Assembly (NCBI RefSeq): GCF_003384725.1
Contig: NZ_QNVV01000012.1
Coordinates: 1 to 64,000 of the forward strand
Direction: 5' to 3'
DNA from: Chryseobacterium pennipullorum
GTDB lineage: Bacteria; Bacteroidota; Bacteroidia; Flavobacteriales; Weeksellaceae
Length of the DNA stretch: 64,000 bases
The position numbers and the translations under genes were made by a program. Positions 1 to 64,000 of this stretch are shown here, in pieces. Position 1 is the stretch's first letter; every line of letters begins with the position of its first letter. A model generated the notes under the pieces. The model saw only the letters and a list, made by a program, of their open reading frames with translations. It had not been told where the DNA came from and made no database searches.

Positions 1-107
1 TCGTTTCTATCCATCTGTTTAGTTCACTTTATTTTCTCTGGTTCTTCAGAATTTAATTATTATCTAATTTATAACTAAATCCTTTTGCAAATCTAAAGGC
101 ATCTGTG

Positions 108-465
108 GTTCAATTAAACCGCAATAATTACAAAGCTTTCGAACACGCATTTAAATGATAAGCTCAATGCATAGAAAGTATACTAAAGCCTTATGTAAAT
201 CTGCTATTTTAGAAAGGGAATCTGCGTTATCTCCCCAATCTAGAAGAGCAAAAGGATCTGTGTAAATCCGTGTTCTCTGTGGTTCAATTAAACCACAATA
301 ATCACAAAGCTTTCGAACATGCATTTAAGTGACAAGCTCAATGCATTGAAAGTATTATACTAAAGCCTTCTGTAAATCTGCTATTTTAGAAGGGAATCTG
401 CGTTATCTCCTCATTCTGCGAGCATAAAAATCTGTGTAAATCAGTGTTCAATTAAACCGCAAATC
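108..465. repeat. Tandem repeat, about 174 and 164 bp, two copies plus a partial third
   Basis: The phrase GTTCAATTAAACC begins at 108, 282 and 446. Copies one and two run almost base for base through the same series (ACAAAGCTTTCGAACA, GCATTTAA, AAGCTCAATGCAT, CTAAAGCCTT, TGTAAATCTGCTATTTTAGAA, GGAATCTGCGTTATCTCC). The third copy stops after about 20 bases. No open reading frame spans the unit. Confidence 0.85.
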
Positions 466-709
466 GAAGATTATCTTCTTTCGGTCGATAAAAGGTAAAA
501 TTATTTATCAGTAATTCATTAAAAAGCTGGAAAATCCACCTGATCAGACCTGATTGATCGGATGATATTATTCATACTCAGCAATGAACTAATGTGATCT
601 TTTAAGTGTTTGTATCTGAATATAAATTGTTTACATGATTCAGCTCAATGCAAATGATGAAAAATATTAACTATAATTAGAATAATTAAAAATAAATAAG
701 CCGTTTTCT

Positions 710-739
710 TTGATCATTCATAAGAACCCTGTAATTTTG
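710..739 (+). promoter_or_regulatory. Bacteroidota-type promoter for the TonB receptor at 762
   Basis: TTG lies at 710-712 and TAATTTTG, matching the TAnnTTTG -7 consensus, at 732-739, separated by 19 nt. The ATG follows 22 nt after the -7 element. Spacing and motif fit the housekeeping promoter of Flavobacteriia. This is inferred from sequence only. Confidence 0.6.
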
Positions 740-761
740 CCGTTTGTAATAATTATAAATA

Positions 762-3122
762 ATGAAATTATATCAACGTATTTTTATCTTTCTCATTTTT
801 TCTCTTTCAATGACTCTCCTCAATGCACAGAATGCCGGTTTTTCGGTTCAGGGAGTTGTACAGAATGATACAAAACAGGGGCTAGGTGGTGTCAACATTT
901 TTGTTGAAAACACAAAAATTAAAACACAAACCGATCAAAATGGAAATTTCAGGATGAGCTACAGGAAAGGAGAGGCCGTATTGGTCTTCAGTCTGGAGGG
1001 CTACAAAAAGTTCAGGAAGAAAATAAACTTCGGTAGCGAAGGATCTCCGGTAAATATTCAGCTGACGGAGGATCAGGCAGTCGTAGAAGAAGTTACCATA
1101 CATGGCAAAGGGAAGGTGAAGGCACTGCAGGACGGTGCCTTTACTGTTAATGCCATAGATGTTGCTAAACTCGCCAACACCACAGCTGATCTTAATCAGG
1201 TTCTGAACAGGACCACAGGAATTAAAGTCCGGCAGCAGGGCGGTGTAGGTTCTGACTACAACTTTTCCATTAACGGAATGTCTGGTAAAGCTGTCAAATT
1301 CTTCATAGACGGGGTTCCGTTGGAAATGCTTGGGAAAGGAGTAGACCTGAGTACATTACCTGTGAATATCGCCGATCGTGTTGAGATATATAAGGGGGTC
1401 GTTCCTATTCATCTGAGCACTGATGCTATGGGGGGAGCGGTTAATATTATTACCCCGGGAAGCAGCAGGAATTATCTGGACGCCGGTATCAGTATAGGAT
1501 CTTTCAATACGCAGCGTATCAATCTTAACGGACAGTTTAAAGATGATAAAACGGGGCTTATTATGCGCATCAACAGTTTTTATAATCACTCGGATAACGA
1601 CTATACCATGAAGGATATGAAAATCTGGAACGCTGCTCAGAACGAATATCAGCCACGGAATGTAAAGCGTTTTAACGACAGATATCAATCTGTTTTCGGG
1701 ATGGCTGAAGTGGGCCTGGAAAATAAAAGCTGGGCAGATTCTTTCTTCTTAGGAATGTCGCAGTCGGTTTTCGACAAACAGATACAGACGGGTTCTAATC
1801 AGGAAGTTGTGTACGGTGGTGTAAAACAGAACGGTGCAGCTAATAACTACTTTCTAAAGTATAAAAAAGCCAATCTCTTCAATGGCCACCTGGATGTGAA
1901 TGTGTATGCAGGGTTCTCTAGAAGTGTTCAGAAAGCAACCGACACCCTTATGCGTAAATACAGCTGGGATGGGACATTTGAGCCTTCCGCTACCAGTGAA
2001 AAAGGAGGCAGGAGCATTATAATGCAGCACGAAGACCGCTTGTATTCACAGGTAGGGGCAACTTACAAAATAGTTGATCACCATAAACTTATTTTCAACT
2101 ATGTAGTGGATTATCTTAAGAATACCACATTCAATCAGCTTGAAGAGCGGAAAGAAGATGTTTCACCTGCCAAGATGACCAAACAGATCTTGTCAATGGC
2201 TTATCAACAGGATTTTTTTAATAAGCACTGGACCAATATTTTCTTTGCTAAATACTATAAAGTAGGACTTCAGAAAATGGTATTCGATCCGGTAACCAGA
2301 ACGGATAATCCGGCAAAAGATAATTTCAGCAGCTGGGGATATGGCTTCGCTACCACGGTAAGAATTACGAGAGGCCTGGGCGTAAAAGGATCATTTGAAC
2401 GTTCTTACCGCCTGGTGGAACCACAGGAAATCTTTGGAGATGGAGTGGCAGTAACCAGTAATATGAATCTGAAGCCTGAAACCAGTAATAATGTCAACGT
2501 AGGTTTGTATTTCAATCACCATTGGGGACAACATGCTTTTCGTGTAGAAGGTGCCGGGTACATCCGCGATACAAAAGATTTCATTTATACCGTTCCTAAT
2601 TTGTACAACAGTACTTTCAAGTATGAAAACCTGTCCAATATCTATACCCGCGGACTGGAAGGAGAGCTGAGTTATCAATACAAAAGACTCCTGAATGTGT
2701 TGATGAATGTAAGCTATAACAAAGCGTATGACAATACAAAGTTTGCCAACAACAGCGAAGATGTCATTTCCGCAACTTATAAAAAAGATGTTCCCAACCA
2801 GCCCTGGCTATTTGGAAACGTAAATGTAAGCATCGGTAAAGACGACTGGTTACAGAAAGACAGCCGTGTAGAATTCTACTACGGACTACAGATGACAGAG
2901 TGGTTCTACAAAAACTGGAAAACCTATGGAAATCCCAGAAACATTCCGATTATCCCAAGACAGACCCTGCACAACATAGGGATAAGCTATTCCATGAAAA
3001 ACGGAAGATATAACGTGGCGTTAGATGTCACCAACGTAGGGGATGCTCTGGCGTATGACAACTTCAAGCTTCAGAAGCAGGGGCGTGCCTTCTATATAAA
3101 ATTCAGATACCTACTTAAGTAA
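762..3122 (+). CDS. TonB-dependent outer-membrane receptor with carboxypeptidase-regulatory-like domain
   Basis: A 786-residue outer-membrane receptor that should import a ligand with energy from TonB. An N-terminal signal peptide ends near LLNAQ (about residue 23). It is followed by a carboxypeptidase-D-regulatory-like beta-sandwich (about 26-105), a plug domain (about 120-232, with the plug-type FFIDGVPLEML and DRVEIYKGVVP stretches) and a beta-barrel to the C-terminus, which ends in a typical aromatic strand. The DUF4374 lipoprotein gene starts 6 nt after its stop, so the two form an operon. DUF4374 partners and a neighbouring PepSY protein suggest iron, siderophore or haem uptake, but the ligand cannot be read from sequence. 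Confidence 0.9.
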   Translation: MKLYQRIFIFLIFSLSMTLLNAQNAGFSVQGVVQNDTKQGLGGVNIFVENTKIKTQTDQNGNFRMSYRKGEAVLVFSLEGYKKFRKKINFGSEGSPVNIQLTEDQAVVEEVTIHGKGKVKALQDGAFTVNAIDVAKLANTTADLNQVLNRTTGIKVRQQGGVGSDYNFSINGMSGKAVKFFIDGVPLEMLGKGVDLSTLPVNIADRVEIYKGVVPIHLSTDAMGGAVNIITPGSSRNYLDAGISIGSFNTQRINLNGQFKDDKTGLIMRINSFYNHSDNDYTMKDMKIWNAAQNEYQPRNVKRFNDRYQSVFGMAEVGLENKSWADSFFLGMSQSVFDKQIQTGSNQEVVYGGVKQNGAANNYFLKYKKANLFNGHLDVNVYAGFSRSVQKATDTLMRKYSWDGTFEPSATSEKGGRSIIMQHEDRLYSQVGATYKIVDHHKLIFNYVVDYLKNTTFNQLEERKEDVSPAKMTKQILSMAYQQDFFNKHWTNIFFAKYYKVGLQKMVFDPVTRTDNPAKDNFSSWGYGFATTVRITRGLGVKGSFERSYRLVEPQEIFGDGVAVTSNMNLKPETSNNVNVGLYFNHHWGQHAFRVEGAGYIRDTKDFIYTVPNLYNSTFKYENLSNIYTRGLEGELSYQYKRLLNVLMNVSYNKAYDNTKFANNSEDVISATYKKDVPNQPWLFGNVNVSIGKDDWLQKDSRVEFYYGLQMTEWFYKNWKTYGNPRNIPIIPRQTLHNIGISYSMKNGRYNVALDVTNVGDALAYDNFKLQKQGRAFYIKFRYLLK

Positions 3123-3128
3123 AAGACT

Positions 3129-4331
3129 ATGACACAATATTTCAAAAACAGTATATTTTTATTACTTGCCTGTTTAACCATCATAAGCTGTGAACGTGAA
3201 CCAGGCTACGGAGATTCCGGAAGCGGCGAAAAAGACTATCAATATTTTCTGCTTTCCGCTTTAGGAAGCTGGCCCAATACCGTACATTATATGACGGCTA
3301 CCAACGACCTTACCAAAGGGGAAATGGATATTACCAAAGAGGGAGATGAGATCAATTCCAAAGGTACCTATTCTTATATTGTGAAAAATGGTTTTATCTA
3401 TAACTACAAAACCGATCAGGGAGTCTTCAAAAAATTTAAATACACACAGGATAGGCTGACTACTGTAAAAGAGGTTCCTTATACCTATATCAGCGATATT
3501 TCCAGCTATGTTTGGGTAGATGACAACACTTTGGTGATTGTGGGAGAGACCGGTGACGGGCAGCATATCCGGTATACTGTTTTCAATGCTTCAGACCTAA
3601 GTATTGTCCGTCAGGGGGAGATCGAAGGCTTCCAGCCTTTCCCGGATGACTATAACTTTTATACGGTGGGTGCTATGACCTATATAGATGGAGAGATTTA
3701 TTTGCAGTACAGCTTCCGTAATGGTAAATGGATCACACCGGACTATTATAATTTTGCAGTTATAGATTATAAAACTTTCAAGGTGAAAAAGTCGGTAAGT
3801 GATAGCCGAAGCTCCGGAGTCGCTAATGGCTCTCCTTATTTCAAAACTGCTTTTAAAAAAGAAAATGAAGCCTTTTATTACAGCTGTTTCCCAAGGGTAG
3901 GGGCCGGATCAAGTAAAATTTACCTTTTCAGAACTCTGAAGGGAGCAACGTCGCCTGATCCAGCCTATCAGATCAATCTTACCGATCTTATAGGAGGTAA
4001 ACCGCTGGAAACCGTGATCGATTATATTGGGAATAATAAGATGGTGGTGCTCTACCGCGATCCGGCATTAGGCAGTTCCTATAACGGTCGTTATGCGATT
4101 ATAGACATAGAAACCAAGCAGTTGGTTCGGGTACTGGATGAACTCCCGGGAGATGAACCTTATGAACAGGGTCTGTTTGTTCAGAATAAAAAATTATACA
4201 TTGCTGTCAACACCAATAAAGGAGGTAACTATGTTTGGATCTACGATGTGCAAACCGACAAAACAACCAAAGGAATGAAACTTCCGAATAATATTTCCGG
4301 TTTCGCCCGCTTCGATAAGTTCTACGACTAG
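3129..4331 (+). CDS. DUF4374-like surface lipoprotein (receptor partner)
   Basis: A 400-residue predicted lipoprotein. The signal peptide ends in a lipobox (TIISC), so Cys would be lipidated. The body has repeating beta-rich segments such as YVWVDDNTLVIVGETGDG and KMVVLYRDPALGSS, which suggest a propeller-like fold. Length and sequence style match DUF4374 proteins, which commonly sit next to TonB receptors for iron complexes. It follows the receptor by 6 nt and is probably its surface-exposed accessory. The family has no settled biochemical role, so ligand capture is an inference from linkage. Confidence 0.75.
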   Translation: MTQYFKNSIFLLLACLTIISCEREPGYGDSGSGEKDYQYFLLSALGSWPNTVHYMTATNDLTKGEMDITKEGDEINSKGTYSYIVKNGFIYNYKTDQGVFKKFKYTQDRLTTVKEVPYTYISDISSYVWVDDNTLVIVGETGDGQHIRYTVFNASDLSIVRQGEIEGFQPFPDDYNFYTVGAMTYIDGEIYLQYSFRNGKWITPDYYNFAVIDYKTFKVKKSVSDSRSSGVANGSPYFKTAFKKENEAFYYSCFPRVGAGSSKIYLFRTLKGATSPDPAYQINLTDLIGGKPLETVIDYIGNNKMVVLYRDPALGSSYNGRYAIIDIETKQLVRVLDELPGDEPYEQGLFVQNKKLYIAVNTNKGGNYVWIYDVQTDKTTKGMKLPNNISGFARFDKFYD

Positions 4332-4340
4332 TCAAAGTAG

Positions 4341-4379
4341 CAGAGCCTTGCCAAGATTTTAAATCTTGCCAAGGCTCTG
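4341..4379. terminator. Bidirectional terminator-like hairpin between convergent genes
   Basis: Arms CAGAGCCTTG (4341-4350) and CAAGGCTCTG (4370-4379) pair perfectly. After a single C/C mismatch the inner arms CAAGATTT and AAATCTTG also pair, giving a near-continuous stem of about 18 bp. It sits exactly between the convergent genes ending at 4331 and 4384. No long T-run follows on either side, so termination is likely but not certain. Confidence 0.65.
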
Positions 4380-4383
4380 TATT

Positions 4384-6507
4384 CTAGAGCTTGTAATTGA
4401 ATGACAGCGTCACCACCCGGCTGTCCAGGTTGTATTTCTGTCGTATAGTAGAGCTGAAGTTGTTTCCGGTCACCCGGTAATTATTTGTTTTTAGTAAATC
4501 GGTGACTGCTAATTTTACGGTTGCTTTATCCTTCAGCAATGTTTTAGAAACACCGAGTGTCAGGTCAAAATAAGCATCACGGATAAACAGGCCAATGTTC
4601 GATTTTGAAAAGTATTGGGCATTAGCTTCTGCTTTCAGGCCTTTTGCAATGCTGAAGCTGTTTTGTGCATTGAATGTAAATGCAAGTTGTGAACTGTTTA
4701 CAGAATAATTCTGGTAGTTACCCTTATACTCATTGTTGAATACATTAAGCATTGAGGTAAGCGACCAAAAGTTGAAAAGCTTTGTAGTGGCTGTGATATT
4801 AGCCCCGTATACATAAGATTTATTCAGATTGTCCTGAGTTTTTACCAGAATCCCCGTGTCCGGTTGGTAATTGTATACTTCAGTCATCACATCATTTGTC
4901 ACACTAAAGTAAGCCGATGCTATAATATATTTTCCCCAGGTATATCCTAATTCTGTTGCGTGGGTGAACTCAGGATTCAGATTAGGATTTCCCTGCCAGT
5001 AATTGAATGGGTCATCATAGAATCGGAACGGATTCAGGTCGAAGTGACTCGGTCGGTTGATCCTTTTACTGTACGAAGCATAGAATCCATGCTGATCGTT
5101 CACCTGGTATTTGATGGACGCGCTTGGGAAAAGATTGGTATAATCTCTTTTTCGTTGTTCTTTGGATGTTTTCTGGTTGATGTCCGTATGGGTCATTTCC
5201 GTTCTCAATCCTAATTGGAATGTCCATTTCATCAGATTCAGCTTGTAGTTGGCGTACAGCGCATGGATCTGTTCTTTGTATTCATATTCATTACTTGCCT
5301 TATCATCATTGATCCAGTCTTCACCTTGCTGTACAAAATATTCCGAAGGATTGTTATTGGATTTTATAGTAGATTTAAGCCCTGTTTCCAGGTTATGCAT
5401 TTCACTAAAAGGCAGGGTGAAATCTACCTTCGCATTAAACACCTTCAGGCGGGAAGCGATGCTGCCTCTTCTGTTGTTGAACGCCTCTGTTCCCTGATTG
5501 ACCCATGCGTCAGACAACTGATTCTGACGGGAAGTAAAACGTGAGGTTTCGTATTCCAGATCTACATCTACCTTATAATCCCTGTCGTTGAAAAGGTGTG
5601 TACCTTTTAGATTATACGTGTAGTCGTACCAGTTTTCTTTACTTTTGTTATCCGAGAATACATGAGCAAAAAGATGGTCTTCAGGCTGAAAGATTCTGTT
5701 TTCTCCCATCGAAAAATCTTCATATCGTCCTATTTTAGCATCAAATAAAGCTCCAATAGTTGTTTTATCACTGAAAGCATAATCTGCACCGAATTTAAAA
5801 TTATTCGAGGTTAAAGGCTCATTGGTTAATGAATTCTGGTCTGTTCTCCTTGTTATTTTCTGAGGCTGTTTTTCATCAAAGAAAACCTGGCTGAATTCCC
5901 GACGCTCTTCCTCTCCCCGGAAGGTATAGCTGTAGTCTCCGTGCAGAGACAGTTTTTTATGGGTATAGTTGAGGCTCAGTCCTGTATTCACCCTGGTTTT
6001 ACGGCCCCTTCCACCGTTCAGATAATAATTCCCGCTAAGCCCTTCCGATGAGCTCTTTTTAAGGACAATATTAATAATGCCGGCATTTCCTGCAGCATCA
6101 TATTTGGAAGAAGGATTGGCAATAATTTCAATATTTTTTACCAGAGTAGAGTTGGTAGAGCGCAACAGATTGGCAAGTTCTTTTGCTGACAGGGAACTCA
6201 GCTTACCATTGATCATTACGCTTACCCCTTTCTTACCACGCAGGGACAGTTCGCCTTCCTGTGATACGACGACCCCCGGTGTTTTACCCAGTAATTCCAA
6301 TACAGTGGTACCATCAGACAATACACTGTTTTCCACATTAAAAATCATTTTATCGGCTTTCTGCTGAAAAACTGCTTTGTTAGCTTTGAGTACAATGCCG
6401 CTGATCTCTGACGTTTTTTCCGTTTGCAAAGAATCGACGGGATTTTCCGTTTGGGCATATGCATTCAGGCTCGCCATTAAAGGTAACCAGATATAGTGTT
6501 TCTTCAT
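4384..6507 (-). CDS. TonB-dependent receptor, outer-membrane beta-barrel family
   Basis: A 707-residue outer-membrane receptor with a signal peptide ending at NAYAQ (about residue 19). A plug domain (about 50-150; KMIFNVENSVLSDGTTVLELL, then GVSVMINGK) leads into a barrel of the OMP_b-brl_3 type with strands such as YASYSKRINRPSHFDLNPF. It lacks the N-terminal carboxypeptidase-like domain usual in this family. The gene starts 10 nt after a PepSY membrane protein gene, so the two are co-transcribed. That pairing suggests siderophore or metal-complex uptake. Transport of some other small ligand cannot be excluded. Confidence 0.88.
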   Translation of the reverse strand: MKKHYIWLPLMASLNAYAQTENPVDSLQTEKTSEISGIVLKANKAVFQQKADKMIFNVENSVLSDGTTVLELLGKTPGVVVSQEGELSLRGKKGVSVMINGKLSSLSAKELANLLRSTNSTLVKNIEIIANPSSKYDAAGNAGIINIVLKKSSSEGLSGNYYLNGGRGRKTRVNTGLSLNYTHKKLSLHGDYSYTFRGEEERREFSQVFFDEKQPQKITRRTDQNSLTNEPLTSNNFKFGADYAFSDKTTIGALFDAKIGRYEDFSMGENRIFQPEDHLFAHVFSDNKSKENWYDYTYNLKGTHLFNDRDYKVDVDLEYETSRFTSRQNQLSDAWVNQGTEAFNNRRGSIASRLKVFNAKVDFTLPFSEMHNLETGLKSTIKSNNNPSEYFVQQGEDWINDDKASNEYEYKEQIHALYANYKLNLMKWTFQLGLRTEMTHTDINQKTSKEQRKRDYTNLFPSASIKYQVNDQHGFYASYSKRINRPSHFDLNPFRFYDDPFNYWQGNPNLNPEFTHATELGYTWGKYIIASAYFSVTNDVMTEVYNYQPDTGILVKTQDNLNKSYVYGANITATTKLFNFWSLTSMLNVFNNEYKGNYQNYSVNSSQLAFTFNAQNSFSIAKGLKAEANAQYFSKSNIGLFIRDAYFDLTLGVSKTLLKDKATVKLAVTDLLKTNNYRVTGNNFSSTIRQKYNLDSRVVTLSFNYKL

Positions 6508-6517
6508 GATAATGGGT

Positions 6518-7726
6518 TTAGGTTGTTGTTTTCTTTTTATTGTTCCGGCCCCACCAGATCATAAAACCTGTTACTGGCAGCGAGGCACAGAATAGGCTCA
6601 TAATAAAAGCCAGTATTTTTCCGGTCATGCCGAAGAATGCGCCCACATGCAAATCGTAGGTAGCGTCTGTAGCTCTTTCTGCCATAGGTTTATCTCCATG
6701 CGGACGATTAAACAGAAGTTTTCCCGAATGTTCGTCAAAAATCATCATGGAAGATTCGGCATAGGTGAATTCCTTTTCCTTGATCCAGATGCTTAAGTTA
6801 TCGTGTTGGTGATCCGCTTCAGCATGATCCTCCAGGTCAACTCCAAAGGAATAAGCCTGTGGATAATGAACTTTCACCTGTTCTATGATCCGGTCTATAG
6901 TTGTAGCTGTTTCCACAGATTCCGGTGCGGTGGTTTTGTACTGGCTGTAATCCGGTGTCGCTGAGGAAAATCCATTGAGCAACACATACACCCACATTTG
7001 GGTAATACGGAATGAATACATAATTCCGGTAATCGCCACAACAACGGCCAGAAAGGAAGCATAAAAACCAAGGATGTTGTGTACATCATAATTCTTGCGT
7101 CGCCATCCTTTCACCTTTTCCCAGCGGAACCACAGACGTTGTTTACGCATTTTTTTATTCTTTGGCCACCACAGGATGATTCCGGTAATCAGCATGATTA
7201 CAAAGATAATGGTAGATACTCCCACAATGGTACCGCCAATGGTATTGCTCAGCAGCAAGGAGCGATGCAAAGCCATACAGATAAAGAAAGGATTGTTTTT
7301 TACATCGTATATGGCGATGACCTTTCCGGTATATTGGTTAACATAAACATTTTTATAGACAATGATGCTGTTAAAATGATTCCAGCCTTCAGGGTCACCT
7401 TTAACCAGTCCGAATTGATAAGAACGGGCAGGATCTATAGGAATGGTAACTTCGTCAGCTTTTATAATTTCATTTTTTAACTGTGCATTGACCACATCTT
7501 TCAATTTGTGTAAAGGAATAGGCTTTTTATGAAGAATATCTTTCTCCCCATGAAAAATGTGTTCTTTACGCAATACGGCCGTAATATCTTCATTAAACAC
7601 AAAAAATGCACCCGACAGAGAAACGATCAGTACTATGATACCGGAAAGGAGTCCGAGCCACAAATGAGCTTTCAGAATATATTTTTTGAACGTACCTGTA
7701 GACTTCTTTTTACCGGACTGCTGCAT
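6518..7726 (-). CDS. PepSY-associated TM-domain protein (PiuB-like, iron uptake associated)
   Basis: A 402-residue inner-membrane protein with about four hydrophobic helices: one near residues 20-45 (LKAHLWLGLLSGIIVLIVSLSG spans its start), others near 160-185 and 215-240, and one at the C-terminus. It has a large periplasmic region between the first two. The layout and the histidine-containing first helix match PepSY_TM proteins, some of which reduce or process iron complexes at the inner membrane. It is the first gene of a two-gene operon with the receptor at 4384-6507. A Fur-like inverted repeat overlaps the predicted transcription start upstream. Confidence 0.85.
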   Translation of the reverse strand: MQQSGKKKSTGTFKKYILKAHLWLGLLSGIIVLIVSLSGAFFVFNEDITAVLRKEHIFHGEKDILHKKPIPLHKLKDVVNAQLKNEIIKADEVTIPIDPARSYQFGLVKGDPEGWNHFNSIIVYKNVYVNQYTGKVIAIYDVKNNPFFICMALHRSLLLSNTIGGTIVGVSTIIFVIMLITGIILWWPKNKKMRKQRLWFRWEKVKGWRRKNYDVHNILGFYASFLAVVVAITGIMYSFRITQMWVYVLLNGFSSATPDYSQYKTTAPESVETATTIDRIIEQVKVHYPQAYSFGVDLEDHAEADHQHDNLSIWIKEKEFTYAESSMMIFDEHSGKLLFNRPHGDKPMAERATDATYDLHVGAFFGMTGKILAFIMSLFCASLPVTGFMIWWGRNNKKKTTT

Positions 7727-7742
7727 TTTTATTATTATTTAG

Positions 7743-7763
7743 TCTTATTAAAAATAAATAAGA
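7743..7763 (-). promoter_or_regulatory. Fur-like inverted repeat at the PepSY-receptor operon start
   Basis: TCTTATT (7743-7749), a 7-nt spacer and AATAAGA (7757-7763) form a perfect 7-7-7 inverted repeat. It lies just downstream of the leftward -7 element, where a repressor would block initiation. The AT-rich 7-1-7-like geometry and the iron-type operon make Fur a reasonable candidate. Operator identity is an inference. Confidence 0.5.
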
Positions 7764-7765
7764 TG

Positions 7766-7773
7766 CAAATATA
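7766..7773 (-). promoter_or_regulatory. -7 promoter element (TATATTTG) for the PepSY-receptor operon
   Basis: Read leftward, TATATTTG matches TAnnTTTG exactly. Initiation about 5 nt beyond it would fall in the inverted repeat at 7743-7763. I do not see a clear -33 TTG at the expected distance, which might mean activator dependence or simply a weak match. Confidence 0.45.
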
Positions 7774-8165
7774 ACCTATTTGTTAGAATTCTCTATAGAA
7801 AGAAAGCTTTATTTTACCTGAAAAACCTGATTTTTATTAGAATTAATGGGAATTGATAATCTGTGCAGAGGGAGAAGAAGCAATTCCGGTAAGTGGAGTT
7901 TGGGATATGTAAACGGGTTTGCTTTAAGCGTACATTATTTTTTACCACAAATGGCAGAAAACCCCTTTGAACACTTAAGTGACAGACTTGCGTATAAAAA
8001 GTACACCTGGTTTTTGAAAATTTTTGATTTTTCTCTCATGTCATTGTAGTTATTGACATCATTGTAAACTTCCTAGTGAAAAAAGGCAATAAAAGAATAA
8101 ATGAAATAAGACTGATCTTTTTGATAGGTGAGCATATCAAAAGATATGGCAGGTGGCTGTAAGTA
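7774..8165. other. Intergenic region, no supported gene
   Basis: A 67-codon open frame at 7846-8049 on the plus strand has no recognisable protein features. The sequence inside it (ACCACAAATGGCA, CACTTAAGTGACA) resembles non-coding dispersed intergenic sequence of this genus and echoes the repeat near position 320. No strong terminator is seen for the gene ending at 8166. Confidence 0.5.
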
Positions 8166-8588
8166 TTACCGGAACAGTCTGTCATACCATCCGCTAATAT
8201 CCTTTTTGATATCCTCATGATGTTTACATAAAATAAACGCCAGTTCCAGTTCCGATCTTTCTGAGGTATACGTATTCAGGGTGAGAAATCCTAAAAAATT
8301 GCCATCCTGATCTACAATAGCGGGTGGATAAGAAGCATAAGCATTCCACGGAGAGTAGGTGCTGTATTGGCTTCCGTAATTCCCATAGGTGTTCCAGATC
8401 GATTTTGAGCTGTACACGTTGCCGTAATCACTGTACCTATTCCAGACAGAATTTTTATCAAAAGTATCACAGTTCAGACATCCCAGATACTGATCCTTAT
8501 CCGCACCACCATACAAATGTAAAGTCTGTGCAAGGAAATAGCTGGAGAGAAGAAGGCTCAAAAAAATGAAACTTTTTTTTAAACTCAT
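8166..8588 (-). CDS. Small secreted protein with Trp-Asn-Tyr-Gly repeats
   Basis: A 140-residue protein with a signal peptide (cleavage after YFLAQ, about residue 21). Residues about 42-88 carry three imperfect 16-residue repeats of the type S-x-W-N-x-Y-x-x-Y-G-x-x-Y-S. Next comes a short segment reading PPAIVDQDGNFLGFLTLN. Proteins with WN-Y-YG-YS repeats occur in diverse bacteria without an assigned function. Two cysteines in the N-terminal part (LGCLNCD) could bind metal or form a disulfide. It is a lone gene read toward the PepSY region. I cannot assign a function. Confidence 0.7.
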   Translation of the reverse strand: MSLKKSFIFLSLLLSSYFLAQTLHLYGGADKDQYLGCLNCDTFDKNSVWNRYSDYGNVYSSKSIWNTYGNYGSQYSTYSPWNAYASYPPAIVDQDGNFLGFLTLNTYTSERSELELAFILCKHHEDIKKDISGWYDRLFR

Positions 8589-8736
8589 AGGGATGGTTCC
8601 TTTACTGCAAAGCTACTATTTTGAACTGAAAAAATTGTTTTTTTGTTATGGGTGGAAGGGTTTTCTTAGAATTTAAGCCTTTTAATTTTTTATTATTTAA
8701 ATCAATCTTTACATTTACAATCAAATTCAAAAAACA

Positions 8737-9159
8737 ATGACTCCCGAGAAAAAGAAACTCATGACAGACAGCTTCAACCGTTCCGAAACGTTAAAGTTTT
8801 ACAAGGCAGAGCTGTTGGAGGCCGAAACTGATTTTGTCTCTATCAGGATTCCCAAGATGGAAATGATGACCCGCAAGGCAGGGATGTTCAATGGAGCAAT
8901 GATCGCTTCGCTGGTCGACGTATCTTCAGGATATGCCGCGGTAAGCCACTATGCTGAGGATTGTTATGTGGTGACAGTAGAATTGAAAGTCAATTATTTA
9001 CGTCCGGCAATGGGAGATGCCCTGGTTTCAAAATCATATGTAATCAAAGGGGGTGGAAAGATCAGCGTCATCAGAACCGAAATCTTTGTCCAGAACGAAA
9101 ACCCAGACTCGGAAACGCATTGTGCAACTTCTTTAGTGACCATGATGAAGATCAAGTAA
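8737..9159 (+). CDS. PaaI-family hotdog-fold thioesterase
   Basis: A 140-residue cytosolic hotdog-fold protein. The central helix segment (KAGMFNGAMIASLVDVSSGYAA) has the form of the PaaI/YigI thioesterase hot-dog helix, followed by the strands VVTVELKVNYLRPA and KGGGKISVIRTEIFV. It would hydrolyse an acyl-CoA or aryl-CoA thioester. In this family an Asp or Glu in the helix supplies the catalytic acid, here likely the Asp of SLVDVSSG. Length is normal. It stands alone ahead of the holin-like gene, with about 114 nt between them, and gives no context for its substrate. Confidence 0.82.
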   Translation: MTPEKKKLMTDSFNRSETLKFYKAELLEAETDFVSIRIPKMEMMTRKAGMFNGAMIASLVDVSSGYAAVSHYAEDCYVVTVELKVNYLRPAMGDALVSKSYVIKGGGKISVIRTEIFVQNENPDSETHCATSLVTMMKIK

Positions 9160-9273
9160 CAGGCAGGCTTAGATTAAAATATTCTTTAAATAAAGGATTT
9201 TTGTAGATTTTTTTTTGCCGGAATGGAATGGCTTTTGCTCAATAGTTCCCATAAACATTAAAAAAATAACGAA

Positions 9274-9618
9274 ATGAACTTAATTATCCGTTTGTTTGTG
9301 ACTGCTATCGTTGCATACCTGCTAACAAAAATTTTACCGGGAGTACAATTTGAAGGATTTTCAACAGCGATCATTTTTGCTATTGTACTGGGAGTTTTAA
9401 ACATCTTCGTAAAGCCTATTCTGAGCCTCTTTGGGCTTCCGCTGACTGTTATTACATTGGGCTTCTTTGCTCTTGTTATTAATGCAGCAATTATCATGAT
9501 TGCAGATTATTTTATAGACAGTATGGTGGTAGATGGCTTCTGGTGGGCATTTATCTTCAGTATCCTGTTGTCTATTGTCACCTCACTGGCAAATTCAATA
9601 TTCTCTGATGGAGAGTAA
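9274..9618 (+). CDS. Phage holin family 4 / DUF360-like small membrane protein
   Basis: A 114-residue protein made almost entirely of four hydrophobic segments (about residues 3-25, 28-48, 54-77 and 88-110). It matches the small membrane proteins annotated as phage holin family (YvlD/DUF360 type). Despite the name there is no phage gene nearby, and these proteins are usual chromosomal residents of unknown role. A perfect 16-bp stem-loop follows the stop codon. Confidence 0.75.
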   Translation: MNLIIRLFVTAIVAYLLTKILPGVQFEGFSTAIIFAIVLGVLNIFVKPILSLFGLPLTVITLGFFALVINAAIIMIADYFIDSMVVDGFWWAFIFSILLSIVTSLANSIFSDGE

Positions 9619-9639
9619 TTGATTTACGATACAGATCAA

Positions 9640-9675
9640 AATAATAAATCCACTCGGCTGAGTGGATTTATTATT
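9640..9675. terminator. Bidirectional stem-loop terminator
   Basis: The arms 9640-9655 (ending CCACTC) and 9660-9675 (beginning GAGTGG) are perfect 16-bp complements around a GGCT loop, flanked by A and T runs. It serves the holin-like gene (plus) and overlaps the stop codon of the gene at 9671 (minus). Confidence 0.85.
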
Positions 9676-10537
9676 TTTTAATGAATTTTAGTAAGACCAG
9701 GCTTCCATAAGGATCTTTAAGCTTTAGAAAATAATTTCCAGAAGTAAGATCACCAATAGGAATTTCATTTACAAATTTATTCTTTGACACTACTTTTCCA
9801 CTAACATCTATTATTTCATACTCTTGAAAGTAGCGGCTTGTATTAACTTTTAAAATGTCTGAAACAGGATTTGGATAAAGCTTAATCAAAACACCTTTAT
9901 TTTCTGATAAATTTTCATGACTCGCCAGAAATAAGCATGAAGGTGGATTCGTAATTTCTCCGTCTGTAAAATCATAATATATTGTGCTCCCCGCCGGAAT
10001 CAGATGGGTACTGATGGCTTGAGGAAAATTTTCATAAATGAAGCAGTTATTAAACCGTAGATTCGCATTTTCAAAATTCTTATTAATCTTATACCATGTT
10101 TCACACCCTGTAGATTGCATCGGTATTCCCGGCCAGAGGGTATCTATTAAAAGTCCGTCAATTGAATTCGGGTTCACCATATCAATCATTACACAGCTTC
10201 CTGATGTCCATGTTGAGGGAGCTTTAAAATAAATGGCAGCTGAAGGAATATTTCCTGTGTAATATTTTTTACTGACTACAGCTGAAGGGTTTCCTTGTCC
10301 ATCTACAAGAAATGCCTTGATTTCTTTGTTTTGATCAATAAGAATTTGTACGTTGTTGACCGCCGATGGTGAATTTAATGTTGGTGTACTTCCGTTAGTC
10401 GTATAATAAATTGTTCCGTTTCCAGAAATAGCTGCCTGGTACGTATTATAGTAATGAGTTCCAAGGGGAAGTATTGTTATTTGGGAAAAATAGAATGATG
10501 ATAAAAATATTGATAAAGAAAGTGAAAATTTTTTCAT
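9671..10537 (-). CDS. Type IX-secreted protein with chitobiase-like and starch-binding-like domains
   Basis: A 288-residue secreted protein. A signal peptide (ending YFSQ, about residue 19) is followed by a chitobiase/beta-hexosaminidase C-terminal-like domain (about 25-95; GTIYYTTNGSTPTLNS). Next is a segment resembling family-26 starch-binding modules (about 98-195; IYFKAPSTW, TLWPGIPM, NLRFNNC), and last a type A T9SS sorting domain (about 215-288; LYPNPVSDILKV to the terminal FIKK). There is no catalytic domain, so it is probably a surface carbohydrate-binding protein. The CBM26 assignment is from motif resemblance only. Confidence 0.75.
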   Translation of the reverse strand: MKKFSLSLSIFLSSFYFSQITILPLGTHYYNTYQAAISGNGTIYYTTNGSTPTLNSPSAVNNVQILIDQNKEIKAFLVDGQGNPSAVVSKKYYTGNIPSAAIYFKAPSTWTSGSCVMIDMVNPNSIDGLLIDTLWPGIPMQSTGCETWYKINKNFENANLRFNNCFIYENFPQAISTHLIPAGSTIYYDFTDGEITNPPSCLFLASHENLSENKGVLIKLYPNPVSDILKVNTSRYFQEYEIIDVSGKVVSKNKFVNEIPIGDLTSGNYFLKLKDPYGSLVLLKFIKK

Positions 10538-10654
10538 GGAAAAAGGAGGTTTAGTTTTTTATAAAAATAGCGAAAATTTACTGATAATATATTACTTCTT
10601 CCAGTTAAGGAAAACTTTAGTGTTAATTCTTTCGTCCGTTTTTATTTTAAATAT

Positions 10655-10662
10655 TAACTTTG
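10655..10662 (+). promoter_or_regulatory. -7 element (TAACTTTG) for the S9 peptidase gene
   Basis: TAACTTTG matches TAnnTTTG and would give a 5' leader of about 73 nt before the ATG at 10740. No clear TTG lies 19-21 nt upstream. Confidence 0.35.
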
Positions 10663-10739
10663 GCAATCTTTGAATTTAATAAAAGGATTGTATGAAATCT
10701 TAATGATAGCAAGAATCCGCTAAAAATGAATATTGACAT

Positions 10740-12734
10740 ATGAAACTTAAGTACAGTCTGCTGGCTCTGGCAGCTCCGCTTTTAATGAATGCACAACAAG
10801 TAATGACGCCTGAGATCCTCTGGACTTTAAAAAAAGTGGGAGTACAGGCTGTATCACCGGATCAGGCTTCCCTTATTTATAAAGTAGGACAGGTAGATCT
10901 GAAAACAGAAAAAACAAAAAATGAGAACTATTTTCTGAATGTTCTCAACCATCAGTCTTCCAAAATAGATTTTGGTAAAAAGGCCCTGATTCAATGGGAT
11001 AAAAACGGGATTTATGCACAGGAAGGAGATAAGATTTATCTTTCTAAAGATGCCGGAAAAACCTGGACAGATTTTTACACCATCGGTGAAGCAGATAATA
11101 TTGTGATTTCCCCGGATGGCAAGAAAATCGCTTTCAGTAAGCAGGTGCTGGTAGAAAAGCTGATGGGAAAAGACAAATATAGCGATACTCCCAAAACAAC
11201 TGCTCAGGTGTATACTGACCTAAACCACAGACACTGGGATTATTTCAATGAAGGAAAGTACAACCATGTATTTGTTGTGAATACTGGCGATAAAGTGGAG
11301 GGGGCAAAGGATCTTCTGGATGGGAAAACCTGGGATTCCCCCCAAAGGCCTTTCGGAGGTGCAGAAGACTTTATCTGGAGTCCGGATTCTTCACAGCTTT
11401 TATACGTTACAAAGCCTAAAAGTGGTAAAGAATATGCAACCAGTACCAATACTGATATTTTTGCCTATGATTTGGCGTCAGGATCCACTAAAAACCTTAC
11501 TGAATCCAATAAAGGATACGATGTAAACCCGAAATTCAGCCCGGACGGAAAATCATTGGTATGGCAAAGCATGGCCAGAGACGGCTATGAAGCAGATAAA
11601 AATGATGTAAAGATCATGGATTGGAAAACAGGGAAGACCACCAACCTTACCTCCGGATGGGATGAAAGTGTTTCCGGAGATGTGCTATGGGGAGCGGATT
11701 CAAAAACAATCTACTTTACAGCAGCATTCAGAGGGACCAAACAACTTTTTTCATTAGATCCCAAATCTGCAAAAGTACAGCAGATTACCAAAGGAGATTT
11801 TGACGTTAATGAGATCTTCACAGATAATAAATCTTCACTTTTAGTAGGGAGAACAGATGTAAACCATGCTACGGAACTATTCTCCGTAAACCTTAAAAAC
11901 GGGGATATGAAGCAGGTTACTGAAACCAATAAAGATACGTATGCCAAGTTGGCTCAGGGAAAATCTGAACTTAAAATGATAAAAACTTCGGATGGTAAAG
12001 AAATGGGCGTATGGTTCCACTATCCACCCAACTTCGATCCGAACAAAAAATATCCTACGCTGGTTTATTGCCAGGGTGGACCTCAGTCTGCACTGACACA
12101 ATATTTCAGTGTAAGATGGAACTTTGCGCTGATGACAGCTCATGATTATATCGTAGTGGCTCCCAACAGAAGGGGAATGCCGGGCTGGGGAACAAAATGG
12201 AATGAAGATATTTCCAAAGACTGGGGTGGACAGCCGATGAGAGATTACCTGGCAGCAACCGATTATGCGAAAACATTACCTTATGTAGATGGCGATAGAG
12301 TAGCAGCAGTAGGAGCAAGTTATGGCGGGTACAGTGTATTTATGCTGGCAGGAATCCACGAAAACAGATTCAAAACCTTCATTGCCCACGATGGATTATT
12401 TGATATGAAATCATGGTATCTGACGACTGAAGAATTATGGTTTGCCAACTGGGATATCGGTTCTCCATGGGAGAAGCCACAGCCAAAAGCTTATACAGAA
12501 TTTAACCCAAGCAACTTTGTGGAAAAATGGAATAAGCCGATCATGATCGTTCAGGGAGGAATAGATTTCCGTGTCCCTTACGAGCAAGGACAAGAAGCAT
12601 TCCAGGCGGCGAAATTAAGAGGTTTAAAATCAAAATTAGTATACTTCCCGAATGAGAATCACTGGGTACTTCATCCGCAAAACGGATTGGTATGGCAGAG
12701 AGAATTCTTCGACTGGCTGAAGGAAACTTTATAA
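10740..12734 (+). CDS. S9 family serine peptidase (dipeptidyl/acylaminoacyl peptidase type)
   Basis: A 664-residue secreted peptidase. A signal peptide (MKLKYSLLALAAPLLMNAQQ) is followed by a beta-propeller-like region (about 40-400; repeated 'SPDGKK/FSPDGKS' elements) and a C-terminal alpha/beta hydrolase. The nucleophile Ser527 lies in GASYGGY, with Asp609 (GGIDFRVP) and His641 (NENHW) completing the triad. It should remove dipeptides or acylated residues from peptides in the periplasm. It is monocistronic and ends at a strong terminator. It differs from the second S9 peptidase at 46577. Confidence 0.92.
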   Translation: MKLKYSLLALAAPLLMNAQQVMTPEILWTLKKVGVQAVSPDQASLIYKVGQVDLKTEKTKNENYFLNVLNHQSSKIDFGKKALIQWDKNGIYAQEGDKIYLSKDAGKTWTDFYTIGEADNIVISPDGKKIAFSKQVLVEKLMGKDKYSDTPKTTAQVYTDLNHRHWDYFNEGKYNHVFVVNTGDKVEGAKDLLDGKTWDSPQRPFGGAEDFIWSPDSSQLLYVTKPKSGKEYATSTNTDIFAYDLASGSTKNLTESNKGYDVNPKFSPDGKSLVWQSMARDGYEADKNDVKIMDWKTGKTTNLTSGWDESVSGDVLWGADSKTIYFTAAFRGTKQLFSLDPKSAKVQQITKGDFDVNEIFTDNKSSLLVGRTDVNHATELFSVNLKNGDMKQVTETNKDTYAKLAQGKSELKMIKTSDGKEMGVWFHYPPNFDPNKKYPTLVYCQGGPQSALTQYFSVRWNFALMTAHDYIVVAPNRRGMPGWGTKWNEDISKDWGGQPMRDYLAATDYAKTLPYVDGDRVAAVGASYGGYSVFMLAGIHENRFKTFIAHDGLFDMKSWYLTTEELWFANWDIGSPWEKPQPKAYTEFNPSNFVEKWNKPIMIVQGGIDFRVPYEQGQEAFQAAKLRGLKSKLVYFPNENHWVLHPQNGLVWQREFFDWLKETL

Positions 12735-12759
12735 GATCATAAGATAAACGATCAATAGG

Positions 12760-12783
12760 AGCGGGCTTAGCCCGCTTTTTTTA
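12760..12783 (+). terminator. Rho-independent terminator after the S9 peptidase
   Basis: AGCGGGC, a TTA loop and GCCCGCT form a 7-bp GC-rich stem followed by a run of T. It has the same GGGC-TTA-GCCC core as the hairpins in the tandem repeat near 56.8-57.0 kb. Confidence 0.85.
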
Positions 12784-12863
12784 TGATCAGAAACCATGGG
12801 CTATAGCCAAAACTTAAATAACCCTGCTTCTCAATCTGCATCATCTGCGAGAAATAAATTGTA

Positions 12864-12871
12864 TATATTTG
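12864..12871 (+). promoter_or_regulatory. -7 element (TATATTTG) immediately before the DNA glycosylase start
   Basis: TATATTTG ends only 3 nt before the ATG at 12875, so the transcript would be essentially leaderless. No good -33 TTG is seen. The alternative TTG start at 12869 would overlap the promoter element, which argues for the ATG. Confidence 0.45.
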
Positions 12872-12874
12872 AAT

Positions 12875-13366
12875 ATGCAAAACCGTATTTCTTCCTTTCC
12901 TCCTGTTATTGATTCTCATTCTGAAATCTTAATCCTTGGCTCTATTCCCGGAGTGAAATCCCTGGAGAAACAACAGTATTATGCCCATCCTCAAAACAAA
13001 TTCTGGAAGATTATTTTTGAATTATTACAGGAAGAATATACAGAAGAGTACGTAGTAAGAATGGAAATACTGAAGAAGCATCATATTGCCCTGTGGGATG
13101 TCATTGATTCCTGTGAAAGGAAAGGCAGTCTGGATTCCGAGATCCGGAATGAGGAGGCCAACCAGATTGCAGAATTGCTGGAACAGCATCCTCGCGTCAA
13201 AGCGATTTTCTCTAATGGTGGTAAATCCTATAAAAACGTACAGAAGCTTCTGGGAAAAAACTATAGGTTGCCCATCTTTTTACTACCCTCTACAAGTCCT
13301 CTCCATACCATCTCCTTTGATAAAAAGCTGGAAGATTGGAAAGCTATTCTGAAGTTTTTAAAATAA
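12875..13366 (+). CDS. DNA-deoxyinosine / uracil DNA glycosylase (UDG superfamily, family 6-like)
   Basis: A 163-residue member of the uracil-DNA glycosylase superfamily, which excises deaminated bases. The N-terminal motif ILGSIPGVKSLEKQQYYAHPQN matches the hypoxanthine-DNA glycosylase group (GS-x-PG, then YYAHPxNxFW). The C-terminal motif is LPSTSPLHT, where family members have a P-S-[TS]-S-P element. Length is usual. I chose the ATG at 12875 because the in-frame TTG at 12869 overlaps the promoter. The 5' untranslated region may be absent. The gene stands alone ahead of a long repeat-containing gap. Confidence 0.85.
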   Translation: MQNRISSFPPVIDSHSEILILGSIPGVKSLEKQQYYAHPQNKFWKIIFELLQEEYTEEYVVRMEILKKHHIALWDVIDSCERKGSLDSEIRNEEANQIAELLEQHPRVKAIFSNGGKSYKNVQKLLGKNYRLPIFLLPSTSPLHTISFDKKLEDWKAILKFLK

Positions 13367-13644
13367 AGTTAGGATCAGGCGAAAAAGTTGGGGGGCAAGC
13401 AAAAAGTTGATTTAATATAAATAGAAAAAATAATATAGGATTGTATACCATCACTGTTTGACTCCGTAGAAATAACATTCATCTACTGAAGAAAGATTAA
13501 TCTTCGATTTTAGTGTGTAAGTAAAAAAATTAACCAAAGATGACGCAAATTTCCACAGATGTTTGAGGATGTTTTCGGAGTTTTTTTTAATCGGCTTTCA
13601 ATCCAATAAGAACTGTGAAAAATAGTTGTATTCTTTAATCGACC

Positions 13645-13895
13645 TAGGAATTAGGAGCGTTAATAAACCTTTTAAGGTTCGCCGATTCAAATAAAAAATA
13701 AAAAATCAGAGGCAAAATTGATCTTGAATCCGTTAAAAAATTTCCAGTGTCTGAGCATGGCCACTCTATTGAGTCGAATAACAAGTGTTGAATCCATGCG
13801 AGTTTGGAAATTTTAGGAGGCAAGGTCAATTTTTAGCGGATGATTCCAGTCTTGAATTTTTGTATACTTTTGCTTCAAGGCAAAAGTATAACAGG
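13645..13895. repeat. Dispersed intergenic element, copy 1
   Basis: Shares with 29585-29795 the ordered blocks GAGCGTTAA, GCGAGTTT/CACGAGTTT, AATTTTTAG, and CTTGAATTTTTGT followed by a hairpin. The copies have diverged considerably, so boundaries are approximate. It sits between convergent genes and next to the 3' end of a leftward gene, as does copy 2. Confidence 0.6.
13863..13890. terminator. Hairpin at the end of dispersed element copy 1
   Basis: TATACTTTTGC (13863-13873), loop TTCAAG, and GCAAAAGTATA (13880-13890) form a perfect 11-bp stem. The same loop with a covarying stem occurs at 29757-29782. It could help terminate leftward transcription from the kinase gene. Confidence 0.65.
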
Positions 13896-13989
13896 GAAAA
13901 AAAATCGTCTCTCCACAACTTTTGTACCTGATCCTAAAATTCTCGCAGAAAAGCAGATATCCATGTTAATGGTACACTGGCTTGGTCAT

Positions 13990-15023
13990 TTAACCTTGTC
14001 TCGGATGATACAGATACGCCCTCAGCCCCTTCAGCAATTCCAGTTGATTTCTTGTCCTGTCCAGGTTGTGCTCAGGATGTGTTATAGAATAATAAGTGCT
14101 GCCGTTCAGGTAATCCGTTAAAAAACGAATCTCCTGAATATAGATGGCGACTTGCGCAGCATAGTCAAGATGATCAGATTCTTTCGGGGTCAGTTTTTCT
14201 TTCAGGTAGAATAGGAAACCTTCTTTTACGGCTTCATACATTTCGGGGTTGAAATTGTTTTTGGCGCTTCCATCATCTTCCTGTGTTGTATTGGTGTATG
14301 ACTGAACCATCGTTCCAAAATCATATAGAATAGTAGAAATCATCATGGTATCCAGATCTATGACCGCTAACGGATTATGGTTTTGATCGAAGAGGATGTT
14401 GCTGATTTTTACATCGGCATGGATAATCCTTTTGGGGATCTGATTGCTTCTCTCCATTGCTATCCACTTGTCCGGTAAGGAAAGAAACTGATTGGTGGCT
14501 TCTATTTCAGCCTTTGCATTTTCCTGTAAATGGGGAGCTGCATTTTTTAGTGAATTTTTATAATCCGCAATTCTTTTTTCGAAATTAAGGAAATCAGGAA
14601 GCGTATCTTCAATAGCAGGCAGATTTTCGGTGTTTACTGTAGTAAGGAAATAACTGAAGGTTTTCGCTGCTGCAAAAGCCGTTTGTAAAGAGGGGGCAGT
14701 AAGAAAGGTAATGCTGTTTTCTACGAAACTTAACATACGCCATGGCTGGTCATTCTCATCCTTTACCAACAGTTGATCATTAAGAGAAGGAATAGGCTCC
14801 ACAATTTGAAATTGATAATTATTTGACCTGAGAAGCTCATTAATCAGTAAGTGATTGTTGACGATAATTTCGGGCTGTTTGAAAACGTTTTGATTGATCT
14901 TTTGCAGAATGAATTTTTTCTCCCGGTCATGATCTTCCAGAAGATAGGTTGTATTGATCAATCCATCATTGATAGGAGATAAACTGTAATGGTCCGTACC
15001 GATAAACTGAATGACAATATCTT

Positions 15024-15033
<10 letters not shown>
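13990..15033 (-). CDS. APH-fold phosphotransferase, probable N-acetylhexosamine 1-kinase (NahK-like)
   Basis: A 347-residue kinase of the aminoglycoside-phosphotransferase fold. The catalytic loop IIHADVKISNILFD (HxDxKxxN) and the metal-binding VIDLDTMM with following LYDFG match the pattern of Bifidobacterium N-acetylhexosamine 1-kinase (HNDTKxNNVLFD...VIDLDTVM). It would phosphorylate GalNAc or GlcNAc at C1 with ATP in the cytosol. Its start overlaps the end of the nucleotidyltransferase gene by 10 nt. With the GH109 gene upstream, the order release, kinase, activation is complete. Choline or other APH-family substrates are the alternative. Confidence 0.8.
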
Positions 15034-17325
<2,292 letters not shown>

Positions 17326-17472
17326 CTATTTTTTTTCTAAATATATTAAAACTTTTTCAAAGAATGGTGAATGCTTTTGCTGAAAAACATAGGAGTAGAA
17401 GAACAGAAAGGGAATGCTTTAGGGTTGAAAGTTCCTGCCGGATGTTCAGTGGATATTGTAGAATTATTGGTC

Positions 17473-18546
17473 TTACTGTCCGTAATATGCACTGATTACT
17501 TTTTCTCTCATTTTGTTGAGGTATTTGATATCTTTTGTATTGGAAAGAATGATGACGGTGAGGTTTTTATCGACCAGATGCACCCAGTTGGCACTATGGC
17601 CATAGCCTTCACCCTGACGCTCTGCAAACACCGTGGAGACAGTACCGAATTTTTTAGGATATACCCAGAATCCCAAAGCTGTATCTTCCAATTTTTTATC
17701 GGCAGTAAGCATCGTTTCCAATGTCTTTTTGTTGAAAAGAACAGCGTTGAATACCGCCTGGTCAAATAGGAGCAAATCCTTTGGAGTAGAATACATCGCC
17801 CCGGCTGAGTAGAAGTTATCAATATACGTATTGGTAGGCATATGAAGCGCAAAGGGATCTGATGAATCCGCCGAATACCCCTCATCAATATTACTGATGA
17901 TGTCATTATGGTGAAGAAATCCGGTATTCTGCATGTGGAGAGGGGTCAGTATTTGCTCCTGTAAGACTTCTTCAAAAGGCTTATGATATATTTTTTCGAT
18001 AATCTTTCCCAGAAGTATGAAATCACCATTGTTGTAGCTGAACTTTGTTCCTGGCGGGTCTACCAGCTTTTCAGACAAGAAGGTGCCGATAAAATCGTCC
18101 AGGTTCCAGATGGTATTATCGTAGGCCTGGTGAATAAGTTCTGGTGAACTGATGTCTTTATGATCTCTGCCACTGCTATAAGTGAGCAGGTTTCGTATCG
18201 TGGCTTTATGGGCAGCCTCGCCTTTATATTCAGGGTAATATTTTGCAATTGGTTCGTCCAGATTTATTTTTCCTTTTTCATACAGCTGCATGATCAGTGC
18301 CGCTGTAAAAGTTTTTGTAAGCGAAAAAATATGAAACCGGGTATCATCCGAAAAAGGAATATTGTAATGCCTGTTCGATAGTCCTTTATACGTAAGCAAT
18401 TCAATCTTTCCGTTTTTTGCCAATAAAACTGAACCGTTAAAATTATCTTTTGTGACAGAGGAATCAATTACTTGTTCTACCTTCTGTATCTGTGGATGGG
18501 CAAAATGAAACATGATTAACAGCAATCCCGCAAGTTTTCTTTTCAT
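17473..18546 (-). CDS. Serine hydrolase, beta-lactamase/DD-peptidase (class C-like) family
   Basis: A 357-residue exported serine hydrolase. The signal peptide ends near residue 19. The S-x-x-K motif is Ser75-Leu-Thr-Lys78, and the Y-x-N motif is Tyr171-Asn-Asn173 (KFSYNNGD). A late GYGHSANW replaces the third box as HSA rather than HxG. These features fit esterase-, DD-peptidase- or class C beta-lactamase-like enzymes. Antibiotic resistance should not be assumed, as most such chromosomal proteins are not beta-lactamases. It lies 57 nt after the M61 peptidase gene in the same direction and may share its transcript. Confidence 0.85.
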   Translation of the reverse strand: MKRKLAGLLLIMFHFAHPQIQKVEQVIDSSVTKDNFNGSVLLAKNGKIELLTYKGLSNRHYNIPFSDDTRFHIFSLTKTFTAALIMQLYEKGKINLDEPIAKYYPEYKGEAAHKATIRNLLTYSSGRDHKDISSPELIHQAYDNTIWNLDDFIGTFLSEKLVDPPGTKFSYNNGDFILLGKIIEKIYHKPFEEVLQEQILTPLHMQNTGFLHHNDIISNIDEGYSADSSDPFALHMPTNTYIDNFYSAGAMYSTPKDLLLFDQAVFNAVLFNKKTLETMLTADKKLEDTALGFWVYPKKFGTVSTVFAERQGEGYGHSANWVHLVDKNLTVIILSNTKDIKYLNKMREKVISAYYGQ

Positions 18547-18603
18547 GTTAATAGGTTTTTTATGGGTAAATGTTGAGGTAGGAACGCTTGTTTTACTTAA
18601 AGT

Positions 18604-20139
18604 CTATTGACTGATCCATGCTTTCCGTAAAGCCGTTTGTTTTAAATCCGGGTTGGGTGAAAGACTTACTTTCCCGGTAGCTTCATCATAATTAAAGCCT
18701 ACTTTGGCAAGGTACTCTTTCAAAGGAACAGGTTGCGTACCTTCTACAAAATCCCTGAAAAACGTCCGTATTTCCGGGAATGTCATTGCTGTAATTTCAT
18801 CAAATAGATCGCCATCGTTAAAGTATTTGCCTGCTCCATATTTTTTCATCAGCTGCAACATCAGATCCTGGGTACCCATTTTTCCACCTGAAAGCTCACG
18901 CAGTCTGATATCAAGGCATAACCCCAATAGTGGACCTTTCTGATAAAAATTCATATACTGATCCTGTCTCTCCATCGCGTTTTTACTGATCTCTGTAAAG
19001 GAGAGGCTGTTATCAAATTCTTTCATCCCCTTTATCTTTTCTTCCAGACTTTTTTCGAAATCTTCCAGACTGATCATTTTTTGTTTGATGGGCATATGGA
19101 TCGTCGCATACTCCGTCATCCCTTCATACAGCCACAGATGTTCAGACATCGATGGATTCAGAAAATCATAATGCTGGATTTCTCCGGAATGAATATTAAG
19201 GGGAGTCACAATATGAAAAAATTCATGGGAAGCCACTCTGTTTAGGGCATTGGGTAGAAAACTCATATTTCCTGAACGGTACAGGCAGACAGTGGATTGG
19301 GAGTGCTCGAGTCCGTCACCCATGAATCCTTTTTCGTTTGAGGATTCATAGTAAATCAGAAAGGCATATTTGTTCACGGGTAATGTCCCTCCCAGGTAAG
19401 CCTGCTGGTTTTTCAGAATGTTTTCGATCTCAAGCGCTATTTTTTTAGAATAATGCCGTTCCTTCTTATTATAAAAGGAGACCAATACTTCAGTATGCCC
19501 TATCTTCAGCCAGGTAGTATCGGGAACACAGTATAGAACGGGAGAATCTACCAGCTGGCGATAGTCTTTTGCGTAGACTATATCTGTATTTTTATCTTTT
19601 TGTTGGTAATCCAGGGCCGAAGAAGCATAAAAATCTTTATTTTTTGTAATGTTTATCTGATAGGGAATATCTTTCATTTCTTCAAAATATCCCACTAAGG
19701 AATTATAGTTAATGACAAAAACACTGTCTTTTTTGAACGTGCTGCCGGCAGATTTAGCTCCCTGCGTGTTCTGTTTCAGGGAGTCCCATCCGTCAGCCAC
19801 CTGATAGGATATTCTGTGGACATTCTTAAGGTCATGTACCATCCAGCTGTTTTGATCCAAACGCTCAACAGTTATTTTTTTTCCTTTTTTATCTGTGGCT
19901 GCCAGATTGGAAACGTACTGTCCAAAATTCATAGCCTGATAAAATCCCGGAACCAGTTTGGGAATGATAAATTTTCCCTCTTTAAGGGTATTCCTGGGTG
20001 GAGTGAAAGAAACGGTGACTTCATCATCAGACATATGAAGAAGATCAATATGGTATTGATATTTTTGCTTTGAAGCTTGGGCAATAAGTGCAGTAGGAAA
20101 TATAACCAGTACGAAAACTAACTTGATCAGTTTGTTCAT
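18604..20139 (-). CDS. M61 family (glycyl) metallopeptidase
   Basis: About 511 residues from the start chosen here. The open frame extends 28 codons further upstream, but those codons overlap the AIM24 gene. The internal Met begins a proper signal peptide (MNKLIKLVFVLVIFPTALIAQ). The N-terminal beta domain is followed by a thermolysin-like core with zinc motif HEFFH (residues 305-309) and LYEGMTEY providing the third ligand region. The C-terminal part lacks the PDZ domain found in many M61 enzymes. It would be a periplasmic aminopeptidase preferring Gly or Ala. The serine hydrolase follows 57 nt downstream. Confidence 0.85.
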   Translation of the reverse strand: MNKLIKLVFVLVIFPTALIAQASKQKYQYHIDLLHMSDDEVTVSFTPPRNTLKEGKFIIPKLVPGFYQAMNFGQYVSNLAATDKKGKKITVERLDQNSWMVHDLKNVHRISYQVADGWDSLKQNTQGAKSAGSTFKKDSVFVINYNSLVGYFEEMKDIPYQINITKNKDFYASSALDYQQKDKNTDIVYAKDYRQLVDSPVLYCVPDTTWLKIGHTEVLVSFYNKKERHYSKKIALEIENILKNQQAYLGGTLPVNKYAFLIYYESSNEKGFMGDGLEHSQSTVCLYRSGNMSFLPNALNRVASHEFFHIVTPLNIHSGEIQHYDFLNPSMSEHLWLYEGMTEYATIHMPIKQKMISLEDFEKSLEEKIKGMKEFDNSLSFTEISKNAMERQDQYMNFYQKGPLLGLCLDIRLRELSGGKMGTQDLMLQLMKKYGAGKYFNDGDLFDEITAMTFPEIRTFFRDFVEGTQPVPLKEYLAKVGFNYDEATGKVSLSPNPDLKQTALRKAWISQ

Positions 20140-20194
20140 CTGCTTTTGTTTTAATTCATACGAAAGTACAAAAATTGCCCAAGGTTGAGAAGCT

Positions 20195-20887
20195 TTATTT
20201 TTCTGTAAAGTACACTTCTTCATAAGGTTGAATCAGTACCCAGCCGTTTCCAGAAAATTTCATCTGAAATTCTTCACCGCTTCCTCTTCCGATAAGGCTC
20301 TTTAGGGAAACATTGGTTTTAAGTTCAGGACTCAGGTTTCCGGACCATGCTACGGTGGCATTGGGATCTGTAAAAACTGGCGTCTCCGGAGTGACAAGCA
20401 AAGTCAAGGGATCTCCATGGGTTGTAATGGCAATATGTCCCGTTCCCGAAAGCTTTACCTGGAAAAGTCCCCCGGCCATCATTCCAGCAATACTTTTAAG
20501 CATAGTGATGTCACTCTTTACGCTTTGCTCGTGGGCAAGAACGTCATTCCCGTTAACGCATACCGCTTCGTTATTCAGGTAGAGAATACGGACTTTCTTC
20601 CCGGAATCAGCCACATACAGCTTACCTGTTCCTTCCGCTTTCATCAGTTTGCTTCCCTCACCGCTGATTGCTTTTTTCAAAAGATTTCCAAGTCCGCCGG
20701 ATAACATTCCCTGTCTTTCAAAGTTGATATTACCCACATAGCTTACCATGCTTCCTCTTTTAGTCCATACCGTCTGGTTATTAAGGTTGATTTCTAAAAG
20801 ATGTTTGGTTTCCAGCTCAAAATAATCTCTTTGCTGTGGATTCTCTTTTGTTTCATTGATAAATGCTTCGATTGAATACTTGCTCAT
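20195..20887 (-). CDS. AIM24 family protein
   Basis: A 230-residue protein of the AIM24/TryX fold. Repeated double-stranded beta-helix segments include LEINLNNQTVWTKRGSMVSY, GTGKLYVADSGKKVRILYLN and GTGHIAITTHGDPLTL, the usual order in this family. No signal peptide or membrane segment is seen. The eukaryotic homologue affects mitochondrial membrane organisation, while bacterial members are uncharacterised. It lies upstream of the M61 gene with about 55 nt between the chosen starts and stops, and is divergent from queA. Confidence 0.85.
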   Translation of the reverse strand: MSKYSIEAFINETKENPQQRDYFELETKHLLEINLNNQTVWTKRGSMVSYVGNINFERQGMLSGGLGNLLKKAISGEGSKLMKAEGTGKLYVADSGKKVRILYLNNEAVCVNGNDVLAHEQSVKSDITMLKSIAGMMAGGLFQVKLSGTGHIAITTHGDPLTLLVTPETPVFTDPNATVAWSGNLSPELKTNVSLKSLIGRGSGEEFQMKFSGNGWVLIQPYEEVYFTEK

Positions 20888-21027
20888 TGTTATAATTTTT
20901 TGATGTTCTGGTAGATAATTCTGGCTGCTGATGACAGAGCAGTCTTTTACCGGAGGCTAAAGTTATCCTTTTTATTCGATTGAAACCCCCGTATAATCAC
21001 GGTTTTACAATTGATTGTAAATAATAC

Positions 21028-21059
21028 TTGACAAAGGGGTGTTCAATGTCGTATATTTG
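21028..21059 (+). promoter_or_regulatory. Strong Bacteroidota-type promoter for queA
   Basis: TTG (21028-21030) followed by a 21-nt spacer and TATATTTG (21052-21059). Both elements match the Flavobacteriia consensus. The predicted leader before queA is about 50 nt. Confidence 0.7.
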
Positions 21060-21114
21060 CACTCCGAAAATTACACCTTGTAATTTCAATAATTTTTAAA
21101 CCGTAATTTAAAAA

Positions 21115-22164
21115 ATGAAAACATCAGATTTTAATTTTGATCTTCCTGCGGAATTATTGGCAGAACACCCATCAGAACACAGAGACGAGGCCAGATTGAT
21201 GGTGCTTGACAGAAAGACTGAAACAATCCAGCACAAGTTATTCAAAGATGTAGTAGATTATTTTGATGAGGAAGATTTGTTTATCTTCAACAACACTAAA
21301 GTTTTCCCTGCACGTCTTTACGGAAATAAAGAGAAAACAGGTGCTAAAATTGAAGTTTTCCTTTTAAGAGAGCTTGATAAAGAAACAAGAGTATGGGATG
21401 TACTGGTAGATCCGGCAAGAAAAATCAGAATTGGTAACAAATTATTCTTTACCGAAGATGAATCTTTGGTAGCAGAAGTTATCGACAATACCACTTCAAG
21501 AGGTAGAACATTAAGATTCTTATTCGATGGTTCTTATGAAGAATTCAGATCGAAATTAAAAGAATTGGGCGAAACACCGCTTCCAAAATATATCAAAAGA
21601 GCAGTAGAACCTGAAGATGCAGAAAGATACCAGACGATCTACGCCAAAGTGGAAGGTGCAGTGGCTGCTCCTACCGCAGGGCTTCACTTCTCCAAGCATT
21701 TGATGAAGAGATTGGAGATCAAAGGAATCAATTTTGCTGAAGTTACCCTTCACGTTGGCTTGGGAACATTCAACCCAATCGAGGTAGAAGACCTTTCTAA
21801 GCACAAAATGGAATCTGAAGAGATTATCATTGATGAGAAAAATGCAGCCATCATCAACAAAGCTGTAGAATCTCACAGAAGAGTTTGTGCAGTAGGAACA
21901 ACAACTATGAGAGCTCTGGAAACTTCTGTTTCTTCGAACAAAAAAATCTCCGCATTCAACGGATGGACTAATAAATTTATTTATCCGCCACACGATTTTG
22001 GAGTAGCAAATTCAATGATTACGAACTTCCACACCCCAAAATCAACATTACTGATGATGATTGCAGCATTTGCAGGAAGAGACTTCGTAATGCATGCTTA
22101 TGAAGAAGCCGTAAAAGAAAAATATAAATTCTACTCTTACGGTGATGCCATGTTAATTTTGTAA
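21115..22164 (+). CDS. queA: tRNA preQ1(34) S-adenosylmethionine ribosyltransferase-isomerase
   Basis: A 349-residue cytosolic enzyme that transfers and isomerises the ribosyl group of SAM to preQ1 in tRNA, giving epoxyqueuosine. The family-typical N-terminus ([17 protein letters not shown]), the internal [13 protein letters not shown] and the late [19 protein letters not shown] are all present, and length is normal. It is followed after 100 nt by rlmN. The gap holds an imperfect AT-rich inverted repeat (AATTTATAA...TTATAATTT). Assignment is secure. Confidence 0.97.
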
Positions 22165-22264
22165 TTAATTTTAAATTATAGATTATAAATTTTAGATTAA
22201 GTCCTAACCTTCGAAAGGGATTTTAATCTAAAATTTATAATTTAAAATCTATACTCAACCTATT

Positions 22265-23299
22265 TTGAAAGATATCCGTACATTATCACTGGACCAGCTT
22301 AAAGATTACTTTGTGTCTTTAGGAGAAAAACCGTTTCGTGCGAAACAGGTCTATGACTGGCTATGGAGTAAAAACCTCCATTCGATAGATGAAATGACGA
22401 ATCTTTCGAAACCCCTTCGTGAAAAAATTTCCGAAGAGTATACCATCAATCCTGTTTCCGTAGACTTACTTCAGAAAAGTTCGGACGGGACCATCAAAAA
22501 CGGAGTGAAGCTTCATGACGGCCTGCTCGTAGAATCTGTTCTCATTCCTACAGAGACAAGAACTACCGCGTGTGTCTCTTCACAGGTAGGATGCTCACTC
22601 AACTGCGAATTCTGCGCTACAGCCAAACTGAAAAGAATGAGAAATCTGGAAGTTGCTGAAATCGTAGATCAGGTGGCTCTTATCGACAGCCAAAGCAGAA
22701 TGTATTTTGAAAGGCCCCTTACCAATATTGTATTTATGGGAATGGGTGAGCCGATGATGAACTATAAAAACGTAGTAGAGGCCATCAGGAAGATTACTCA
22801 GCCGGAAGGATTGGGAATGTCTCCCAGAAGAATTACTGTTTCTACCTCCGGTATTCCCAAAATGATTAAAATGCTTGCAGATGACGAGCTGAGAGTGAAA
22901 CTGGCACTGTCCCTTCACTCTGCCATCGAAGCTAAGCGTAACGAGATCATGCCTTTCTCAGACAAATTTCCTTTGACGGATATTATGGAGGCCCTTCAGT
23001 ACTGGTACCAGAAGACCGGCTCTGTAATTACTTTCGAGTATTGTGTCTGGAAAGGAATCAATGACGGTGACGAAGACATCAAAGCCCTGATTAAATACTG
23101 CAAACAGGTTCCGTCTAAAGTGAACCTTATTCAATATAACCCAATTGGAGACGGGAAGTATGACCAATGCAACAAGCAGGCAGAAGAAAACTATATCAGG
23201 CAGCTTGAAAATGCAGGAATTACAGTAATGGTCAGAAGAAGCCGCGGGGGAGATATTGATGCCGCCTGTGGACAGCTGGCCAACAAAACGACAGATTAA
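22265..23299 (+). CDS. rlmN: 23S rRNA (adenine2503-C2)-methyltransferase, radical SAM
   Basis: A 344-residue radical SAM enzyme that methylates A2503 of 23S rRNA and A37 of some tRNAs. The cluster-binding C-x3-C-x2-C is Cys110, Cys114 and Cys117 (GCSLNCEFCATA). The catalytic Cys near the C-terminus lies in DAACGQL. The start is a TTG, since no ATG occurs in frame nearby and the conserved N-terminus begins MKDIRTLSL. It lies downstream of queA in the same direction. Confidence 0.96.
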   Translation: MKDIRTLSLDQLKDYFVSLGEKPFRAKQVYDWLWSKNLHSIDEMTNLSKPLREKISEEYTINPVSVDLLQKSSDGTIKNGVKLHDGLLVESVLIPTETRTTACVSSQVGCSLNCEFCATAKLKRMRNLEVAEIVDQVALIDSQSRMYFERPLTNIVFMGMGEPMMNYKNVVEAIRKITQPEGLGMSPRRITVSTSGIPKMIKMLADDELRVKLALSLHSAIEAKRNEIMPFSDKFPLTDIMEALQYWYQKTGSVITFEYCVWKGINDGDEDIKALIKYCKQVPSKVNLIQYNPIGDGKYDQCNKQAEENYIRQLENAGITVMVRRSRGGDIDAACGQLANKTTD

Positions 23300-23370
23300 A
23301 ATTTCCTTAAAAAAGGTTAAGATTTTCCCAACAACATTCCCTAAACTCCTACCTTTACACAAATTATTTT

Positions 23371-24324
23371 GTGATGATGGATTTTCTTATGAGTGAGGAC
23401 GGGCTGGAAAATGTATATGCATGGGCTGTTCCTCTGCACGCTACGGTTATTTTAGCTGAAATGATTTATAGCCATGTTTCAGAAGCGAAGCTGTATAGTG
23501 GTAAAGACCTTGTGACGAATGTTTATCTGGCATTGATGAATTTTGGTCTGGACCTTATCATGAAGGCATTTGCGATGGGAGTTATGTTTTTCTTTTACCA
23601 TCACAGGATTTTCTCCTGGGACCTTAGCATCTGGTATCTGCTGGTCTGCTTTATCATTACCGACTTTGCCTATTATGTACTACACTATGTAGATCATCGT
23701 TCCAGAGCATTCTGGGCAGTTCATATTACCCATCACAGCTCGGAATTCTTTAATCTTACCACTGGATTCAGAAGTCCGGTACTGCAGCCGCTTTACCGCT
23801 ACCTATACTTTTCACCCCTGGCCTTTTTAGGATTCAATCCATGGCATATTATGGTCGCTTATGCGATAGGACAGGTATATGGAACCTGGGTACATACCCA
23901 GACGGTGAAGAGCATGGGATTTTTGGAACATATCCTGGTAACTCCTTCACACCACCGGGTACACCATGCGTGTAATGTAAAATACCTGGACAAGAATATG
24001 GGAATGTGCCTTATTATCTGGGACAAAATATTCGGTACCTTTCAGAAGGAAGACCCCAATGTTCCTGTAAAATATGGCATATACCCCAAAATGCCGGATA
24101 ACAGACCGGATACTGTTCTTTTATACGAATGGAGAAAAATATGGAAAGACCTTAAACAGCCTGGATTAAAATTTACAGACAGAATTAATTATATTTTCAA
24201 TTCTCCGGGATGGAGACACGACGGAACCGGTAAGACGGTGAGACAATATCAGAAAGAGTATTTTGCAAAGCAGGCTAAAAAGAAACAAAAGCCGCAAAAT
24301 GAAAACAACCAGAAAATTGCTTAA
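23371..24324 (+). CDS. Sterol desaturase / fatty acid hydroxylase superfamily protein
   Basis: A 317-residue integral membrane di-iron oxygenase. Three to four hydrophobic segments precede the histidine boxes HYVDHRSRAFWAVHITHH (HxxxH...HxxHH) and PSHHRVHHACN. Members hydroxylate or desaturate lipids, carotenoids or sterol-like compounds. The open frame starts with GTG-ATG-ATG, and either ATG is equally likely as the real start. It follows rlmN by 71 nt and ends at a strong terminator. The substrate is not evident. Confidence 0.85.
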   Translation: MMMDFLMSEDGLENVYAWAVPLHATVILAEMIYSHVSEAKLYSGKDLVTNVYLALMNFGLDLIMKAFAMGVMFFFYHHRIFSWDLSIWYLLVCFIITDFAYYVLHYVDHRSRAFWAVHITHHSSEFFNLTTGFRSPVLQPLYRYLYFSPLAFLGFNPWHIMVAYAIGQVYGTWVHTQTVKSMGFLEHILVTPSHHRVHHACNVKYLDKNMGMCLIIWDKIFGTFQKEDPNVPVKYGIYPKMPDNRPDTVLLYEWRKIWKDLKQPGLKFTDRINYIFNSPGWRHDGTGKTVRQYQKEYFAKQAKKKQKPQNENNQKIA

Positions 24325-24355
24325 CACATAAGTTATTTTAATAAAAATCAATTCG

Positions 24356-24378
24356 AACGGGCCTTTGCCCGTTTTTTT
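24356..24378 (+). terminator. Rho-independent terminator
   Basis: AACGGGC (24356-24362), a CTTT loop, GCCCGTT (24367-24373) and a T-run. It closes the rlmN-desaturase stretch. Confidence 0.85.
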
Positions 24379-24497
24379 GTTTCGGACAGGCCGGATTGTA
24401 AAGCCCGTTAATAGCCATTCAACGCACAGTTTACGCATTCGATCAACACAACCCATCTCCAAAACTTCAGACTATCTATATAGAAATACACATCACC

Positions 24498-24527
24498 TTG
24501 TTATTACATCTTAAAACCTTATTTTTG
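24498..24527 (+). promoter_or_regulatory. Promoter directly abutting a start codon (leaderless candidate)
   Basis: TTG (24498-24500), 19-nt spacer, TATTTTTG (24520-24527), an exact TAnnTTTG match. The ATG of the next gene is at 24532, where transcription would begin. The mRNA would therefore have no leader. Confidence 0.6.
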
Positions 24528-24531
24528 CTTT

Positions 24532-25410
24532 ATGAAAAGAACACTTCTGCTACTGGCTTTTCTGGCCTTTCAAATCCTATTTTCTCAACAGGCAGATTTC
24601 CTGAAAATAAAGAAATATAAAATCAGCCATTTAGATCCCAAGATCCAGGAGACATCCGGATTGAATTTGTTCGATGGCAAATTATATACATTTAATGACA
24701 GTGGCAATGCTCCGGAGCTGTTTGAAATCAATAAAACATCAGGAGAAATAATAAGGACTTTAACGGTAAATGCAAAAAATACCGACTGGGAAGCTTTAAC
24801 GAATGATGGAACTCATTTTTACATCGGTGACTTCGGAAATAATGACGGAAGCAGAAGGCATCTGACTATCTATAAGGTTCCTTTTCAGGCAGACAGCCTG
24901 CAAAACAGTATGGTTAGAGAAATAAAATTTCATTATCCTGAGCAGACCGAGTACAAATCCACTTATTTTAATACAGATTATGACGCAGAAGCCATGGTAT
25001 ATACCAATGGAAAACTTCATCTTTTCACTAAAGAATGGGCTTCAAAGGCTACCGTACATTATGTGATTGATCCTGATTTAAGTGAAAAACAGGACGCTGT
25101 AAAAACGGAAACGTATCAAACTAATTTTATGGTAACTGACGCTGCTTATTTTGAGAAAAAACTTTATTTGGTGGGGTATACCAAGAAGACAGAAGTCTTT
25201 TTGGATGTCTTTACTGAAACTGAGCCCGGCCGGTTTTTCAATGAAGCGCCCAAACATTATTATCTTGGAAGTTCCCTGTCAATAGGGCAGATTGAAGGAG
25301 TTGCCGTAGACGAGACAGGAATTTATATCTCTGGGGAAAAGTTCAAATATCCATTAGGAAGTACCAAGCCGGCGCTTTATTTTGTTCCGAAAAAGCAACT
25401 CAGGGATTAA
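24532..25410 (+). CDS. Secreted propeller-like protein of unknown function
   Basis: A 292-residue protein with a signal peptide (MKRTLLLLAFLAFQILFSQQ). The mature part holds repeated beta segments of the kind GLNLFDGKLYTFNDSGNAPEL and GTHFYIGDFGNNDGSR, with a conserved NTDWEAL stretch. Such sequences are common in Bacteroidota and suggest a beta-propeller, but I know no established role. No sorting domain or lipobox is present, so it is probably periplasmic. The start lies only a few bases after the promoter. Confidence 0.7.
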   Translation: MKRTLLLLAFLAFQILFSQQADFLKIKKYKISHLDPKIQETSGLNLFDGKLYTFNDSGNAPELFEINKTSGEIIRTLTVNAKNTDWEALTNDGTHFYIGDFGNNDGSRRHLTIYKVPFQADSLQNSMVREIKFHYPEQTEYKSTYFNTDYDAEAMVYTNGKLHLFTKEWASKATVHYVIDPDLSEKQDAVKTETYQTNFMVTDAAYFEKKLYLVGYTKKTEVFLDVFTETEPGRFFNEAPKHYYLGSSLSIGQIEGVAVDETGIYISGEKFKYPLGSTKPALYFVPKKQLRD

Positions 25411-25483
25411 TTTTCTCCTGAAATTGACCGAAAAAAATTATCTTTGTGAGAATTAATATTTATTCACCCAGCATTCGCAGATT

Positions 25484-26461
25484 GTGGCAAACATTGTAGA
25501 AGAAATCAAACAACCGATCAACGAGGAAATGAAACTTTTCGAGCAGAAGTTTTATGAATCCATGCAGAGTAAAGTCCCTTTGTTAGATAAAGTAACCCGT
25601 TTTATCGTAACAACCAAAGGGAAGCAGATGCGTCCGATGTTTGTGTTTCTTTGTGCCAAACTGGTAGGGGATGTTACTGAAAAAACCTATCGTGGAGCTT
25701 CCATGATCGAGCTGATCCATACCGCTACTCTGGTACACGATGATGTGGTGGATGAAAGTTTCAAACGCCGTAATTTTTTCTCGATCAATGCGCTGTGGAA
25801 GAATAAAATTGCTGTTCTGGTAGGAGATTATCTTCTGTCAAAATCAGTACTGCTTTCTACAGACCATAAAGATTACGATCTGCTGGGCGTAATTTCAAGG
25901 ACGATCCGGGAAATGTCTGAAGGAGAACTTCTTCAGCTTGAGAAAGCAAGAAAACTCGATATTACCGAAGAGGTCTATTATGAGATCATTCGCCAGAAGA
26001 CCGCTACCCTGATTGCTGCCTGCTGCGAAATAGGAGTGCTTTCCAACAGTACAGATGAGGTGCTTGCTAAAAAAATGATGGACTTTGGAACCTACACGGG
26101 AATGGCATTTCAGATTAAAGATGACCTTTTCGATTATTTGAGCTCCAATGTCATCGGCAAACCGGTAGGTATTGATATCAAGGAGCAGAAAATGACGCTT
26201 CCTCTGATCCATACCCTTACAATGGCTGACGAAAAAGACCGGAAATACTATTTTACCACGATCAAACGTTATAATAACAATCCGAAAAAGGTAAAAGAGC
26301 TTATCGAGTTTGTGAAAAGTTCCGGCGGGTTAGAGTATGCGATTACCGTGATGAAAGATTTCCAGCAGAAAGCAAAGGATATCCTTAATGAATTTCCTGA
26401 TTCTGAAGCTAAAGCCTCACTGCATAGCATGCTGGATTACGTTATTGAGCGAAAATTTTAA
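25484..26461 (+). CDS. Polyprenyl diphosphate synthase (trans-isoprenyl, IspB-like)
   Basis: A 325-residue cytosolic enzyme that chains isopentenyl diphosphate units to make the long isoprenoid tail of menaquinone. The first aspartate-rich motif is DDVVD (86-90, in LVHDDVVDE), and the second is KDDLFDY with a preceding FQI. It starts with GTG, in line with the family N-terminus. It ends directly against the convergent membrane protein gene, with stop codons adjacent. Chain length cannot be fixed from sequence. Confidence 0.93.
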   Translation: MANIVEEIKQPINEEMKLFEQKFYESMQSKVPLLDKVTRFIVTTKGKQMRPMFVFLCAKLVGDVTEKTYRGASMIELIHTATLVHDDVVDESFKRRNFFSINALWKNKIAVLVGDYLLSKSVLLSTDHKDYDLLGVISRTIREMSEGELLQLEKARKLDITEEVYYEIIRQKTATLIAACCEIGVLSNSTDEVLAKKMMDFGTYTGMAFQIKDDLFDYLSSNVIGKPVGIDIKEQKMTLPLIHTLTMADEKDRKYYFTTIKRYNNNPKKVKELIEFVKSSGGLEYAITVMKDFQQKAKDILNEFPDSEAKASLHSMLDYVIERKF

Positions 26462-26755
26462 TTAAATTATTTTCAGGGTCACAATGACAACAGCCAGAAC
26501 TATACAAAATAAAGCGATTAAAAATAAATAATCCGCAATACCCTCAAACGTATATTCGCGCTTTTCTTTCTTCGTTCTGATAGCCAGGAAAGAAAAGAAG
26601 CAGCTGCATGCAAATAACAGGCAAGCGACACCTGCAAATTCATCTAAATAGGTATGGTGGCTCATTTTGGTGATTTTCAGCGAGGTGATGATAACCAGTG
26701 AAAACCCAAGAAGGTTGCTCGAAGCATTCAGGATATGTGGGGACTTTTTTTCCAT
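26462..26755 (-). CDS. Small integral membrane protein, unknown function
   Basis: A 97-residue protein starting at the second possible Met (MEKKSPHILNASSNLLG). The longer frame begins 10 codons upstream with less typical sequence. It has three hydrophobic segments (about residues 13-30, 38-58 and 73-95), with a basic loop (RTKKEKREY) between the second and third. It resembles small unassigned membrane proteins of Flavobacteriia. Its stop codon directly abuts that of the polyprenyl synthase on the other strand. Confidence 0.6.
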   Translation of the reverse strand: MEKKSPHILNASSNLLGFSLVIITSLKITKMSHHTYLDEFAGVACLLFACSCFFSFLAIRTKKEKREYTFEGIADYLFLIALFCIVLAVVIVTLKII

Positions 26756-26891
26756 ATTTACAATTTTTTTCAAAATAAAACACAATTTTTTTTATTATCA
26801 AATTTTTAAAAAAGATTATTAAAAATTAAAATTAATTTAAAAAGTGTATATTAGCAAAATACTTGAAGATTAAAAACTTTTTTACTTAGCT

Positions 26892-29324
26892 ATGCAAACA
26901 ACCTATATTGAAACACAGCAAATATCCTTTCAAGATTTTAAAAATCAAATGCTTGAAGATTACAGGTTAGGAAGGATCTCTCGTGAAATGTCTTATCTCG
27001 GAAGGAGAGAAGTACTCACAGGAAAAGCTAAATTCGGAATTTTTGGGGATGGTAAAGAACTTCCTCAGTTGGCAATGGCGAAAGTTTTCAGAAATGGAGA
27101 CTTCCGTTCAGGATATTACAGGGATCAGACTTTTGCATTAGCCGTAAATGCATTGACTGTGGAAAGCTTTTTTGCACAGATGTATGCAGATACCAATGTA
27201 GAAAGAGAGCCTGCTTCTGCCGGAAGACAAATGAACGGGCATTTTGCAACAAGAAGTTTAAATGAGGACGGAAGCTGGAAAGATCTTACCGCACAGAAAA
27301 ATATCTCTTCGGATATTTCTCCTACTGCAGGTCAGATGCCAAGACTGTTGGGATTGGCACAGGCATCCACTATTTATAAAAGTGTACAGTTTGAAGGATC
27401 AGAAAAATTCTCGAAAGAAGGGAATGAGATTGCTTTCGGAACCATTGGTGATGCCTCTACAGCGGAAGGCCACTTCTGGGAAACTTTAAATGCAGCTTGT
27501 GCGCTTCAGGTACCTATGATCGTTTCGATCTGGGATGACGGGTACGGAATTTCAGTACCTACAAAAAATCAGAGAGCAAAAGCAGATATCAGCGAAATGC
27601 TGAGTGGTTTTCAGAGAAAAGAAGACGAAAAACAGGGATGTGAGATTATTCAGGTAAAAGCATGGGATTATCCTGCATTATTGGATGCCTATGCCAAAGC
27701 GGAGCAATTTGCAAGAATGGAAAGCATTCCGGTGGTAGTGCATGTAGTAGATGTTACCCAGCCTCAGGGACACTCTACCTCAGGATCTCACGAAAGATAT
27801 AAGAATGAAGAGCGTCTGGCATGGGAAGCTGAATACGACGGCCTGGCGAAGTTCAAAGAGTGGATCTTGAATTACTCCATCGAAATTGAAGGAAAAGAAG
27901 AGGTGATCGCTACTGCTGAAGAACTGGATGCCATTGATGATGAAGCTAAAAAAATAGCAAAAGCAGGTCAGAAAAAAGCATGGGATAACTATCAGAATGC
28001 CATTACAGAACTCATTCAGTCGATCTTACCTTTAGTGGAAAACCTTAAAGGGCAGAATACAGAGATTGAAACGTACATCACTCAGTTTAATAAGTTGGTT
28101 TCAAAGGCCAAGAAGGATATATTCCAATTGGTCAGAAAAGCTTTACTAGCGACCAGAGGTACAGATTCTCCGGAAAGAAACCAGCTGATGCAGAAATACA
28201 ATGAAGTAGCTGCTGTAGAAAAAGACAACTATTCATCACACCTATATTCCCAGTCTCAGTGGAAAGCTGAAAACGTCAAAGAAATCAAACCGGTTTATTC
28301 CGACAGTTCTGAAGATGTGGACGGAAGAGTGGTGATCAGAAACAACTTTGATAAGATCTTCTCAAAATATCCTGAAACGCTGATCTTTGGTGAAGATACC
28401 GGAAATATCGGTGACGTTAACCAGGGATTGGAGGGAATGCAGGAAAAATACGGCGCATTGCGTATCGCCGATACAGGAATCCGTGAAGCGACCATTCTTG
28501 GACAGGGTATCGGGATGGCGATGAGAGGATTAAGACCGATCGCTGAAATTCAGTACTTAGATTATATTCTTTACTGTTTACAAGGAATGAGTGATGACCT
28601 GGCGACTGTACAATACAGAACAAAAGGAGGCCAGAAAGCCCCTTTAATCATAAGAACAAGAGGTCACAGGCTCGAAGGGATCTGGCATTCAGGTTCTCCT
28701 ATGGCAGGAATTCTGAATCTTTCAAAAGGTATTTTAGTGTTGGTACCAAGAAACCTGACCAAAGCTGCAGGATTCTATAATACAATGCTTCAGGCTGATG
28801 AGCCGGCGATCATTGTAGAATGTCTGAACGGATACAGACTGAAAGAAAAGCAGCCTGATAATTTAGGAGAATTCACCGTTCCTGTAGGTAAAATTGAAGT
28901 AACCAAAGAAGGTAAAGATGTTACTTTGGTGACTTATGGTTCTACATGGAGAATCGTAACGGAAGCGGCTAACGAATTGGAAAAGTTAGGAATTTCTGCA
29001 GAAGTGATCGATATTCAGTCGCTGATTCCTTTCGACTTATCTCATGAAATTGCTGAAAGCGTTAAAAAAACGAACAGACTGGTGGTGATAGACGAGGATG
29101 TGGAAGGCGGAACTACAGGGTTTATTTTACAGCAAATCCTTGAGAAGCAGAAAGCATTCAGATACCTGGATTCTGATCCGGTAACGATCTCTGCCAACGA
29201 TCACAGACCTGCCTATGCCAGTGATGGTGACTATTTCAGTAAGCCGTCCACAGATGACATGGTAGAAAAGATCTATGCAATGTTTAATGAAACCAATCCT
29301 CAGAAATATCCTGCGATATTCTAA
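26892..29324 (+). CDS. 2-oxoacid dehydrogenase E1 component, fused alpha and beta subunits
   Basis: An 810-residue thiamine diphosphate enzyme that decarboxylates a 2-oxoacid, most likely branched-chain (2-oxoisovalerate) or pyruvate, and passes the acyl group to E2 lipoamide. The alpha part (about 1-370) has the TPP motif GDASTAEGHFWETLNAA (from about residue 186). The beta part (about 480-810) begins with PETLIFGEDTGNIGDVNQG and ends with the swivel-domain sequence. Such fusions are standard in Flavobacteriia. The E3 partner could be the lpdA at 45 kb. The exact substrate is not decided. Confidence 0.92.
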   Translation: MQTTYIETQQISFQDFKNQMLEDYRLGRISREMSYLGRREVLTGKAKFGIFGDGKELPQLAMAKVFRNGDFRSGYYRDQTFALAVNALTVESFFAQMYADTNVEREPASAGRQMNGHFATRSLNEDGSWKDLTAQKNISSDISPTAGQMPRLLGLAQASTIYKSVQFEGSEKFSKEGNEIAFGTIGDASTAEGHFWETLNAACALQVPMIVSIWDDGYGISVPTKNQRAKADISEMLSGFQRKEDEKQGCEIIQVKAWDYPALLDAYAKAEQFARMESIPVVVHVVDVTQPQGHSTSGSHERYKNEERLAWEAEYDGLAKFKEWILNYSIEIEGKEEVIATAEELDAIDDEAKKIAKAGQKKAWDNYQNAITELIQSILPLVENLKGQNTEIETYITQFNKLVSKAKKDIFQLVRKALLATRGTDSPERNQLMQKYNEVAAVEKDNYSSHLYSQSQWKAENVKEIKPVYSDSSEDVDGRVVIRNNFDKIFSKYPETLIFGEDTGNIGDVNQGLEGMQEKYGALRIADTGIREATILGQGIGMAMRGLRPIAEIQYLDYILYCLQGMSDDLATVQYRTKGGQKAPLIIRTRGHRLEGIWHSGSPMAGILNLSKGILVLVPRNLTKAAGFYNTMLQADEPAIIVECLNGYRLKEKQPDNLGEFTVPVGKIEVTKEGKDVTLVTYGSTWRIVTEAANELEKLGISAEVIDIQSLIPFDLSHEIAESVKKTNRLVVIDEDVEGGTTGFILQQILEKQKAFRYLDSDPVTISANDHRPAYASDGDYFSKPSTDDMVEKIYAMFNETNPQKYPAIF

Positions 29325-29343
29325 TTGGGATTTTAGATAGATT

Positions 29344-29375
29344 AAAAACCGCTTCCTTTTGGGAGCGGTTTTTTT
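29344..29375 (+). terminator. Rho-independent terminator after the E1 gene
   Basis: AAACCGCTTCC, loop TTTT, GGGAGCGGTTT (one G-T pair), followed by a T-run. Confidence 0.9.
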
Positions 29376-29584
29376 GTTTAAAATTAGTATTTTTAGGAAT
29401 AATAGTTCTTCATGAAAAATATTCCAGAGCACATAACGAAAAGGCAAATTGATAGTCTTCCATTAATTCAAAATCATACATGTGGAAATTTGGCAATATG
29501 CTCATTTGATGGCAGCGATCCATTAGAATAGAAAAGTAAGATTATTTGAATTTTTGACATGCCGCTACTTACTACTTTTCTATG

Positions 29585-29795
29585 ACATAGGAGATCGGAG
29601 CGTTAAGAAAATAAATTCTGTGAACGTCAAGAAAATTCTACTGTTTGAAGTGCGGATAGAAATTGGAAAATAAATATACATTGCTACCGCACGAGTTTAG
29701 AATTTTTAGAGAACAGAATTAATTTTTAGTGAAGAGATCCAGGTCTTGAATTTTTGTTTCTTTTGTTTCAAGACAAAAGAAAAATACAAATGGAA
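29585..29795. repeat. Dispersed intergenic element, copy 2
   Basis: Shares ordered blocks with 13645-13895: GAGCGTTAA, CGAGTTT, AATTTTTAG, then CTTGAATTTTTGT and a hairpin. It lies beside the 3' end of a leftward gene between convergent genes, exactly as copy 1. Confidence 0.6.
29757..29782. terminator. Hairpin at the end of dispersed element copy 2
   Basis: TTTCTTTTGT (29757-29766), loop TTCAAG, ACAAAAGAAA (29773-29782), a perfect 10-bp stem. Loop and core match copy 1, while several stem pairs differ on both arms so that pairing is kept. Confidence 0.65.
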
Positions 29796-29803
29796 AAAAG
29801 CGA

Positions 29804-30187
29804 TCAAACATTGACCGCCTTTTTAGGTTCTTTTTTCTGAGCACTACAATCCTTATAAGGTATTCCACTCACCTGATATTTAGCCTCCCATTCTTCCAGC
29901 AGATAGAGAATAGGCAATAATGCCAGTCCCTTCTCTGTCAGTGAGTATTCAACCCTGGGTGGAAGTTCTTTAAATTCCTCACGAATGACCAGACCGTCAC
30001 TTTCCATTTCCCGCAGCTGATCGGTGAGTACCTTTCTGGAGATGACATTAATGCGCACAGCGAGCTCTCCGAAACGAAGTTTTCGATCCTTAATCACCAA
30101 TACGATAATCGGTTTCCATTTGCTTCCGAGGGCAGCCATGGCTTTCCCTAAAGGACAGCTGTATTGCATCAATTCATTCTTTTTCAT
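29804..30187 (-). CDS. HxlR-family winged-helix transcriptional regulator
   Basis: A 127-residue MarR/HxlR-type regulator. The family-typical CPLGKAMAALGSKWKPIIV opens the winged helix, and RKVLTDQLREMESDGLV is the recognition region. Cys11 sits at the position of the redox-sensing cysteine of YodB-type HxlR proteins, and another Cys lies near the C-terminus. It is divergent from an Old Yellow Enzyme gene, which suggests it senses quinones or electrophiles and represses that gene. The shared 122-nt region contains a GTTAC array that could be its operator. Confidence 0.88.
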   Translation of the reverse strand: MKKNELMQYSCPLGKAMAALGSKWKPIIVLVIKDRKLRFGELAVRINVISRKVLTDQLREMESDGLVIREEFKELPPRVEYSLTEKGLALLPILYLLEEWEAKYQVSGIPYKDCSAQKKEPKKAVNV

Positions 30188-30189
30188 AC

Positions 30190-30286
30190 GTTACTTTGAT
30201 GTTACTAATGTAAGTTACTGCGAAGTTACCACTATTTTTTTAATAAAAGATACAAAAACGAACTATTATTAGTTACTTTGTGTAAC
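30190..30286. promoter_or_regulatory. GTTAC repeat array, probable HxlR operator region
   Basis: GTTAC begins at 30190, 30201, 30214, 30225 and 30272, with an inverted GTAAC at 30282. The first four lie 11-13 nt apart, about one helical turn. TTAC-TAAT-GTAA (30202-30213) and GTTAC-N5-GTAAC (30272-30286) are inverted repeats of the kind used by dimeric winged-helix repressors. The second overlaps a TACTTTG sequence that may be the -7 element of the reductase. Confidence 0.55.
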
Positions 30287-30309
30287 AATTATAAAATACC
30301 AATTTAAAT

Positions 30310-31371
30310 ATGAGCACATCAGCATTATTTAAACCGTTTCAATACAAGAATTTACAGCTTAAAAATAGAATCGTAATGGCTCCGATGACCAGAGCACAGT
30401 CGGACAACGGAGTTCCCACACAAAGCATAGCAGATTATTATGGGCGACGAGCTGCCTCTGAGGTCGGACTTATTCTTTCTGAGGGAACTGTTATCAACAG
30501 ACCTGGGTCAAAGAACGTACAGAATATTCCTGATTTTTATGGCCAGGAAGCCCTGGATGGCTGGAAGAATGTAATCGATACCGTACATCAGAATGGCGGT
30601 AAAATGGGGCCTCAGATCTGGCATGTTGGCGATACAAGAATGTCTGAAGACTATCCGTTGGTTGCTATGGAGAAAGCCTCTACAATGACAATTGAAGATA
30701 TTCAGGATACGATTGCCCAGTTTGCTGCTTCAGCAAAATCAGCCAAAGACCTTGGATTTGATTGTCTTGAAATTCATGGAGCCCACGGTTATCTTATCGA
30801 TCAGTTTTTCTGGGAGGTAACCAATACGAGAACGGATGAATATGGCGGGAAAACCCTGAAAGAAAGAAGCCGGTTTGCTGTTGATGTCGTAAAAGCGATC
30901 AGGGCTGCAGTAGGAGAGGATTTTACCATTATTATCCGTCTTTCACAATGGAAGCAGCAGGATTATAAGAGCAAACTTGCTCTTACCCCAAACGAAATGG
31001 AAGACTGGTTATTACCACTAAAAGAAGCGGGAGTAGATATTTTCCACTGCTCACAACGCCGTTTCTGGGAGCCTGAATTTGAAGGTTCGGATCTTAATTT
31101 TGCAGGCTGGGCAAAGAAAATTACCGGCCAGCCAACCATTACGGTGGGTTCTGTAGGATTGAACGGTGATTTCTTAAATGCTTTTGCAGGTGAGGGAACA
31201 GAGAAAGCAGATCTTACAGAATTGGTCAGAAGACTTGACAACGAAGAATTTGATCTTGTCGCTGTGGGAAGAGCTATTTTGCAGGATTACCAATGGGTAC
31301 AGAAGATCAAAGACGGACATACAGAAGCGCTTTTAGATTTTTCAGCAGAAAGTATGAGCGTATTGTATTAA
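30310..31371 (+). CDS. NADH:flavin oxidoreductase, Old Yellow Enzyme family
   Basis: A 353-residue FMN-dependent ene-reductase with a TIM barrel. It begins with the family pattern LFKPFQYKNLQLKNRIVMAPMTRA. FMN and substrate contacts include EIHGAHGYLIDQFFW and the later VGRAILQDYQW. It would reduce alpha,beta-unsaturated carbonyls, quinones or nitro compounds with NAD(P)H. It is divergent from an HxlR repressor and probably induced by electrophile stress. It ends before a perfect 16-bp terminator hairpin. Confidence 0.93.
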   Translation: MSTSALFKPFQYKNLQLKNRIVMAPMTRAQSDNGVPTQSIADYYGRRAASEVGLILSEGTVINRPGSKNVQNIPDFYGQEALDGWKNVIDTVHQNGGKMGPQIWHVGDTRMSEDYPLVAMEKASTMTIEDIQDTIAQFAASAKSAKDLGFDCLEIHGAHGYLIDQFFWEVTNTRTDEYGGKTLKERSRFAVDVVKAIRAAVGEDFTIIIRLSQWKQQDYKSKLALTPNEMEDWLLPLKEAGVDIFHCSQRRFWEPEFEGSDLNFAGWAKKITGQPTITVGSVGLNGDFLNAFAGEGTEKADLTELVRRLDNEEFDLVAVGRAILQDYQWVQKIKDGHTEALLDFSAESMSVLY

Positions 31372-31514
31372 GAGGAGTGGTGAATACTTAATGAACCTCG
31401 CAGTTAATTTTTTACAGCATATTTTATTGATGCAGGCCAATTAATGATTCACAGCTCCTGTTAATCAACATAATTCACTTTATTTTATATTTAATTTTTC
31501 ACCTATTTATTAAG

Positions 31515-31552
31515 AAACCGGCTTTCAGAATTTTCTGAAAGCCGGTTTTATT
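31515..31552. terminator. Bidirectional terminator, perfect 16-bp stem
   Basis: AAACCGGCTTTCAGAA (31515-31530), a TT loop, and its complement (31533-31548), followed by T-rich sequence. It serves the reductase (plus) and the bacteriocin-like peptide gene (minus). Confidence 0.9.
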
Positions 31553-31555
31553 ATT

Positions 31556-31720
31556 TTATTGAATCCTGCATCCAAGAGCTAAAGGTTCACAGGACCAGTA
31601 GGCAGGAATGCCGGGTTGTGGAGCGTGCCGACATGGGATTTCTCCTTCAGGACAGATTGGAGCGCCATTACCTTTCACTTTTTTTAATTCCGATTTTGCT
31701 AATTTCTTTACATTTTTCAT
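31556..31720 (-). CDS. Bacteriocin-like cysteine-rich peptide (54 residues)
   Basis: A short gene on the minus strand. The N-terminus (MKNVKKLAKSELKKVKGNG) is lysine-rich and looks like a double-glycine-type leader ending in G-N-G. The mature part contains four cysteines (residues 23, 30, 44 and 51), many prolines, and the pattern APICPEGEIPCRH...YWSCEP...GCRIQ. Chryseobacterium genomes carry many such peptides annotated as bacteriocin-like, with the same 'K-L-x-x-x-E-L-K-K-V-x-G' leader style. No dedicated exporter or modification gene is adjacent. The start, stop and leader were read by hand. Function as a bacteriocin is not shown. Confidence 0.75.
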   Translation of the reverse strand: MKNVKKLAKSELKKVKGNGAPICPEGEIPCRHAPQPGIPAYWSCEPLALGCRIQ

Positions 31721-31862
31721 GTTTTATTAGTTTGTTATTCATGTAAATATAATGTTTTTTAGGAGGTGGGCAATACTTTGCACCTCATTGTGAATTGTTT
31801 TATATTCTTTTGTAAGGTTGCTTGCAAAACTGCTATATTTATATCCTTAAATAATAAGCTAT

Positions 31863-32351
31863 ATGTCTCTAGCAACAGCGTACTGGGAACAGTTTATATG
31901 CCGGATGGATGACGGTCGTATAACATTACCGGAACTAGCAGGTTCCTTTCATTTTGGAGGACAGGAAGAGGCCACATCTATTGCAAAACTTGTTGTGTCC
32001 GGTATAAAAATAGCTACCGGTTCCCTGCTATGGGTGTATGAAGAAGAAAACCGATCTATTCCCTTAATAGGAGAATATAATATCATTACAGATTCCGAGG
32101 ACCGTCCTGTTTGTATTATTCAAACGACAGCATTATCTGTTATTCCTTTTGATGAAGTGGAAGATCAGTTTGCCTTTGACTGCGGGGAAGGAGATCGAAC
32201 ATTAGAGAGCTGGCGTCACATGTATCTGGAATATATTCAGTCGGAATGTACACGTATTGGACGAACATTCACTCCTGAAATTCCAATGGTCTGTGAGTAT
32301 TTTAAAGTCGTGTATAAAGAACCTCCGGCCTGGTCAAACAGGTCAGAGTAA
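31863..32351 (+). CDS. ASCH-domain protein
   Basis: A 162-residue cytosolic protein of the ASCH (ASC-1 homology) superfamily, a PUA-like beta-barrel thought to bind RNA or nucleotides. The order FHFGGQEEATSIAKLVVSGIKIATGSLLWVYE, IITDSEDRPVCIIQTT, and GEGDRTLESWRHMYLEYIQSEC matches the bacterial single-domain group. Some ASCH proteins hydrolyse N4-acetylcytidine, but those are shorter. It is divergent from the bacteriocin-like peptide gene and has its own terminator. Confidence 0.88.
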   Translation: MSLATAYWEQFICRMDDGRITLPELAGSFHFGGQEEATSIAKLVVSGIKIATGSLLWVYEEENRSIPLIGEYNIITDSEDRPVCIIQTTALSVIPFDEVEDQFAFDCGEGDRTLESWRHMYLEYIQSECTRIGRTFTPEIPMVCEYFKVVYKEPPAWSNRSE

Positions 32352-32355
32352 AAAT

Positions 32356-32389
32356 AAACCCGCCTCAGAAATCTCCGAAGCGGGTTTTT
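32356..32389 (+). terminator. Rho-independent terminator after the ASCH gene
   Basis: AAACCCGC (32356-32363) and GCGGGTTT (32380-32387) pair around a 16-nt loop, with T following. Confidence 0.75.
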
Positions 32390-32441
32390 AACAGATTTAA
32401 ATATCTAAACTGCCATCAAGAATAGCAGAAGTGATTTATTT

Positions 32442-33644
32442 TTATAAGCCAATATTCTTGGTCGGTTTCAGCTGCTTCAGAATACTTTTCGGGATCGCAT
32501 TTTTGTGGACAAGAATTGCGGTTGATTTATATTCTACATATGGTCTTGTTACATAAAGATATCCTGCGAAGTCATTCGTTACTCCCCATGAGTTTTTCAC
32601 CATATAATATTCTTTCCCGGTCTGATCTTTTGCCAGTCCTACGATATGCATCCCATGATCATCCGTTGTAGAAAGATTGTTAAGGGCTTTCTGGCGCATG
32701 TCTTCAGTGATTGTTTTATCTTTCTTAGGCTCTGAAAAAAGGCTTTGCTTATTGTCAGCGTTGATTTGGTCCAGATCAATATCCGGAACATAGGCAACAC
32801 CATTTTTATAAGAGAAATAAGGTTCAGAAACGTCGGTTGCCCAACCTACAGAATACCCTTTAGCTACAGCATTGTCAACAATTGCTGTAAGGTCTTTCAT
32901 AGGAACATTCCAGTCAGAATCGTGGCTCCAGTTATCAGGGATCGGAACGACAAATTTTTCATAGTACGCATAATCTTTATAAGAAGATAATTCTACATAA
33001 TCTTCAGGATTAATTCCTACGACTTCCTTGGCAAATGTTTTCGGAGTATAATTTTTACCTTCATACGTAAAGTTGGCCGGAACTTTTCCTAAATATTCAT
33101 CCAGGATTGCATCTACAGAATCCATCCAGTTGTCAGAAAGCTTTCCTTTTGAAGAAGCCTGAACAAGGCTGTCAAGAACTGGCTTTAATTTACCCTGCAT
33201 TTCTTTGAAGTTGTTCAGTGTCTGACCGGACTTCAGTCCTGTATACACATCCTGAGGAACAGCACCGTATTTTTTATACATGTTGATCACATCATGAAGC
33301 TCTCCACCGTCACCCCAGCTGATAGCTCCACCATTTAAAACATACAGTTTTGCTTTATCATGGTAAGAATTTCTTGCCGTAAAAATTTCAGCAAGATCTA
33401 CGGGCTTTTTACCCATTCTCTGCATTTCAGATTCAAGGAAAGAGTTTCCGGAGTAGCTCCAGCATGTTCCTGAAGAACCCTGGTTCTTTACAGAAGTCGC
33501 GCCCACGTCCTTTAACGTGGTGAACTGGAAATTAGCATTTTGTGAGTGGTTGTTTTTTAACTTGTTGATTAAGTCATCTTGGGCAAACATCATACTTCCT
33601 GCAGACAAAACAAAAAGTAATGATGCAATTTTGGCATTTTTCAT
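32442..33644 (-). CDS. C1 (papain-like) cysteine peptidase, aminopeptidase C type
   Basis: A 400-residue exported papain-family peptidase. The signal peptide ends at MMFAQ (about residue 21). The active-site Cys61 lies in NQGSSGTCWSYS, His333 in DDHGMHIVG and Asn351 in VKNSWG. The large insertion between Cys and His is typical of bleomycin hydrolase/aminopeptidase C-like enzymes. The cytosolic members are aminopeptidases, but here export suggests a periplasmic or secreted role. It is a lone gene. Confidence 0.92.
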   Translation of the reverse strand: MKNAKIASLLFVLSAGSMMFAQDDLINKLKNNHSQNANFQFTTLKDVGATSVKNQGSSGTCWSYSGNSFLESEMQRMGKKPVDLAEIFTARNSYHDKAKLYVLNGGAISWGDGGELHDVINMYKKYGAVPQDVYTGLKSGQTLNNFKEMQGKLKPVLDSLVQASSKGKLSDNWMDSVDAILDEYLGKVPANFTYEGKNYTPKTFAKEVVGINPEDYVELSSYKDYAYYEKFVVPIPDNWSHDSDWNVPMKDLTAIVDNAVAKGYSVGWATDVSEPYFSYKNGVAYVPDIDLDQINADNKQSLFSEPKKDKTITEDMRQKALNNLSTTDDHGMHIVGLAKDQTGKEYYMVKNSWGVTNDFAGYLYVTRPYVEYKSTAILVHKNAIPKSILKQLKPTKNIGL

Positions 33645-34010
33645 TACTATAAAAAGATTATTTGTATTAATAGTCGTTAATAATAGAGATTTGTTACAAA
33701 AGCAGAAGTTAAATTTAAAAGGAAAGTTTTTTTGTTAAATGAATAAAACAGTTAAAATAATAAAGTAATACATTTTGATAGCAAAGAAGGGGAAGGCGAA
33801 GACGAAGACTAAGATCATAGCGCAGTTCATGGGTAACTATTATAATATTAAACTCTTAAATAGATTGGCGCTCTTTATCATGGTAAGGTAGAATTTTCGA
33901 TAGATGGCTTCTTTGTCTATCCATATAATTATTTTATTTTAGAAAAAAGTTTAACCATGATTCCAACCTGCTGGAAAGTTCCTGCATCTATATTGATATA
34001 AAGCCTGACT
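33645..34010. other. Intergenic region between divergent genes
   Basis: AT-rich, with no supported open reading frame. A purine-rich stretch at about 33780-33830 (AGCAAAGAAGGGGAAGGCGA) weakly resembles 36901-36950 at the other end of the sigma factor locus. No firm promoter for either neighbour is seen. Confidence 0.5.
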
Positions 34011-34529
34011 ATGGAACGACAATTATTATCAGAATGCCAGCGTAATGACCGCAATGCCCAGCGGAAGGTGTATGAAAAAATGGCAGGCAGGCTGTACGCT
34101 GTCTGCAGACGTTATCTAAAAAATGACGAAGATATCGAAGAAGTACTAGCCGATACCTTCTACAAAATTTTTACGAAAATCAGTATGCTTCAGAATCCAG
34201 ATACTTTTGAAGCCTGGGCAAGAAAAATTGCAGTCAATGAATGCCTCCAGAAATTAAGGGCGAGCAAAGCTTTATTCATCTCTTTAGAAGAAAACTATAC
34301 CGATGCTCCGGCAGGAACGGCAGAAAGTATTTCTTTTGAGAAAGATATTCTTGATCTGCTGAATTTTCTGCCTGAAGGCTGCAGAGCAATCTTTAATCTC
34401 TTTGCCATTGAAGGATACCCTCATAAGGAAATCGCGGCAATGCTTTCCATAAGCGAAGGAACTTCAAAATCTCAACTCAATTTTGCAAGGAAAAAACTAC
34501 AGGAACTTTTGGTGAATCAGAACATTTAA
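34011..34529 (+). CDS. ECF-type RNA polymerase sigma factor
   Basis: A 172-residue sigma-70 factor of the extracytoplasmic-function type. Region 2 is about residues 10-78 (DIEEVLADTFYKIFTKI, WARKIAVNECLQKL). Region 4 is about 110-165 (LPEGCRAIFNLFAIEGYPHKEIAAMLSISEGTSKSQL). Such factors normally pair with a membrane anti-sigma factor encoded next door. The following gene starts 12 nt downstream and has an anti-sigma-like N-terminus, so the two probably form a signalling pair. Confidence 0.93.
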   Translation: MERQLLSECQRNDRNAQRKVYEKMAGRLYAVCRRYLKNDEDIEEVLADTFYKIFTKISMLQNPDTFEAWARKIAVNECLQKLRASKALFISLEENYTDAPAGTAESISFEKDILDLLNFLPEGCRAIFNLFAIEGYPHKEIAAMLSISEGTSKSQLNFARKKLQELLVNQNI

Positions 34530-34541
34530 ACTTTTACAACA

Positions 34542-36839
34542 ATGGAAAATAATCATATAGATCAACAATTCAACGAAGCCTCTAAGCTTTCAGATGAGCC
34601 AACAGTTTTTCCTGGTTTCGAAAAAGTATGGGAAAAGGTTGAACAAAAGCTGGATACGAAAAAAGAGAAAAAGAAAATAGTTTCTCCGTGGCTGCCTTAC
34701 GGGATAGCCGCAAGCCTTATTATTGGATGTGGAGCCTTTTATTTTATGAACAAAAAAGAGACTGCTGACCTTGTGAATCCGTCAACAGTAATCGCTGAAA
34801 GTAAAACAGCACCAAAAGCGGTTTCTAAAACAGATATTGCAGCAATTGACCGGATAACGAAAGAGAATATTAACAAAGAGAAAAAGAATGCCAAGCCTGC
34901 AATAGAAAAATTGGCCGTAAATTCAACTCCTGTTCCTATTCCAAATCCGGTTTCGGATGTTCCACCGCTTGTCACCGCTCCCTCATCTAGAGGAGATTTG
35001 ACGCCTTCGTCAATTGAACGACATATGGAAACTTCAAGTGGAGTGGTTAAGAATATTGAGGAAGTAGTGGTAGTGGGGTATAAGGCTGTTAGAAGAGAAA
35101 AAGTTATATCAGCCTCCAGTAAGATTTCTTCGAGTGAAGCTTCCTTAGCAAAAGAATTAAGTGGAAGTGTTGCCGGAGTATCAGTGTCCAAACCGGGTAA
35201 AGATATGAAAATAATGATCAGGGGGATGAGTTCTGTTGCAGGGAGTTCAGCAAAACCATTGGTAATTATCAACGGAAAACTTGCCAATATGGAAATCCTG
35301 AAAGCTCTGGACCAGGAACGTATTAAGGAAATTTCTGTGTTAAAAGGCGCTGAGGCCGCTGCAATTTTCGGCAGCAAAGCAAACAATGGTGTAGTGATTA
35401 TAAAAACAAAACGGCTCCGCCGGGCTGAGAAGGTGAAATTCAATGAATTATTGTCAAAAGTTGTTGAGGAACGTGGGAAAGAACCTGTTGAAGAGCTTGA
35501 AATAGAACTTCCTAAGGCAGGACAACTAACAGCTGGAGAGGTGAATGATTTTTCCAAATGGGACTTCTGGAAAGATGTTGCCGTTCCTGAGCTGGACCGT
35601 TACAAAAAGACCTGGAAGTTTTTTCCTGAGAGAAGGGTTTCCGTTCAGTTGGTGAATAAAGATAAAAAACCGGTAATAGGAGAAACAGTAAAGCTTCTGG
35701 ATGATAAGAAAAAGGTGATCTGGGAGGCTGTTTCAGATAATTTAGGAAATGCTGAATTATGGATCAGCCCGATGACCAATGAAAGCTCAGATTCCGGTAA
35801 CTATTATCTGGCAGATGCCTCCGGACAGATGATAAGTTCGAATATCAGAGAATTTAAAAACGGTCAGAATGTACTTATTCTCAATAAATCCTGCCTGCAA
35901 AAACGAAAACTGGATTTGGCCTTTGTGGTGGACGCGACAGGTTCTATGGGAGATGAGATTTCTTATCTGCAGTCTGAGCTGTTGGATGTTCTGAAGAAAG
36001 TGGAAACAAAATTAAAAAATACAGATGTGAGATATGGGTCGGTATTTTACAGGGATCAAGGAGATGAATATGTGACCCGGAAATTTGATTTTTCTCATAA
36101 AGCAGAAGATTTAATAGGCTTCATCAAAAAGCAGAAAGCCGGTGGTGGCGGAGATACCCCGGAGGCTGTTGTGGAAGCCATGCAGGTTTCTATTGATGAG
36201 CTCAAATGGAGCAGTGAAAATTCAACCAAAATTATGTTTTTGATTTTGGATGCGCCACCCCACCAGTCAGAAGAAAACACTAAAAAATTGTATGAGAAAA
36301 TAAAAAGTGCCGCTAAAAAAGGCATTACCATTATCCCACTGGCAGCAAGTGACACCGATAAAGAAACAGAATATCTGATGAGAACGTTTGCGTTGCTTAC
36401 CAACGGTACGTATACTTTCCTGACCAATGACAGTGGAATAGGGAATGATCATATGAAGCCTACAGCATCTTCTTACGAGGTTGAGAAGCTTAACGACCTC
36501 TTGTTAAGGCTGATTCTTCAAAGAGCTACCCTGCCGGAATGCAGCAATGGAATTTCCAATGAAAATCTTAATAAAAAGATGGAAACCGAAATAGACAACC
36601 AGACGAATAACAGGGCCATTGTATTTCCGAATCCAACAAAAGGTCCTATTCAGATCAAAGCAAAAAAGACCATTGATGAACTTTTTGTGTATGACTTAGC
36701 GGGGAAAATTATCATGAGAAAAGAACATTTGAACGAAGGTAAAAACACAATTGATATGACTCCGTATCCACAAGGCATTTACCTGCTTCGGATCCGGTCC
36801 GGTGAAGCCTGGGAAACCTTTAAGATCATCAGAAACTAA
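34542..36839 (+). CDS. Mosaic membrane protein: anti-sigma-like anchor, TonB-plug-like domain, VWA domain, T9SS sorting tail
   Basis: A 765-residue protein. Residues 1-48 are charged and cytosolic-looking with anti-sigma character (GFEKVWEKVEQKLD), and 50-69 form one transmembrane helix. Residues about 170-292 follow the SusC/TonB plug pattern (EEVVVVGYKAV, LSGSVAGVSV, IMIRGMSS, ISVLKGAEAAAIFGSKANNGVVIIKTK) but no barrel follows. A von Willebrand A domain (about 456-655) has the MIDAS motif Asp464-Ala-Thr-Gly-Ser468. The last 75 residues form a type A T9SS sorting domain (FPNPTKGPIQI to FKIIRN). The ECF sigma gene precedes it by 12 nt. An inner-membrane anchor combined with a secretion signal for the outer membrane is paradoxical. 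Confidence 0.85.
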   Translation: MENNHIDQQFNEASKLSDEPTVFPGFEKVWEKVEQKLDTKKEKKKIVSPWLPYGIAASLIIGCGAFYFMNKKETADLVNPSTVIAESKTAPKAVSKTDIAAIDRITKENINKEKKNAKPAIEKLAVNSTPVPIPNPVSDVPPLVTAPSSRGDLTPSSIERHMETSSGVVKNIEEVVVVGYKAVRREKVISASSKISSSEASLAKELSGSVAGVSVSKPGKDMKIMIRGMSSVAGSSAKPLVIINGKLANMEILKALDQERIKEISVLKGAEAAAIFGSKANNGVVIIKTKRLRRAEKVKFNELLSKVVEERGKEPVEELEIELPKAGQLTAGEVNDFSKWDFWKDVAVPELDRYKKTWKFFPERRVSVQLVNKDKKPVIGETVKLLDDKKKVIWEAVSDNLGNAELWISPMTNESSDSGNYYLADASGQMISSNIREFKNGQNVLILNKSCLQKRKLDLAFVVDATGSMGDEISYLQSELLDVLKKVETKLKNTDVRYGSVFYRDQGDEYVTRKFDFSHKAEDLIGFIKKQKAGGGGDTPEAVVEAMQVSIDELKWSSENSTKIMFLILDAPPHQSEENTKKLYEKIKSAAKKGITIIPLAASDTDKETEYLMRTFALLTNGTYTFLTNDSGIGNDHMKPTASSYEVEKLNDLLLRLILQRATLPECSNGISNENLNKKMETEIDNQTNNRAIVFPNPTKGPIQIKAKKTIDELFVYDLAGKIIMRKEHLNEGKNTIDMTPYPQGIYLLRIRSGEAWETFKIIRN

Positions 36840-36992
36840 ATTAAAATCAAAAAACAGGTTTCTTTGGGAATTTCTTTTTTCTTAATTCTGAAGCATTTCT
36901 TAGCGAAAGAAGGAAAAGGCAAGGATGAAGAGGGATACAGAGCAGAATTTATGATACTGTTGGAGGCCTATAAAGGCACAAAATAGCCATAA

Positions 36993-37024
36993 AAACAGGC
37001 ATTCCTGGGATATGCCTGTTTATT
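36993..37024 (+). terminator. Terminator after the VWA mosaic gene
   Basis: AAACAGGCAT (36993-37002) and ATGCCTGTTT (37012-37021) form a 10-bp stem around a 9-nt loop, followed by ATTTTA. Confidence 0.75.
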
Positions 37025-37032
37025 TTAAAATT

Positions 37033-37056
37033 AATTTTCAATAATTATTGAAAATT
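37033..37056. promoter_or_regulatory. 24-bp perfect palindrome, operator 1 of the GbsR/MarR-like regulator
   Basis: The half-site AATTTTCAATAA is followed directly by its exact complement TTATTGAAAATT. The -33 TTG of the regulator promoter (37048-37050) is inside the palindrome, so a bound dimer would block it. A related site (18 of 22 central bases identical) lies at 37639-37660 ahead of the next gene. Confidence 0.75.
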
Positions 37057-37077
37057 CAAAAAATATAATTATATTTG
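37048..37077 (+). promoter_or_regulatory. Promoter of the GbsR/MarR-like regulator
   Basis: TTG (37048-37050), 19-nt spacer, TATATTTG (37070-37077): an excellent Bacteroidota promoter overlapping the operator palindrome. Confidence 0.75.
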
Positions 37078-37100
37078 TAATAGAATTTTAAATCAGATCC

Positions 37101-37604
37101 ATGAAACTTTCAGAAGCAAAAGAAAAATATATTCAAACCTGGGGAACGTTTGCCACCAATTGGGGAATCAACCGGACCATGGCACAGGTACATGCTCTGC
37201 TTCTGGCCAGTGATAAGCCGCTTTCTACCGATGAGGTGATGGACCAACTGGAAGTTTCCAGAGGAAATGCCAATATGAATCTTCGGGCTTTGATCGATTG
37301 GGGAATTGTGAAAAAAGAATTTGTAAAAGGGGACAGAAAAGAATACTTTGTCGCAGAGAAAGATGTCTGGTACCTTTTTAAGCAGATTACCAAAGAACGC
37401 AGAAAAAGAGAAATAGAACCTGTGATTGCTTTTTTAGAAGAGCTCAAGAATATTGAAGATAAAGATTCTGTGGAAGCCCAGGAATTTATTAAGCTGATGG
37501 ATGATTTCAGTTCCGTAACCGGAAAAATCAATAATATCATGGACCTGGCCATAAAGAGTGACGATCACTGGCTGGTGGGAAAGATCACCAACCTGCTAAA
37601 ATAG
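37101..37604 (+). CDS. GbsR/MarR-family winged-helix transcriptional regulator
   Basis: A 167-residue regulator. The winged helix spans about residues 25-90 (MAQVHALLLASDKPLSTDEVMDQLEVSRGNANMNLRALIDWGIVKK), closely resembling GbsR-type proteins, whose Bacillus members control glycine betaine uptake and synthesis. A C-terminal helical region probably dimerises. The palindrome covering its promoter indicates autorepression, and a second copy indicates control of the operon that starts at 37753. A terminator hairpin separates it from that operon. The inducer is unknown. Confidence 0.88.
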   Translation: MKLSEAKEKYIQTWGTFATNWGINRTMAQVHALLLASDKPLSTDEVMDQLEVSRGNANMNLRALIDWGIVKKEFVKGDRKEYFVAEKDVWYLFKQITKERRKREIEPVIAFLEELKNIEDKDSVEAQEFIKLMDDFSSVTGKINNIMDLAIKSDDHWLVGKITNLLK

Positions 37605-37628
37605 AAAAAGGATGAAAATCCTTTTTTA
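37605..37628 (+). terminator. Terminator after the GbsR/MarR-like gene
   Basis: AAAAAGGAT, loop GAAA, ATCCTTTTT with further T: a 9-bp stem starting at the stop codon. It separates the regulator transcript from the following operon. Confidence 0.8.
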
Positions 37629-37638
37629 TTTCAAATGT

Positions 37639-37660
37639 ATTTTCAATTATTTCTGAAAGT
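37639..37660. promoter_or_regulatory. Operator 2, near copy of the regulator palindrome
   Basis: ATTTTCAATTATTTCTGAAAGT-type site (22 nt) matching the central 22 bases of operator 1 at 18 positions. It lies about 92 nt ahead of the operon start, after the terminator. I see no clear -7 element nearby. Confidence 0.65.
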
Positions 37661-37752
37661 TTTAAATTAATAATAATTATGAAAAATTTAATCATTCATT
37701 TATTCCTGATTATTTATTTCGGAAGGAGAGGAACCCATTCATAATAGCCATC

Positions 37753-38118
37753 ATGAAAGAATTTGCCAAATATGACTACTTCATTCAGTTATTCGTTAGC
37801 ATAATAGCTGTTATTACTACAGTTGCCGGATTTCAAACCTGGGGGTTTATGGCTTTTTATGTTATTGTGGGGATTTTCCAATTGATAAGTTTCCTCATAA
37901 GGTTGTTTATAAAGACAAAAAAATCAGTAATGTATGTTGTTTATGGAATTACAATATTACCAGTCTGGAGTTCTATTTTATGTATTTTTCTTTGTAAACA
38001 GAATAATGGCATTACCAATTTCTTGGGATATATTTTAATTGGTGCTCTTATTTATAGCCCAATCATGGCCATATTGTATATTCATGAAACTTACCATCAG
38101 TATAAAAATTTAAAATAA
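37753..38118 (+). CDS. Small polytopic membrane protein, first gene of the GbsR-linked operon
   Basis: A 121-residue protein with four hydrophobic segments (about 10-30, 34-53, 60-82 and 93-113) and no recognised motif. The short hydrophilic C-terminus reads HETYHQYKNLK. The DCC1-like gene starts 6 nt after its stop, so they are co-transcribed. I do not recognise a family. A role in the same envelope process as its neighbours is inferred from position only. Confidence 0.7.
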   Translation: MKEFAKYDYFIQLFVSIIAVITTVAGFQTWGFMAFYVIVGIFQLISFLIRLFIKTKKSVMYVVYGITILPVWSSILCIFLCKQNNGITNFLGYILIGALIYSPIMAILYIHETYHQYKNLK

Positions 38119-38124
38119 CAACCA

Positions 38125-38937
38125 ATGAAAACGCTCAAAAACCACACCCTGCTCTACGACAACGAATGTCCGATGTGTGCAATGTATTCCAAAGGTTTTA
38201 CAAAATGGGGAATGCTGGATGAGAACGGAAGAGAAGCCTTTACGGAAATCTCCATCAAAAATAAAAGCTTGGTTGATTTCCACCGCGCAAAAAACGAGAT
38301 CGCTTTAGTCAATCATACTACCCATGAAGTGGCATACGGATTAGACAGCTTGTTGTTGATTATTGGAAATTCATTTCCGTTATCAGAAAAAATAGCGAGG
38401 ATACCTCCTTTGTATTGGCTGTTTAAAAAGTTATATTCCTTTATTTCCTACAACCGTAAACAGATTATTCCATCAAAAAAAGATCAGACGGAACAATCCT
38501 GCGTTCCCGATTTTAATCTGAAATACAGAATTGGATATATCGCGTTTGTGGCCTTTTTTTCAGCCTACATCTTAAGTTTGTTTTCTACGAAACTTGCCCC
38601 GAATCTGTCTTCCAACTTTTTTAGAGAGTTAGCGGTCTGTTTAGGACAGATTCTTTGGCAGACCATCTTTTTAAAGGCTTATTTAAAAGATAAAATCTGG
38701 GACTATATAGGCAACATGATGACAGTTTCATTCATAGGAACGCTGCTTTTACTTCCTGCTCTGATGACTGATTTTACTTCTGCTTTTTATATGATGTACT
38801 TTGGTGCAGTAGTATTCATTATGTTTCTGGAACATGTAAGAAGATGTAAAATATTAAAACTGAACTGGATACCAACGGTTTCATGGATGCTGTTCAGATT
38901 AACAGCTTTGGCCTGTATCATTTTGATAACCATTTAA
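38125..38937 (+). CDS. DCC1-like thiol-disulfide oxidoreductase family protein with membrane domain
   Basis: A 270-residue protein. The N-terminal thioredoxin-like DCC domain (about 6-115) opens with LLYDNECPMCAMY, giving the redox pair Cys15-Pro-Met-Cys18. The C-terminal half (about 135-270) has four or five hydrophobic helices, so the CxxC domain is tethered to the inner membrane, probably on the cytosolic side. DCC proteins lack an established substrate. The desaturase gene starts 11 nt downstream. A link between thiol chemistry and lipid modification is inferred from context. Confidence 0.82.
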   Translation: MKTLKNHTLLYDNECPMCAMYSKGFTKWGMLDENGREAFTEISIKNKSLVDFHRAKNEIALVNHTTHEVAYGLDSLLLIIGNSFPLSEKIARIPPLYWLFKKLYSFISYNRKQIIPSKKDQTEQSCVPDFNLKYRIGYIAFVAFFSAYILSLFSTKLAPNLSSNFFRELAVCLGQILWQTIFLKAYLKDKIWDYIGNMMTVSFIGTLLLLPALMTDFTSAFYMMYFGAVVFIMFLEHVRRCKILKLNWIPTVSWMLFRLTALACIILITI

Positions 38938-38948
38938 AAATTAGAATC

Positions 38949-39731
38949 ATGAACCATCTTGAACTTACCAAAATTGTGGAGTGGAAAGACCTCAGAAAAC
39001 TTTCTGTAAGTGAAATGCTTATTGAAAATAACATCAGCCTGCCGTGGCTTTTTATTTCCTTATGCTTAGCTTACAATGAATATTACTGGATGGCACTGCC
39101 TTTTTCAGGCTTTTATTTTCTTACAGCACTCAGGCAGGTTCATAATGGCTTTCACAATTCCCTGGGAACAGGAAAATTCCTTACGTGGCTGTCACTGTAC
39201 CTTAATAGTATTACGATGATGGCGTCCATTCATGCTGTAAAATTCAACCATATCAGGCATCATAAGTTTTGCCTTTCTGAAGAAGATTATGAAGGAAAAT
39301 CAGCATCAATGAAATGGTACGAAGCCATCTTATATGGTCCTGTGCATATGTTTCTGATTCATCGGATCACCTTTAAAAAAGCAAATATGAAATACAGGAA
39401 GAATATGGGTCTGGAACTTGTTTCTATTGCTTTTTTGATGGCCATTGTATGGTACTTCCAGATTAATTTTTTGATGTATCATGTGCTTGTCATGATTGCC
39501 GGAGAATTTTTAATGGCCTTTTTTGCCGTCTGGACCGTTCATCACGATACCCATGAAAATCCAAATATAGCAAGAACACAAAGAGGATTCTGGAAAAACA
39601 AGTTGACGTTCAGTATGTTTTATCACATGGAGCATCATCTTTTTCCTGCCGTTCCCACGATTAAGCTTCCGGAACTCGCTGATAGAATAGACAAAACATT
39701 ACCTGAATTGACTAAAAAACAAACTTTTTGA
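38949..39731 (+). CDS. Membrane fatty acid desaturase
   Basis: About 260 residues from the ATG chosen here. The open frame continues 22 codons upstream into the DCC1-like gene, and those codons are not convincing. Three histidine boxes are present: HNGFHN, HIRHHKF and HMEHHLFP, which bind the di-iron centre, with hydrophobic segments between. It would insert a double bond in an acyl chain or related lipid at the inner membrane. Its stop overlaps the TTG start of the next gene (TTGA), indicating coupling. Confidence 0.88.
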   Translation: MNHLELTKIVEWKDLRKLSVSEMLIENNISLPWLFISLCLAYNEYYWMALPFSGFYFLTALRQVHNGFHNSLGTGKFLTWLSLYLNSITMMASIHAVKFNHIRHHKFCLSEEDYEGKSASMKWYEAILYGPVHMFLIHRITFKKANMKYRKNMGLELVSIAFLMAIVWYFQINFLMYHVLVMIAGEFLMAFFAVWTVHHDTHENPNIARTQRGFWKNKLTFSMFYHMEHHLFPAVPTIKLPELADRIDKTLPELTKKQTF

Positions 39732-40204
39732 ATCGTTCTGTAATTTATGTAGAAACCGCGATCAATGCTGATATCCATTGTGTATTTGATTTAGCAAGAG
39801 ATATTGATCTCCATCAGGCTTCCACGTCGCGAACCCACGAAAAAGCCATTGCAGGACGTACCTCCGGCCTCATCGAAGAACATGAAACGGTAACCTGGAG
39901 AGCTAAACATCTGGGAGTGTATCAAACTCTCACTACAAAGATCATCAGTATGGACAAACCCAACCAGTTTACGGATGAAATGCAGAAAGGAGCCTTCAAA
40001 TCGCTTCGTCATCAACATATTTTCAAAGAAATAGGAGGAAAAACGCTGATGATTGACCTCTTTGAATTCGAATCTCCATTGGGAATCATCGGGAAGCTTT
40101 TTAATAAGGTTTTTCTCACCCGGTACCTTAAAGAATTCCTGCTGGAACGGAATGAACTGATCAAAACCACCGCAGAAACCCATTATAAAAATACAATCGT
40201 ATGA
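39728..40204 (+). CDS. SRPBCC (START-like) lipid-binding protein
   Basis: A 158-residue SRPBCC-fold protein. The family pattern begins with VYVETAINADIHCVFDLARDIDLHQAS, then DEMQKGAFKSLRHQHIFKEIGG and a C-terminal helix (FLLERNELIKTTAETHYKN). Members bind hydrophobic ligands in a deep pocket; this group is often labelled 'cell division inhibitor' alongside TIGR01777 proteins. The start is TTG, overlapping the desaturase stop by 4 nt. The stop overlaps the next ATG (ATGA). It may present a lipid to the adjacent enzymes. Confidence 0.83.
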   Translation: MNRSVIYVETAINADIHCVFDLARDIDLHQASTSRTHEKAIAGRTSGLIEEHETVTWRAKHLGVYQTLTTKIISMDKPNQFTDEMQKGAFKSLRHQHIFKEIGGKTLMIDLFEFESPLGIIGKLFNKVFLTRYLKEFLLERNELIKTTAETHYKNTIV

Positions 40205-40905
40205 ACTTTTTAAAAGCAGAATGGCGAAAATTAGCCATCATTAATTACGAGATCAATCCTGAGCTACTATTAAAATATCTGCCTGTAGGGACAGAGCTGG
40301 ATTTTTATAAAGGTAAATGCTATGTCAGCTTAGTTGGCTTTATGTTTTTAAATACAAAATTGATGGGCGTGCCTATTCCATTTCATCGGAATTTCGAAGA
40401 AGTAAACCTTAGATTTTATGTGAAGAAAAAAGAAAATGGCATCTGGAAAAGAGGCGTGGTTTTCATCAAAGAAATTGTCCCCAAACCGGCTTTAAGTTTT
40501 GTGGCTAATGCTGTATATAAAGAAAACTATCATACCTTACCGATGAAAAATACGATCTCTGAGAAGGATGATGAACTGCTCATTAAATATTCCTGGAAGG
40601 ACAAAAGCTGGCATTCGATCAGAATCATTGCCGACTGTAACGCCCAACAAATGGAAGCCGATTCGGAATTTGAATTTATCACTGAACATTATTGGGGCTT
40701 CACCCGGAAGAAGAATATGACTGCTGAATACGAAGTATGCCATCCGAAATGGGATTGCTACCCGGTAAAAGATCACCGGCTGAATATTGATTTCCGTACC
40801 GTATACGGTCACGATTTTGACTGTCTTACTCATCAGAAGCCTATCTCTGTCATGCTGGCGGAAGGATCTGAAATTGAGGTGAAGACAAATAAGTATATTG
40901 CTTAG
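40201..40905 (+). CDS. DUF2071 (YqjF-like) protein
   Basis: A 234-residue protein of the DUF2071 family (Bacillus YqjF). Typical segments are INYEINPELLLKYLPVGTELDFYKGKCYVSLVGFMF near the N-terminus and GVPIPFHRNFEEVNLRFYVKKKENGIWKRGVVFIKE. No signal peptide or membrane helix is seen. The function is not established. ATGA overlap with the SRPBCC gene upstream implies obligate co-translation. The longer TIGR01777 frame would overlap it, but its real start is probably 41 nt downstream. Confidence 0.88.
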   Translation: MNFLKAEWRKLAIINYEINPELLLKYLPVGTELDFYKGKCYVSLVGFMFLNTKLMGVPIPFHRNFEEVNLRFYVKKKENGIWKRGVVFIKEIVPKPALSFVANAVYKENYHTLPMKNTISEKDDELLIKYSWKDKSWHSIRIIADCNAQQMEADSEFEFITEHYWGFTRKKNMTAEYEVCHPKWDCYPVKDHRLNIDFRTVYGHDFDCLTHQKPISVMLAEGSEIEVKTNKYIA

Positions 40906-40945
40906 GAAAACACAGAGGTATGTAAAATTCATAAAGTCTAGAGAA

Positions 40946-41845
40946 ATGAAAATAATTATAGCTGGAGGCACCGGATTTCTCGGTGAAAACCTTGAAAAAT
41001 ACTTTACAGAAAAAGGAAACCGGGTATACATTCTGACCCGGAATCCAAAACGCAGCAATGAGATCTTCTGGGATGTAAAAACGATGGGCGAATGGAAGAA
41101 CAGACTTGAAAATGCTGATGTTCTCATCAATCTTACAGGGAAATCCGTAGACTGCCGTTATCACGAAAAAAACAGACAGGAAATTTATTCATCAAGAATT
41201 GAAAGCACCAATATATTGCAAAAGGCTGTGGATGGCTGTTCTGAAAAACCAAAGGTCTGGTTGAATGCCAGTTCCGCAACCATTTATGTTCATTCTGAAA
41301 AACATCTGAATACTGAAGAAAACGGAATTATCGGGGATGATTTTTCAATGAATATCTGCAAGAGCTGGGAGAAAGAATTTTTTAAGGTAACCCATGATGA
41401 TGTACGCAAAGTCGCATTGAGAACTTCCATTGTTATTGGGAATCATGGAGGTGCTTTTCCGAAGCTCCGGCAGGTTACCCGGTGGGGATTGGGAGGTAAG
41501 CAGGGAAGAGGTAATCAGTGGGTAAGCTGGATTCATATTGATGATTTTTGTAAGGCAGTGGAACTGATCATTGAGAACAAAAATATGACAGGACCCATTA
41601 ATGTAACAGCCCCAAAACCCATCTCCAACGAAGAAATGATGCAAATATTGCGAAAGCAGATGAATATGCCGTTTGGATTGAATGCTCCGGTCTGGCAGCT
41701 GGAACTGGCATCTTTATTCCTGAAAACAGAAACTGAATTATTGCTCAAAAGCCGTCATGTATATCCTGAAAAACTGATCAAAACTGGATTCACTTTTTCC
41801 TTTCCGGATTGGGAGGGTGCAGTTTTTAACCTATTGAAATCCTAA
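40946..41845 (+). CDS. TIGR01777-family SDR oxidoreductase
   Basis: About 299 residues starting at MKIIIAGGTGFLG. The open frame extends 16 codons upstream, but the Met directly before the Rossmann motif is the usual start. The GGTGFLG nucleotide-binding loop, LINLTGKSVDCRYHEKNRQEIYSSRIEST and the later WVSWIHIDDFCKAV are family hallmarks. It is probably an NAD(P)-dependent epimerase or dehydrogenase of unknown substrate. It often travels with SRPBCC proteins, as here. It ends the tight part of the operon. Confidence 0.88.
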   Translation: MKIIIAGGTGFLGENLEKYFTEKGNRVYILTRNPKRSNEIFWDVKTMGEWKNRLENADVLINLTGKSVDCRYHEKNRQEIYSSRIESTNILQKAVDGCSEKPKVWLNASSATIYVHSEKHLNTEENGIIGDDFSMNICKSWEKEFFKVTHDDVRKVALRTSIVIGNHGGAFPKLRQVTRWGLGGKQGRGNQWVSWIHIDDFCKAVELIIENKNMTGPINVTAPKPISNEEMMQILRKQMNMPFGLNAPVWQLELASLFLKTETELLLKSRHVYPEKLIKTGFTFSFPDWEGAVFNLLKS

Positions 41846-41896
41846 TGTTTGCAGATTTATCAAAGGTTGTTTAAATTAGCGGGAAACTATCCTTAT

Positions 41897-43339
41897 ATGC
41901 TCATCCGGCCAAAAACAAAAACGCTGTTCTTTTTATCAGTTTTCATAAGTTCGACGCTGCTTTCACAGGCGCACCCTGTTTCCGAAGGCTACCAAAAACC
42001 TACAGATCCACTTGTTGTACAAAATCTGGAAGAATGGCAGGATCTGAAATTCGGATTGTTTATGCACTGGGGGACCTACAGCCAGTGGGGAATTGTAGAA
42101 AGCTGGAGCTTATGTCCCGAGGACGAGTCGTGGACGCAAAGAAAACCTGAACACGGAAAATCTTATGATGAGTATGTAAAGAATTACGAAAACCTTCAGA
42201 CGACATTCAACCCCATACAGTTCAACCCTGAAAAATGGGCAGATGCGGTAAAAAAGGCAGGAATGAAATACATGGTTTTTACCACAAAGCATCACGATGG
42301 TTTTGCAATGTTTGATACCAAACAGTCAGACTATAAAGTGACTTCCCCCAAAACTCCGTTTTCAAAAAATCCGAAGGCAGATGTTACCAAAGAAATCTTC
42401 AATACGTTCAGAAAGGAAGGATTCAGAATCGGCGCTTATTTTTCAAAACCGGATTGGCATTCTGACGATTATTGGTGGTCTTATTTTCCACCTAAAGACA
42501 GAAATGTAAATTATGATCCCCAAAAGTATCCGGATCGATGGAATGCCTTTAAACAATTTACCTTCAACCAGCTGAATGAAATTACCTCCAACTATGGTAA
42601 AATCGATATTTTGTGGCTGGATGGAGGCTGGGTTCGTCCTTTTCATACCATAGATCCCAATGTGGAATGGCAGAGAACTATTAAAGTGGAACAGGATATT
42701 GATATGGATAAGATAGGAGCCATGGCCCGCCGGAATCAGCCGGGAATTATCATTGTAGACCGTACTGTTCCCGGAAAGTGGGAAAATTATGTAACCCCGG
42801 AACAGGCTGTCCCGGAGCACGCCCTTTCTATTCCATGGGAAAGCTGTATGACCATGGGAGACTCCTTTTCTTATGTTCCCGACGATCACTATAAGTCGTC
42901 GCAGAAGATTATTGAAACCCTTGTTAAAATCATTTCAAGGGGCGGAAACTATCTTATGAATATTGCTCCCGGACCCAATGGGGACTATGATGCAGTGGTC
43001 TATGACAGATTAAAGGAAATTTCCGGATGGATGGAAAAAAATCAGTCTGCAGTGTTTGCAACAAGAAGTATAGCGCCTTATCACGTCGGCGATTTTTATT
43101 ATACCCAAAGTAAAGATGGAAATACGGTAAATATCTTTCATCTGGACGAAAAAGCAGAGTATAAGGCGCCGGCAATCCTTTCCGTTCCCATTCCTGAAAA
43201 AGTAAATCCAAAATCTGTACGTGTTCTGGGAGTTCCTGCTAAAGTACAGTGGAAGAAGAGCGGCAATAGCTTGGAGATCAGGATTCTCCAAGACAGGTCT
43301 GCATTACAATATGTTACAGTGATTCAGATAAAGCAATAA
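41897..43339 (+). CDS. GH29 alpha-L-fucosidase
   Basis: About 480 residues from the Met that begins a signal peptide (MLIRPKTKTLFFLSVFIS). The upstream in-frame TTG at 41849 is less likely. FGLFMHWGTYSQWG is the GH29 substrate-binding motif, and the nucleophile is Asp242 in ILWLDGGW. It would cleave alpha-linked fucose from glycans in the periplasm or at the surface. No terminator separates it from the operon ending 51 nt upstream, so it may be partly co-transcribed, yet its role differs. A convergent terminator follows. Confidence 0.92.
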   Translation: MLIRPKTKTLFFLSVFISSTLLSQAHPVSEGYQKPTDPLVVQNLEEWQDLKFGLFMHWGTYSQWGIVESWSLCPEDESWTQRKPEHGKSYDEYVKNYENLQTTFNPIQFNPEKWADAVKKAGMKYMVFTTKHHDGFAMFDTKQSDYKVTSPKTPFSKNPKADVTKEIFNTFRKEGFRIGAYFSKPDWHSDDYWWSYFPPKDRNVNYDPQKYPDRWNAFKQFTFNQLNEITSNYGKIDILWLDGGWVRPFHTIDPNVEWQRTIKVEQDIDMDKIGAMARRNQPGIIIVDRTVPGKWENYVTPEQAVPEHALSIPWESCMTMGDSFSYVPDDHYKSSQKIIETLVKIISRGGNYLMNIAPGPNGDYDAVVYDRLKEISGWMEKNQSAVFATRSIAPYHVGDFYYTQSKDGNTVNIFHLDEKAEYKAPAILSVPIPEKVNPKSVRVLGVPAKVQWKKSGNSLEIRILQDRSALQYVTVIQIKQ

Positions 43340-43349
43340 ATTCAGAAAT

Positions 43350-43377
43350 ACAAAGAGCAGATATTTCTACTCTTTGT
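43350..43377. terminator. Bidirectional terminator between fucosidase and a surface protein
   Basis: ACAAAGAG (43350-43357) and CTCTTTGT (43370-43377) pair around a 12-nt loop, flanked by A and T. Confidence 0.7.
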
Positions 43378-43396
43378 AAAAATGTATATGGTTACT

Positions 43397-44278
43397 TTAA
43401 TATTTTCTTGCCAGGAGAAGATTAAGTAAGAATGTTCCGGTCCAGTTACTGTTATTGGATCCATTGCTTCCTATGAAATCTATCCTGGCAACAGAAACCG
43501 TAAGTCGGGTTCTTCCGGCAGTTCCATTATTGGCAAGACTTACAAATGATGCCGTAAAAACATCCGGAAAACTTGAATTGTTCCCAGCAGTAAGGATAGG
43601 ATACATATTAGTCACATTGAAAGGCGACCCCTGATATTCATAAACAATAGTCATTCTGCTCGTATTGGAATAAGCGGAGGTATGGGCATAGGCAGTGGAT
43701 GTTTTGCTGATCACCCACCATACATCGGTTCCTGTTCCGGTATCATAAGAAGTAACTGTGTGATTGGACCAGTCCCCAACCCCTGGAGATCCGCCCCCAT
43801 GGGGAGGGATAGACAGCTGTGCGCCATAAATCTCCACGTTGCTTGGTTTAGGGAGAACTGTAAAAGACAGATCCCAAGTACCACCCGTCGTATTGCTGTT
43901 GTTAACTACCTCCGCATAAGCCCCCCTAGGAATAACAAAGGAAGCTACTGGTGTGTTATCAATCCTTAGCGTATTAGCACCCGATGCCTGAAGGGTAATA
44001 CCAGAAGTGGAAATATTTTTGATCTTATAAATTCTTCCCGTGTAGCTGGTAGCTCCTGTTCCGATAACAGGGAGTGTAAATGTCGCATTACCCGTTCCAT
44101 TATATGTGATATAATGGTCAGTTGGAAGAATAGTATAGCTGTTTGCTGTGATCTGGCTGTAACCAGCCCCTAGAGAGCCGTTAACAGCCAAAGTACTGTT
44201 GGGTGTTGTAGTATTAATTCCTACTTGCGCATGAAGAGGGAACATCCCAATTAAGAGTGGTAAAATGTATTTTTTCAT
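43397..44278 (-). CDS. Secreted cell-surface protein of unknown function
   Basis: A 293-residue protein with a signal peptide (MKKYILPLLIGMFPLHAQ) followed by VGINTTTPNSTLAVNGSLG, a start shared by many Flavobacteriia surface proteins. The central region is Ser/Thr/Gly-rich with fibre-like segments (ITANSYTILPTDHYITYNGTGNATFTLP), and the C-terminal part ends in a beta-rich sequence. No catalytic motif is apparent. A leftward -7 element (TATTTTTG) lies at 44300-44307. Confidence 0.72.
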   Translation of the reverse strand: MKKYILPLLIGMFPLHAQVGINTTTPNSTLAVNGSLGAGYSQITANSYTILPTDHYITYNGTGNATFTLPVIGTGATSYTGRIYKIKNISTSGITLQASGANTLRIDNTPVASFVIPRGAYAEVVNNSNTTGGTWDLSFTVLPKPSNVEIYGAQLSIPPHGGGSPGVGDWSNHTVTSYDTGTGTDVWWVISKTSTAYAHTSAYSNTSRMTIVYEYQGSPFNVTNMYPILTAGNNSSFPDVFTASFVSLANNGTAGRTRLTVSVARIDFIGSNGSNNSNWTGTFLLNLLLARKY

Positions 44279-44598
44279 ATGTATAAAATTTGGTTATCAC
44301 AAAAATATAAAAAAAAATATGCAAATAATCCGTTGAAAGTTAATATTTTACAGATAATTTATTTAATTCACTATAATGTGATTTTGGTGGATTTTTGTAT
44401 GATTATAACTTATATATAGAGGTTTTTTATACCTTTTACATCAGAATTTCTGTCATTATAAAACAATTGGAGCGTTTTTACAGGTCATTTCCGTACCATC
44501 TGAAAAAGTGGTACAATATGTGTAATCTTTATGATAAATCTGAAAGAATTCAATGAATTGTAATTGATCAGTTGAAATCATTCATAAATATACTTGTT
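44279..44598. other. Intergenic region between divergent genes, with a leftward -7 element
   Basis: Very AT-rich, without a supported gene. Read leftward, TATTTTTG (44300-44307) fits the -7 consensus for the surface protein gene. Nothing else stands out. Confidence 0.45.
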
Positions 44599-44862
44599 AT
44601 GAAAAAGCTTTTTATATCAACAGTACTCGTTTTAGGCTTTTCAGTAAATGCAGCAGCCCAAAAGCGCCCGCCCCTTCCTCCGCATCCATCAAAGACAGAA
44701 CTGGTCAATCGCAAGATGCAGGAACTCGACAAAAGATACAATACTGAAAAAAAACTGATTATGAATCATCCGCTTGCGACCAAACAGATGAAAAGGGACC
44801 AGATGAAGGCTTTAAACCAAAAATACCAAAGCCAGAAACGATTACTTAAAAAAATGAAATAA
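44599..44862 (+). CDS. Small exported basic protein
   Basis: An 87-residue protein from the Met chosen here, as the nine upstream codons are less likely. A signal peptide (MKKLFISTVLVLGFSVNAAAQ) is followed by a basic, proline-rich stretch (KRPPLPPHPSKTE) and a helical region rich in Lys, Gln and Met (KMQELDKRYNTEKKL, ATKQMKRDQMKALNQKYQSQKRLLKKMK). It may be a periplasmic coiled-coil or metal/chaperone-like protein. No family is recognised. A clean terminator follows. Confidence 0.65.
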   Translation: MKKLFISTVLVLGFSVNAAAQKRPPLPPHPSKTELVNRKMQELDKRYNTEKKLIMNHPLATKQMKRDQMKALNQKYQSQKRLLKKMK

Positions 44863-44951
44863 GATCGTTTTTTTGCTATTATAGAAATCAGGATTACTGA
44901 TTTTTACAGATTAAATTTTAATACTTTTCAATAAAAATTGATTTTGTCATA

Positions 44952-44979
44952 AGAGAATGGATTTACATTCTCTTTTTTA
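44952..44979 (+). terminator. Rho-independent terminator
   Basis: AGAGAATG (44952-44959), loop GATTTA, CATTCTCT (44966-44973), followed by T-rich sequence. Confidence 0.85.
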
Positions 44980-45088
44980 TGCTGATAATTCAATAGAAAT
45001 AACTTTACAGATGCATTGTAAGATGAACCCGAAGAAATGGCAAACATCCAATATTTTTCCTTAAATTCGCATAAAAATTTTTAAAGTA

Positions 45089-46477
45089 ATGAATTACGAT
45101 ATTATTGTCATTGGAAGTGGTCCTGGTGGATATGTTACTGCGATCAGAGCAGCACAGTTGGGTTTCAAAACCGCAATTATCGAGAAAGAAAACTTGGGAG
45201 GAATTTGCCTGAACTGGGGGTGTATTCCAACGAAAGCTTTACTAAAATCTGCTCAGGTTTTTCATTATATCAACCATGCTGAAGACTATGGTCTGAATAA
45301 AGTGGAAGCAAGTTTTGAGTTTCCCAATGTAATTCAGAGAAGCCGTGGTGTTGCCGGTAAAATGAGCAAAGGAATCGAATTCCTGATGAAGAAGAACAAA
45401 ATTGACGTAATTCTGGGGACAGCAAAAGTACAGAAAGGTAAAAAAGTTTCTGTTACAGATAAAGACGGTAAAGTAACTGAGTATGCAGCAAACCACATCA
45501 TTATTGCTACAGGAGCTCGTTCAAGAGAATTACCAAACTTACCGCAGGATGGTAAAAAAGTAATCGGATACAGACAGGCACTGTCTCTTCCTGAGCAGCC
45601 AAAATCTATGATCGTTGTAGGTTCAGGAGCGATCGGAGTAGAGTTTGCAGATTTCTATAATACAATGGGTACAAAAGTAACGGTCGTAGAATTTATGCCG
45701 AATATCGTACCAGTAGAGGACGAAGAAGTATCTAAGCACCTGGAGAAATCCCTGAAAAAATCAGGAATTGAAATCATGACCAATGCTTCTGTAGAAAGTG
45801 TTGATACCAGTGGAGAAGGAGTGAAAGCGAACGTGAAAACAGCGAATGGTAACATCACTCTTGAAGCGGATATCCTATTATCTGCCGTAGGTATTGCTGC
45901 CAACATCGAAAACATCGGTTTAGAAGAAGTAGGAATCCAGACAGATAAAGGCAGAGTATTAGTTAATGAATGGTACGAAACTTCAGTTCCTGGATACTAT
46001 GCAATCGGTGATATCATCCCGACTCAGGCATTGGCTCACGTAGCATCTGCTGAAGGAATCACTTGTGTTGAAAAGATCAAAGGAATGCATGTGGAGAAAA
46101 TCGACTATGGCAATATCCCTGGATGTACATACTGTCACCCTGAAGTAGCTTCTGTAGGTCTTACAGAAAAGCAGGCTAAAGAAAAAGGATATGAGATCAA
46201 AGTAGGTAAATTCCCTCTTTCTGCAAGTGGTAAAGCTACTGCCAACGGAAACACAGACGGATTTGTAAAAGTGATCTTCGATGCTAAATATGGTGAGTGG
46301 TTAGGATGCCACATGATCGGTGAAGGAGTAACGGATATGGTTGCTGAAGCTGTAGTCGCTAGAAAACTAGAAACGACAGGTCATGAGATCATCAAGTCTA
46401 TTCACCCACACCCAACAGTTTCTGAAGCAATTATGGAAGCTGCTGCCGCTGCATATGGTGAGGTGATTCATATCTAA
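45089..46477 (+). CDS. lpdA: Dihydrolipoyl dehydrogenase (E3)
   Basis: A 462-residue FAD-dependent disulfide oxidoreductase that reoxidises dihydrolipoamide in 2-oxoacid dehydrogenase complexes. The FAD-binding GSGPGGY is at the N-terminus. The redox-active Cys40 and Cys45 lie in GGICLNWGCIPTK, the NAD-binding GSGAIGVEFA is central, and the catalytic His lies in SIHPHPTVSEA near the C-terminus. It probably serves the fused E1 at 26.9 kb among others. It is monocistronic with a strong terminator. Confidence 0.97.
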   Translation: MNYDIIVIGSGPGGYVTAIRAAQLGFKTAIIEKENLGGICLNWGCIPTKALLKSAQVFHYINHAEDYGLNKVEASFEFPNVIQRSRGVAGKMSKGIEFLMKKNKIDVILGTAKVQKGKKVSVTDKDGKVTEYAANHIIIATGARSRELPNLPQDGKKVIGYRQALSLPEQPKSMIVVGSGAIGVEFADFYNTMGTKVTVVEFMPNIVPVEDEEVSKHLEKSLKKSGIEIMTNASVESVDTSGEGVKANVKTANGNITLEADILLSAVGIAANIENIGLEEVGIQTDKGRVLVNEWYETSVPGYYAIGDIIPTQALAHVASAEGITCVEKIKGMHVEKIDYGNIPGCTYCHPEVASVGLTEKQAKEKGYEIKVGKFPLSASGKATANGNTDGFVKVIFDAKYGEWLGCHMIGEGVTDMVAEAVVARKLETTGHEIIKSIHPHPTVSEAIMEAAAAAYGEVIHI

Positions 46478-46512
46478 GAATAAAATAAGAGGGAATACCT
46501 CTGATAAACCAT

Positions 46513-46543
46513 AAAAACCACAGATTTTATCTGTGGTTTTTTT
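46513..46543 (+). terminator. Rho-independent terminator after lpdA
   Basis: AAAAACCACAGAT, loop TTT, ATCTGTGGTTTTT: a perfect 13-bp stem with trailing T. Confidence 0.92.
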
Positions 46544-46576
46544 ATGGAAAATAACTAATTTCGGTAAAAATTTAAC

Positions 46577-48520
46577 ATGAGAAATAAATCTGTCATCGCT
46601 CTGTTTGCCTTAGCAGGATCCCTGTTTTCAGCACAGGAAAAAAATATGTTCGTAAGCCCCAATGAAAATCTGATTGCCGAAAATATATTGCCCATTCCCA
46701 AAAGCTTAAGCCAGGGACTCAAAAAATATTCTGAAAGCAGAAATGCAAGCCTTGCAGATATTCATCCTGGGGGAAAGGAAATTATTGCGGTTACCCGATT
46801 TGCATCTACCAATCAGCTGTATAAAATCGCAAATCCACTGGGAGCCAGACGACAGATTACATTCTTTGATGAGCCGGTGAATACAGCTTCATACGAACCT
46901 GTAAAAGGGGAGTTTCTCATCTATTCAAAAGATACCGGTGGCAATGAATTTGGTCAGCTTTACAGGCTCGATTTAAAATCTCTGGAATCCACATTGCTTA
47001 CCGATGGAGGAAGATCTCAAAATGGTGGAGTTACCTGGAAAAAAGATGGCTCAGGTTTTTATTTTACCTCTACCAAAAGAAACGGTGGCGACCGCGATAT
47101 CTATTATATGAACCCTTTGAAGCCGGAAGAAGTAAAGCCGGTTTTGGAGCTGAAAGGCGGCGGATGGGGAATCAGTGATATTTCTGAGGACAACACAAAA
47201 CTTCTGATTACAGAATATGTTTCTGCCAATGATTCTTACCTGTATATCTATGATCTGGAAACAAAGAAACTGGAACCTCTTACGGACCGTAAAGAGAAAG
47301 GAATTGTACAGCTTAATGCCTCCTTTGGAAAAAATAAAGATGAAATATATTATATAACAGACCGTGAGAATGAATTCAGCAGACTCGCCGTTTTGAATAT
47401 GAAAACCAGGAAGATCAATTATCTGACTCCATCCATTCCATGGAATGTAGAGAGGTATGATCTGTCTAAAGATAAATCAAAACTTATTTTTATCACCAAT
47501 GAAAGCGGGATCAATAAAATGTATATTCTCGATACAAACACCCGGAAATATGTGTCCGTAAATAGCATTCCAACAGGGCTTATCGGTAGCAGTAAATTTT
47601 CAGGAGATGGGAAGGCTGTTTATTTTTCACAAGCTACGGCCAATTCCGGAACGGATGTATACAAAATGGATGTGGCTACCCAAAAGATCGAACGATGGAC
47701 GGAAAGTGAGCAGGGAGAAATGCAGCCGGCAGATATGATCGCCCCAAAACTTATTGAATGGAAGAGTTTTGACGGAATGAAGATCACAGGCTTCTATTAT
47801 CCGGCACCGGCAAAATTTACAGGTAAAAGGCCGGTTCTTATTTCCATACACGGAGGCCCGGAAGGACAATCTATGGCATCATCACTGGGATCCGGCAATT
47901 ATTTTCCAAACGAAATGGGAATTGCGATGATCTATCCTAATGTAAGGGGTTCCTCTGGATTTGGCAAGACCTATATTGCCGCTGATAATGGATACCTGAG
48001 AATGAATTCTGTGAAAGATATCGGAGCCCTGCTGGACTGGATTGCCAAACAGCCGGAACTGGATAAAGACAGAATCATGATTACCGGGGGAAGCTACGGT
48101 GGTTTTATGACACTGGCGACGGCCTATGAATACGCAGACAGAATCCGATGCTCCATGGATGTAGTGGGAATCTCAGACTTTAATACATTCCTTAAAAATA
48201 CCGAAGAATACCGAAGAGATCTGAGAAGGGTAGAGTATGGGGACGAAAGAATTCCTAAAATGGCAGAATTTTTTACCAAAATAGCCCCATTAAATAATAT
48301 TGACAAAATTAAAAAGCCGATGTTCATCGTTCAGGGAACCAATGATCCCCGGGTACCTGTTTCCGAAGCAGTCCAGATGCGGGACAAGTTGAAGGCCCAG
48401 GGAAAGACGGTATGGTATCTTGAGGCCAAAAATGAAGGACATGGCTTCAGAAAAAAAGAAAACGTAGACTTTCAGCGCCTGGCCATGATCCGGTTTATGC
48501 AGGAATATCTCTTGAAATAA
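46577..48520 (+). CDS. S9 family serine peptidase (second copy type)
   Basis: A 647-residue exported peptidase. The signal peptide (MRNKSVIALFALAGSLFSAQ) precedes a propeller (about 45-390; SRNASLADIHPGGKEIIAVTR and DGSGFYFTS segments) and an alpha/beta hydrolase domain. The nucleophile is Ser506 in GGSYGGFM, with Asp590 in GTNDPRVP and His622 in NEGHGF. It would release dipeptides or process peptides in the periplasm. It differs enough from the enzyme at 10740 that the pair is not a recent duplication. Confidence 0.93.
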   Translation: MRNKSVIALFALAGSLFSAQEKNMFVSPNENLIAENILPIPKSLSQGLKKYSESRNASLADIHPGGKEIIAVTRFASTNQLYKIANPLGARRQITFFDEPVNTASYEPVKGEFLIYSKDTGGNEFGQLYRLDLKSLESTLLTDGGRSQNGGVTWKKDGSGFYFTSTKRNGGDRDIYYMNPLKPEEVKPVLELKGGGWGISDISEDNTKLLITEYVSANDSYLYIYDLETKKLEPLTDRKEKGIVQLNASFGKNKDEIYYITDRENEFSRLAVLNMKTRKINYLTPSIPWNVERYDLSKDKSKLIFITNESGINKMYILDTNTRKYVSVNSIPTGLIGSSKFSGDGKAVYFSQATANSGTDVYKMDVATQKIERWTESEQGEMQPADMIAPKLIEWKSFDGMKITGFYYPAPAKFTGKRPVLISIHGGPEGQSMASSLGSGNYFPNEMGIAMIYPNVRGSSGFGKTYIAADNGYLRMNSVKDIGALLDWIAKQPELDKDRIMITGGSYGGFMTLATAYEYADRIRCSMDVVGISDFNTFLKNTEEYRRDLRRVEYGDERIPKMAEFFTKIAPLNNIDKIKKPMFIVQGTNDPRVPVSEAVQMRDKLKAQGKTVWYLEAKNEGHGFRKKENVDFQRLAMIRFMQEYLLK

Positions 48521-48535
48521 GATGATTATAGAATG

Positions 48536-48580
48536 ACACTACAGCAAAACCGTACGGAAATGTTGTAGTGTTTTTTTTTA
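48536..48580 (+). terminator. Probable terminator after the S9 peptidase
   Basis: CACTACAGC and a right arm ending GTTGTAGTG pair imperfectly around an internal CCGTACGG, followed by nine T. Confidence 0.75.
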
Positions 48581-48784
48581 ATCAGCCTTTCATTCCGCAG
48601 CAGAAGATTTTTGTCTTTCTGTAGTTGGTATGGGACATACAGTGACTTTGGCTGAAGATGACAACATGAACAAGGGATCCGGTTTGAGAATAAAAAGAAT
48701 TTGGACTTATTAAAAATAAACTTAAAAAAACATAATTATGAAAATTAACCTGTTTTTCTCATTGGGTTTTCTTAATTTTATTCT

Positions 48785-49585
48785 ATGAATTTTGAAAGAG
48801 TAGGGCTTGTTTTATCAGGAGGTGGTACCAAAGGGATCGCTCATGCGGGAGTATTAAAATTCTTGAAAGAAAATAATATGGAGGTAGATCTCCTTTCCTG
48901 CTGTAGTGCAGGATCTATTGTGGGCTGCCTGCATGCTATCGGAAAAACTCCGGAAGAGATCCTTGAGTTTTTCAATTCAGTTTATTTTTTCAACTGGAAA
49001 CATTTTACTTTCAATCAGCCGGGGCTGGTTTCGTCAATTATTTTCAGAAACTATCTCAAGCCAATCTTTCATGATATGAAACTGGGCGACCTTGATATCG
49101 AAGTGAAAATTGTGGCCACGGAACTTGTTTCAGGAACCCAGAAGATTTTTGACAAAGATTTTGAGATCGTAGATGCGATTATTGCCTCCTGTTCCATTCC
49201 CGGAATTACTACCCCATACATCATTGATGATGAAATGTACTGTGACGGCGGAGTGTTGAACAATTTCCCGGCAGACATTATCAGAGAAGACTGTGACAAG
49301 CTGATTGGTGTATTTGTATCGCCACCAAGCGAAGCACAGATTAAAGATCTTAATTCCATAAAAGCCATTGTCTCACGTTCCTATGACCTTCTTTCCTACA
49401 GGATAGAAAAAGTGAAATTCGATTACTGTGACTGGTTTATTTCCTCTCAGAAATTAGCTTCCTATGGAGCTTTTGAACGTAAGAAAGAAAGACTGGAAGA
49501 AATCTTCAATATCGGGTACAAAGCAGCGAGAGAAAGCTATGAAACCAGCCGGTTCCTTACCGAGCTCAGACAATCCGGAACATAA
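48785..49585 (+). CDS. Patatin-like phospholipase with altered nucleophile elbow
   Basis: A 266-residue patatin-fold lipase. The oxyanion-hole motif is SGGGTKG (11-17). The nucleophile Ser41 lies in Cys39-Cys-Ser-Ala-Gly43, where the family consensus GxSxG has Gly instead of the first Cys. The catalytic Asp154 is in YCDGGVLNNFP, the usual DGG motif. It should hydrolyse phospholipid or other acyl esters. No signal peptide is present. Its start overlaps a 16-codon upstream frame (ATGA). A terminator follows. Confidence 0.87.
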   Translation: MNFERVGLVLSGGGTKGIAHAGVLKFLKENNMEVDLLSCCSAGSIVGCLHAIGKTPEEILEFFNSVYFFNWKHFTFNQPGLVSSIIFRNYLKPIFHDMKLGDLDIEVKIVATELVSGTQKIFDKDFEIVDAIIASCSIPGITTPYIIDDEMYCDGGVLNNFPADIIREDCDKLIGVFVSPPSEAQIKDLNSIKAIVSRSYDLLSYRIEKVKFDYCDWFISSQKLASYGAFERKKERLEEIFNIGYKAARESYETSRFLTELRQSGT

Positions 49586-49587
49586 AA

Positions 49588-49613
49588 AATCCTGTACAAT
49601 GACAGGATTCTGT
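49588..49613 (+). terminator. Terminator after the patatin gene
   Basis: AATCCTGT, loop ACAATG, ACAGGATT, followed by CTGTTTTTTAT. Confidence 0.8.
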
Positions 49614-49668
49614 TTTTTATAAAAAATTGTTACCTTTTAATACATTCGGTAAAATAGCAGCTGAAAAA

Positions 49669-50109
49669 TCAGTTTTTCACGACATAGCCGTCCTGACGTA
49701 CGATTTCCTGATCATTCTGATCGGTAACTGTCAGGGTATAAGGGGCTTTTTTTGCAGAATCTGTAAGGTAGTTTCTCCAAACCTGATAGCTGTATCCTTC
49801 ATTATTAAAGACAATATAATAATTGCCTCCCGTACCGTCAGGAACAAGTTCCCCATCACTGATGATCATACTTGGTTTAGCCGTAATCTTTGCATTCGCA
49901 TTCCAGGACTGGTAAAGATATTTCCCATTAGGCTGTTTATCAATTCTGATTTTGAATTTTTTAGTTTTGATGATGACGGTTTTCGGTACTTCTTGAAAAG
50001 CATAGCCGGAAACGACGTGGCTCGCTTTTGAATCATTTGGAATTTCCTTAGCATAAGCAAGAGAAAATTGCGCTAAGCACAATGTTCCTAATAAAAAAGT
50101 TTTAATCAT
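49669..50109 (-). CDS. Small secreted protein of unknown function
   Basis: A 146-residue protein with a signal peptide (MIKTFLLGTLCLAQFSLAYAKE). The mature part is beta-rich (KTVIIKTKKFKIRIDKQPNGKYLYQSWNANAK, PDGTGGNYYIVFNNEGYSYQVWRN) and has no motif that I recognise. It has no sorting domain or lipobox, so it is probably periplasmic. It is a lone gene, convergent with the patatin gene and followed on its own strand by no clear terminator. Confidence 0.65.
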   Translation of the reverse strand: MIKTFLLGTLCLAQFSLAYAKEIPNDSKASHVVSGYAFQEVPKTVIIKTKKFKIRIDKQPNGKYLYQSWNANAKITAKPSMIISDGELVPDGTGGNYYIVFNNEGYSYQVWRNYLTDSAKKAPYTLTVTDQNDQEIVRQDGYVVKN

Positions 50110-50239
50110 ATTATTATATGGTTATTGGTTTGACAGTCAAACCTTATCAAATATAACGCCACGATCAGATACAATGCGTTATTAGGTGCATATTACATTA
50201 CACTTTAAGCTTGATCCGAAAAATTATTGGGTTGAAAAA

Positions 50240-50944
50240 TTAATTCTGAATCGCGGTATAACTTGCAAAAGCCTCTTCCAGGCTGTCAAACTTTCCTTTG
50301 AACTCATCAATTGGACAATCCTGAAGAATATTTCCTTTATGAATGAGAATAACCCTCGAGCATAGCGCTTCTACTTCCTGCATGATGTGCGTGGAAAGGA
50401 GAACGGTCTTTTGCTGACCGATTTCTTTTACGACATTACGGATTTCAATAATCTGATTAGGATCCAGGCCATTGGTTGGCTCATCCAGAATAAGGAGGTC
50501 AGGCTGATGAATGATTGCCTGTGCCAGTCCTACACGTTGCTTATATCCCTTGGAAAGCTGACCGATTTTTTTTGATCTTTCCGGGGTAATTCCGACAAGC
50601 TCGATAACCTCGTCTATTCTACTTTCAGGGATTTTATGGATATTGGCTACAAACTGAAGGTATTCTTTCACATACATCTCCAGGTACAGCGGATTATTTT
50701 CCGGTAAAAAGCCTATTTTTTTCTTACTTTCAGTCTCATGTCTGGAAATATCCATTCCATTGAAGATGATTTGTCCTTCGTCGATTTTCAGAGCTCCTAC
50801 GATAGATTTCATCAGTGTAGATTTTCCGGCACCGTTAGGGCCAAGAAGACCGATGATTTCATTTTTATCGATAGAAATGTTGATATCGTTAAGAGCGATC
50901 TGCTCTCCAAACTTTTTGGTTAGATTGAGAATCTGAAGCGGCAT
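50240..50944 (-). CDS. ABC transporter ATP-binding protein, GldA-like
   Basis: A 234-residue nucleotide-binding domain. Walker A is GPNGAGKST, the signature is LSKGYKQRVGLAQA, Walker B is LLILDEPTNGLDP, and the switch His is in STHIMQE. The region FLPENNPLYLEMYVKEYLQFVA resembles GldA, the ATPase of the gliding and T9SS-associated GldAFG transporter. No permease is adjacent, and the protein is shorter than classical GldA (about 300 residues). Its exact partner is therefore open. Confidence 0.85.
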   Translation of the reverse strand: MPLQILNLTKKFGEQIALNDINISIDKNEIIGLLGPNGAGKSTLMKSIVGALKIDEGQIIFNGMDISRHETESKKKIGFLPENNPLYLEMYVKEYLQFVANIHKIPESRIDEVIELVGITPERSKKIGQLSKGYKQRVGLAQAIIHQPDLLILDEPTNGLDPNQIIEIRNVVKEIGQQKTVLLSTHIMQEVEALCSRVILIHKGNILQDCPIDEFKGKFDSLEEAFASYTAIQN

Positions 50945-50979
50945 AATACTGAATGTCTTTCTGCAAAAATAAAATAAAA

Positions 50980-51003
50980 AAACTCATCCGGTAGAATGAG
51001 TTT
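50980..51003 (-). terminator. Terminator of the 51025-51585 gene
   Basis: AAACTCAT (50980-50987) and ATGAGTTT (50996-51003) pair. Read leftward the stem is followed by a T-run. It lies directly ahead of the ABC ATPase gene. Confidence 0.75.
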
Positions 51004-51024
51004 CGTAATATTTTTAAATTATAA

Positions 51025-51585
51025 TTATTTTCTTGATTTTTTCTTCGCTCCGCCAGAAGTAGGGGTTGCGGTAGAAGCGGTATTGGTTCCTTTGTTAGCT
51101 GCATTCGGATTCACAGCAGGGGTCTTGTCATACAGTGCATACTTCCCGTTGGTTCTTCCAAAGATTTTCTCAACCTGTTTTCTCGTTAAATACTGTGACT
51201 TTCCAATGTATTTTCTGTTTTTGTTGATGACCTGAATAAACTGTACGGTAGGCTGGCCGTAGTTTCTTTCATAATGAAGTTCAATGATATCATTGGGAAG
51301 CTCCAGTATGATGTTTTCACCTGGCATTGTTATAAAACCATCCATAATCAGTTTATAGAGTCCGATCACATCACCATTCAGGTTTTGAAAAGAAAAAGAT
51401 CTGATGGTATTCAGGTTGCTGGTGTTCAGATCCTGGTAATTGACTGTAAATTTATCTTCCTTTTTATAGAGACCAACGGAATTATCTTTACCAACTTCCA
51501 CCAAACTTTCATTTTTCAACACTTTAATCTGTGAGAAAACTGAAATACCGAACATACATGTAATAAGTAGAATTATTTTTCTCAT
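51025..51585 (-). CDS. Exported protein of unknown function with basic, Ser/Thr-rich tail
   Basis: A 186-residue protein with a signal peptide (MRKIILLITCMFGISVFSQ). The central part has alternating beta segments (SFSFQNLNGDVIGLYKLIMDGF). A later stretch contains KSQYLTRKQVEKIFGRTNGKYALYD. The C-terminus is low complexity, rich in Ala/Thr/Gly and ending KKKSRK. I know no family. It lies 80 nt ahead of the ABC ATPase gene, separated by a terminator. Confidence 0.65.
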   Translation of the reverse strand: MRKIILLITCMFGISVFSQIKVLKNESLVEVGKDNSVGLYKKEDKFTVNYQDLNTSNLNTIRSFSFQNLNGDVIGLYKLIMDGFITMPGENIILELPNDIIELHYERNYGQPTVQFIQVINKNRKYIGKSQYLTRKQVEKIFGRTNGKYALYDKTPAVNPNAANKGTNTASTATPTSGGAKKKSRK

Positions 51586-51946
51586 GGAATGAATTTTAAT
51601 GTTTTATAAATTGGTGCACTTAAAATTACTAATAAAAAAGCTAAAAAGCAATTTAATTCGTTGAGGCAAAAGTAATACTTTTTTTTAATATTGTTAAGAA
51701 ACGGACAACCGCCAGATCTATTGTGCTTAAAGGGTAATAAGTTGTAAATCATGTATTTATTGCATAGTTGTCAGGATCTGTTTCTGAATTCATTTTATCC
51801 TTGTAAAGTGAATTGTTTTTTGTAATGCATTGAATTTCAGTGATGAAATATGGGAATAGGGAAATGGAGGAGTAATATTTAAAAAACAAGTGTTAAAATC
51901 ATGGAAAATATCTTTACCTTAGACTTTGGGGGCTTTGAAACCGGTT
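51586..51946. other. Intergenic region, no gene seen
   Basis: AT-rich. A leftward TACTTTTG at 51667-51674 fits the -7 consensus for the gene at 51585, but no TTG lies at the expected distance. No open frame is convincing. Confidence 0.4.
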
Positions 51947-52639
51947 TTAAAGCAGTTTGTTTTTGGAAATGGCTGATATATAATGATCGAATTCTTTTTT
52001 GTAACTTCTTCCCACAGGAATCTGATGACTACCCAATAGAATTTCATGGGTGCTGAACGCGGTAACAAACCTGGAATTGATGATAAAAGACCTGTGAACT
52101 CTGATGAACCCTTTCTCTGAAAGGATCACTTCCAGGTCGGCTGTTTTGTTTTTCGAAATAAAGCTTTCCTTTGCCAGGACTACTTTGATATCATTTCCCT
52201 GGCTTTCAATATACATGATCTCCGAAAGCTGAATCTTCCGGTGCATTCTTTCCGTTTTGATCATGATAAAGTCTTCTTCGGTCTCTGGAACTGTCCTCAG
52301 AATCCGCTCAACAGATTTGAAAAAACGCTCAAATGTGATGGGCTTCAGAAGATAGTCTACGGCTTCCAGCTCAAATCCTTCAATCGCAAAATCACGGTAG
52401 GCCGTTGTGAATATGGTCTTGGGTTTCTGAGAAAGGGACTTTAAAAAGTTAATTCCGTTTAAATCGGGCATTTGAATATCCAGGAACATCAGATCAATGG
52501 TCTGGTTCTGGAGGATCTTGTAAGCATCCATTGCATTTTCAGCTTTTCCTTTGAGCTTTAAGTGACCGATTTTGGAGATATGGTTTTCCAGTAACAGGGC
52601 TGCCAAAGGCTCGTCATCTACAATGATACAGTTAATCAT
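51947..52639 (-). CDS. LytTR-family response regulator
   Basis: A 230-residue response regulator. The receiver domain (about 1-120) has the acidic pair Asp8-Asp9 and the phospho-acceptor Asp54 (MFLDIQMPD). The DNA-binding LytTR domain is about 130-228 (MHRKIQLSEIMYIESQGNDIKV, GFIRVHRSFIINSRFVTAF). It overlaps the sensor kinase gene by 8 nt and forms a two-component pair with it. Targets are not visible, though the divergent acyltransferase is a candidate. Confidence 0.94.
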   Translation of the reverse strand: MINCIIVDDEPLAALLLENHISKIGHLKLKGKAENAMDAYKILQNQTIDLMFLDIQMPDLNGINFLKSLSQKPKTIFTTAYRDFAIEGFELEAVDYLLKPITFERFFKSVERILRTVPETEEDFIMIKTERMHRKIQLSEIMYIESQGNDIKVVLAKESFISKNKTADLEVILSEKGFIRVHRSFIINSRFVTAFSTHEILLGSHQIPVGRSYKKEFDHYISAISKNKLL

Positions 52640-53702
52640 ATTGTGGCGGAGTGATTATTTCAACTTTAAAAGTATTGTTTTTCCGGGAGATTCTGAATAC
52701 AAAATTATTCTGATAATGATGTTCAAGCTGCCTTTTTATATTTTGAAGCCCAATTCCGTTTTCATTATTATCCTGGTAGTCAGGACAGGTGTTTTCAATA
52801 CTGAAGTAGGTTTGCTTATCATCAGCTTCGATCTCAATGCTAATTTCCGTTATACCGGTGTTCTTTCCGGCACCATGCTTAAAAGTGTTTTCTACCAATG
52901 TGAGATACAGCAGAGGCGGAATAGTATTGGAGGAATGAAGCATCGTCCGCCGGCTTATTTTTAATCTTTCATGGTTATACCGCAGGTGCTCAAGAGCGAT
53001 ATACTGCTCAATAATGGTCAGTTCTTCAGAAATAGCTACCCATTTTTTCTCGGCTTTGTATAAAATATAGTCTAAGATATCCGAAAGCTGACTGATGGAC
53101 TGAGAGGTTTTATCAGAGTTGCTTATCGAAAGAGAGTAAATATTATTCAATGTATTGAACAGAAAATGAGGGTTGAGCTGGGATTTAAGGGATTTCAGTT
53201 CCAGTTCCGCCTTTTCTTTCTGAAGCTTCAGGCTACGTTCCTTTTCGTCCCGGTACCGCATGATAAACTGGATCGAAATAAAGATAAAAGAGCCGCTTAC
53301 TACAGGCAAAGTATAATGGAGCGTGAGATACCTGATGTCGGTAAAAATGCTGATCAGGCTGTCCTTAGGCTCACTGATAAAAAAAGGCTCTGCAATATAA
53401 ACAATAAAGACCCGGTTGATAACGGACAGTAAATACAGACCTGTGATGAGGTACAGAAAAAATTCTATGTATTTTTTCCGGTCGGAAAAATGACGGATGA
53501 GGATGTAATAGATCAAATTGGCACCGATGATCTGGAAAATCCAGTGGCAGAAATTATAAATCACCAGTACCCCGAAGTTTCCACCATCATACTCTCCATA
53601 GCTTTTTGCTGTTCCGAATAAAAACAAAGCGGTCCAGAAGAATACCTGGAAGTAGATATTCTGCCTGATTAGATTTTCTGACCCTGTTTTTATCATCCTC
53701 AA
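52632..53702 (-). CDS. LytS/YehU-type sensor histidine kinase
   Basis: A 356-residue membrane kinase. Four hydrophobic segments occupy about residues 15-148. A short coiled linker (KLQKEKAELELKSLKSQ) leads to the His_kinase motif with His179 in LNPHFLFNTLNN. The HATPase domain (about 260-350) ends with GIGLQNIKRQL as the G-box. The periplasmic part is small, so it probably senses something in the membrane. It overlaps the LytTR regulator gene by 8 nt. Confidence 0.93.
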   Translation of the reverse strand: MRMIKTGSENLIRQNIYFQVFFWTALFLFGTAKSYGEYDGGNFGVLVIYNFCHWIFQIIGANLIYYILIRHFSDRKKYIEFFLYLITGLYLLSVINRVFIVYIAEPFFISEPKDSLISIFTDIRYLTLHYTLPVVSGSFIFISIQFIMRYRDEKERSLKLQKEKAELELKSLKSQLNPHFLFNTLNNIYSLSISNSDKTSQSISQLSDILDYILYKAEKKWVAISEELTIIEQYIALEHLRYNHERLKISRRTMLHSSNTIPPLLYLTLVENTFKHGAGKNTGITEISIEIEADDKQTYFSIENTCPDYQDNNENGIGLQNIKRQLEHHYQNNFVFRISRKNNTFKVEIITPPQYD

Positions 53703-53879
53703 AAATAATAAAACTTAATGCACGGTGACAAAAGCAATATTAAATGGGGGAAAACAATGACGAATGATCCTTTTTGATGTGCAGACAACCTGTTTTACAC
53801 TTGATATCAGAAAGGCTGCTTTTTGCATGATGCACGACAAATGGATTCTGATTTTATCAATATTTGCAGGAAAAAAAAT

Positions 53880-55037
53880 ATGAAAACAGGCTATTCTGAA
53901 AGGCTTTACGGATTAGATCATCTGAGAGCGCTGGCTATTGTACTGGTCTTAATGTATCACTACCGGGCATTCCAACATCCGGCATGGATTGATACTGTGG
54001 GAAGATGGGGCTGGACGGGAGTAGATCTGTTTTTTGTGCTGAGTGGTTTTCTGATTTCGAGTCAGCTGTTTAAAGAAATAGACCATAACGGAGGGATCAG
54101 CCTCAAAAGATTTTATGTAAAACGGTTTTTCAGAATTATTCCTCCATACGCCTTTACTGTTCTTCTGTATTTTTCCTGTCCACTCTTCAGGGAGCGGGAA
54201 GCATTGCCGCCCTGGTGGAAACTGGCCACTTTTACCCAGAACTATGGTTTGGATGTGATCCATTATGGAACATTTTCACACGCCTGGTCATTGTGTATTG
54301 AAGAGCAGTTTTATCTGGTCCTTCCTGTATTGCTATTGATGCTGATGCCGGCAAAACTTTTTAAATATTTAGGCATTTTGATCATTTTGATCATCGCTTT
54401 TTCATTGACTGCCAGGCTGATGGTCTGGAACAGCGATGTTGTAGTGGTCAATACAGAATCGCTGGATTTCTGGAAATTATGGTATATGAAGATATATTAT
54501 CCTACTCATACCAGGCTGGATGGGCTTGCCACAGGGGTATTGGTTGGTTATCTCATGCAGTATTCACCTGTTTTTAAACGGTTGGTCCACCGCAATGGAA
54601 ACAAGCTTTTCCTTTTGGGAATCCTGCTGTTGGCGATCTCATTCTGGGTATGCTACGAACAGGCTTCAAAAGCGGCTTCCATTATAGGATTTACCTTAGT
54701 AGCCGTAAGTTATGGGTTTATAGTGATGTCCGCGGTTTCTCAGTCTTCATTTTTATCCCGTTCAAAATCTTTTGTCACAGGGCAGCTGGCTGCCTTATCC
54801 TACGCAATTTATCTTTCCCATAAAGGGATTGTTCATCTTGTACAGAAGACTCTGGAATATTTTAATCTTGATGCTTCAGATCATGTAAGTCTTATTCTTT
54901 GCCTTGCAGCCTGTATTGGGGGAGGCCTTTTTTACAGGTTCACCATTGAAAGAATATCCTCAGAAATACGACTGAAAGTTTTAAATCTCATGAACAGAAG
55001 AGGTAAGTCTGCGGGATCGATTGGAGAAGAAAAATAG
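53880..55037 (+). CDS. Acyltransferase family 3 membrane protein
   Basis: About 385 residues from the ATG chosen here. The open frame reaches 19 codons upstream to a TTG. Ten or so hydrophobic segments follow the family opening YGLDHLRALAIVLVLMYHYRA, with the WTGVDLFFVLSGFLIS loop, and the Arg in RFFRIIPPYAFTVLLYFS fits the conserved family motif. It would O-acetylate or acylate surface polysaccharide, lipid or peptidoglycan at the inner membrane. It is divergent from the LytS/LytTR pair. Confidence 0.9.
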   Translation: MKTGYSERLYGLDHLRALAIVLVLMYHYRAFQHPAWIDTVGRWGWTGVDLFFVLSGFLISSQLFKEIDHNGGISLKRFYVKRFFRIIPPYAFTVLLYFSCPLFREREALPPWWKLATFTQNYGLDVIHYGTFSHAWSLCIEEQFYLVLPVLLLMLMPAKLFKYLGILIILIIAFSLTARLMVWNSDVVVVNTESLDFWKLWYMKIYYPTHTRLDGLATGVLVGYLMQYSPVFKRLVHRNGNKLFLLGILLLAISFWVCYEQASKAASIIGFTLVAVSYGFIVMSAVSQSSFLSRSKSFVTGQLAALSYAIYLSHKGIVHLVQKTLEYFNLDASDHVSLILCLAACIGGGLFYRFTIERISSEIRLKVLNLMNRRGKSAGSIGEEK

Positions 55038-55384
55038 TAGCTTTTGATTTTTTAACCCTAGATCTTCACAGATCATTGCGGTACTCATAAGCTGCTTTGG
55101 CCATATATCTTCGATGAACGATTTACATTTTCAAATTTTTCCTACGTATTGTGAACAAAAACCGAAAGTAATAATTATCTTTTGATAATCATTTGTTGTT
55201 AGTTTTTTAGATTTCAAATATAGGTTATATCTTTTTTGCTTTTTGTTTCTACTTCTGGCTTTTATTGGGGATTTTATCCAGCTCAAAATGGGAAAAATGA
55301 TAAAATATCTTCCTATATGATCAAATAGCTCTTTTGCTGTTGCAGGATTTAATACATTAGCAGAATCAATACCCTATACTGATT
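55038..55384. other. Intergenic region, no gene seen
   Basis: AT-rich, with TTTTTTAGATTTC-like blocks. No open frame, hairpin or promoter element strong enough to name. Confidence 0.45.
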
Positions 55385-56713
55385 ATGAATGACTTTTACT
55401 TTAAAATTAGCGATTGTAATAAAAAAGATATCTATTGCAGAGCAGTCAAAAAGGTAGGATACACAATGATTCTGATTATGCTTTTAGCGATGTCAGGCAA
55501 GAGTTTTGGCCAAGCCTCAGACCCGGCATTTAATGCGGTCTACAAACAAATTCAGCAGAAAAATTTTTTCAAAGCCCGTCTGCTCTATGCAGAATCGAAA
55601 AAAAAGCTGCCGGCAGAATATCAGTATTTTACCGAAGCTGTGCTTGATAATGCCTTTAACAGGCCTGAGCAGTCTAATCGCAGAATAACAGAGCTGGAAT
55701 CTTCAAAAGTTAAACTTCAGGATTCGCTTATGCTTAAAATACAGTCTCTTAAGGAAGATAACTGTATGAAACAATATGATTACAAAGGGGCAAAAAATGC
55801 AGTTCAAAATGCTCTTAAAGTGTATGACAAGTTACTGACAGAAGAAAAAAGAAATGACCTTAAAAATAATCTGAAAATCTGGACCGCACTCGAAAATGAG
55901 CCGCGACAAAAGGTGACGTTCACCGGAAGTACGCGTATGAAAATGGAGAAAGATGCTGCAGGATTAAAAAACCTGAAAGTAAGCATAGGGGAAGAGTATA
56001 TGAATTTTATCTTCGATACGGGGGCCAATATCTCTACGGTGTCAGCGACAACAGCAAAACGTTTGAAAATGAAAATCATCCCTGCTGATATTGATGTGGA
56101 TGCCATTACGGGCATTGCCGTGAAAGCGGATCTCGCGGTCTGTAAAAAACTGGTGCTGGGAAATGCGGTCATAGAAAATGCTGTATTTCTGGTGTTTGCA
56201 GATACGGCGCTCAGTTTTCCACAAATCAGTTATCAGATCAACGGAATTCTGGGATTTCCGGTAATAGAAGCCTTGAAAGAAGTACAGTTGAGTCAGGATG
56301 ATTTTTTTACCGTTCCCGATAAAGAAACCAAAATCAATGCCCCATCCAATATGGCAATAGACGGACTGACTCCGCTTATTTTTGTAGATGGTAAACATTT
56401 TACCTTTGATACCGGTGCAGATCATACCATGCTTTACGCTCCTTTTTATGCCGAAAACAAAAACCAGATTGACAGGCAGTATCAGATGGTTAAGATCGGT
56501 ATGGGAGGCGCAGGAGGAAAGATAGAGTATGACGGATACAAGATATCGCATACTTTTCATATTATGGGAAAGGAAGTTTTGCTGGAGAATGTCAATGTGC
56601 TAAAGTCTAAGATTAATAAAGAAACAGCCTACGGCAATATAGGTCAGGATGTGATTCGTCAGTTTAATAGGATGACCCTGAATTTTGATCAGATGTTTAT
56701 TAAGTTTGATTAA
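55385..56713 (+). CDS. Retropepsin-like aspartic protease with two DTG motifs
   Basis: A 442-residue exported protein. A hydrophobic segment at about residues 27-42 (MILIMLLAMSGKSFGQ) is the signal peptide or anchor. The region 45-165 is helical and resembles TPR-like repeats. Two aspartic protease units follow, each with D-T-G-A: Asp211 (FIFDTGANIS) and Asp342 (FTFDTGADHT). The two lobes together could make a single-chain pepsin-like active site. Related bacterial proteins with tandem 'aspartyl protease' domains occur in Bacteroidota. The upstream Met at 55385 is retained, though 55466 is possible. Confidence 0.82.
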   Translation: MNDFYFKISDCNKKDIYCRAVKKVGYTMILIMLLAMSGKSFGQASDPAFNAVYKQIQQKNFFKARLLYAESKKKLPAEYQYFTEAVLDNAFNRPEQSNRRITELESSKVKLQDSLMLKIQSLKEDNCMKQYDYKGAKNAVQNALKVYDKLLTEEKRNDLKNNLKIWTALENEPRQKVTFTGSTRMKMEKDAAGLKNLKVSIGEEYMNFIFDTGANISTVSATTAKRLKMKIIPADIDVDAITGIAVKADLAVCKKLVLGNAVIENAVFLVFADTALSFPQISYQINGILGFPVIEALKEVQLSQDDFFTVPDKETKINAPSNMAIDGLTPLIFVDGKHFTFDTGADHTMLYAPFYAENKNQIDRQYQMVKIGMGGAGGKIEYDGYKISHTFHIMGKEVLLENVNVLKSKINKETAYGNIGQDVIRQFNRMTLNFDQMFIKFD

Positions 56714-56721
56714 AGAGAAGT

Positions 56722-57044
56722 GTTCTGATTGTGAGGTACTGATCAGAAAAATAAAAATGTTCACAATGATGAGGATGCGGTGCAAAATTGATGGTGAATG
56801 GATTTCAATAGGAACGGGCTTTAGCCCGTTCTGACTGTGAGGCACTGATCAGAAAAATAAAAAATGTTCACAATGATGAGGATGAGTTGCAAAATTGATG
56901 GTGAATGGATTTCAATAGGGACGGGCTTTAGCGCGTTCTGATTGTGAGGTACTGAGCAGAAAAATAAAAATGTTCACAATGGTGAGGATGGGGTGCAAAA
57001 TTGATGGTGAATGGATTTCAATAGGGATGGGCTTTAGCCCGTTC
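56722..57044. repeat. Tandem repeat, three copies of about 106-107 bp
   Basis: Copies begin at 56722, 56828 and 56935, all with GTTCTGA. Shared blocks are TGTGAGG(T/C)ACTGA, CAGAAAAATAAAAA, TGTTCACAATG, TGAGGATG, GCAAAATTGATGGTGAATGG, ATTTCAATAGG and GGGCTTTAGCCCGTTC. The last is a stem-loop (GAACGGGC-TTTA-GCCCGTTC in the ideal form), intact in copy one, broken in copy two (GCGCG) and nearly intact in copy three. Confidence 0.9.
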
Positions 57045-57081
57045 AAGCTATGTACAATGCCGACAATAGAATTTGAAAACA

Positions 57082-57110
57082 AAAACCCACTTCGCTCAGA
57101 AGTGGGTTTT
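57082..57110. terminator. Bidirectional terminator
   Basis: AAAACCCACTT (57082-57092) and AAGTGGGTTTT (57100-57110) form a perfect 11-bp stem. It serves the leftward gene at 57130 and any rightward transcript across the repeat. Confidence 0.85.
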
Positions 57111-57129
57111 ATACTATGTTTCACAATAG

Positions 57130-57669
57130 TTACGATTTCCAATAAGACCATTTGCTGCCGTTGAAGACCGCTAAACGTTTCGCTCCGGCTTTATTAACAT
57201 ACACCATCATTCCTGGTGAAGGATTCTGGATATTTTGTACATCTGCTACAATCGGCAGAACCATGGAGCGGGTTGTAGATTCTAACACCAGAACTCCATT
57301 GGCCGTGCTGGAGCTCGCTCCTATGACTACTTTAGCAGATGGAGTTTCAGGGGTTTGTGCAGCAGTAGGCTGAGCAGCCAGAGCACTTGTAACATTCGAA
57401 TCCTGTCCGCTTAAGTCTACCCAGGCGCCGTTGTAATATTTTATACGTGCTTTGGTAGGGTCGGTGGCATCAAGAAGCATTGTCCCTTCTGCCGGAGCAG
57501 CAGGAAGGGTTCGTACATAGGGTAAGATAAGTCCTTTGTTTTCATTGGCAGGAAATTCTAGCAGAACAGAAGTTTTTACAGCTGCTGTACCCGTGGCATT
57601 CCCAATAACAACTTGGGCATTTGACATTGCTGTGGCTCCAAGAAATACGGTTAATATGATTTGTTTCAT
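57130..57669 (-). CDS. Secreted surface protein with two tail-fibre-like modules
   Basis: About 179 residues from the Met that begins a signal peptide (MKQIILTVFLGATAMSNAQ). The open frame extends 31 codons further upstream without merit. Two related modules follow: SVLLEFPANENKGLILPYVRT...GTMLLD...IKYYNGAWVDLSG and VLVLESTTRSMVLPIV...GMMVYVNKAGAKRLAVFNGSKW. The second also matches the C-terminus of the neighbouring 488-residue protein. Such 'L-E-S-x-x-x-G-x-x-L-P ... P-x-x-G-M-x-V-Y' modules occur in many Bacteroidota surface proteins. Role is unknown. Confidence 0.75.
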   Translation of the reverse strand: MKQIILTVFLGATAMSNAQVVIGNATGTAAVKTSVLLEFPANENKGLILPYVRTLPAAPAEGTMLLDATDPTKARIKYYNGAWVDLSGQDSNVTSALAAQPTAAQTPETPSAKVVIGASSSTANGVLVLESTTRSMVLPIVADVQNIQNPSPGMMVYVNKAGAKRLAVFNGSKWSYWKS

Positions 57670-57728
57670 TTTCTTTAATTTTTTTAATTCGCTGGCGATG
57701 GTTCTATAGGTGATGATACGGTATGAAT

Positions 57729-59195
57729 TTACGGACAGGTGGGCGTATTGAAGCACCTCCATGCCGTTCCGTCATACAGTTTCAGGCATTTTGCTGTGGT
57801 GTCATACACCATCATTCCTTCCTGTGGAGATGCAATTGCATTTACCTGAAGTGTGCTCATTCTGCTGATGACAAACCCCTGGGTATTGGATTCTAAAACA
57901 GCATGGGCTGATTTTCTGAGCATCGGCCAGTTGTTGCTGTTGCCGCCGGCTCTTTTTAAAAGGGTAATTCCAAATTTGGAATCTATCCCTGCAGTTCCTG
58001 TATTGGCATTATCGTAGCATACACATTTCTGTATGAAATAATCATTGGTTGCAGGATAATACGTGTCACCAAATACCGGGGAGGATGTGGATACAAAATT
58101 GTTGGTTGCTCCGTTTGTTCCCTGTTGTTTAATTTCAAATTTAAATGTTTCGTTAGGCTCATCAAGTCCGTCATTTACTGACGTGATGTTAATTGCCACA
58201 CCATCTTCATCGTTATTGGGACTTGAAAACCCTGGGATCACCCCTCCATCATAGTTTCCGGGAGGTACTGTGATCAGATAAATACTACTTCCCGGGGTGT
58301 GAGATATGGTTGGAGTACCGTTTGAATTGGCAACAGGCGTTAAGCTGATATCACTATCTGTAATAAATGCGGTCCCATTCGCAGGATTTACCAGTTGAAC
58401 AGCTACTGTGGTTGCTCCCGTTACAGCACCACTAATTCTCAAAAACAAATTACCGTTGCTTGATCCTTCACATGAAGATAATGCATTAGAGAACTTTAAA
58501 TCGATAAGCGGGTTGAGCGATATTCTGATGTCATCAAGGAAGTTACCCAGACCCGGACTTCCACCATCAACAAGAGCTCTGAAACCTACACGGTAAACAC
58601 CGGAGGTTCCTGTAAAAGTATATGTACCTTGGTTAAGTGACCATGCAGACATACTCGCTGGGGTCGTGGTTGCTTTTACAGTGGCAATGTTTACCTGATT
58701 CTGATTTTCAATAACCATGGCGGCCTGTTCTGCAGCAACAGATCTTGCTCTGTGTCTGAAAGAATACGTAATGATATCTCCATTAGCCAGGTACATATTC
58801 TGATAAATCATTGAACTGACGAATGAATTCAGTTCGACGAAATTGGTTCCCTGGGCAGCAGGAACATTATTAAAGCCCGTACCCCATACTTCAATAGGAT
58901 GGCAGGCACCCGAACTTCCGGCGGTACAGGCTCCGGCCTGCGTAGGGTGCGAGGTGTACCATGGGGATGTTGCTGCGGTACCGGCATCAAAGGTAGCACC
59001 GAATCCGAAATTAGCATCAAGCTGGTTCACTGTAGCATTTGCCACACCAAACTCGAGACCTGGATTTACCACCACTCTTGTCTGAGCAAAACCGGTTTGC
59101 GAAAACGTTAGCAATGAGAGTAAAAAAGCAGAGAACGACAGTTTTTTTGCATTCGCTGAAAAAAAAGTTTTTTGAATAGTAGTTTTCATAATCAT
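57729..59195 (-). CDS. Large secreted surface protein with beta-sandwich domains
   Basis: A 488-residue protein with a signal peptide ending near TGFAQ. The N-terminal part (about 40-225) resembles DUF642/carbohydrate-binding-like domains: NPGLEFGVANATVNQLDANF, GTNFVELNSFVSSMIYQ, YSFRHRARSV. Then comes a region with VNDGLDEPNETFKFEIKQ (Calx-beta-like). The C-terminal module (about 430-488, MMVYDTTAKCLKLYDGTAWRCF) is shared with the adjacent protein. No catalytic motif. It lies 59 nt upstream of the 57130 gene, probably in one operon. Confidence 0.75.
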   Translation of the reverse strand: MIMKTTIQKTFFSANAKKLSFSAFLLSLLTFSQTGFAQTRVVVNPGLEFGVANATVNQLDANFGFGATFDAGTAATSPWYTSHPTQAGACTAGSSGACHPIEVWGTGFNNVPAAQGTNFVELNSFVSSMIYQNMYLANGDIITYSFRHRARSVAAEQAAMVIENQNQVNIATVKATTTPASMSAWSLNQGTYTFTGTSGVYRVGFRALVDGGSPGLGNFLDDIRISLNPLIDLKFSNALSSCEGSSNGNLFLRISGAVTGATTVAVQLVNPANGTAFITDSDISLTPVANSNGTPTISHTPGSSIYLITVPPGNYDGGVIPGFSSPNNDEDGVAINITSVNDGLDEPNETFKFEIKQQGTNGATNNFVSTSSPVFGDTYYPATNDYFIQKCVCYDNANTGTAGIDSKFGITLLKRAGGNSNNWPMLRKSAHAVLESNTQGFVISRMSTLQVNAIASPQEGMMVYDTTAKCLKLYDGTAWRCFNTPTCP

Positions 59196-59787
59196 GTTAT
59201 ATTCTTATACCAGTATGAATGAATGTTTTTAAAATAAAAACACTTTATAGTGAGAAATTTAGTAAAAAGTGAAAAATTATTTGATAAATAAATATGAAAA
59301 ATATCCATATTTTAAAGTGTTTTAAATGTCCTAATTTAAATTATCGTAAAAATAATTTTTGTAATTATAATAGCTTATGGTTGCAAAAATACTAAAAAAT
59401 ATATTTATTGTATTGATTTTTTACACCTTTAATTCGTTGTAAAACAAGTGTTTCGTACCACATTTTAAACAAAGATTACAGAATAATCATCATAAGTGAT
59501 TTTTATTTATATATTCTTAATATTACAATGCTTAGTGAATTATTATTAATTTGTGTTTTTTATTGATTTATTGTCAATGAAATGTATTTGCATATAAAAA
59601 AACATTTATAAATAGGGAAGCCCTGATATTCAGGGCCAGACTATGGATGGATCTCCGGAATTATTCATCCATCGCAGGAAAAGCTTATCATCCGTTCACG
59701 GATACAATAAGAGGCAGCCTTATTCAGACTGCCTCCTATTCAAAATATATTAAAATTGTCGTGCTTTTCAGCGTTTGTTTCATCTAT
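59196..59787. other. Intergenic region between surface proteins and SusD
   Basis: Extremely AT-rich to about 59600. A GCCCTGA-TAT-TCAGGGC hairpin lies at 59620-59636. AGGCAG/CTGCCT near 59712-59738 could terminate the leftward SusD transcript. The open frame at 59647-59898 overlaps SusD on the opposite strand and is not a gene. Confidence 0.5.
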
Positions 59788-61248
59788 TTATTCATTCTGC
59801 TTGATTTGTGGGTTATTATTAATCTCTTTATTCGGGATCTGGAATCTGAATTTATCAGGGGTCAGATTAAATCTTCCAAAAGTGTGGTTGGTTCCTGAAT
59901 ATATTCTTTCCAGGGGAATATTCAGCCTTTTCATATCAAACCAGGCGTAGCCTTCACCCCATAGCTCTATTCTTTTTTGAAGGATAATTTCATTGATGAG
60001 CTCACTTCCTGATTTTGAAGACAGGGTGTATGCCTGATCTCTTTTTGAAGAAATTTCGAACAGTACCTGTCTGGCTTCAGCTTCTCTTCCTTGTCGGGCA
60101 AGCGCCTCAGCTTCTATATAGTACAGGGAGGAGGCCCTGATGTAAATATAATCCCCTTCAAAGAGGCTCGGATCTTTGAATTTCCAGCTTACATATGGCG
60201 GATAATTTTTTGTCTTTCCGTTGAAAGTATAAGACGCATTTTGGCTGCCATTGAAGACCTTTTTACGGTAATCGGTCTGCGGAATCTCATCATAAAGACG
60301 TTTGTCAATCAGCTTACGGATCTGGGCCGCACCTGCATACCCTTCGTTGGTATTATCGAACATGGAAAAGAAAGAAGCATAGTAATTTCCTATACTCATT
60401 GTAGAGATGGTATTGTGGAACCCCCAGATCACCTCAGGATTGTTGATGTTGGAAAACCCTGTTGTTGTATAATCGTTTTCTGTCATTAAGGCAATGCCAT
60501 TTTTACTTTGGGCAGCATATTGACCTGCTTTTATAAAATTTCCTGTTTGTAAATAAACTTCGGCAGCAATAGCTTTAGCTGTCCTTTGATCAATCTGGGC
60601 CCGGGTCGTACGGGCAAAGCTGTCCAGAAGTTGGATAGATTCTTCTATATCTGTTGTAATCTGTCCGTATACTTCCTGGACGGTGGATCTTGGAAGTCCC
60701 TGTTCTGGATTGGCACTCGTAAGTACTAAAGGTAAGCCTGGTTCGGACTCATGTCCTTTGTAATCATGAGCATAAAACCGGATCAGGTAAAAATAAGAAT
60801 AGGCTCTCAAGGCCAGCAATTGTCCTTTAATTGCTCTGTTTTTGGTACCTGTATCGTTCCTGAGCTCATCAAGGAGCTTGTTGATGATAAATATTCTGGC
60901 ATAGAAAGTCGTCCAGACAATTTCAGCGGCGGAATTACTGGCATTTGTTGCTTCATAATTATAAAACATTCCCAGGTGTTGATTCGTAGACTGGATAACA
61001 TCATTAGACATCAGGTCAGCTCCTGATTTTATTCCCATAATTCCAAAATCGGAATGAGAAGTCGTACCCCCTGCGCCATTACTGCGGAGATCCAGGTATA
61101 TGCCACCCAGAATTTTTTCAGGGCTTGATTGGTCCGTATTCAGCTGCTCGCCGGAAATATCTCCGTCCGGTAAGGTATTGAGATCACTGGCACAGCTGGT
61201 GGTAAGGCCAATGGCTATCGTTGCGATAAAGTATTTTATTGTTTTCAT
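59788..61248 (-). CDS. SusD/RagB-like nutrient-binding lipoprotein
   Basis: A 486-residue surface lipoprotein with lipobox LTTSC (Cys19). The helical TPR-like body is typical of SusD (LLALRAYSYFYLIRFYAHDYKG, EVYLQTGNFIKAGQYAAQS, YIRASSLYYIEAEALARQGRE). The C-terminal region has the usual ELWGEGYAWFDMKRLN element. It would cap the SusC channel and bind the ligand at the cell surface. The SusC gene lies 8 nt upstream. No glycosidase is present in the visible part, so substrate is unknown. Confidence 0.94.
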   Translation of the reverse strand: MKTIKYFIATIAIGLTTSCASDLNTLPDGDISGEQLNTDQSSPEKILGGIYLDLRSNGAGGTTSHSDFGIMGIKSGADLMSNDVIQSTNQHLGMFYNYEATNASNSAAEIVWTTFYARIFIINKLLDELRNDTGTKNRAIKGQLLALRAYSYFYLIRFYAHDYKGHESEPGLPLVLTSANPEQGLPRSTVQEVYGQITTDIEESIQLLDSFARTTRAQIDQRTAKAIAAEVYLQTGNFIKAGQYAAQSKNGIALMTENDYTTTGFSNINNPEVIWGFHNTISTMSIGNYYASFFSMFDNTNEGYAGAAQIRKLIDKRLYDEIPQTDYRKKVFNGSQNASYTFNGKTKNYPPYVSWKFKDPSLFEGDYIYIRASSLYYIEAEALARQGREAEARQVLFEISSKRDQAYTLSSKSGSELINEIILQKRIELWGEGYAWFDMKRLNIPLERIYSGTNHTFGRFNLTPDKFRFQIPNKEINNNPQIKQNE

Positions 61249-61256
61249 AGATTCTG

Positions 61257-64000
61257 TTAAAAAGTTAGTTTAAAGCCTAAAGACACACTCGACAGCAGGG
61301 AATACCTGTAGGAATCGGATACTCCGGTTAATGAAGCTCTTGGATCATAACCTTTTCTTTTCGACCATAAGTATAGATTGTTTCCTGTCAGATAGATTTT
61401 CAAACCGGATAAGCCTGCCTGTTGGGCAAACCCTTCAGAAAGCTGATACGACAGGGTAACATCCTGGAGGCTGATGTAGTCTGATTTGATCAGATACAAG
61501 GTGGAGTTTCCGTTCTGATTCGTTGAAGTAAGGTCTACCCTCGGTAAAGCCGCACCAGGATTTTCCGGTGTCCAGGTTTTGTCCAGATCGGTAGAATAAT
61601 TGGAACCATACGTATCTGAATGGAACAGGCTTCTGTAAATGTCATCATAGCCGTATCCACCAAACTGGTAGGCAAAATTAACCGATAAGTTCAGCCTTTT
61701 ATAGGTGATATCCGTCCCGAATCCACCATATACTTTTGGAATTGCAGATTTTCCGGTATTGTAGTCGGTTGCTTCCTTATAATTGTTGGTTACAGTCTTT
61801 TCTAATTTTTGGGTGACGGGATTCAGTGCAGTACGGTACCATAAGGCATCACCATTTTCGGGATTTACCCCTGCAAATTCCTTCAGATAATAGGTATATC
61901 GGTCACCCCCTTCGGTAAGAATAAACAGTCCGGTAACCAGTCCTGTATTTCTCTGCTCCGCCGGCAGCTTGGTGATGGTATTTTTGTAGTGGGTGGCGTT
62001 AGCATATATATTCCATTGAAAATCGTCGGTGCGAAGAATATCTGCATTGATGTTGGCCTGTATTCCCCTGTTCGTCATATCGCCGATATTTCCATACTTC
62101 ACATACGACCCTGAATTAGAAGGGGGCAGGGGAAGAGTATAAATCATATCAGATACTTTTCGCTCAAAATAATCTGCGTTCAGCGTTAGCCTGTTTTTGA
62201 AAAGTGAAACTTCAAACCCGGCGTTCAGATTTTTGGAAGTCTCCCACTTAAGATCTTTATTTCCCTGCTTCTTCAGAGAAAGAACCGGTTTGTCATCACC
62301 AAAATTATTGATCCCGTAAATATCCTGATAGGCATAATAATCTCTCGTGGAGCTATCGATAAGGATATTATCATTTCCCTGCTGTCCGTAAGATACTTTC
62401 AGCTTTAAGGCATTGACCACCGAATTGTTTTTTAAGAAATTTTCTTTGGCTACATTCCAGGCAGCTCCCAGTCCGTAGAAATTACCCCATCTACTTTCCG
62501 GAGAGAACACAGACGACCCGTCTCTTCTTATATTGGCATTAAAGAAATATTTATTGTCGTAATTATAAAGCAATCTTGAAAAATAACCTTCTACTGCATA
62601 TTCATAGCCGCTTCCTGATAAATCTGTTATTTTCACGGCATTATCAAAAGACAATGAATTAGGGAGTAAAAGCTGTTGCTTTGTGCCTGATATTCCTTCG
62701 TTTTTAATCTTGTTCAGTTCATGTCCGATGAGAATATTAAAGTTGTGTTTATCCAGTTTTTTCTGATAGGTAAGCAATTGCTGGTGATTCAGGGTGTATT
62801 TAAACTGAGAACCTCTTGTTATCGTTCCACCGACGGAAGAAGAGGTACCGCCTTCTGTATTTCCAAACTGAAGGTTTCGTACATTTTCAAGATAAGCCCC
62901 GAAGTTGTACGTGAAATCCAAACCTTTAATGATTTCATAATTTAATCCGAGATTAATATTGCTAACATTGGTTGTTGTTTGAGATTTATCTTTCTGAAGG
63001 TTGCCTACGGGGTTTTCAAAAACGGCATAGGATCTTGAGGCTCCGTTAGGTCCACTTCCGTCTCCATAATCATATAAAGCATTTCCGTCATTGTCATAAA
63101 GCCTTTGGTAGCGATTGTCGCGGAGAAAAACGGGATAGAAAGGGGCGATATTTCTGGCGAACTGGAAGGGATTCGAAAAGCCTCCCGTTTCCCCAAAGTC
63201 TTGTTTGCTGTAGGTATAGGACAGGGCTGTGTTTAACTTTAATTTTGAGGTAATGGAGTAGTCTACATTGGATCGAATTCCAAACCTTTCAAATCCGGAG
63301 GAGATAAGATAGCCTTTATCGTCAAGATAATTTAAAGAAGTATAAGACTTTACCTGATCACCATTGGCATTGATTCCTACTGTAGCCTCCCTTCTCAGAG
63401 CAGGCTTGAAAAGCAGTTTTCTCCAGTCATCCTGATAGAGCAGCTGTGCATCAGAATTGAATGAGCCATCCTGTCTGATCAGCTGATTGAAAGGAACATT
63501 ATACACATTATATCCGAGCTTTCCCAGTGCGCCAATTCCTACATCATGCGGGGTAGGACCGGAAGGAACAGCACCCGGCTGCGTCAATCTGGCAATTTCT
63601 CCAATTCTCGCCCTGTTATAATAAGCCGTGTAATAATCCTGTGGTGAAGTGTAGACCGGATAATCTTCTATAGATCTGAAGTTAACTCCGGTTCTTACAT
63701 CAGCCTCGATACTGAGTCCCTTGCTTTTGCCCCGTTTGGTGTTGACAATAATTACTCCATTGGCCCCCCGGGAGCCATATAATGCATTGGAAGAAGCATC
63801 TTCCAGAAAAGAAATACTTTCGATATCTGATGCCGCAATGCTGTTGAGGTTTCCACTGTAAGGAATTCCATCCAGTACAATTAATGGATCGCTGGAAGCA
63901 TTGATAGAGCCTATTCCCCGCATTCTGATTGTAGGCTGGGAGCCGGGCTGACCGGAAGAGATCACCTGTACTCCGGCTACTTTACCTCCGATTCCCTGGA
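61257..64000 (-). CDS. SusC/RagA-like TonB-linked outer-membrane protein (5' end beyond the window)
   Basis: At least 914 residues are present. The reading frame continues to the right edge (QGIGGKVAGVQVIS at the start), so the signal peptide, carboxypeptidase-like domain and first part of the plug lie outside. The plug (IRMRGIGSINASSDPLIVLDGIP, SNALYGSRGANGVIIV) precedes a long barrel ending in GFKLTF. With SusD it forms an import channel for a glycan, peptide or similar oligomer. The stop lies 8 nt ahead of the SusD start. Confidence 0.95.
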   Translation of the reverse strand, partial: QGIGGKVAGVQVISSGQPGSQPTIRMRGIGSINASSDPLIVLDGIPYSGNLNSIAASDIESISFLEDASSNALYGSRGANGVIIVNTKRGKSKGLSIEADVRTGVNFRSIEDYPVYTSPQDYYTAYYNRARIGEIARLTQPGAVPSGPTPHDVGIGALGKLGYNVYNVPFNQLIRQDGSFNSDAQLLYQDDWRKLLFKPALRREATVGINANGDQVKSYTSLNYLDDKGYLISSGFERFGIRSNVDYSITSKLKLNTALSYTYSKQDFGETGGFSNPFQFARNIAPFYPVFLRDNRYQRLYDNDGNALYDYGDGSGPNGASRSYAVFENPVGNLQKDKSQTTTNVSNINLGLNYEIIKGLDFTYNFGAYLENVRNLQFGNTEGGTSSSVGGTITRGSQFKYTLNHQQLLTYQKKLDKHNFNILIGHELNKIKNEGISGTKQQLLLPNSLSFDNAVKITDLSGSGYEYAVEGYFSRLLYNYDNKYFFNANIRRDGSSVFSPESRWGNFYGLGAAWNVAKENFLKNNSVVNALKLKVSYGQQGNDNILIDSSTRDYYAYQDIYGINNFGDDKPVLSLKKQGNKDLKWETSKNLNAGFEVSLFKNRLTLNADYFERKVSDMIYTLPLPPSNSGSYVKYGNIGDMTNRGIQANINADILRTDDFQWNIYANATHYKNTITKLPAEQRNTGLVTGLFILTEGGDRYTYYLKEFAGVNPENGDALWYRTALNPVTQKLEKTVTNNYKEATDYNTGKSAIPKVYGGFGTDITYKRLNLSVNFAYQFGGYGYDDIYRSLFHSDTYGSNYSTDLDKTWTPENPGAALPRVDLTSTNQNGNSTLYLIKSDYISLQDVTLSYQLSEGFAQQAGLSGLKIYLTGNNLYLWSKRKGYDPRASLTGVSDSYRYSLLSSVSLGFKLTF

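Follow-up and report, generated by a model that had tools for sequence, protein, structure and literature searches.

Two modes of repression described for Bacillus regulators, occlusion by OpcR and roadblocking by GbsR, are both precedents for the circuit proposed here (PMC6207618 and PMC7396694, in the passages drawn on), and in the 2018 survey of GbsR-type regulators, as far as the excerpted text goes, gene neighborhoods gave no consistent picture for Bacteroidetes (PMC6207618). We analyzed the window, a 64,000-nt stretch of Chryseobacterium DNA, in which a regulator of this type is accompanied by two operator-like sites and a run of further genes. The sequence comparisons make it probable that a dimeric GbsR-type autorepressor acts at both sites, O1 and O2, and controls its own gene together with variable membrane-associated cassettes. 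A literature search by titles and abstract openings, with subscription journals and preprints mostly outside its scope, yielded no recognized description of such a regulator-cassette unit.

The regulator (positions 37101 to 37604, plus strand; 167 aa) was assigned to the GbsR family of MarR-type winged-helix proteins by profile and structure matches, and both the winged helix-turn-helix and the Mj223-like helical dimer domain were present in the profile search and in Foldseek. Mj223 (PDB 1ku9), although an archaeal protein, was the nearest solved structure by sequence and by fold (profile search, 3.1e-26; top Foldseek match, 5.3e-10, with a TM of 0.57 to 0.62 and a model pLDDT of 90). In the regulator tree, operator-bearing regulators did not form one clade (7 changes).

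The operator consensus was TTTCAR-N6-YTGAAA, one copy of which is O1 (37033 to 37056, no strand assigned), the 24-bp perfect palindrome AATTTTCAATAATTATTGAAAATT with its core TTTCAATAATTATTGAAA at 37036 to 37053. No other match to AATTTTCAATAATTATTGAAAATT with up to three mismatches occurred in the window, and none was found in 100 dinucleotide shuffles. O1 overlies the -33 element of a putative regulator promoter (37048 to 37077, plus strand) of the type TTG-N19-TAnnTTTG: the TTG lies at 37048 to 37050 within O1, followed after 19 bp by the -7 element TATATTTG at 37070 to 37077. Primary-sigma promoters of the Bacteroidota have a TTG about 19 bp before TAnnTTTG, a geometry that the regulator promoter fits. 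Among the 127 loci with an exact site, the distance from YTG to TAnnTTTG was 19 bp in 95, 18 bp in 12, 20 bp in 8, and 11 bp in 1, with no such element found in 11; the comparison supports the predicted -33/-7 assignment and bears out the sequence-only reading, which had placed a perfect 24-bp palindrome over the regulator's -33 element. The 18-bp pattern TTTCAAWWATTWTTGAAA, with at most one mismatch, was found in three places in the window genome, two of them O1 and O2. The looser TTTCARN6YTGAAA occurred in 15 places in that genome, against 10 places for its reversal, which makes the loose motif by itself nonspecific within one genome; four of six loose-motif sites checked for context (L128 and L192 to L196) were inside a called ORF, and two were not. 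GC-flanked hairpins such as GGCTTTCAG..CTGAAAGCC (L055, L069, and L075) were set aside as operator mimics.

The second site, O2 (37639 to 37660, no strand assigned; core TTTCAATTATTTCTGAAA at 37641 to 37658), agreed with 18 of the 22 central bases of O1, as had been noticed earlier and as was confirmed from the sequence and the repeat pair. It had been placed between the regulator's terminator and the next gene. A terminator-like hairpin does lie 3' of the regulator (37604 to 37627, plus strand; -10.2 kcal/mol, z = -3.68), a hairpin absent from the list produced by a consensus terminator scan, and the first ORF after O2 is one that had been overlooked, for the 21-aa hydrophobic peptide MKNLIIHLFLIIYFGRRGTHS (37679 to 37744, plus strand) with its ATG 20 nt downstream of O2. 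Peptides of this type were found in 32 loci, the window included, and the mean pairwise differences of the ORF at codon positions 1, 2, and 3 were 1.91, 0.17, and 4.49 (14 codons), being mostly at the third position. A second operator 5' of the downstream genes was exact in 64 of 80 named Chryseobacterium loci, with 13 more behind an inserted gene. Since TAnnTTTG was found 17 to 20 bp after the exact second operator in none of 112 loci, site 2 is no copy of the first promoter. Five of the six letters of TAnnTTTG stood 18 bp after O2 in 13 of 77 named loci, with TAATTATG at that place in the window, and O2 may be part of a weak promoter.

The six genes that follow the peptide ORF all lie on the plus strand. 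The junctions after the regulator measured 148, 6, 11, -4, -4, and 40 nt; the 6-nt and 11-nt gaps and the two overlaps given earlier stand, and a gap given as 41 nt was corrected to the last value. A small membrane protein of 121 aa (37753 to 38118), with no family above cut-off, is followed by a DCC1-like thiol protein whose C-terminal part is hydrophobic (38125 to 38937; PF04134, 29.8 bits, cut-off 27.8), which contains a DxxCPxC motif and in which D12, C15, and C18 were invariant across 22 sequences. The next gene, an optional module, belongs to the fatty acid desaturase family (38949 to 39731; PF00487, 64 bits versus 29.7), and its translation carries HNGFH, HIRHH, and HMEHH, histidine boxes of the consensus known from fatty acid desaturases. 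An SRPBCC/START-like protein with a TTG start (39728 to 40204) was assigned with the help of an alignment; its PF10604 score of 22.4 bits fell below the cut-off of 27.4, whereas the other domains named earlier (DCC1-like, FA_desaturase, DUF2071, and TIGR01777) all exceeded curated cut-offs. Profile searches of solved structures returned no relative at E up to 0.1 for the SRPBCC alignment and nothing for the small membrane and DCC alignments. The DUF2071 protein (40201 to 40905; PF09844, 185.9 versus 27 bits) has a predicted acetoacetate-decarboxylase-like fold, with 24 solved chains at E up to 0.001 titled ADC, ADC-like, MppR, or aldolase-dehydratase, the last two of which we take to be members of the acetoacetate decarboxylase superfamily. 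It resembles that superfamily in predicted fold and in a conserved lysine (Lys95, in 25 of 26 sequences) but shares only 8 to 15% identity with it, and by analogy the lysine may be a catalytic Schiff-base residue. The last gene encodes a TIGR01777 NAD-dependent oxidoreductase (40946 to 41845; 293 bits, cut-off 207).

The O1 core was exact in 79 of the 80 named loci, which were picked by regulator similarity and represent the single genus Chryseobacterium. Among 60 more distant Bacteroidia loci, it was exact in 48 and present in 51 when one mismatch was allowed. Cassette families accompanied 48 of these 51 operator-bearing loci, the exceptions being L137, L145 (one mismatch), and L169, and none of the 9 loci without the operator (Fisher, 1.5e-8). 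Those nine distant regulators had neither the operator nor cassette families, so the operator rule is not family-wide. Across 27 bins of 250 bp from -7000 to -250, exact motifs numbered 0 or 1 per 98 to 138 loci, except for one bin with five; all of these five fell on one coding position of a VWA gene and were not counted as operators. The operator-promoter composite was found in 77 of 390 class genomes, versus 7 for the reversed control (our count from the table), and in 57 of 60 genus genomes, versus 3. A strict operator scan identified sites in 32 of 247 genomes, with 3 for the reversed control; in the same scan, G374 had two additional sites and G241 had one within a coding region. A remote composite occurred in 7 of the 60 genus genomes, and a remote DUF2071 operon was encoded in exactly these 7; the seven remote sites may derive from one shared ancestor. 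Genes under other remote operators encoded DCC (L299), DCC-TIGR01777 (L315), and small membrane proteins (L201, L204, L298, L311, and L316), all of which BLAST matched to the cassette families; a regulator search in G399, the source of L298, detected none. The predicted regulon reaches in trans beyond the regulator locus, and the trans sites and cross-family conservation lend good support to the autoregulated, two-operator GbsR-type unit that had been proposed.

Gene order was less constant than the operators. Mechanical ORF calls at the 80 named loci recovered the exact order regulator-TM-DCC-desaturase-SRPBCC-DUF2071-TIGR01777 in just two (L060 and L072), and the operon part of the earlier proposal is to be corrected. 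No module was universally present, and modules with their own operators, taken by the next annotated gene, comprised c8 (38), TM (22), c21, DCC, and c23 (9 each), and SRP (4). Judged from gene order, what recurs is an array of shuffled cassettes and not a fixed pathway. Neighbor-family cluster 5 was a fucosidase gene in 53 of 53 members. Modification of a hydrophobic molecule embedded in the membrane is a plausible role for the cassettes. The idea put forward originally, that they modify membrane lipids or other hydrophobic metabolites on membrane stress with no special role for quinones, is one we regard as possible though short of probable: in its favor are the modules for a desaturase, for START-like proteins, and for small membrane proteins, together with a cyclopropane-synthase-like methyltransferase module (c12) in four distant loci and a desaturase-family gene beneath a remote operator (L297), but the lack of a universal module speaks against it, and the desaturase was found in 15 of the 80 named loci and not in the other 65, so desaturation is not the common denominator.

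More doubtful is the reading in which the signal for the repressor is a membrane quinone, menaquinone or a different one, or the redox state of that quinone, and in which quinone-like molecules are what the cassettes modify, repair, or carry. It draws on operators in a few other families that lie 5' of mqnE in five genomes (G259, G185, and G225 of one genus, G295, and G148, the G225 case having come from the motif scan itself), of mqnC in G353 and G295, of the quinone-dependent pyrD (pyrD2) in G381, of nuoF in G353, and, in G406, of a cytochrome c and QrcB-like pair resembling quinol:cytochrome c oxidoreductase. A COQ7-family gene adjoins the regulator 3' in four loci, three of them with the operator, and a UbiE-like methyltransferase module was present in 14 of the 80 Chryseobacterium loci. 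In mqnE-based sampling, the exact motif was near mqnE in 4 of 30 regulator-bearing genomes and in 0 of 22 without a detected regulator. Against this, the functional category was picked after the hits were known, three of the five mqnE cases are from one genus, 26 of the 30 regulator-bearing genomes lacked an exact site near mqnE, and one was likewise missing from 14 of 15 mqnC fragments. MqnE was not found in the window genome or in one other sampled genus member; the window genome carries only the O1 composite, with no remote one; and the UbiE-like gene scored below NCBIfam cut-offs and is absent from the window. COQ7-like relatives in G148, G231, and G264 lacked an exact operator within roughly 1.5 kb, and an alpha/beta hydrolase, a penicillin acylase-like protein (by eye), and a desaturase are remote targets that do not fit. 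A fuller version, slightly more speculative still, would make the Bacteroidia GbsR branch a quinone-responsive repressor that has kept control of menaquinone synthesis and quinone-using enzymes (mqnE, mqnC, a COQ7-like gene, pyrD2, and a quinol:cytochrome c oxidoreductase) in some lineages and, in Flavobacteriales and relatives, has come to switch shuffling cassettes instead; with unannotated 17- to 29-aa membrane peptides at their head, these cassettes would modify or shield membrane quinones or similar redox lipids.

Sensing of an osmoprotectant such as choline or betaine, as in GbsR, OpuAR, or CudC, is very improbable here, no such gene being among the annotated neighbors and the aromatic cage being, in the part of the survey drawn on, apparently absent from other GbsR-type proteins (PMC6207618). 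CudC (NF047500) was the regulator's best NCBIfam match, but its 64.1 bits are far under the cut-off of 218. A light- or photolyase-associated gene set, of the kind seen in proteobacterial LitR/CarH clusters with their similar gene types, is hardly credible, for the photolyase-like gene recognized by eye near the regulator at L163 was a single neighbor among the 60 distant loci, and matched only itself there and nothing in 110 loci; the idea was dropped.

Under the favored autorepressor scheme, the position of O1 over the -33 TTG implies that the bound regulator should exclude RNA polymerase from its own promoter. O2 lies between the hairpin and the first cassette gene, near the start of that gene, and no consensus -7 element follows it at a suitable spacing. 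Its most likely effect is to stop read-through or to shut a weak promoter close by, a mode for which roadblocking by B. subtilis GbsR is a precedent (PMC7396694, in the part used). A ligand, probably hydrophobic, would loosen the repressor, so that the regulator and the variable cassettes are made; the induced set would comprise the 17- to 29-aa peptide, small membrane proteins, the DCC-type thiol protein, START-like, DUF2071, and TIGR01777 proteins, methyltransferases, and sometimes the desaturase. Together, one operator, one promoter layout, and a set of recurring genes give many Bacteroidetes GbsR-type regulators a predicted regulon that is testable gene by gene, with the switch and its docking site kept in many families of one bacterial class, the Bacteroidia. 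DUF2071, TIGR01777, DCC proteins with membrane segments, and small membrane proteins are linked into one predicted circuit, and two types of 17- to 29-aa peptides were brought to light.

GbsR, OpuAR, and OpcR of Bacillus, as portrayed in the consulted portions of PMC6207618 and PMC7396694, belong to the same regulator family and likewise use an AT-rich inverted-repeat operator. They differ in targeting osmoprotectant genes, in the half-sites of the B. subtilis GbsR operator being 4 bp apart, and in the choline-binding aromatic cage proposed for the Bacillus GbsR-type proteins. CydE, as cited in PMC6207618, is similar in being a GbsR-type repressor, in its case of a respiratory oxidase (cytochrome bd) operon, and differs in its reported inducer, sulfate, and in its organisms and targets.

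The core of operator 1 (37033-37056), the palindrome over the -33 element of the GbsR-type regulator's own promoter, reads TTTCAR-N6-YTGAAA. Of the 80 named relatives, which are the best 80 of 160 by regulator similarity and all belong to Chryseobacterium, the genus to which the window is accordingly assigned, 79 have this core exactly, at most 150 nt ahead of the regulator. Among 60 distant Bacteroidia loci, chosen from the regulator matches (50 class-wide and 10 same-family), the core was exact in 48 and present in 51 when one mismatch was allowed. The half-sites of those 48 loci are invariant through selection on the exact core, and conservation extended to the flanking bases (A at -2, T at +19, and an A-rich run); a TAnnTTTG-like element also stood out, and the far flanks carried approximately zero information. 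In 95 of 127 loci, 19 bp separate the operator's YTG, which overlaps the -33 TTG, from TAnnTTTG. A composite pattern that joins operator and promoter element was present in 77 of the 390 class genomes (reversed control, 7 by our count) and in 57 of the 60 genus genomes (reversed control, 3). This geometry, with operator 1 lying across the -33 element, speaks for autoregulation and for repression by occlusion. The autoregulation proposed in the sequence-only reading stands, as far as sequence can show, and the palindrome, second site, hairpin, and gene order that it described in the window were borne out on re-examination. Its domain calls were also as described, except that the SRPBCC match lies under its Pfam cut-off, and the last junction, given as 41 nt, measures 40 nt.

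Operator 2 (37639-37660 in the window), before the cassette genes, was exact at +495 to +760 in 64 of the 80 named loci, and in 13 of the other 16 it lay at +1234 to +1255, after an inserted gene, ORF cluster c16, whose product is lipoprotein-like to our eye. The last three comprised one with a single mismatch (L058), one with an exact site at +2477 (L080), and one whose sequence ends (L069). An exact site within +440 to +1100 was present in 34 of the 60 distant loci; upstream background bins held 0 or 1 exact site per 98 to 138 loci, one coding position excepted. No TAnnTTTG element was found 17 to 20 bp after the YTG of operator 2 in 112 loci (77 named and 35 distant). At 18 bp, 5 of its 6 letters were matched in 13 of the 77 named loci and also in the window, where the sequence TAATTATG overlaps the ATG of a peptide ORF. 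Operator 2 may accordingly be read as a roadblock or a weak promoter. Separately, an operator look-alike, TTTCAGAATTTTCTGAAA, lies at 31523-31540 of the window; akin GC-flanked palindromes in L055, L069, and L075 resemble terminator hairpins.

Operator 2 is followed, after 11 to 27 nt, by an ATG that starts an ORF of 17 codons or more in 66 of the 77 named loci with a site and in 24 of the 35 distant ones. In the window this ORF (37679-37744), 20 nt past operator 2 and before the first gene listed previously, is unannotated and would encode a hydrophobic peptide of 21 aa. It belongs to type 1 (MKNLIIHLFLIxYF, 17 to 25 aa), found in 32 loci with the window included, one of them from another genus (L179); type 2 (MKTLIFKIWMYxTF...KRTRGDFLxL) was found in 33 loci. 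Over the first 14 codons, mean pairwise differences at codon positions 1, 2, and 3 were 1.91, 0.17, and 4.49 for type 1 (23 distinct DNA rows) and 1.60, 0.40, and 3.88 for type 2 (25 distinct DNA rows). This pattern is that of selection acting on the protein, although conserved residues were also favored by the motif search used to define the sets.

The reading of the downstream genes as a fixed pathway fails. Mechanically called ORF clusters in the 80 named loci included the following: TIGR01777 (66), SRPBCC (66), DUF2071 (64), DCC (57), small TM (50), c8 (40), c9 (39), desaturase (15), UbiE-like c19 (14), and TM-START c21 (11). The distant loci contained TIGR01777 (22), small membrane c1 (19), DCC (18), SDR c4 (8), SRPBCC (8), DUF2071 (7, plus 6 of remote type), TM-START (6), methyltransferase c12 (4), and desaturase (3). 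Loci with versus without any cassette family numbered 48 versus 3 where the operator was present (at most one mismatch) and 0 versus 9 where it was not (Fisher, 1.5e-8, near kin counted separately). Additional operators stood ahead of later modules in many loci, so modules seem to travel together with their own control sites. The AlphaFold2 model of DUF2071 (pLDDT 91) resembles acetoacetate decarboxylase-like structures (24 chains, E <= 0.001); 25 of the 26 sequences in the alignment retain Lys95, and two divergent types have a lysine in the same column. Together, predicted fold and conserved lysine suggest a Schiff-base enzyme.

Beyond the cassette, an alpha-L-fucosidase gene (41897-43339), with homologues downstream in 53 of 80 named loci, starts 51 nt past the TIGR01777 stop and is perhaps reached by read-through. 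Upstream, 34011-36839 holds what we read as a sigma-factor-like gene, then the gene for a 765-aa protein in which a TonB plug-like segment is joined to a von Willebrand A domain and a secretion sorting tail; relatives were likewise located upstream of the regulator, in 28 and in 40 of the 80 named loci. In L163, a gene that is cryptochrome/photolyase-like by eye lies approximately 2 kb upstream of the regulator, and the query matched nothing else in the neighborhoods searched.

A second composite was present in 7 of 60 Chryseobacterium genomes, before an operon that is either hundreds of kilobases away or on a different contig and that in L289 encodes DoxX_3, DUF2071, and methyltransferase-domain proteins along with a protein of 132 aa that has no family assignment. 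Exactly these seven genomes of the 60 encode the remote-operon DUF2071 relative (E <= 1e-60); at that threshold, the window's genome does not. Remote operators in other genomes preceded a lone DCC gene (L299), a DCC-TIGR01777 pair (L315), and c1-family small membrane genes, paired in L201, L204, L298, and L316 and single in L311. No regulator was detected in the class-genome search in G399, the source of L298.

In a few families, some remote or adjacent targets are quinone genes, making a quinone link of the regulon a lead of low probability. These targets included mqnE (TIGR03700 above cut-off in G259, G185, G295, and G148), mqnC in G353 (just under the model cut-off), pyrD2 and nuoF (above cut-off), a COQ7-family gene (PF03232 above cut-off for L209), and a cytochrome c and QrcB-like gene pair (QrcA/QrcB models below cut-off). 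The exact motif lay near mqnE in 4 of 30 regulator-bearing genomes versus none of the 22 in which no regulator was detected (two fragments short); a fifth case, G225, was located via the motif itself, and 1 of 15 mqnC fragments had an exact site. Against such a link, the targets also included an alpha/beta hydrolase gene, a TetR-type gene, and two that by eye are penicillin acylase-like and glycosidase-like, several sites fall within coding sequence, and the quinone category was picked after the hits were seen. A COQ7-like protein gene stands immediately 3' of a GbsR-type regulator in L209, L210, L211, and L188; relatives in G148, G231, and G264 are sited elsewhere, with no exact operator there.

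Among family genomes, the regulator was detected in 50 of 148, representing 10 of 33 genera (E <= 1e-10); class-wide, it was detected in 128 of 395 genomes, from 71 of 196 genera (E <= 1e-8). Operator-bearing rows were scattered over several places in the regulator trees (7 changes), the deep part being unsure because of the very long branches of L189 and L190. In L131, from another family of the class (G222), a regulator 79% identical to the window's accompanies cassette genes; it clusters with the window's family in the tree, which suggests that the unit was transferred. The literature searched held no description of the regulator-operator-cassette unit, which, on the sequence evidence, is real and conserved and is a new branch of an already known regulator family.
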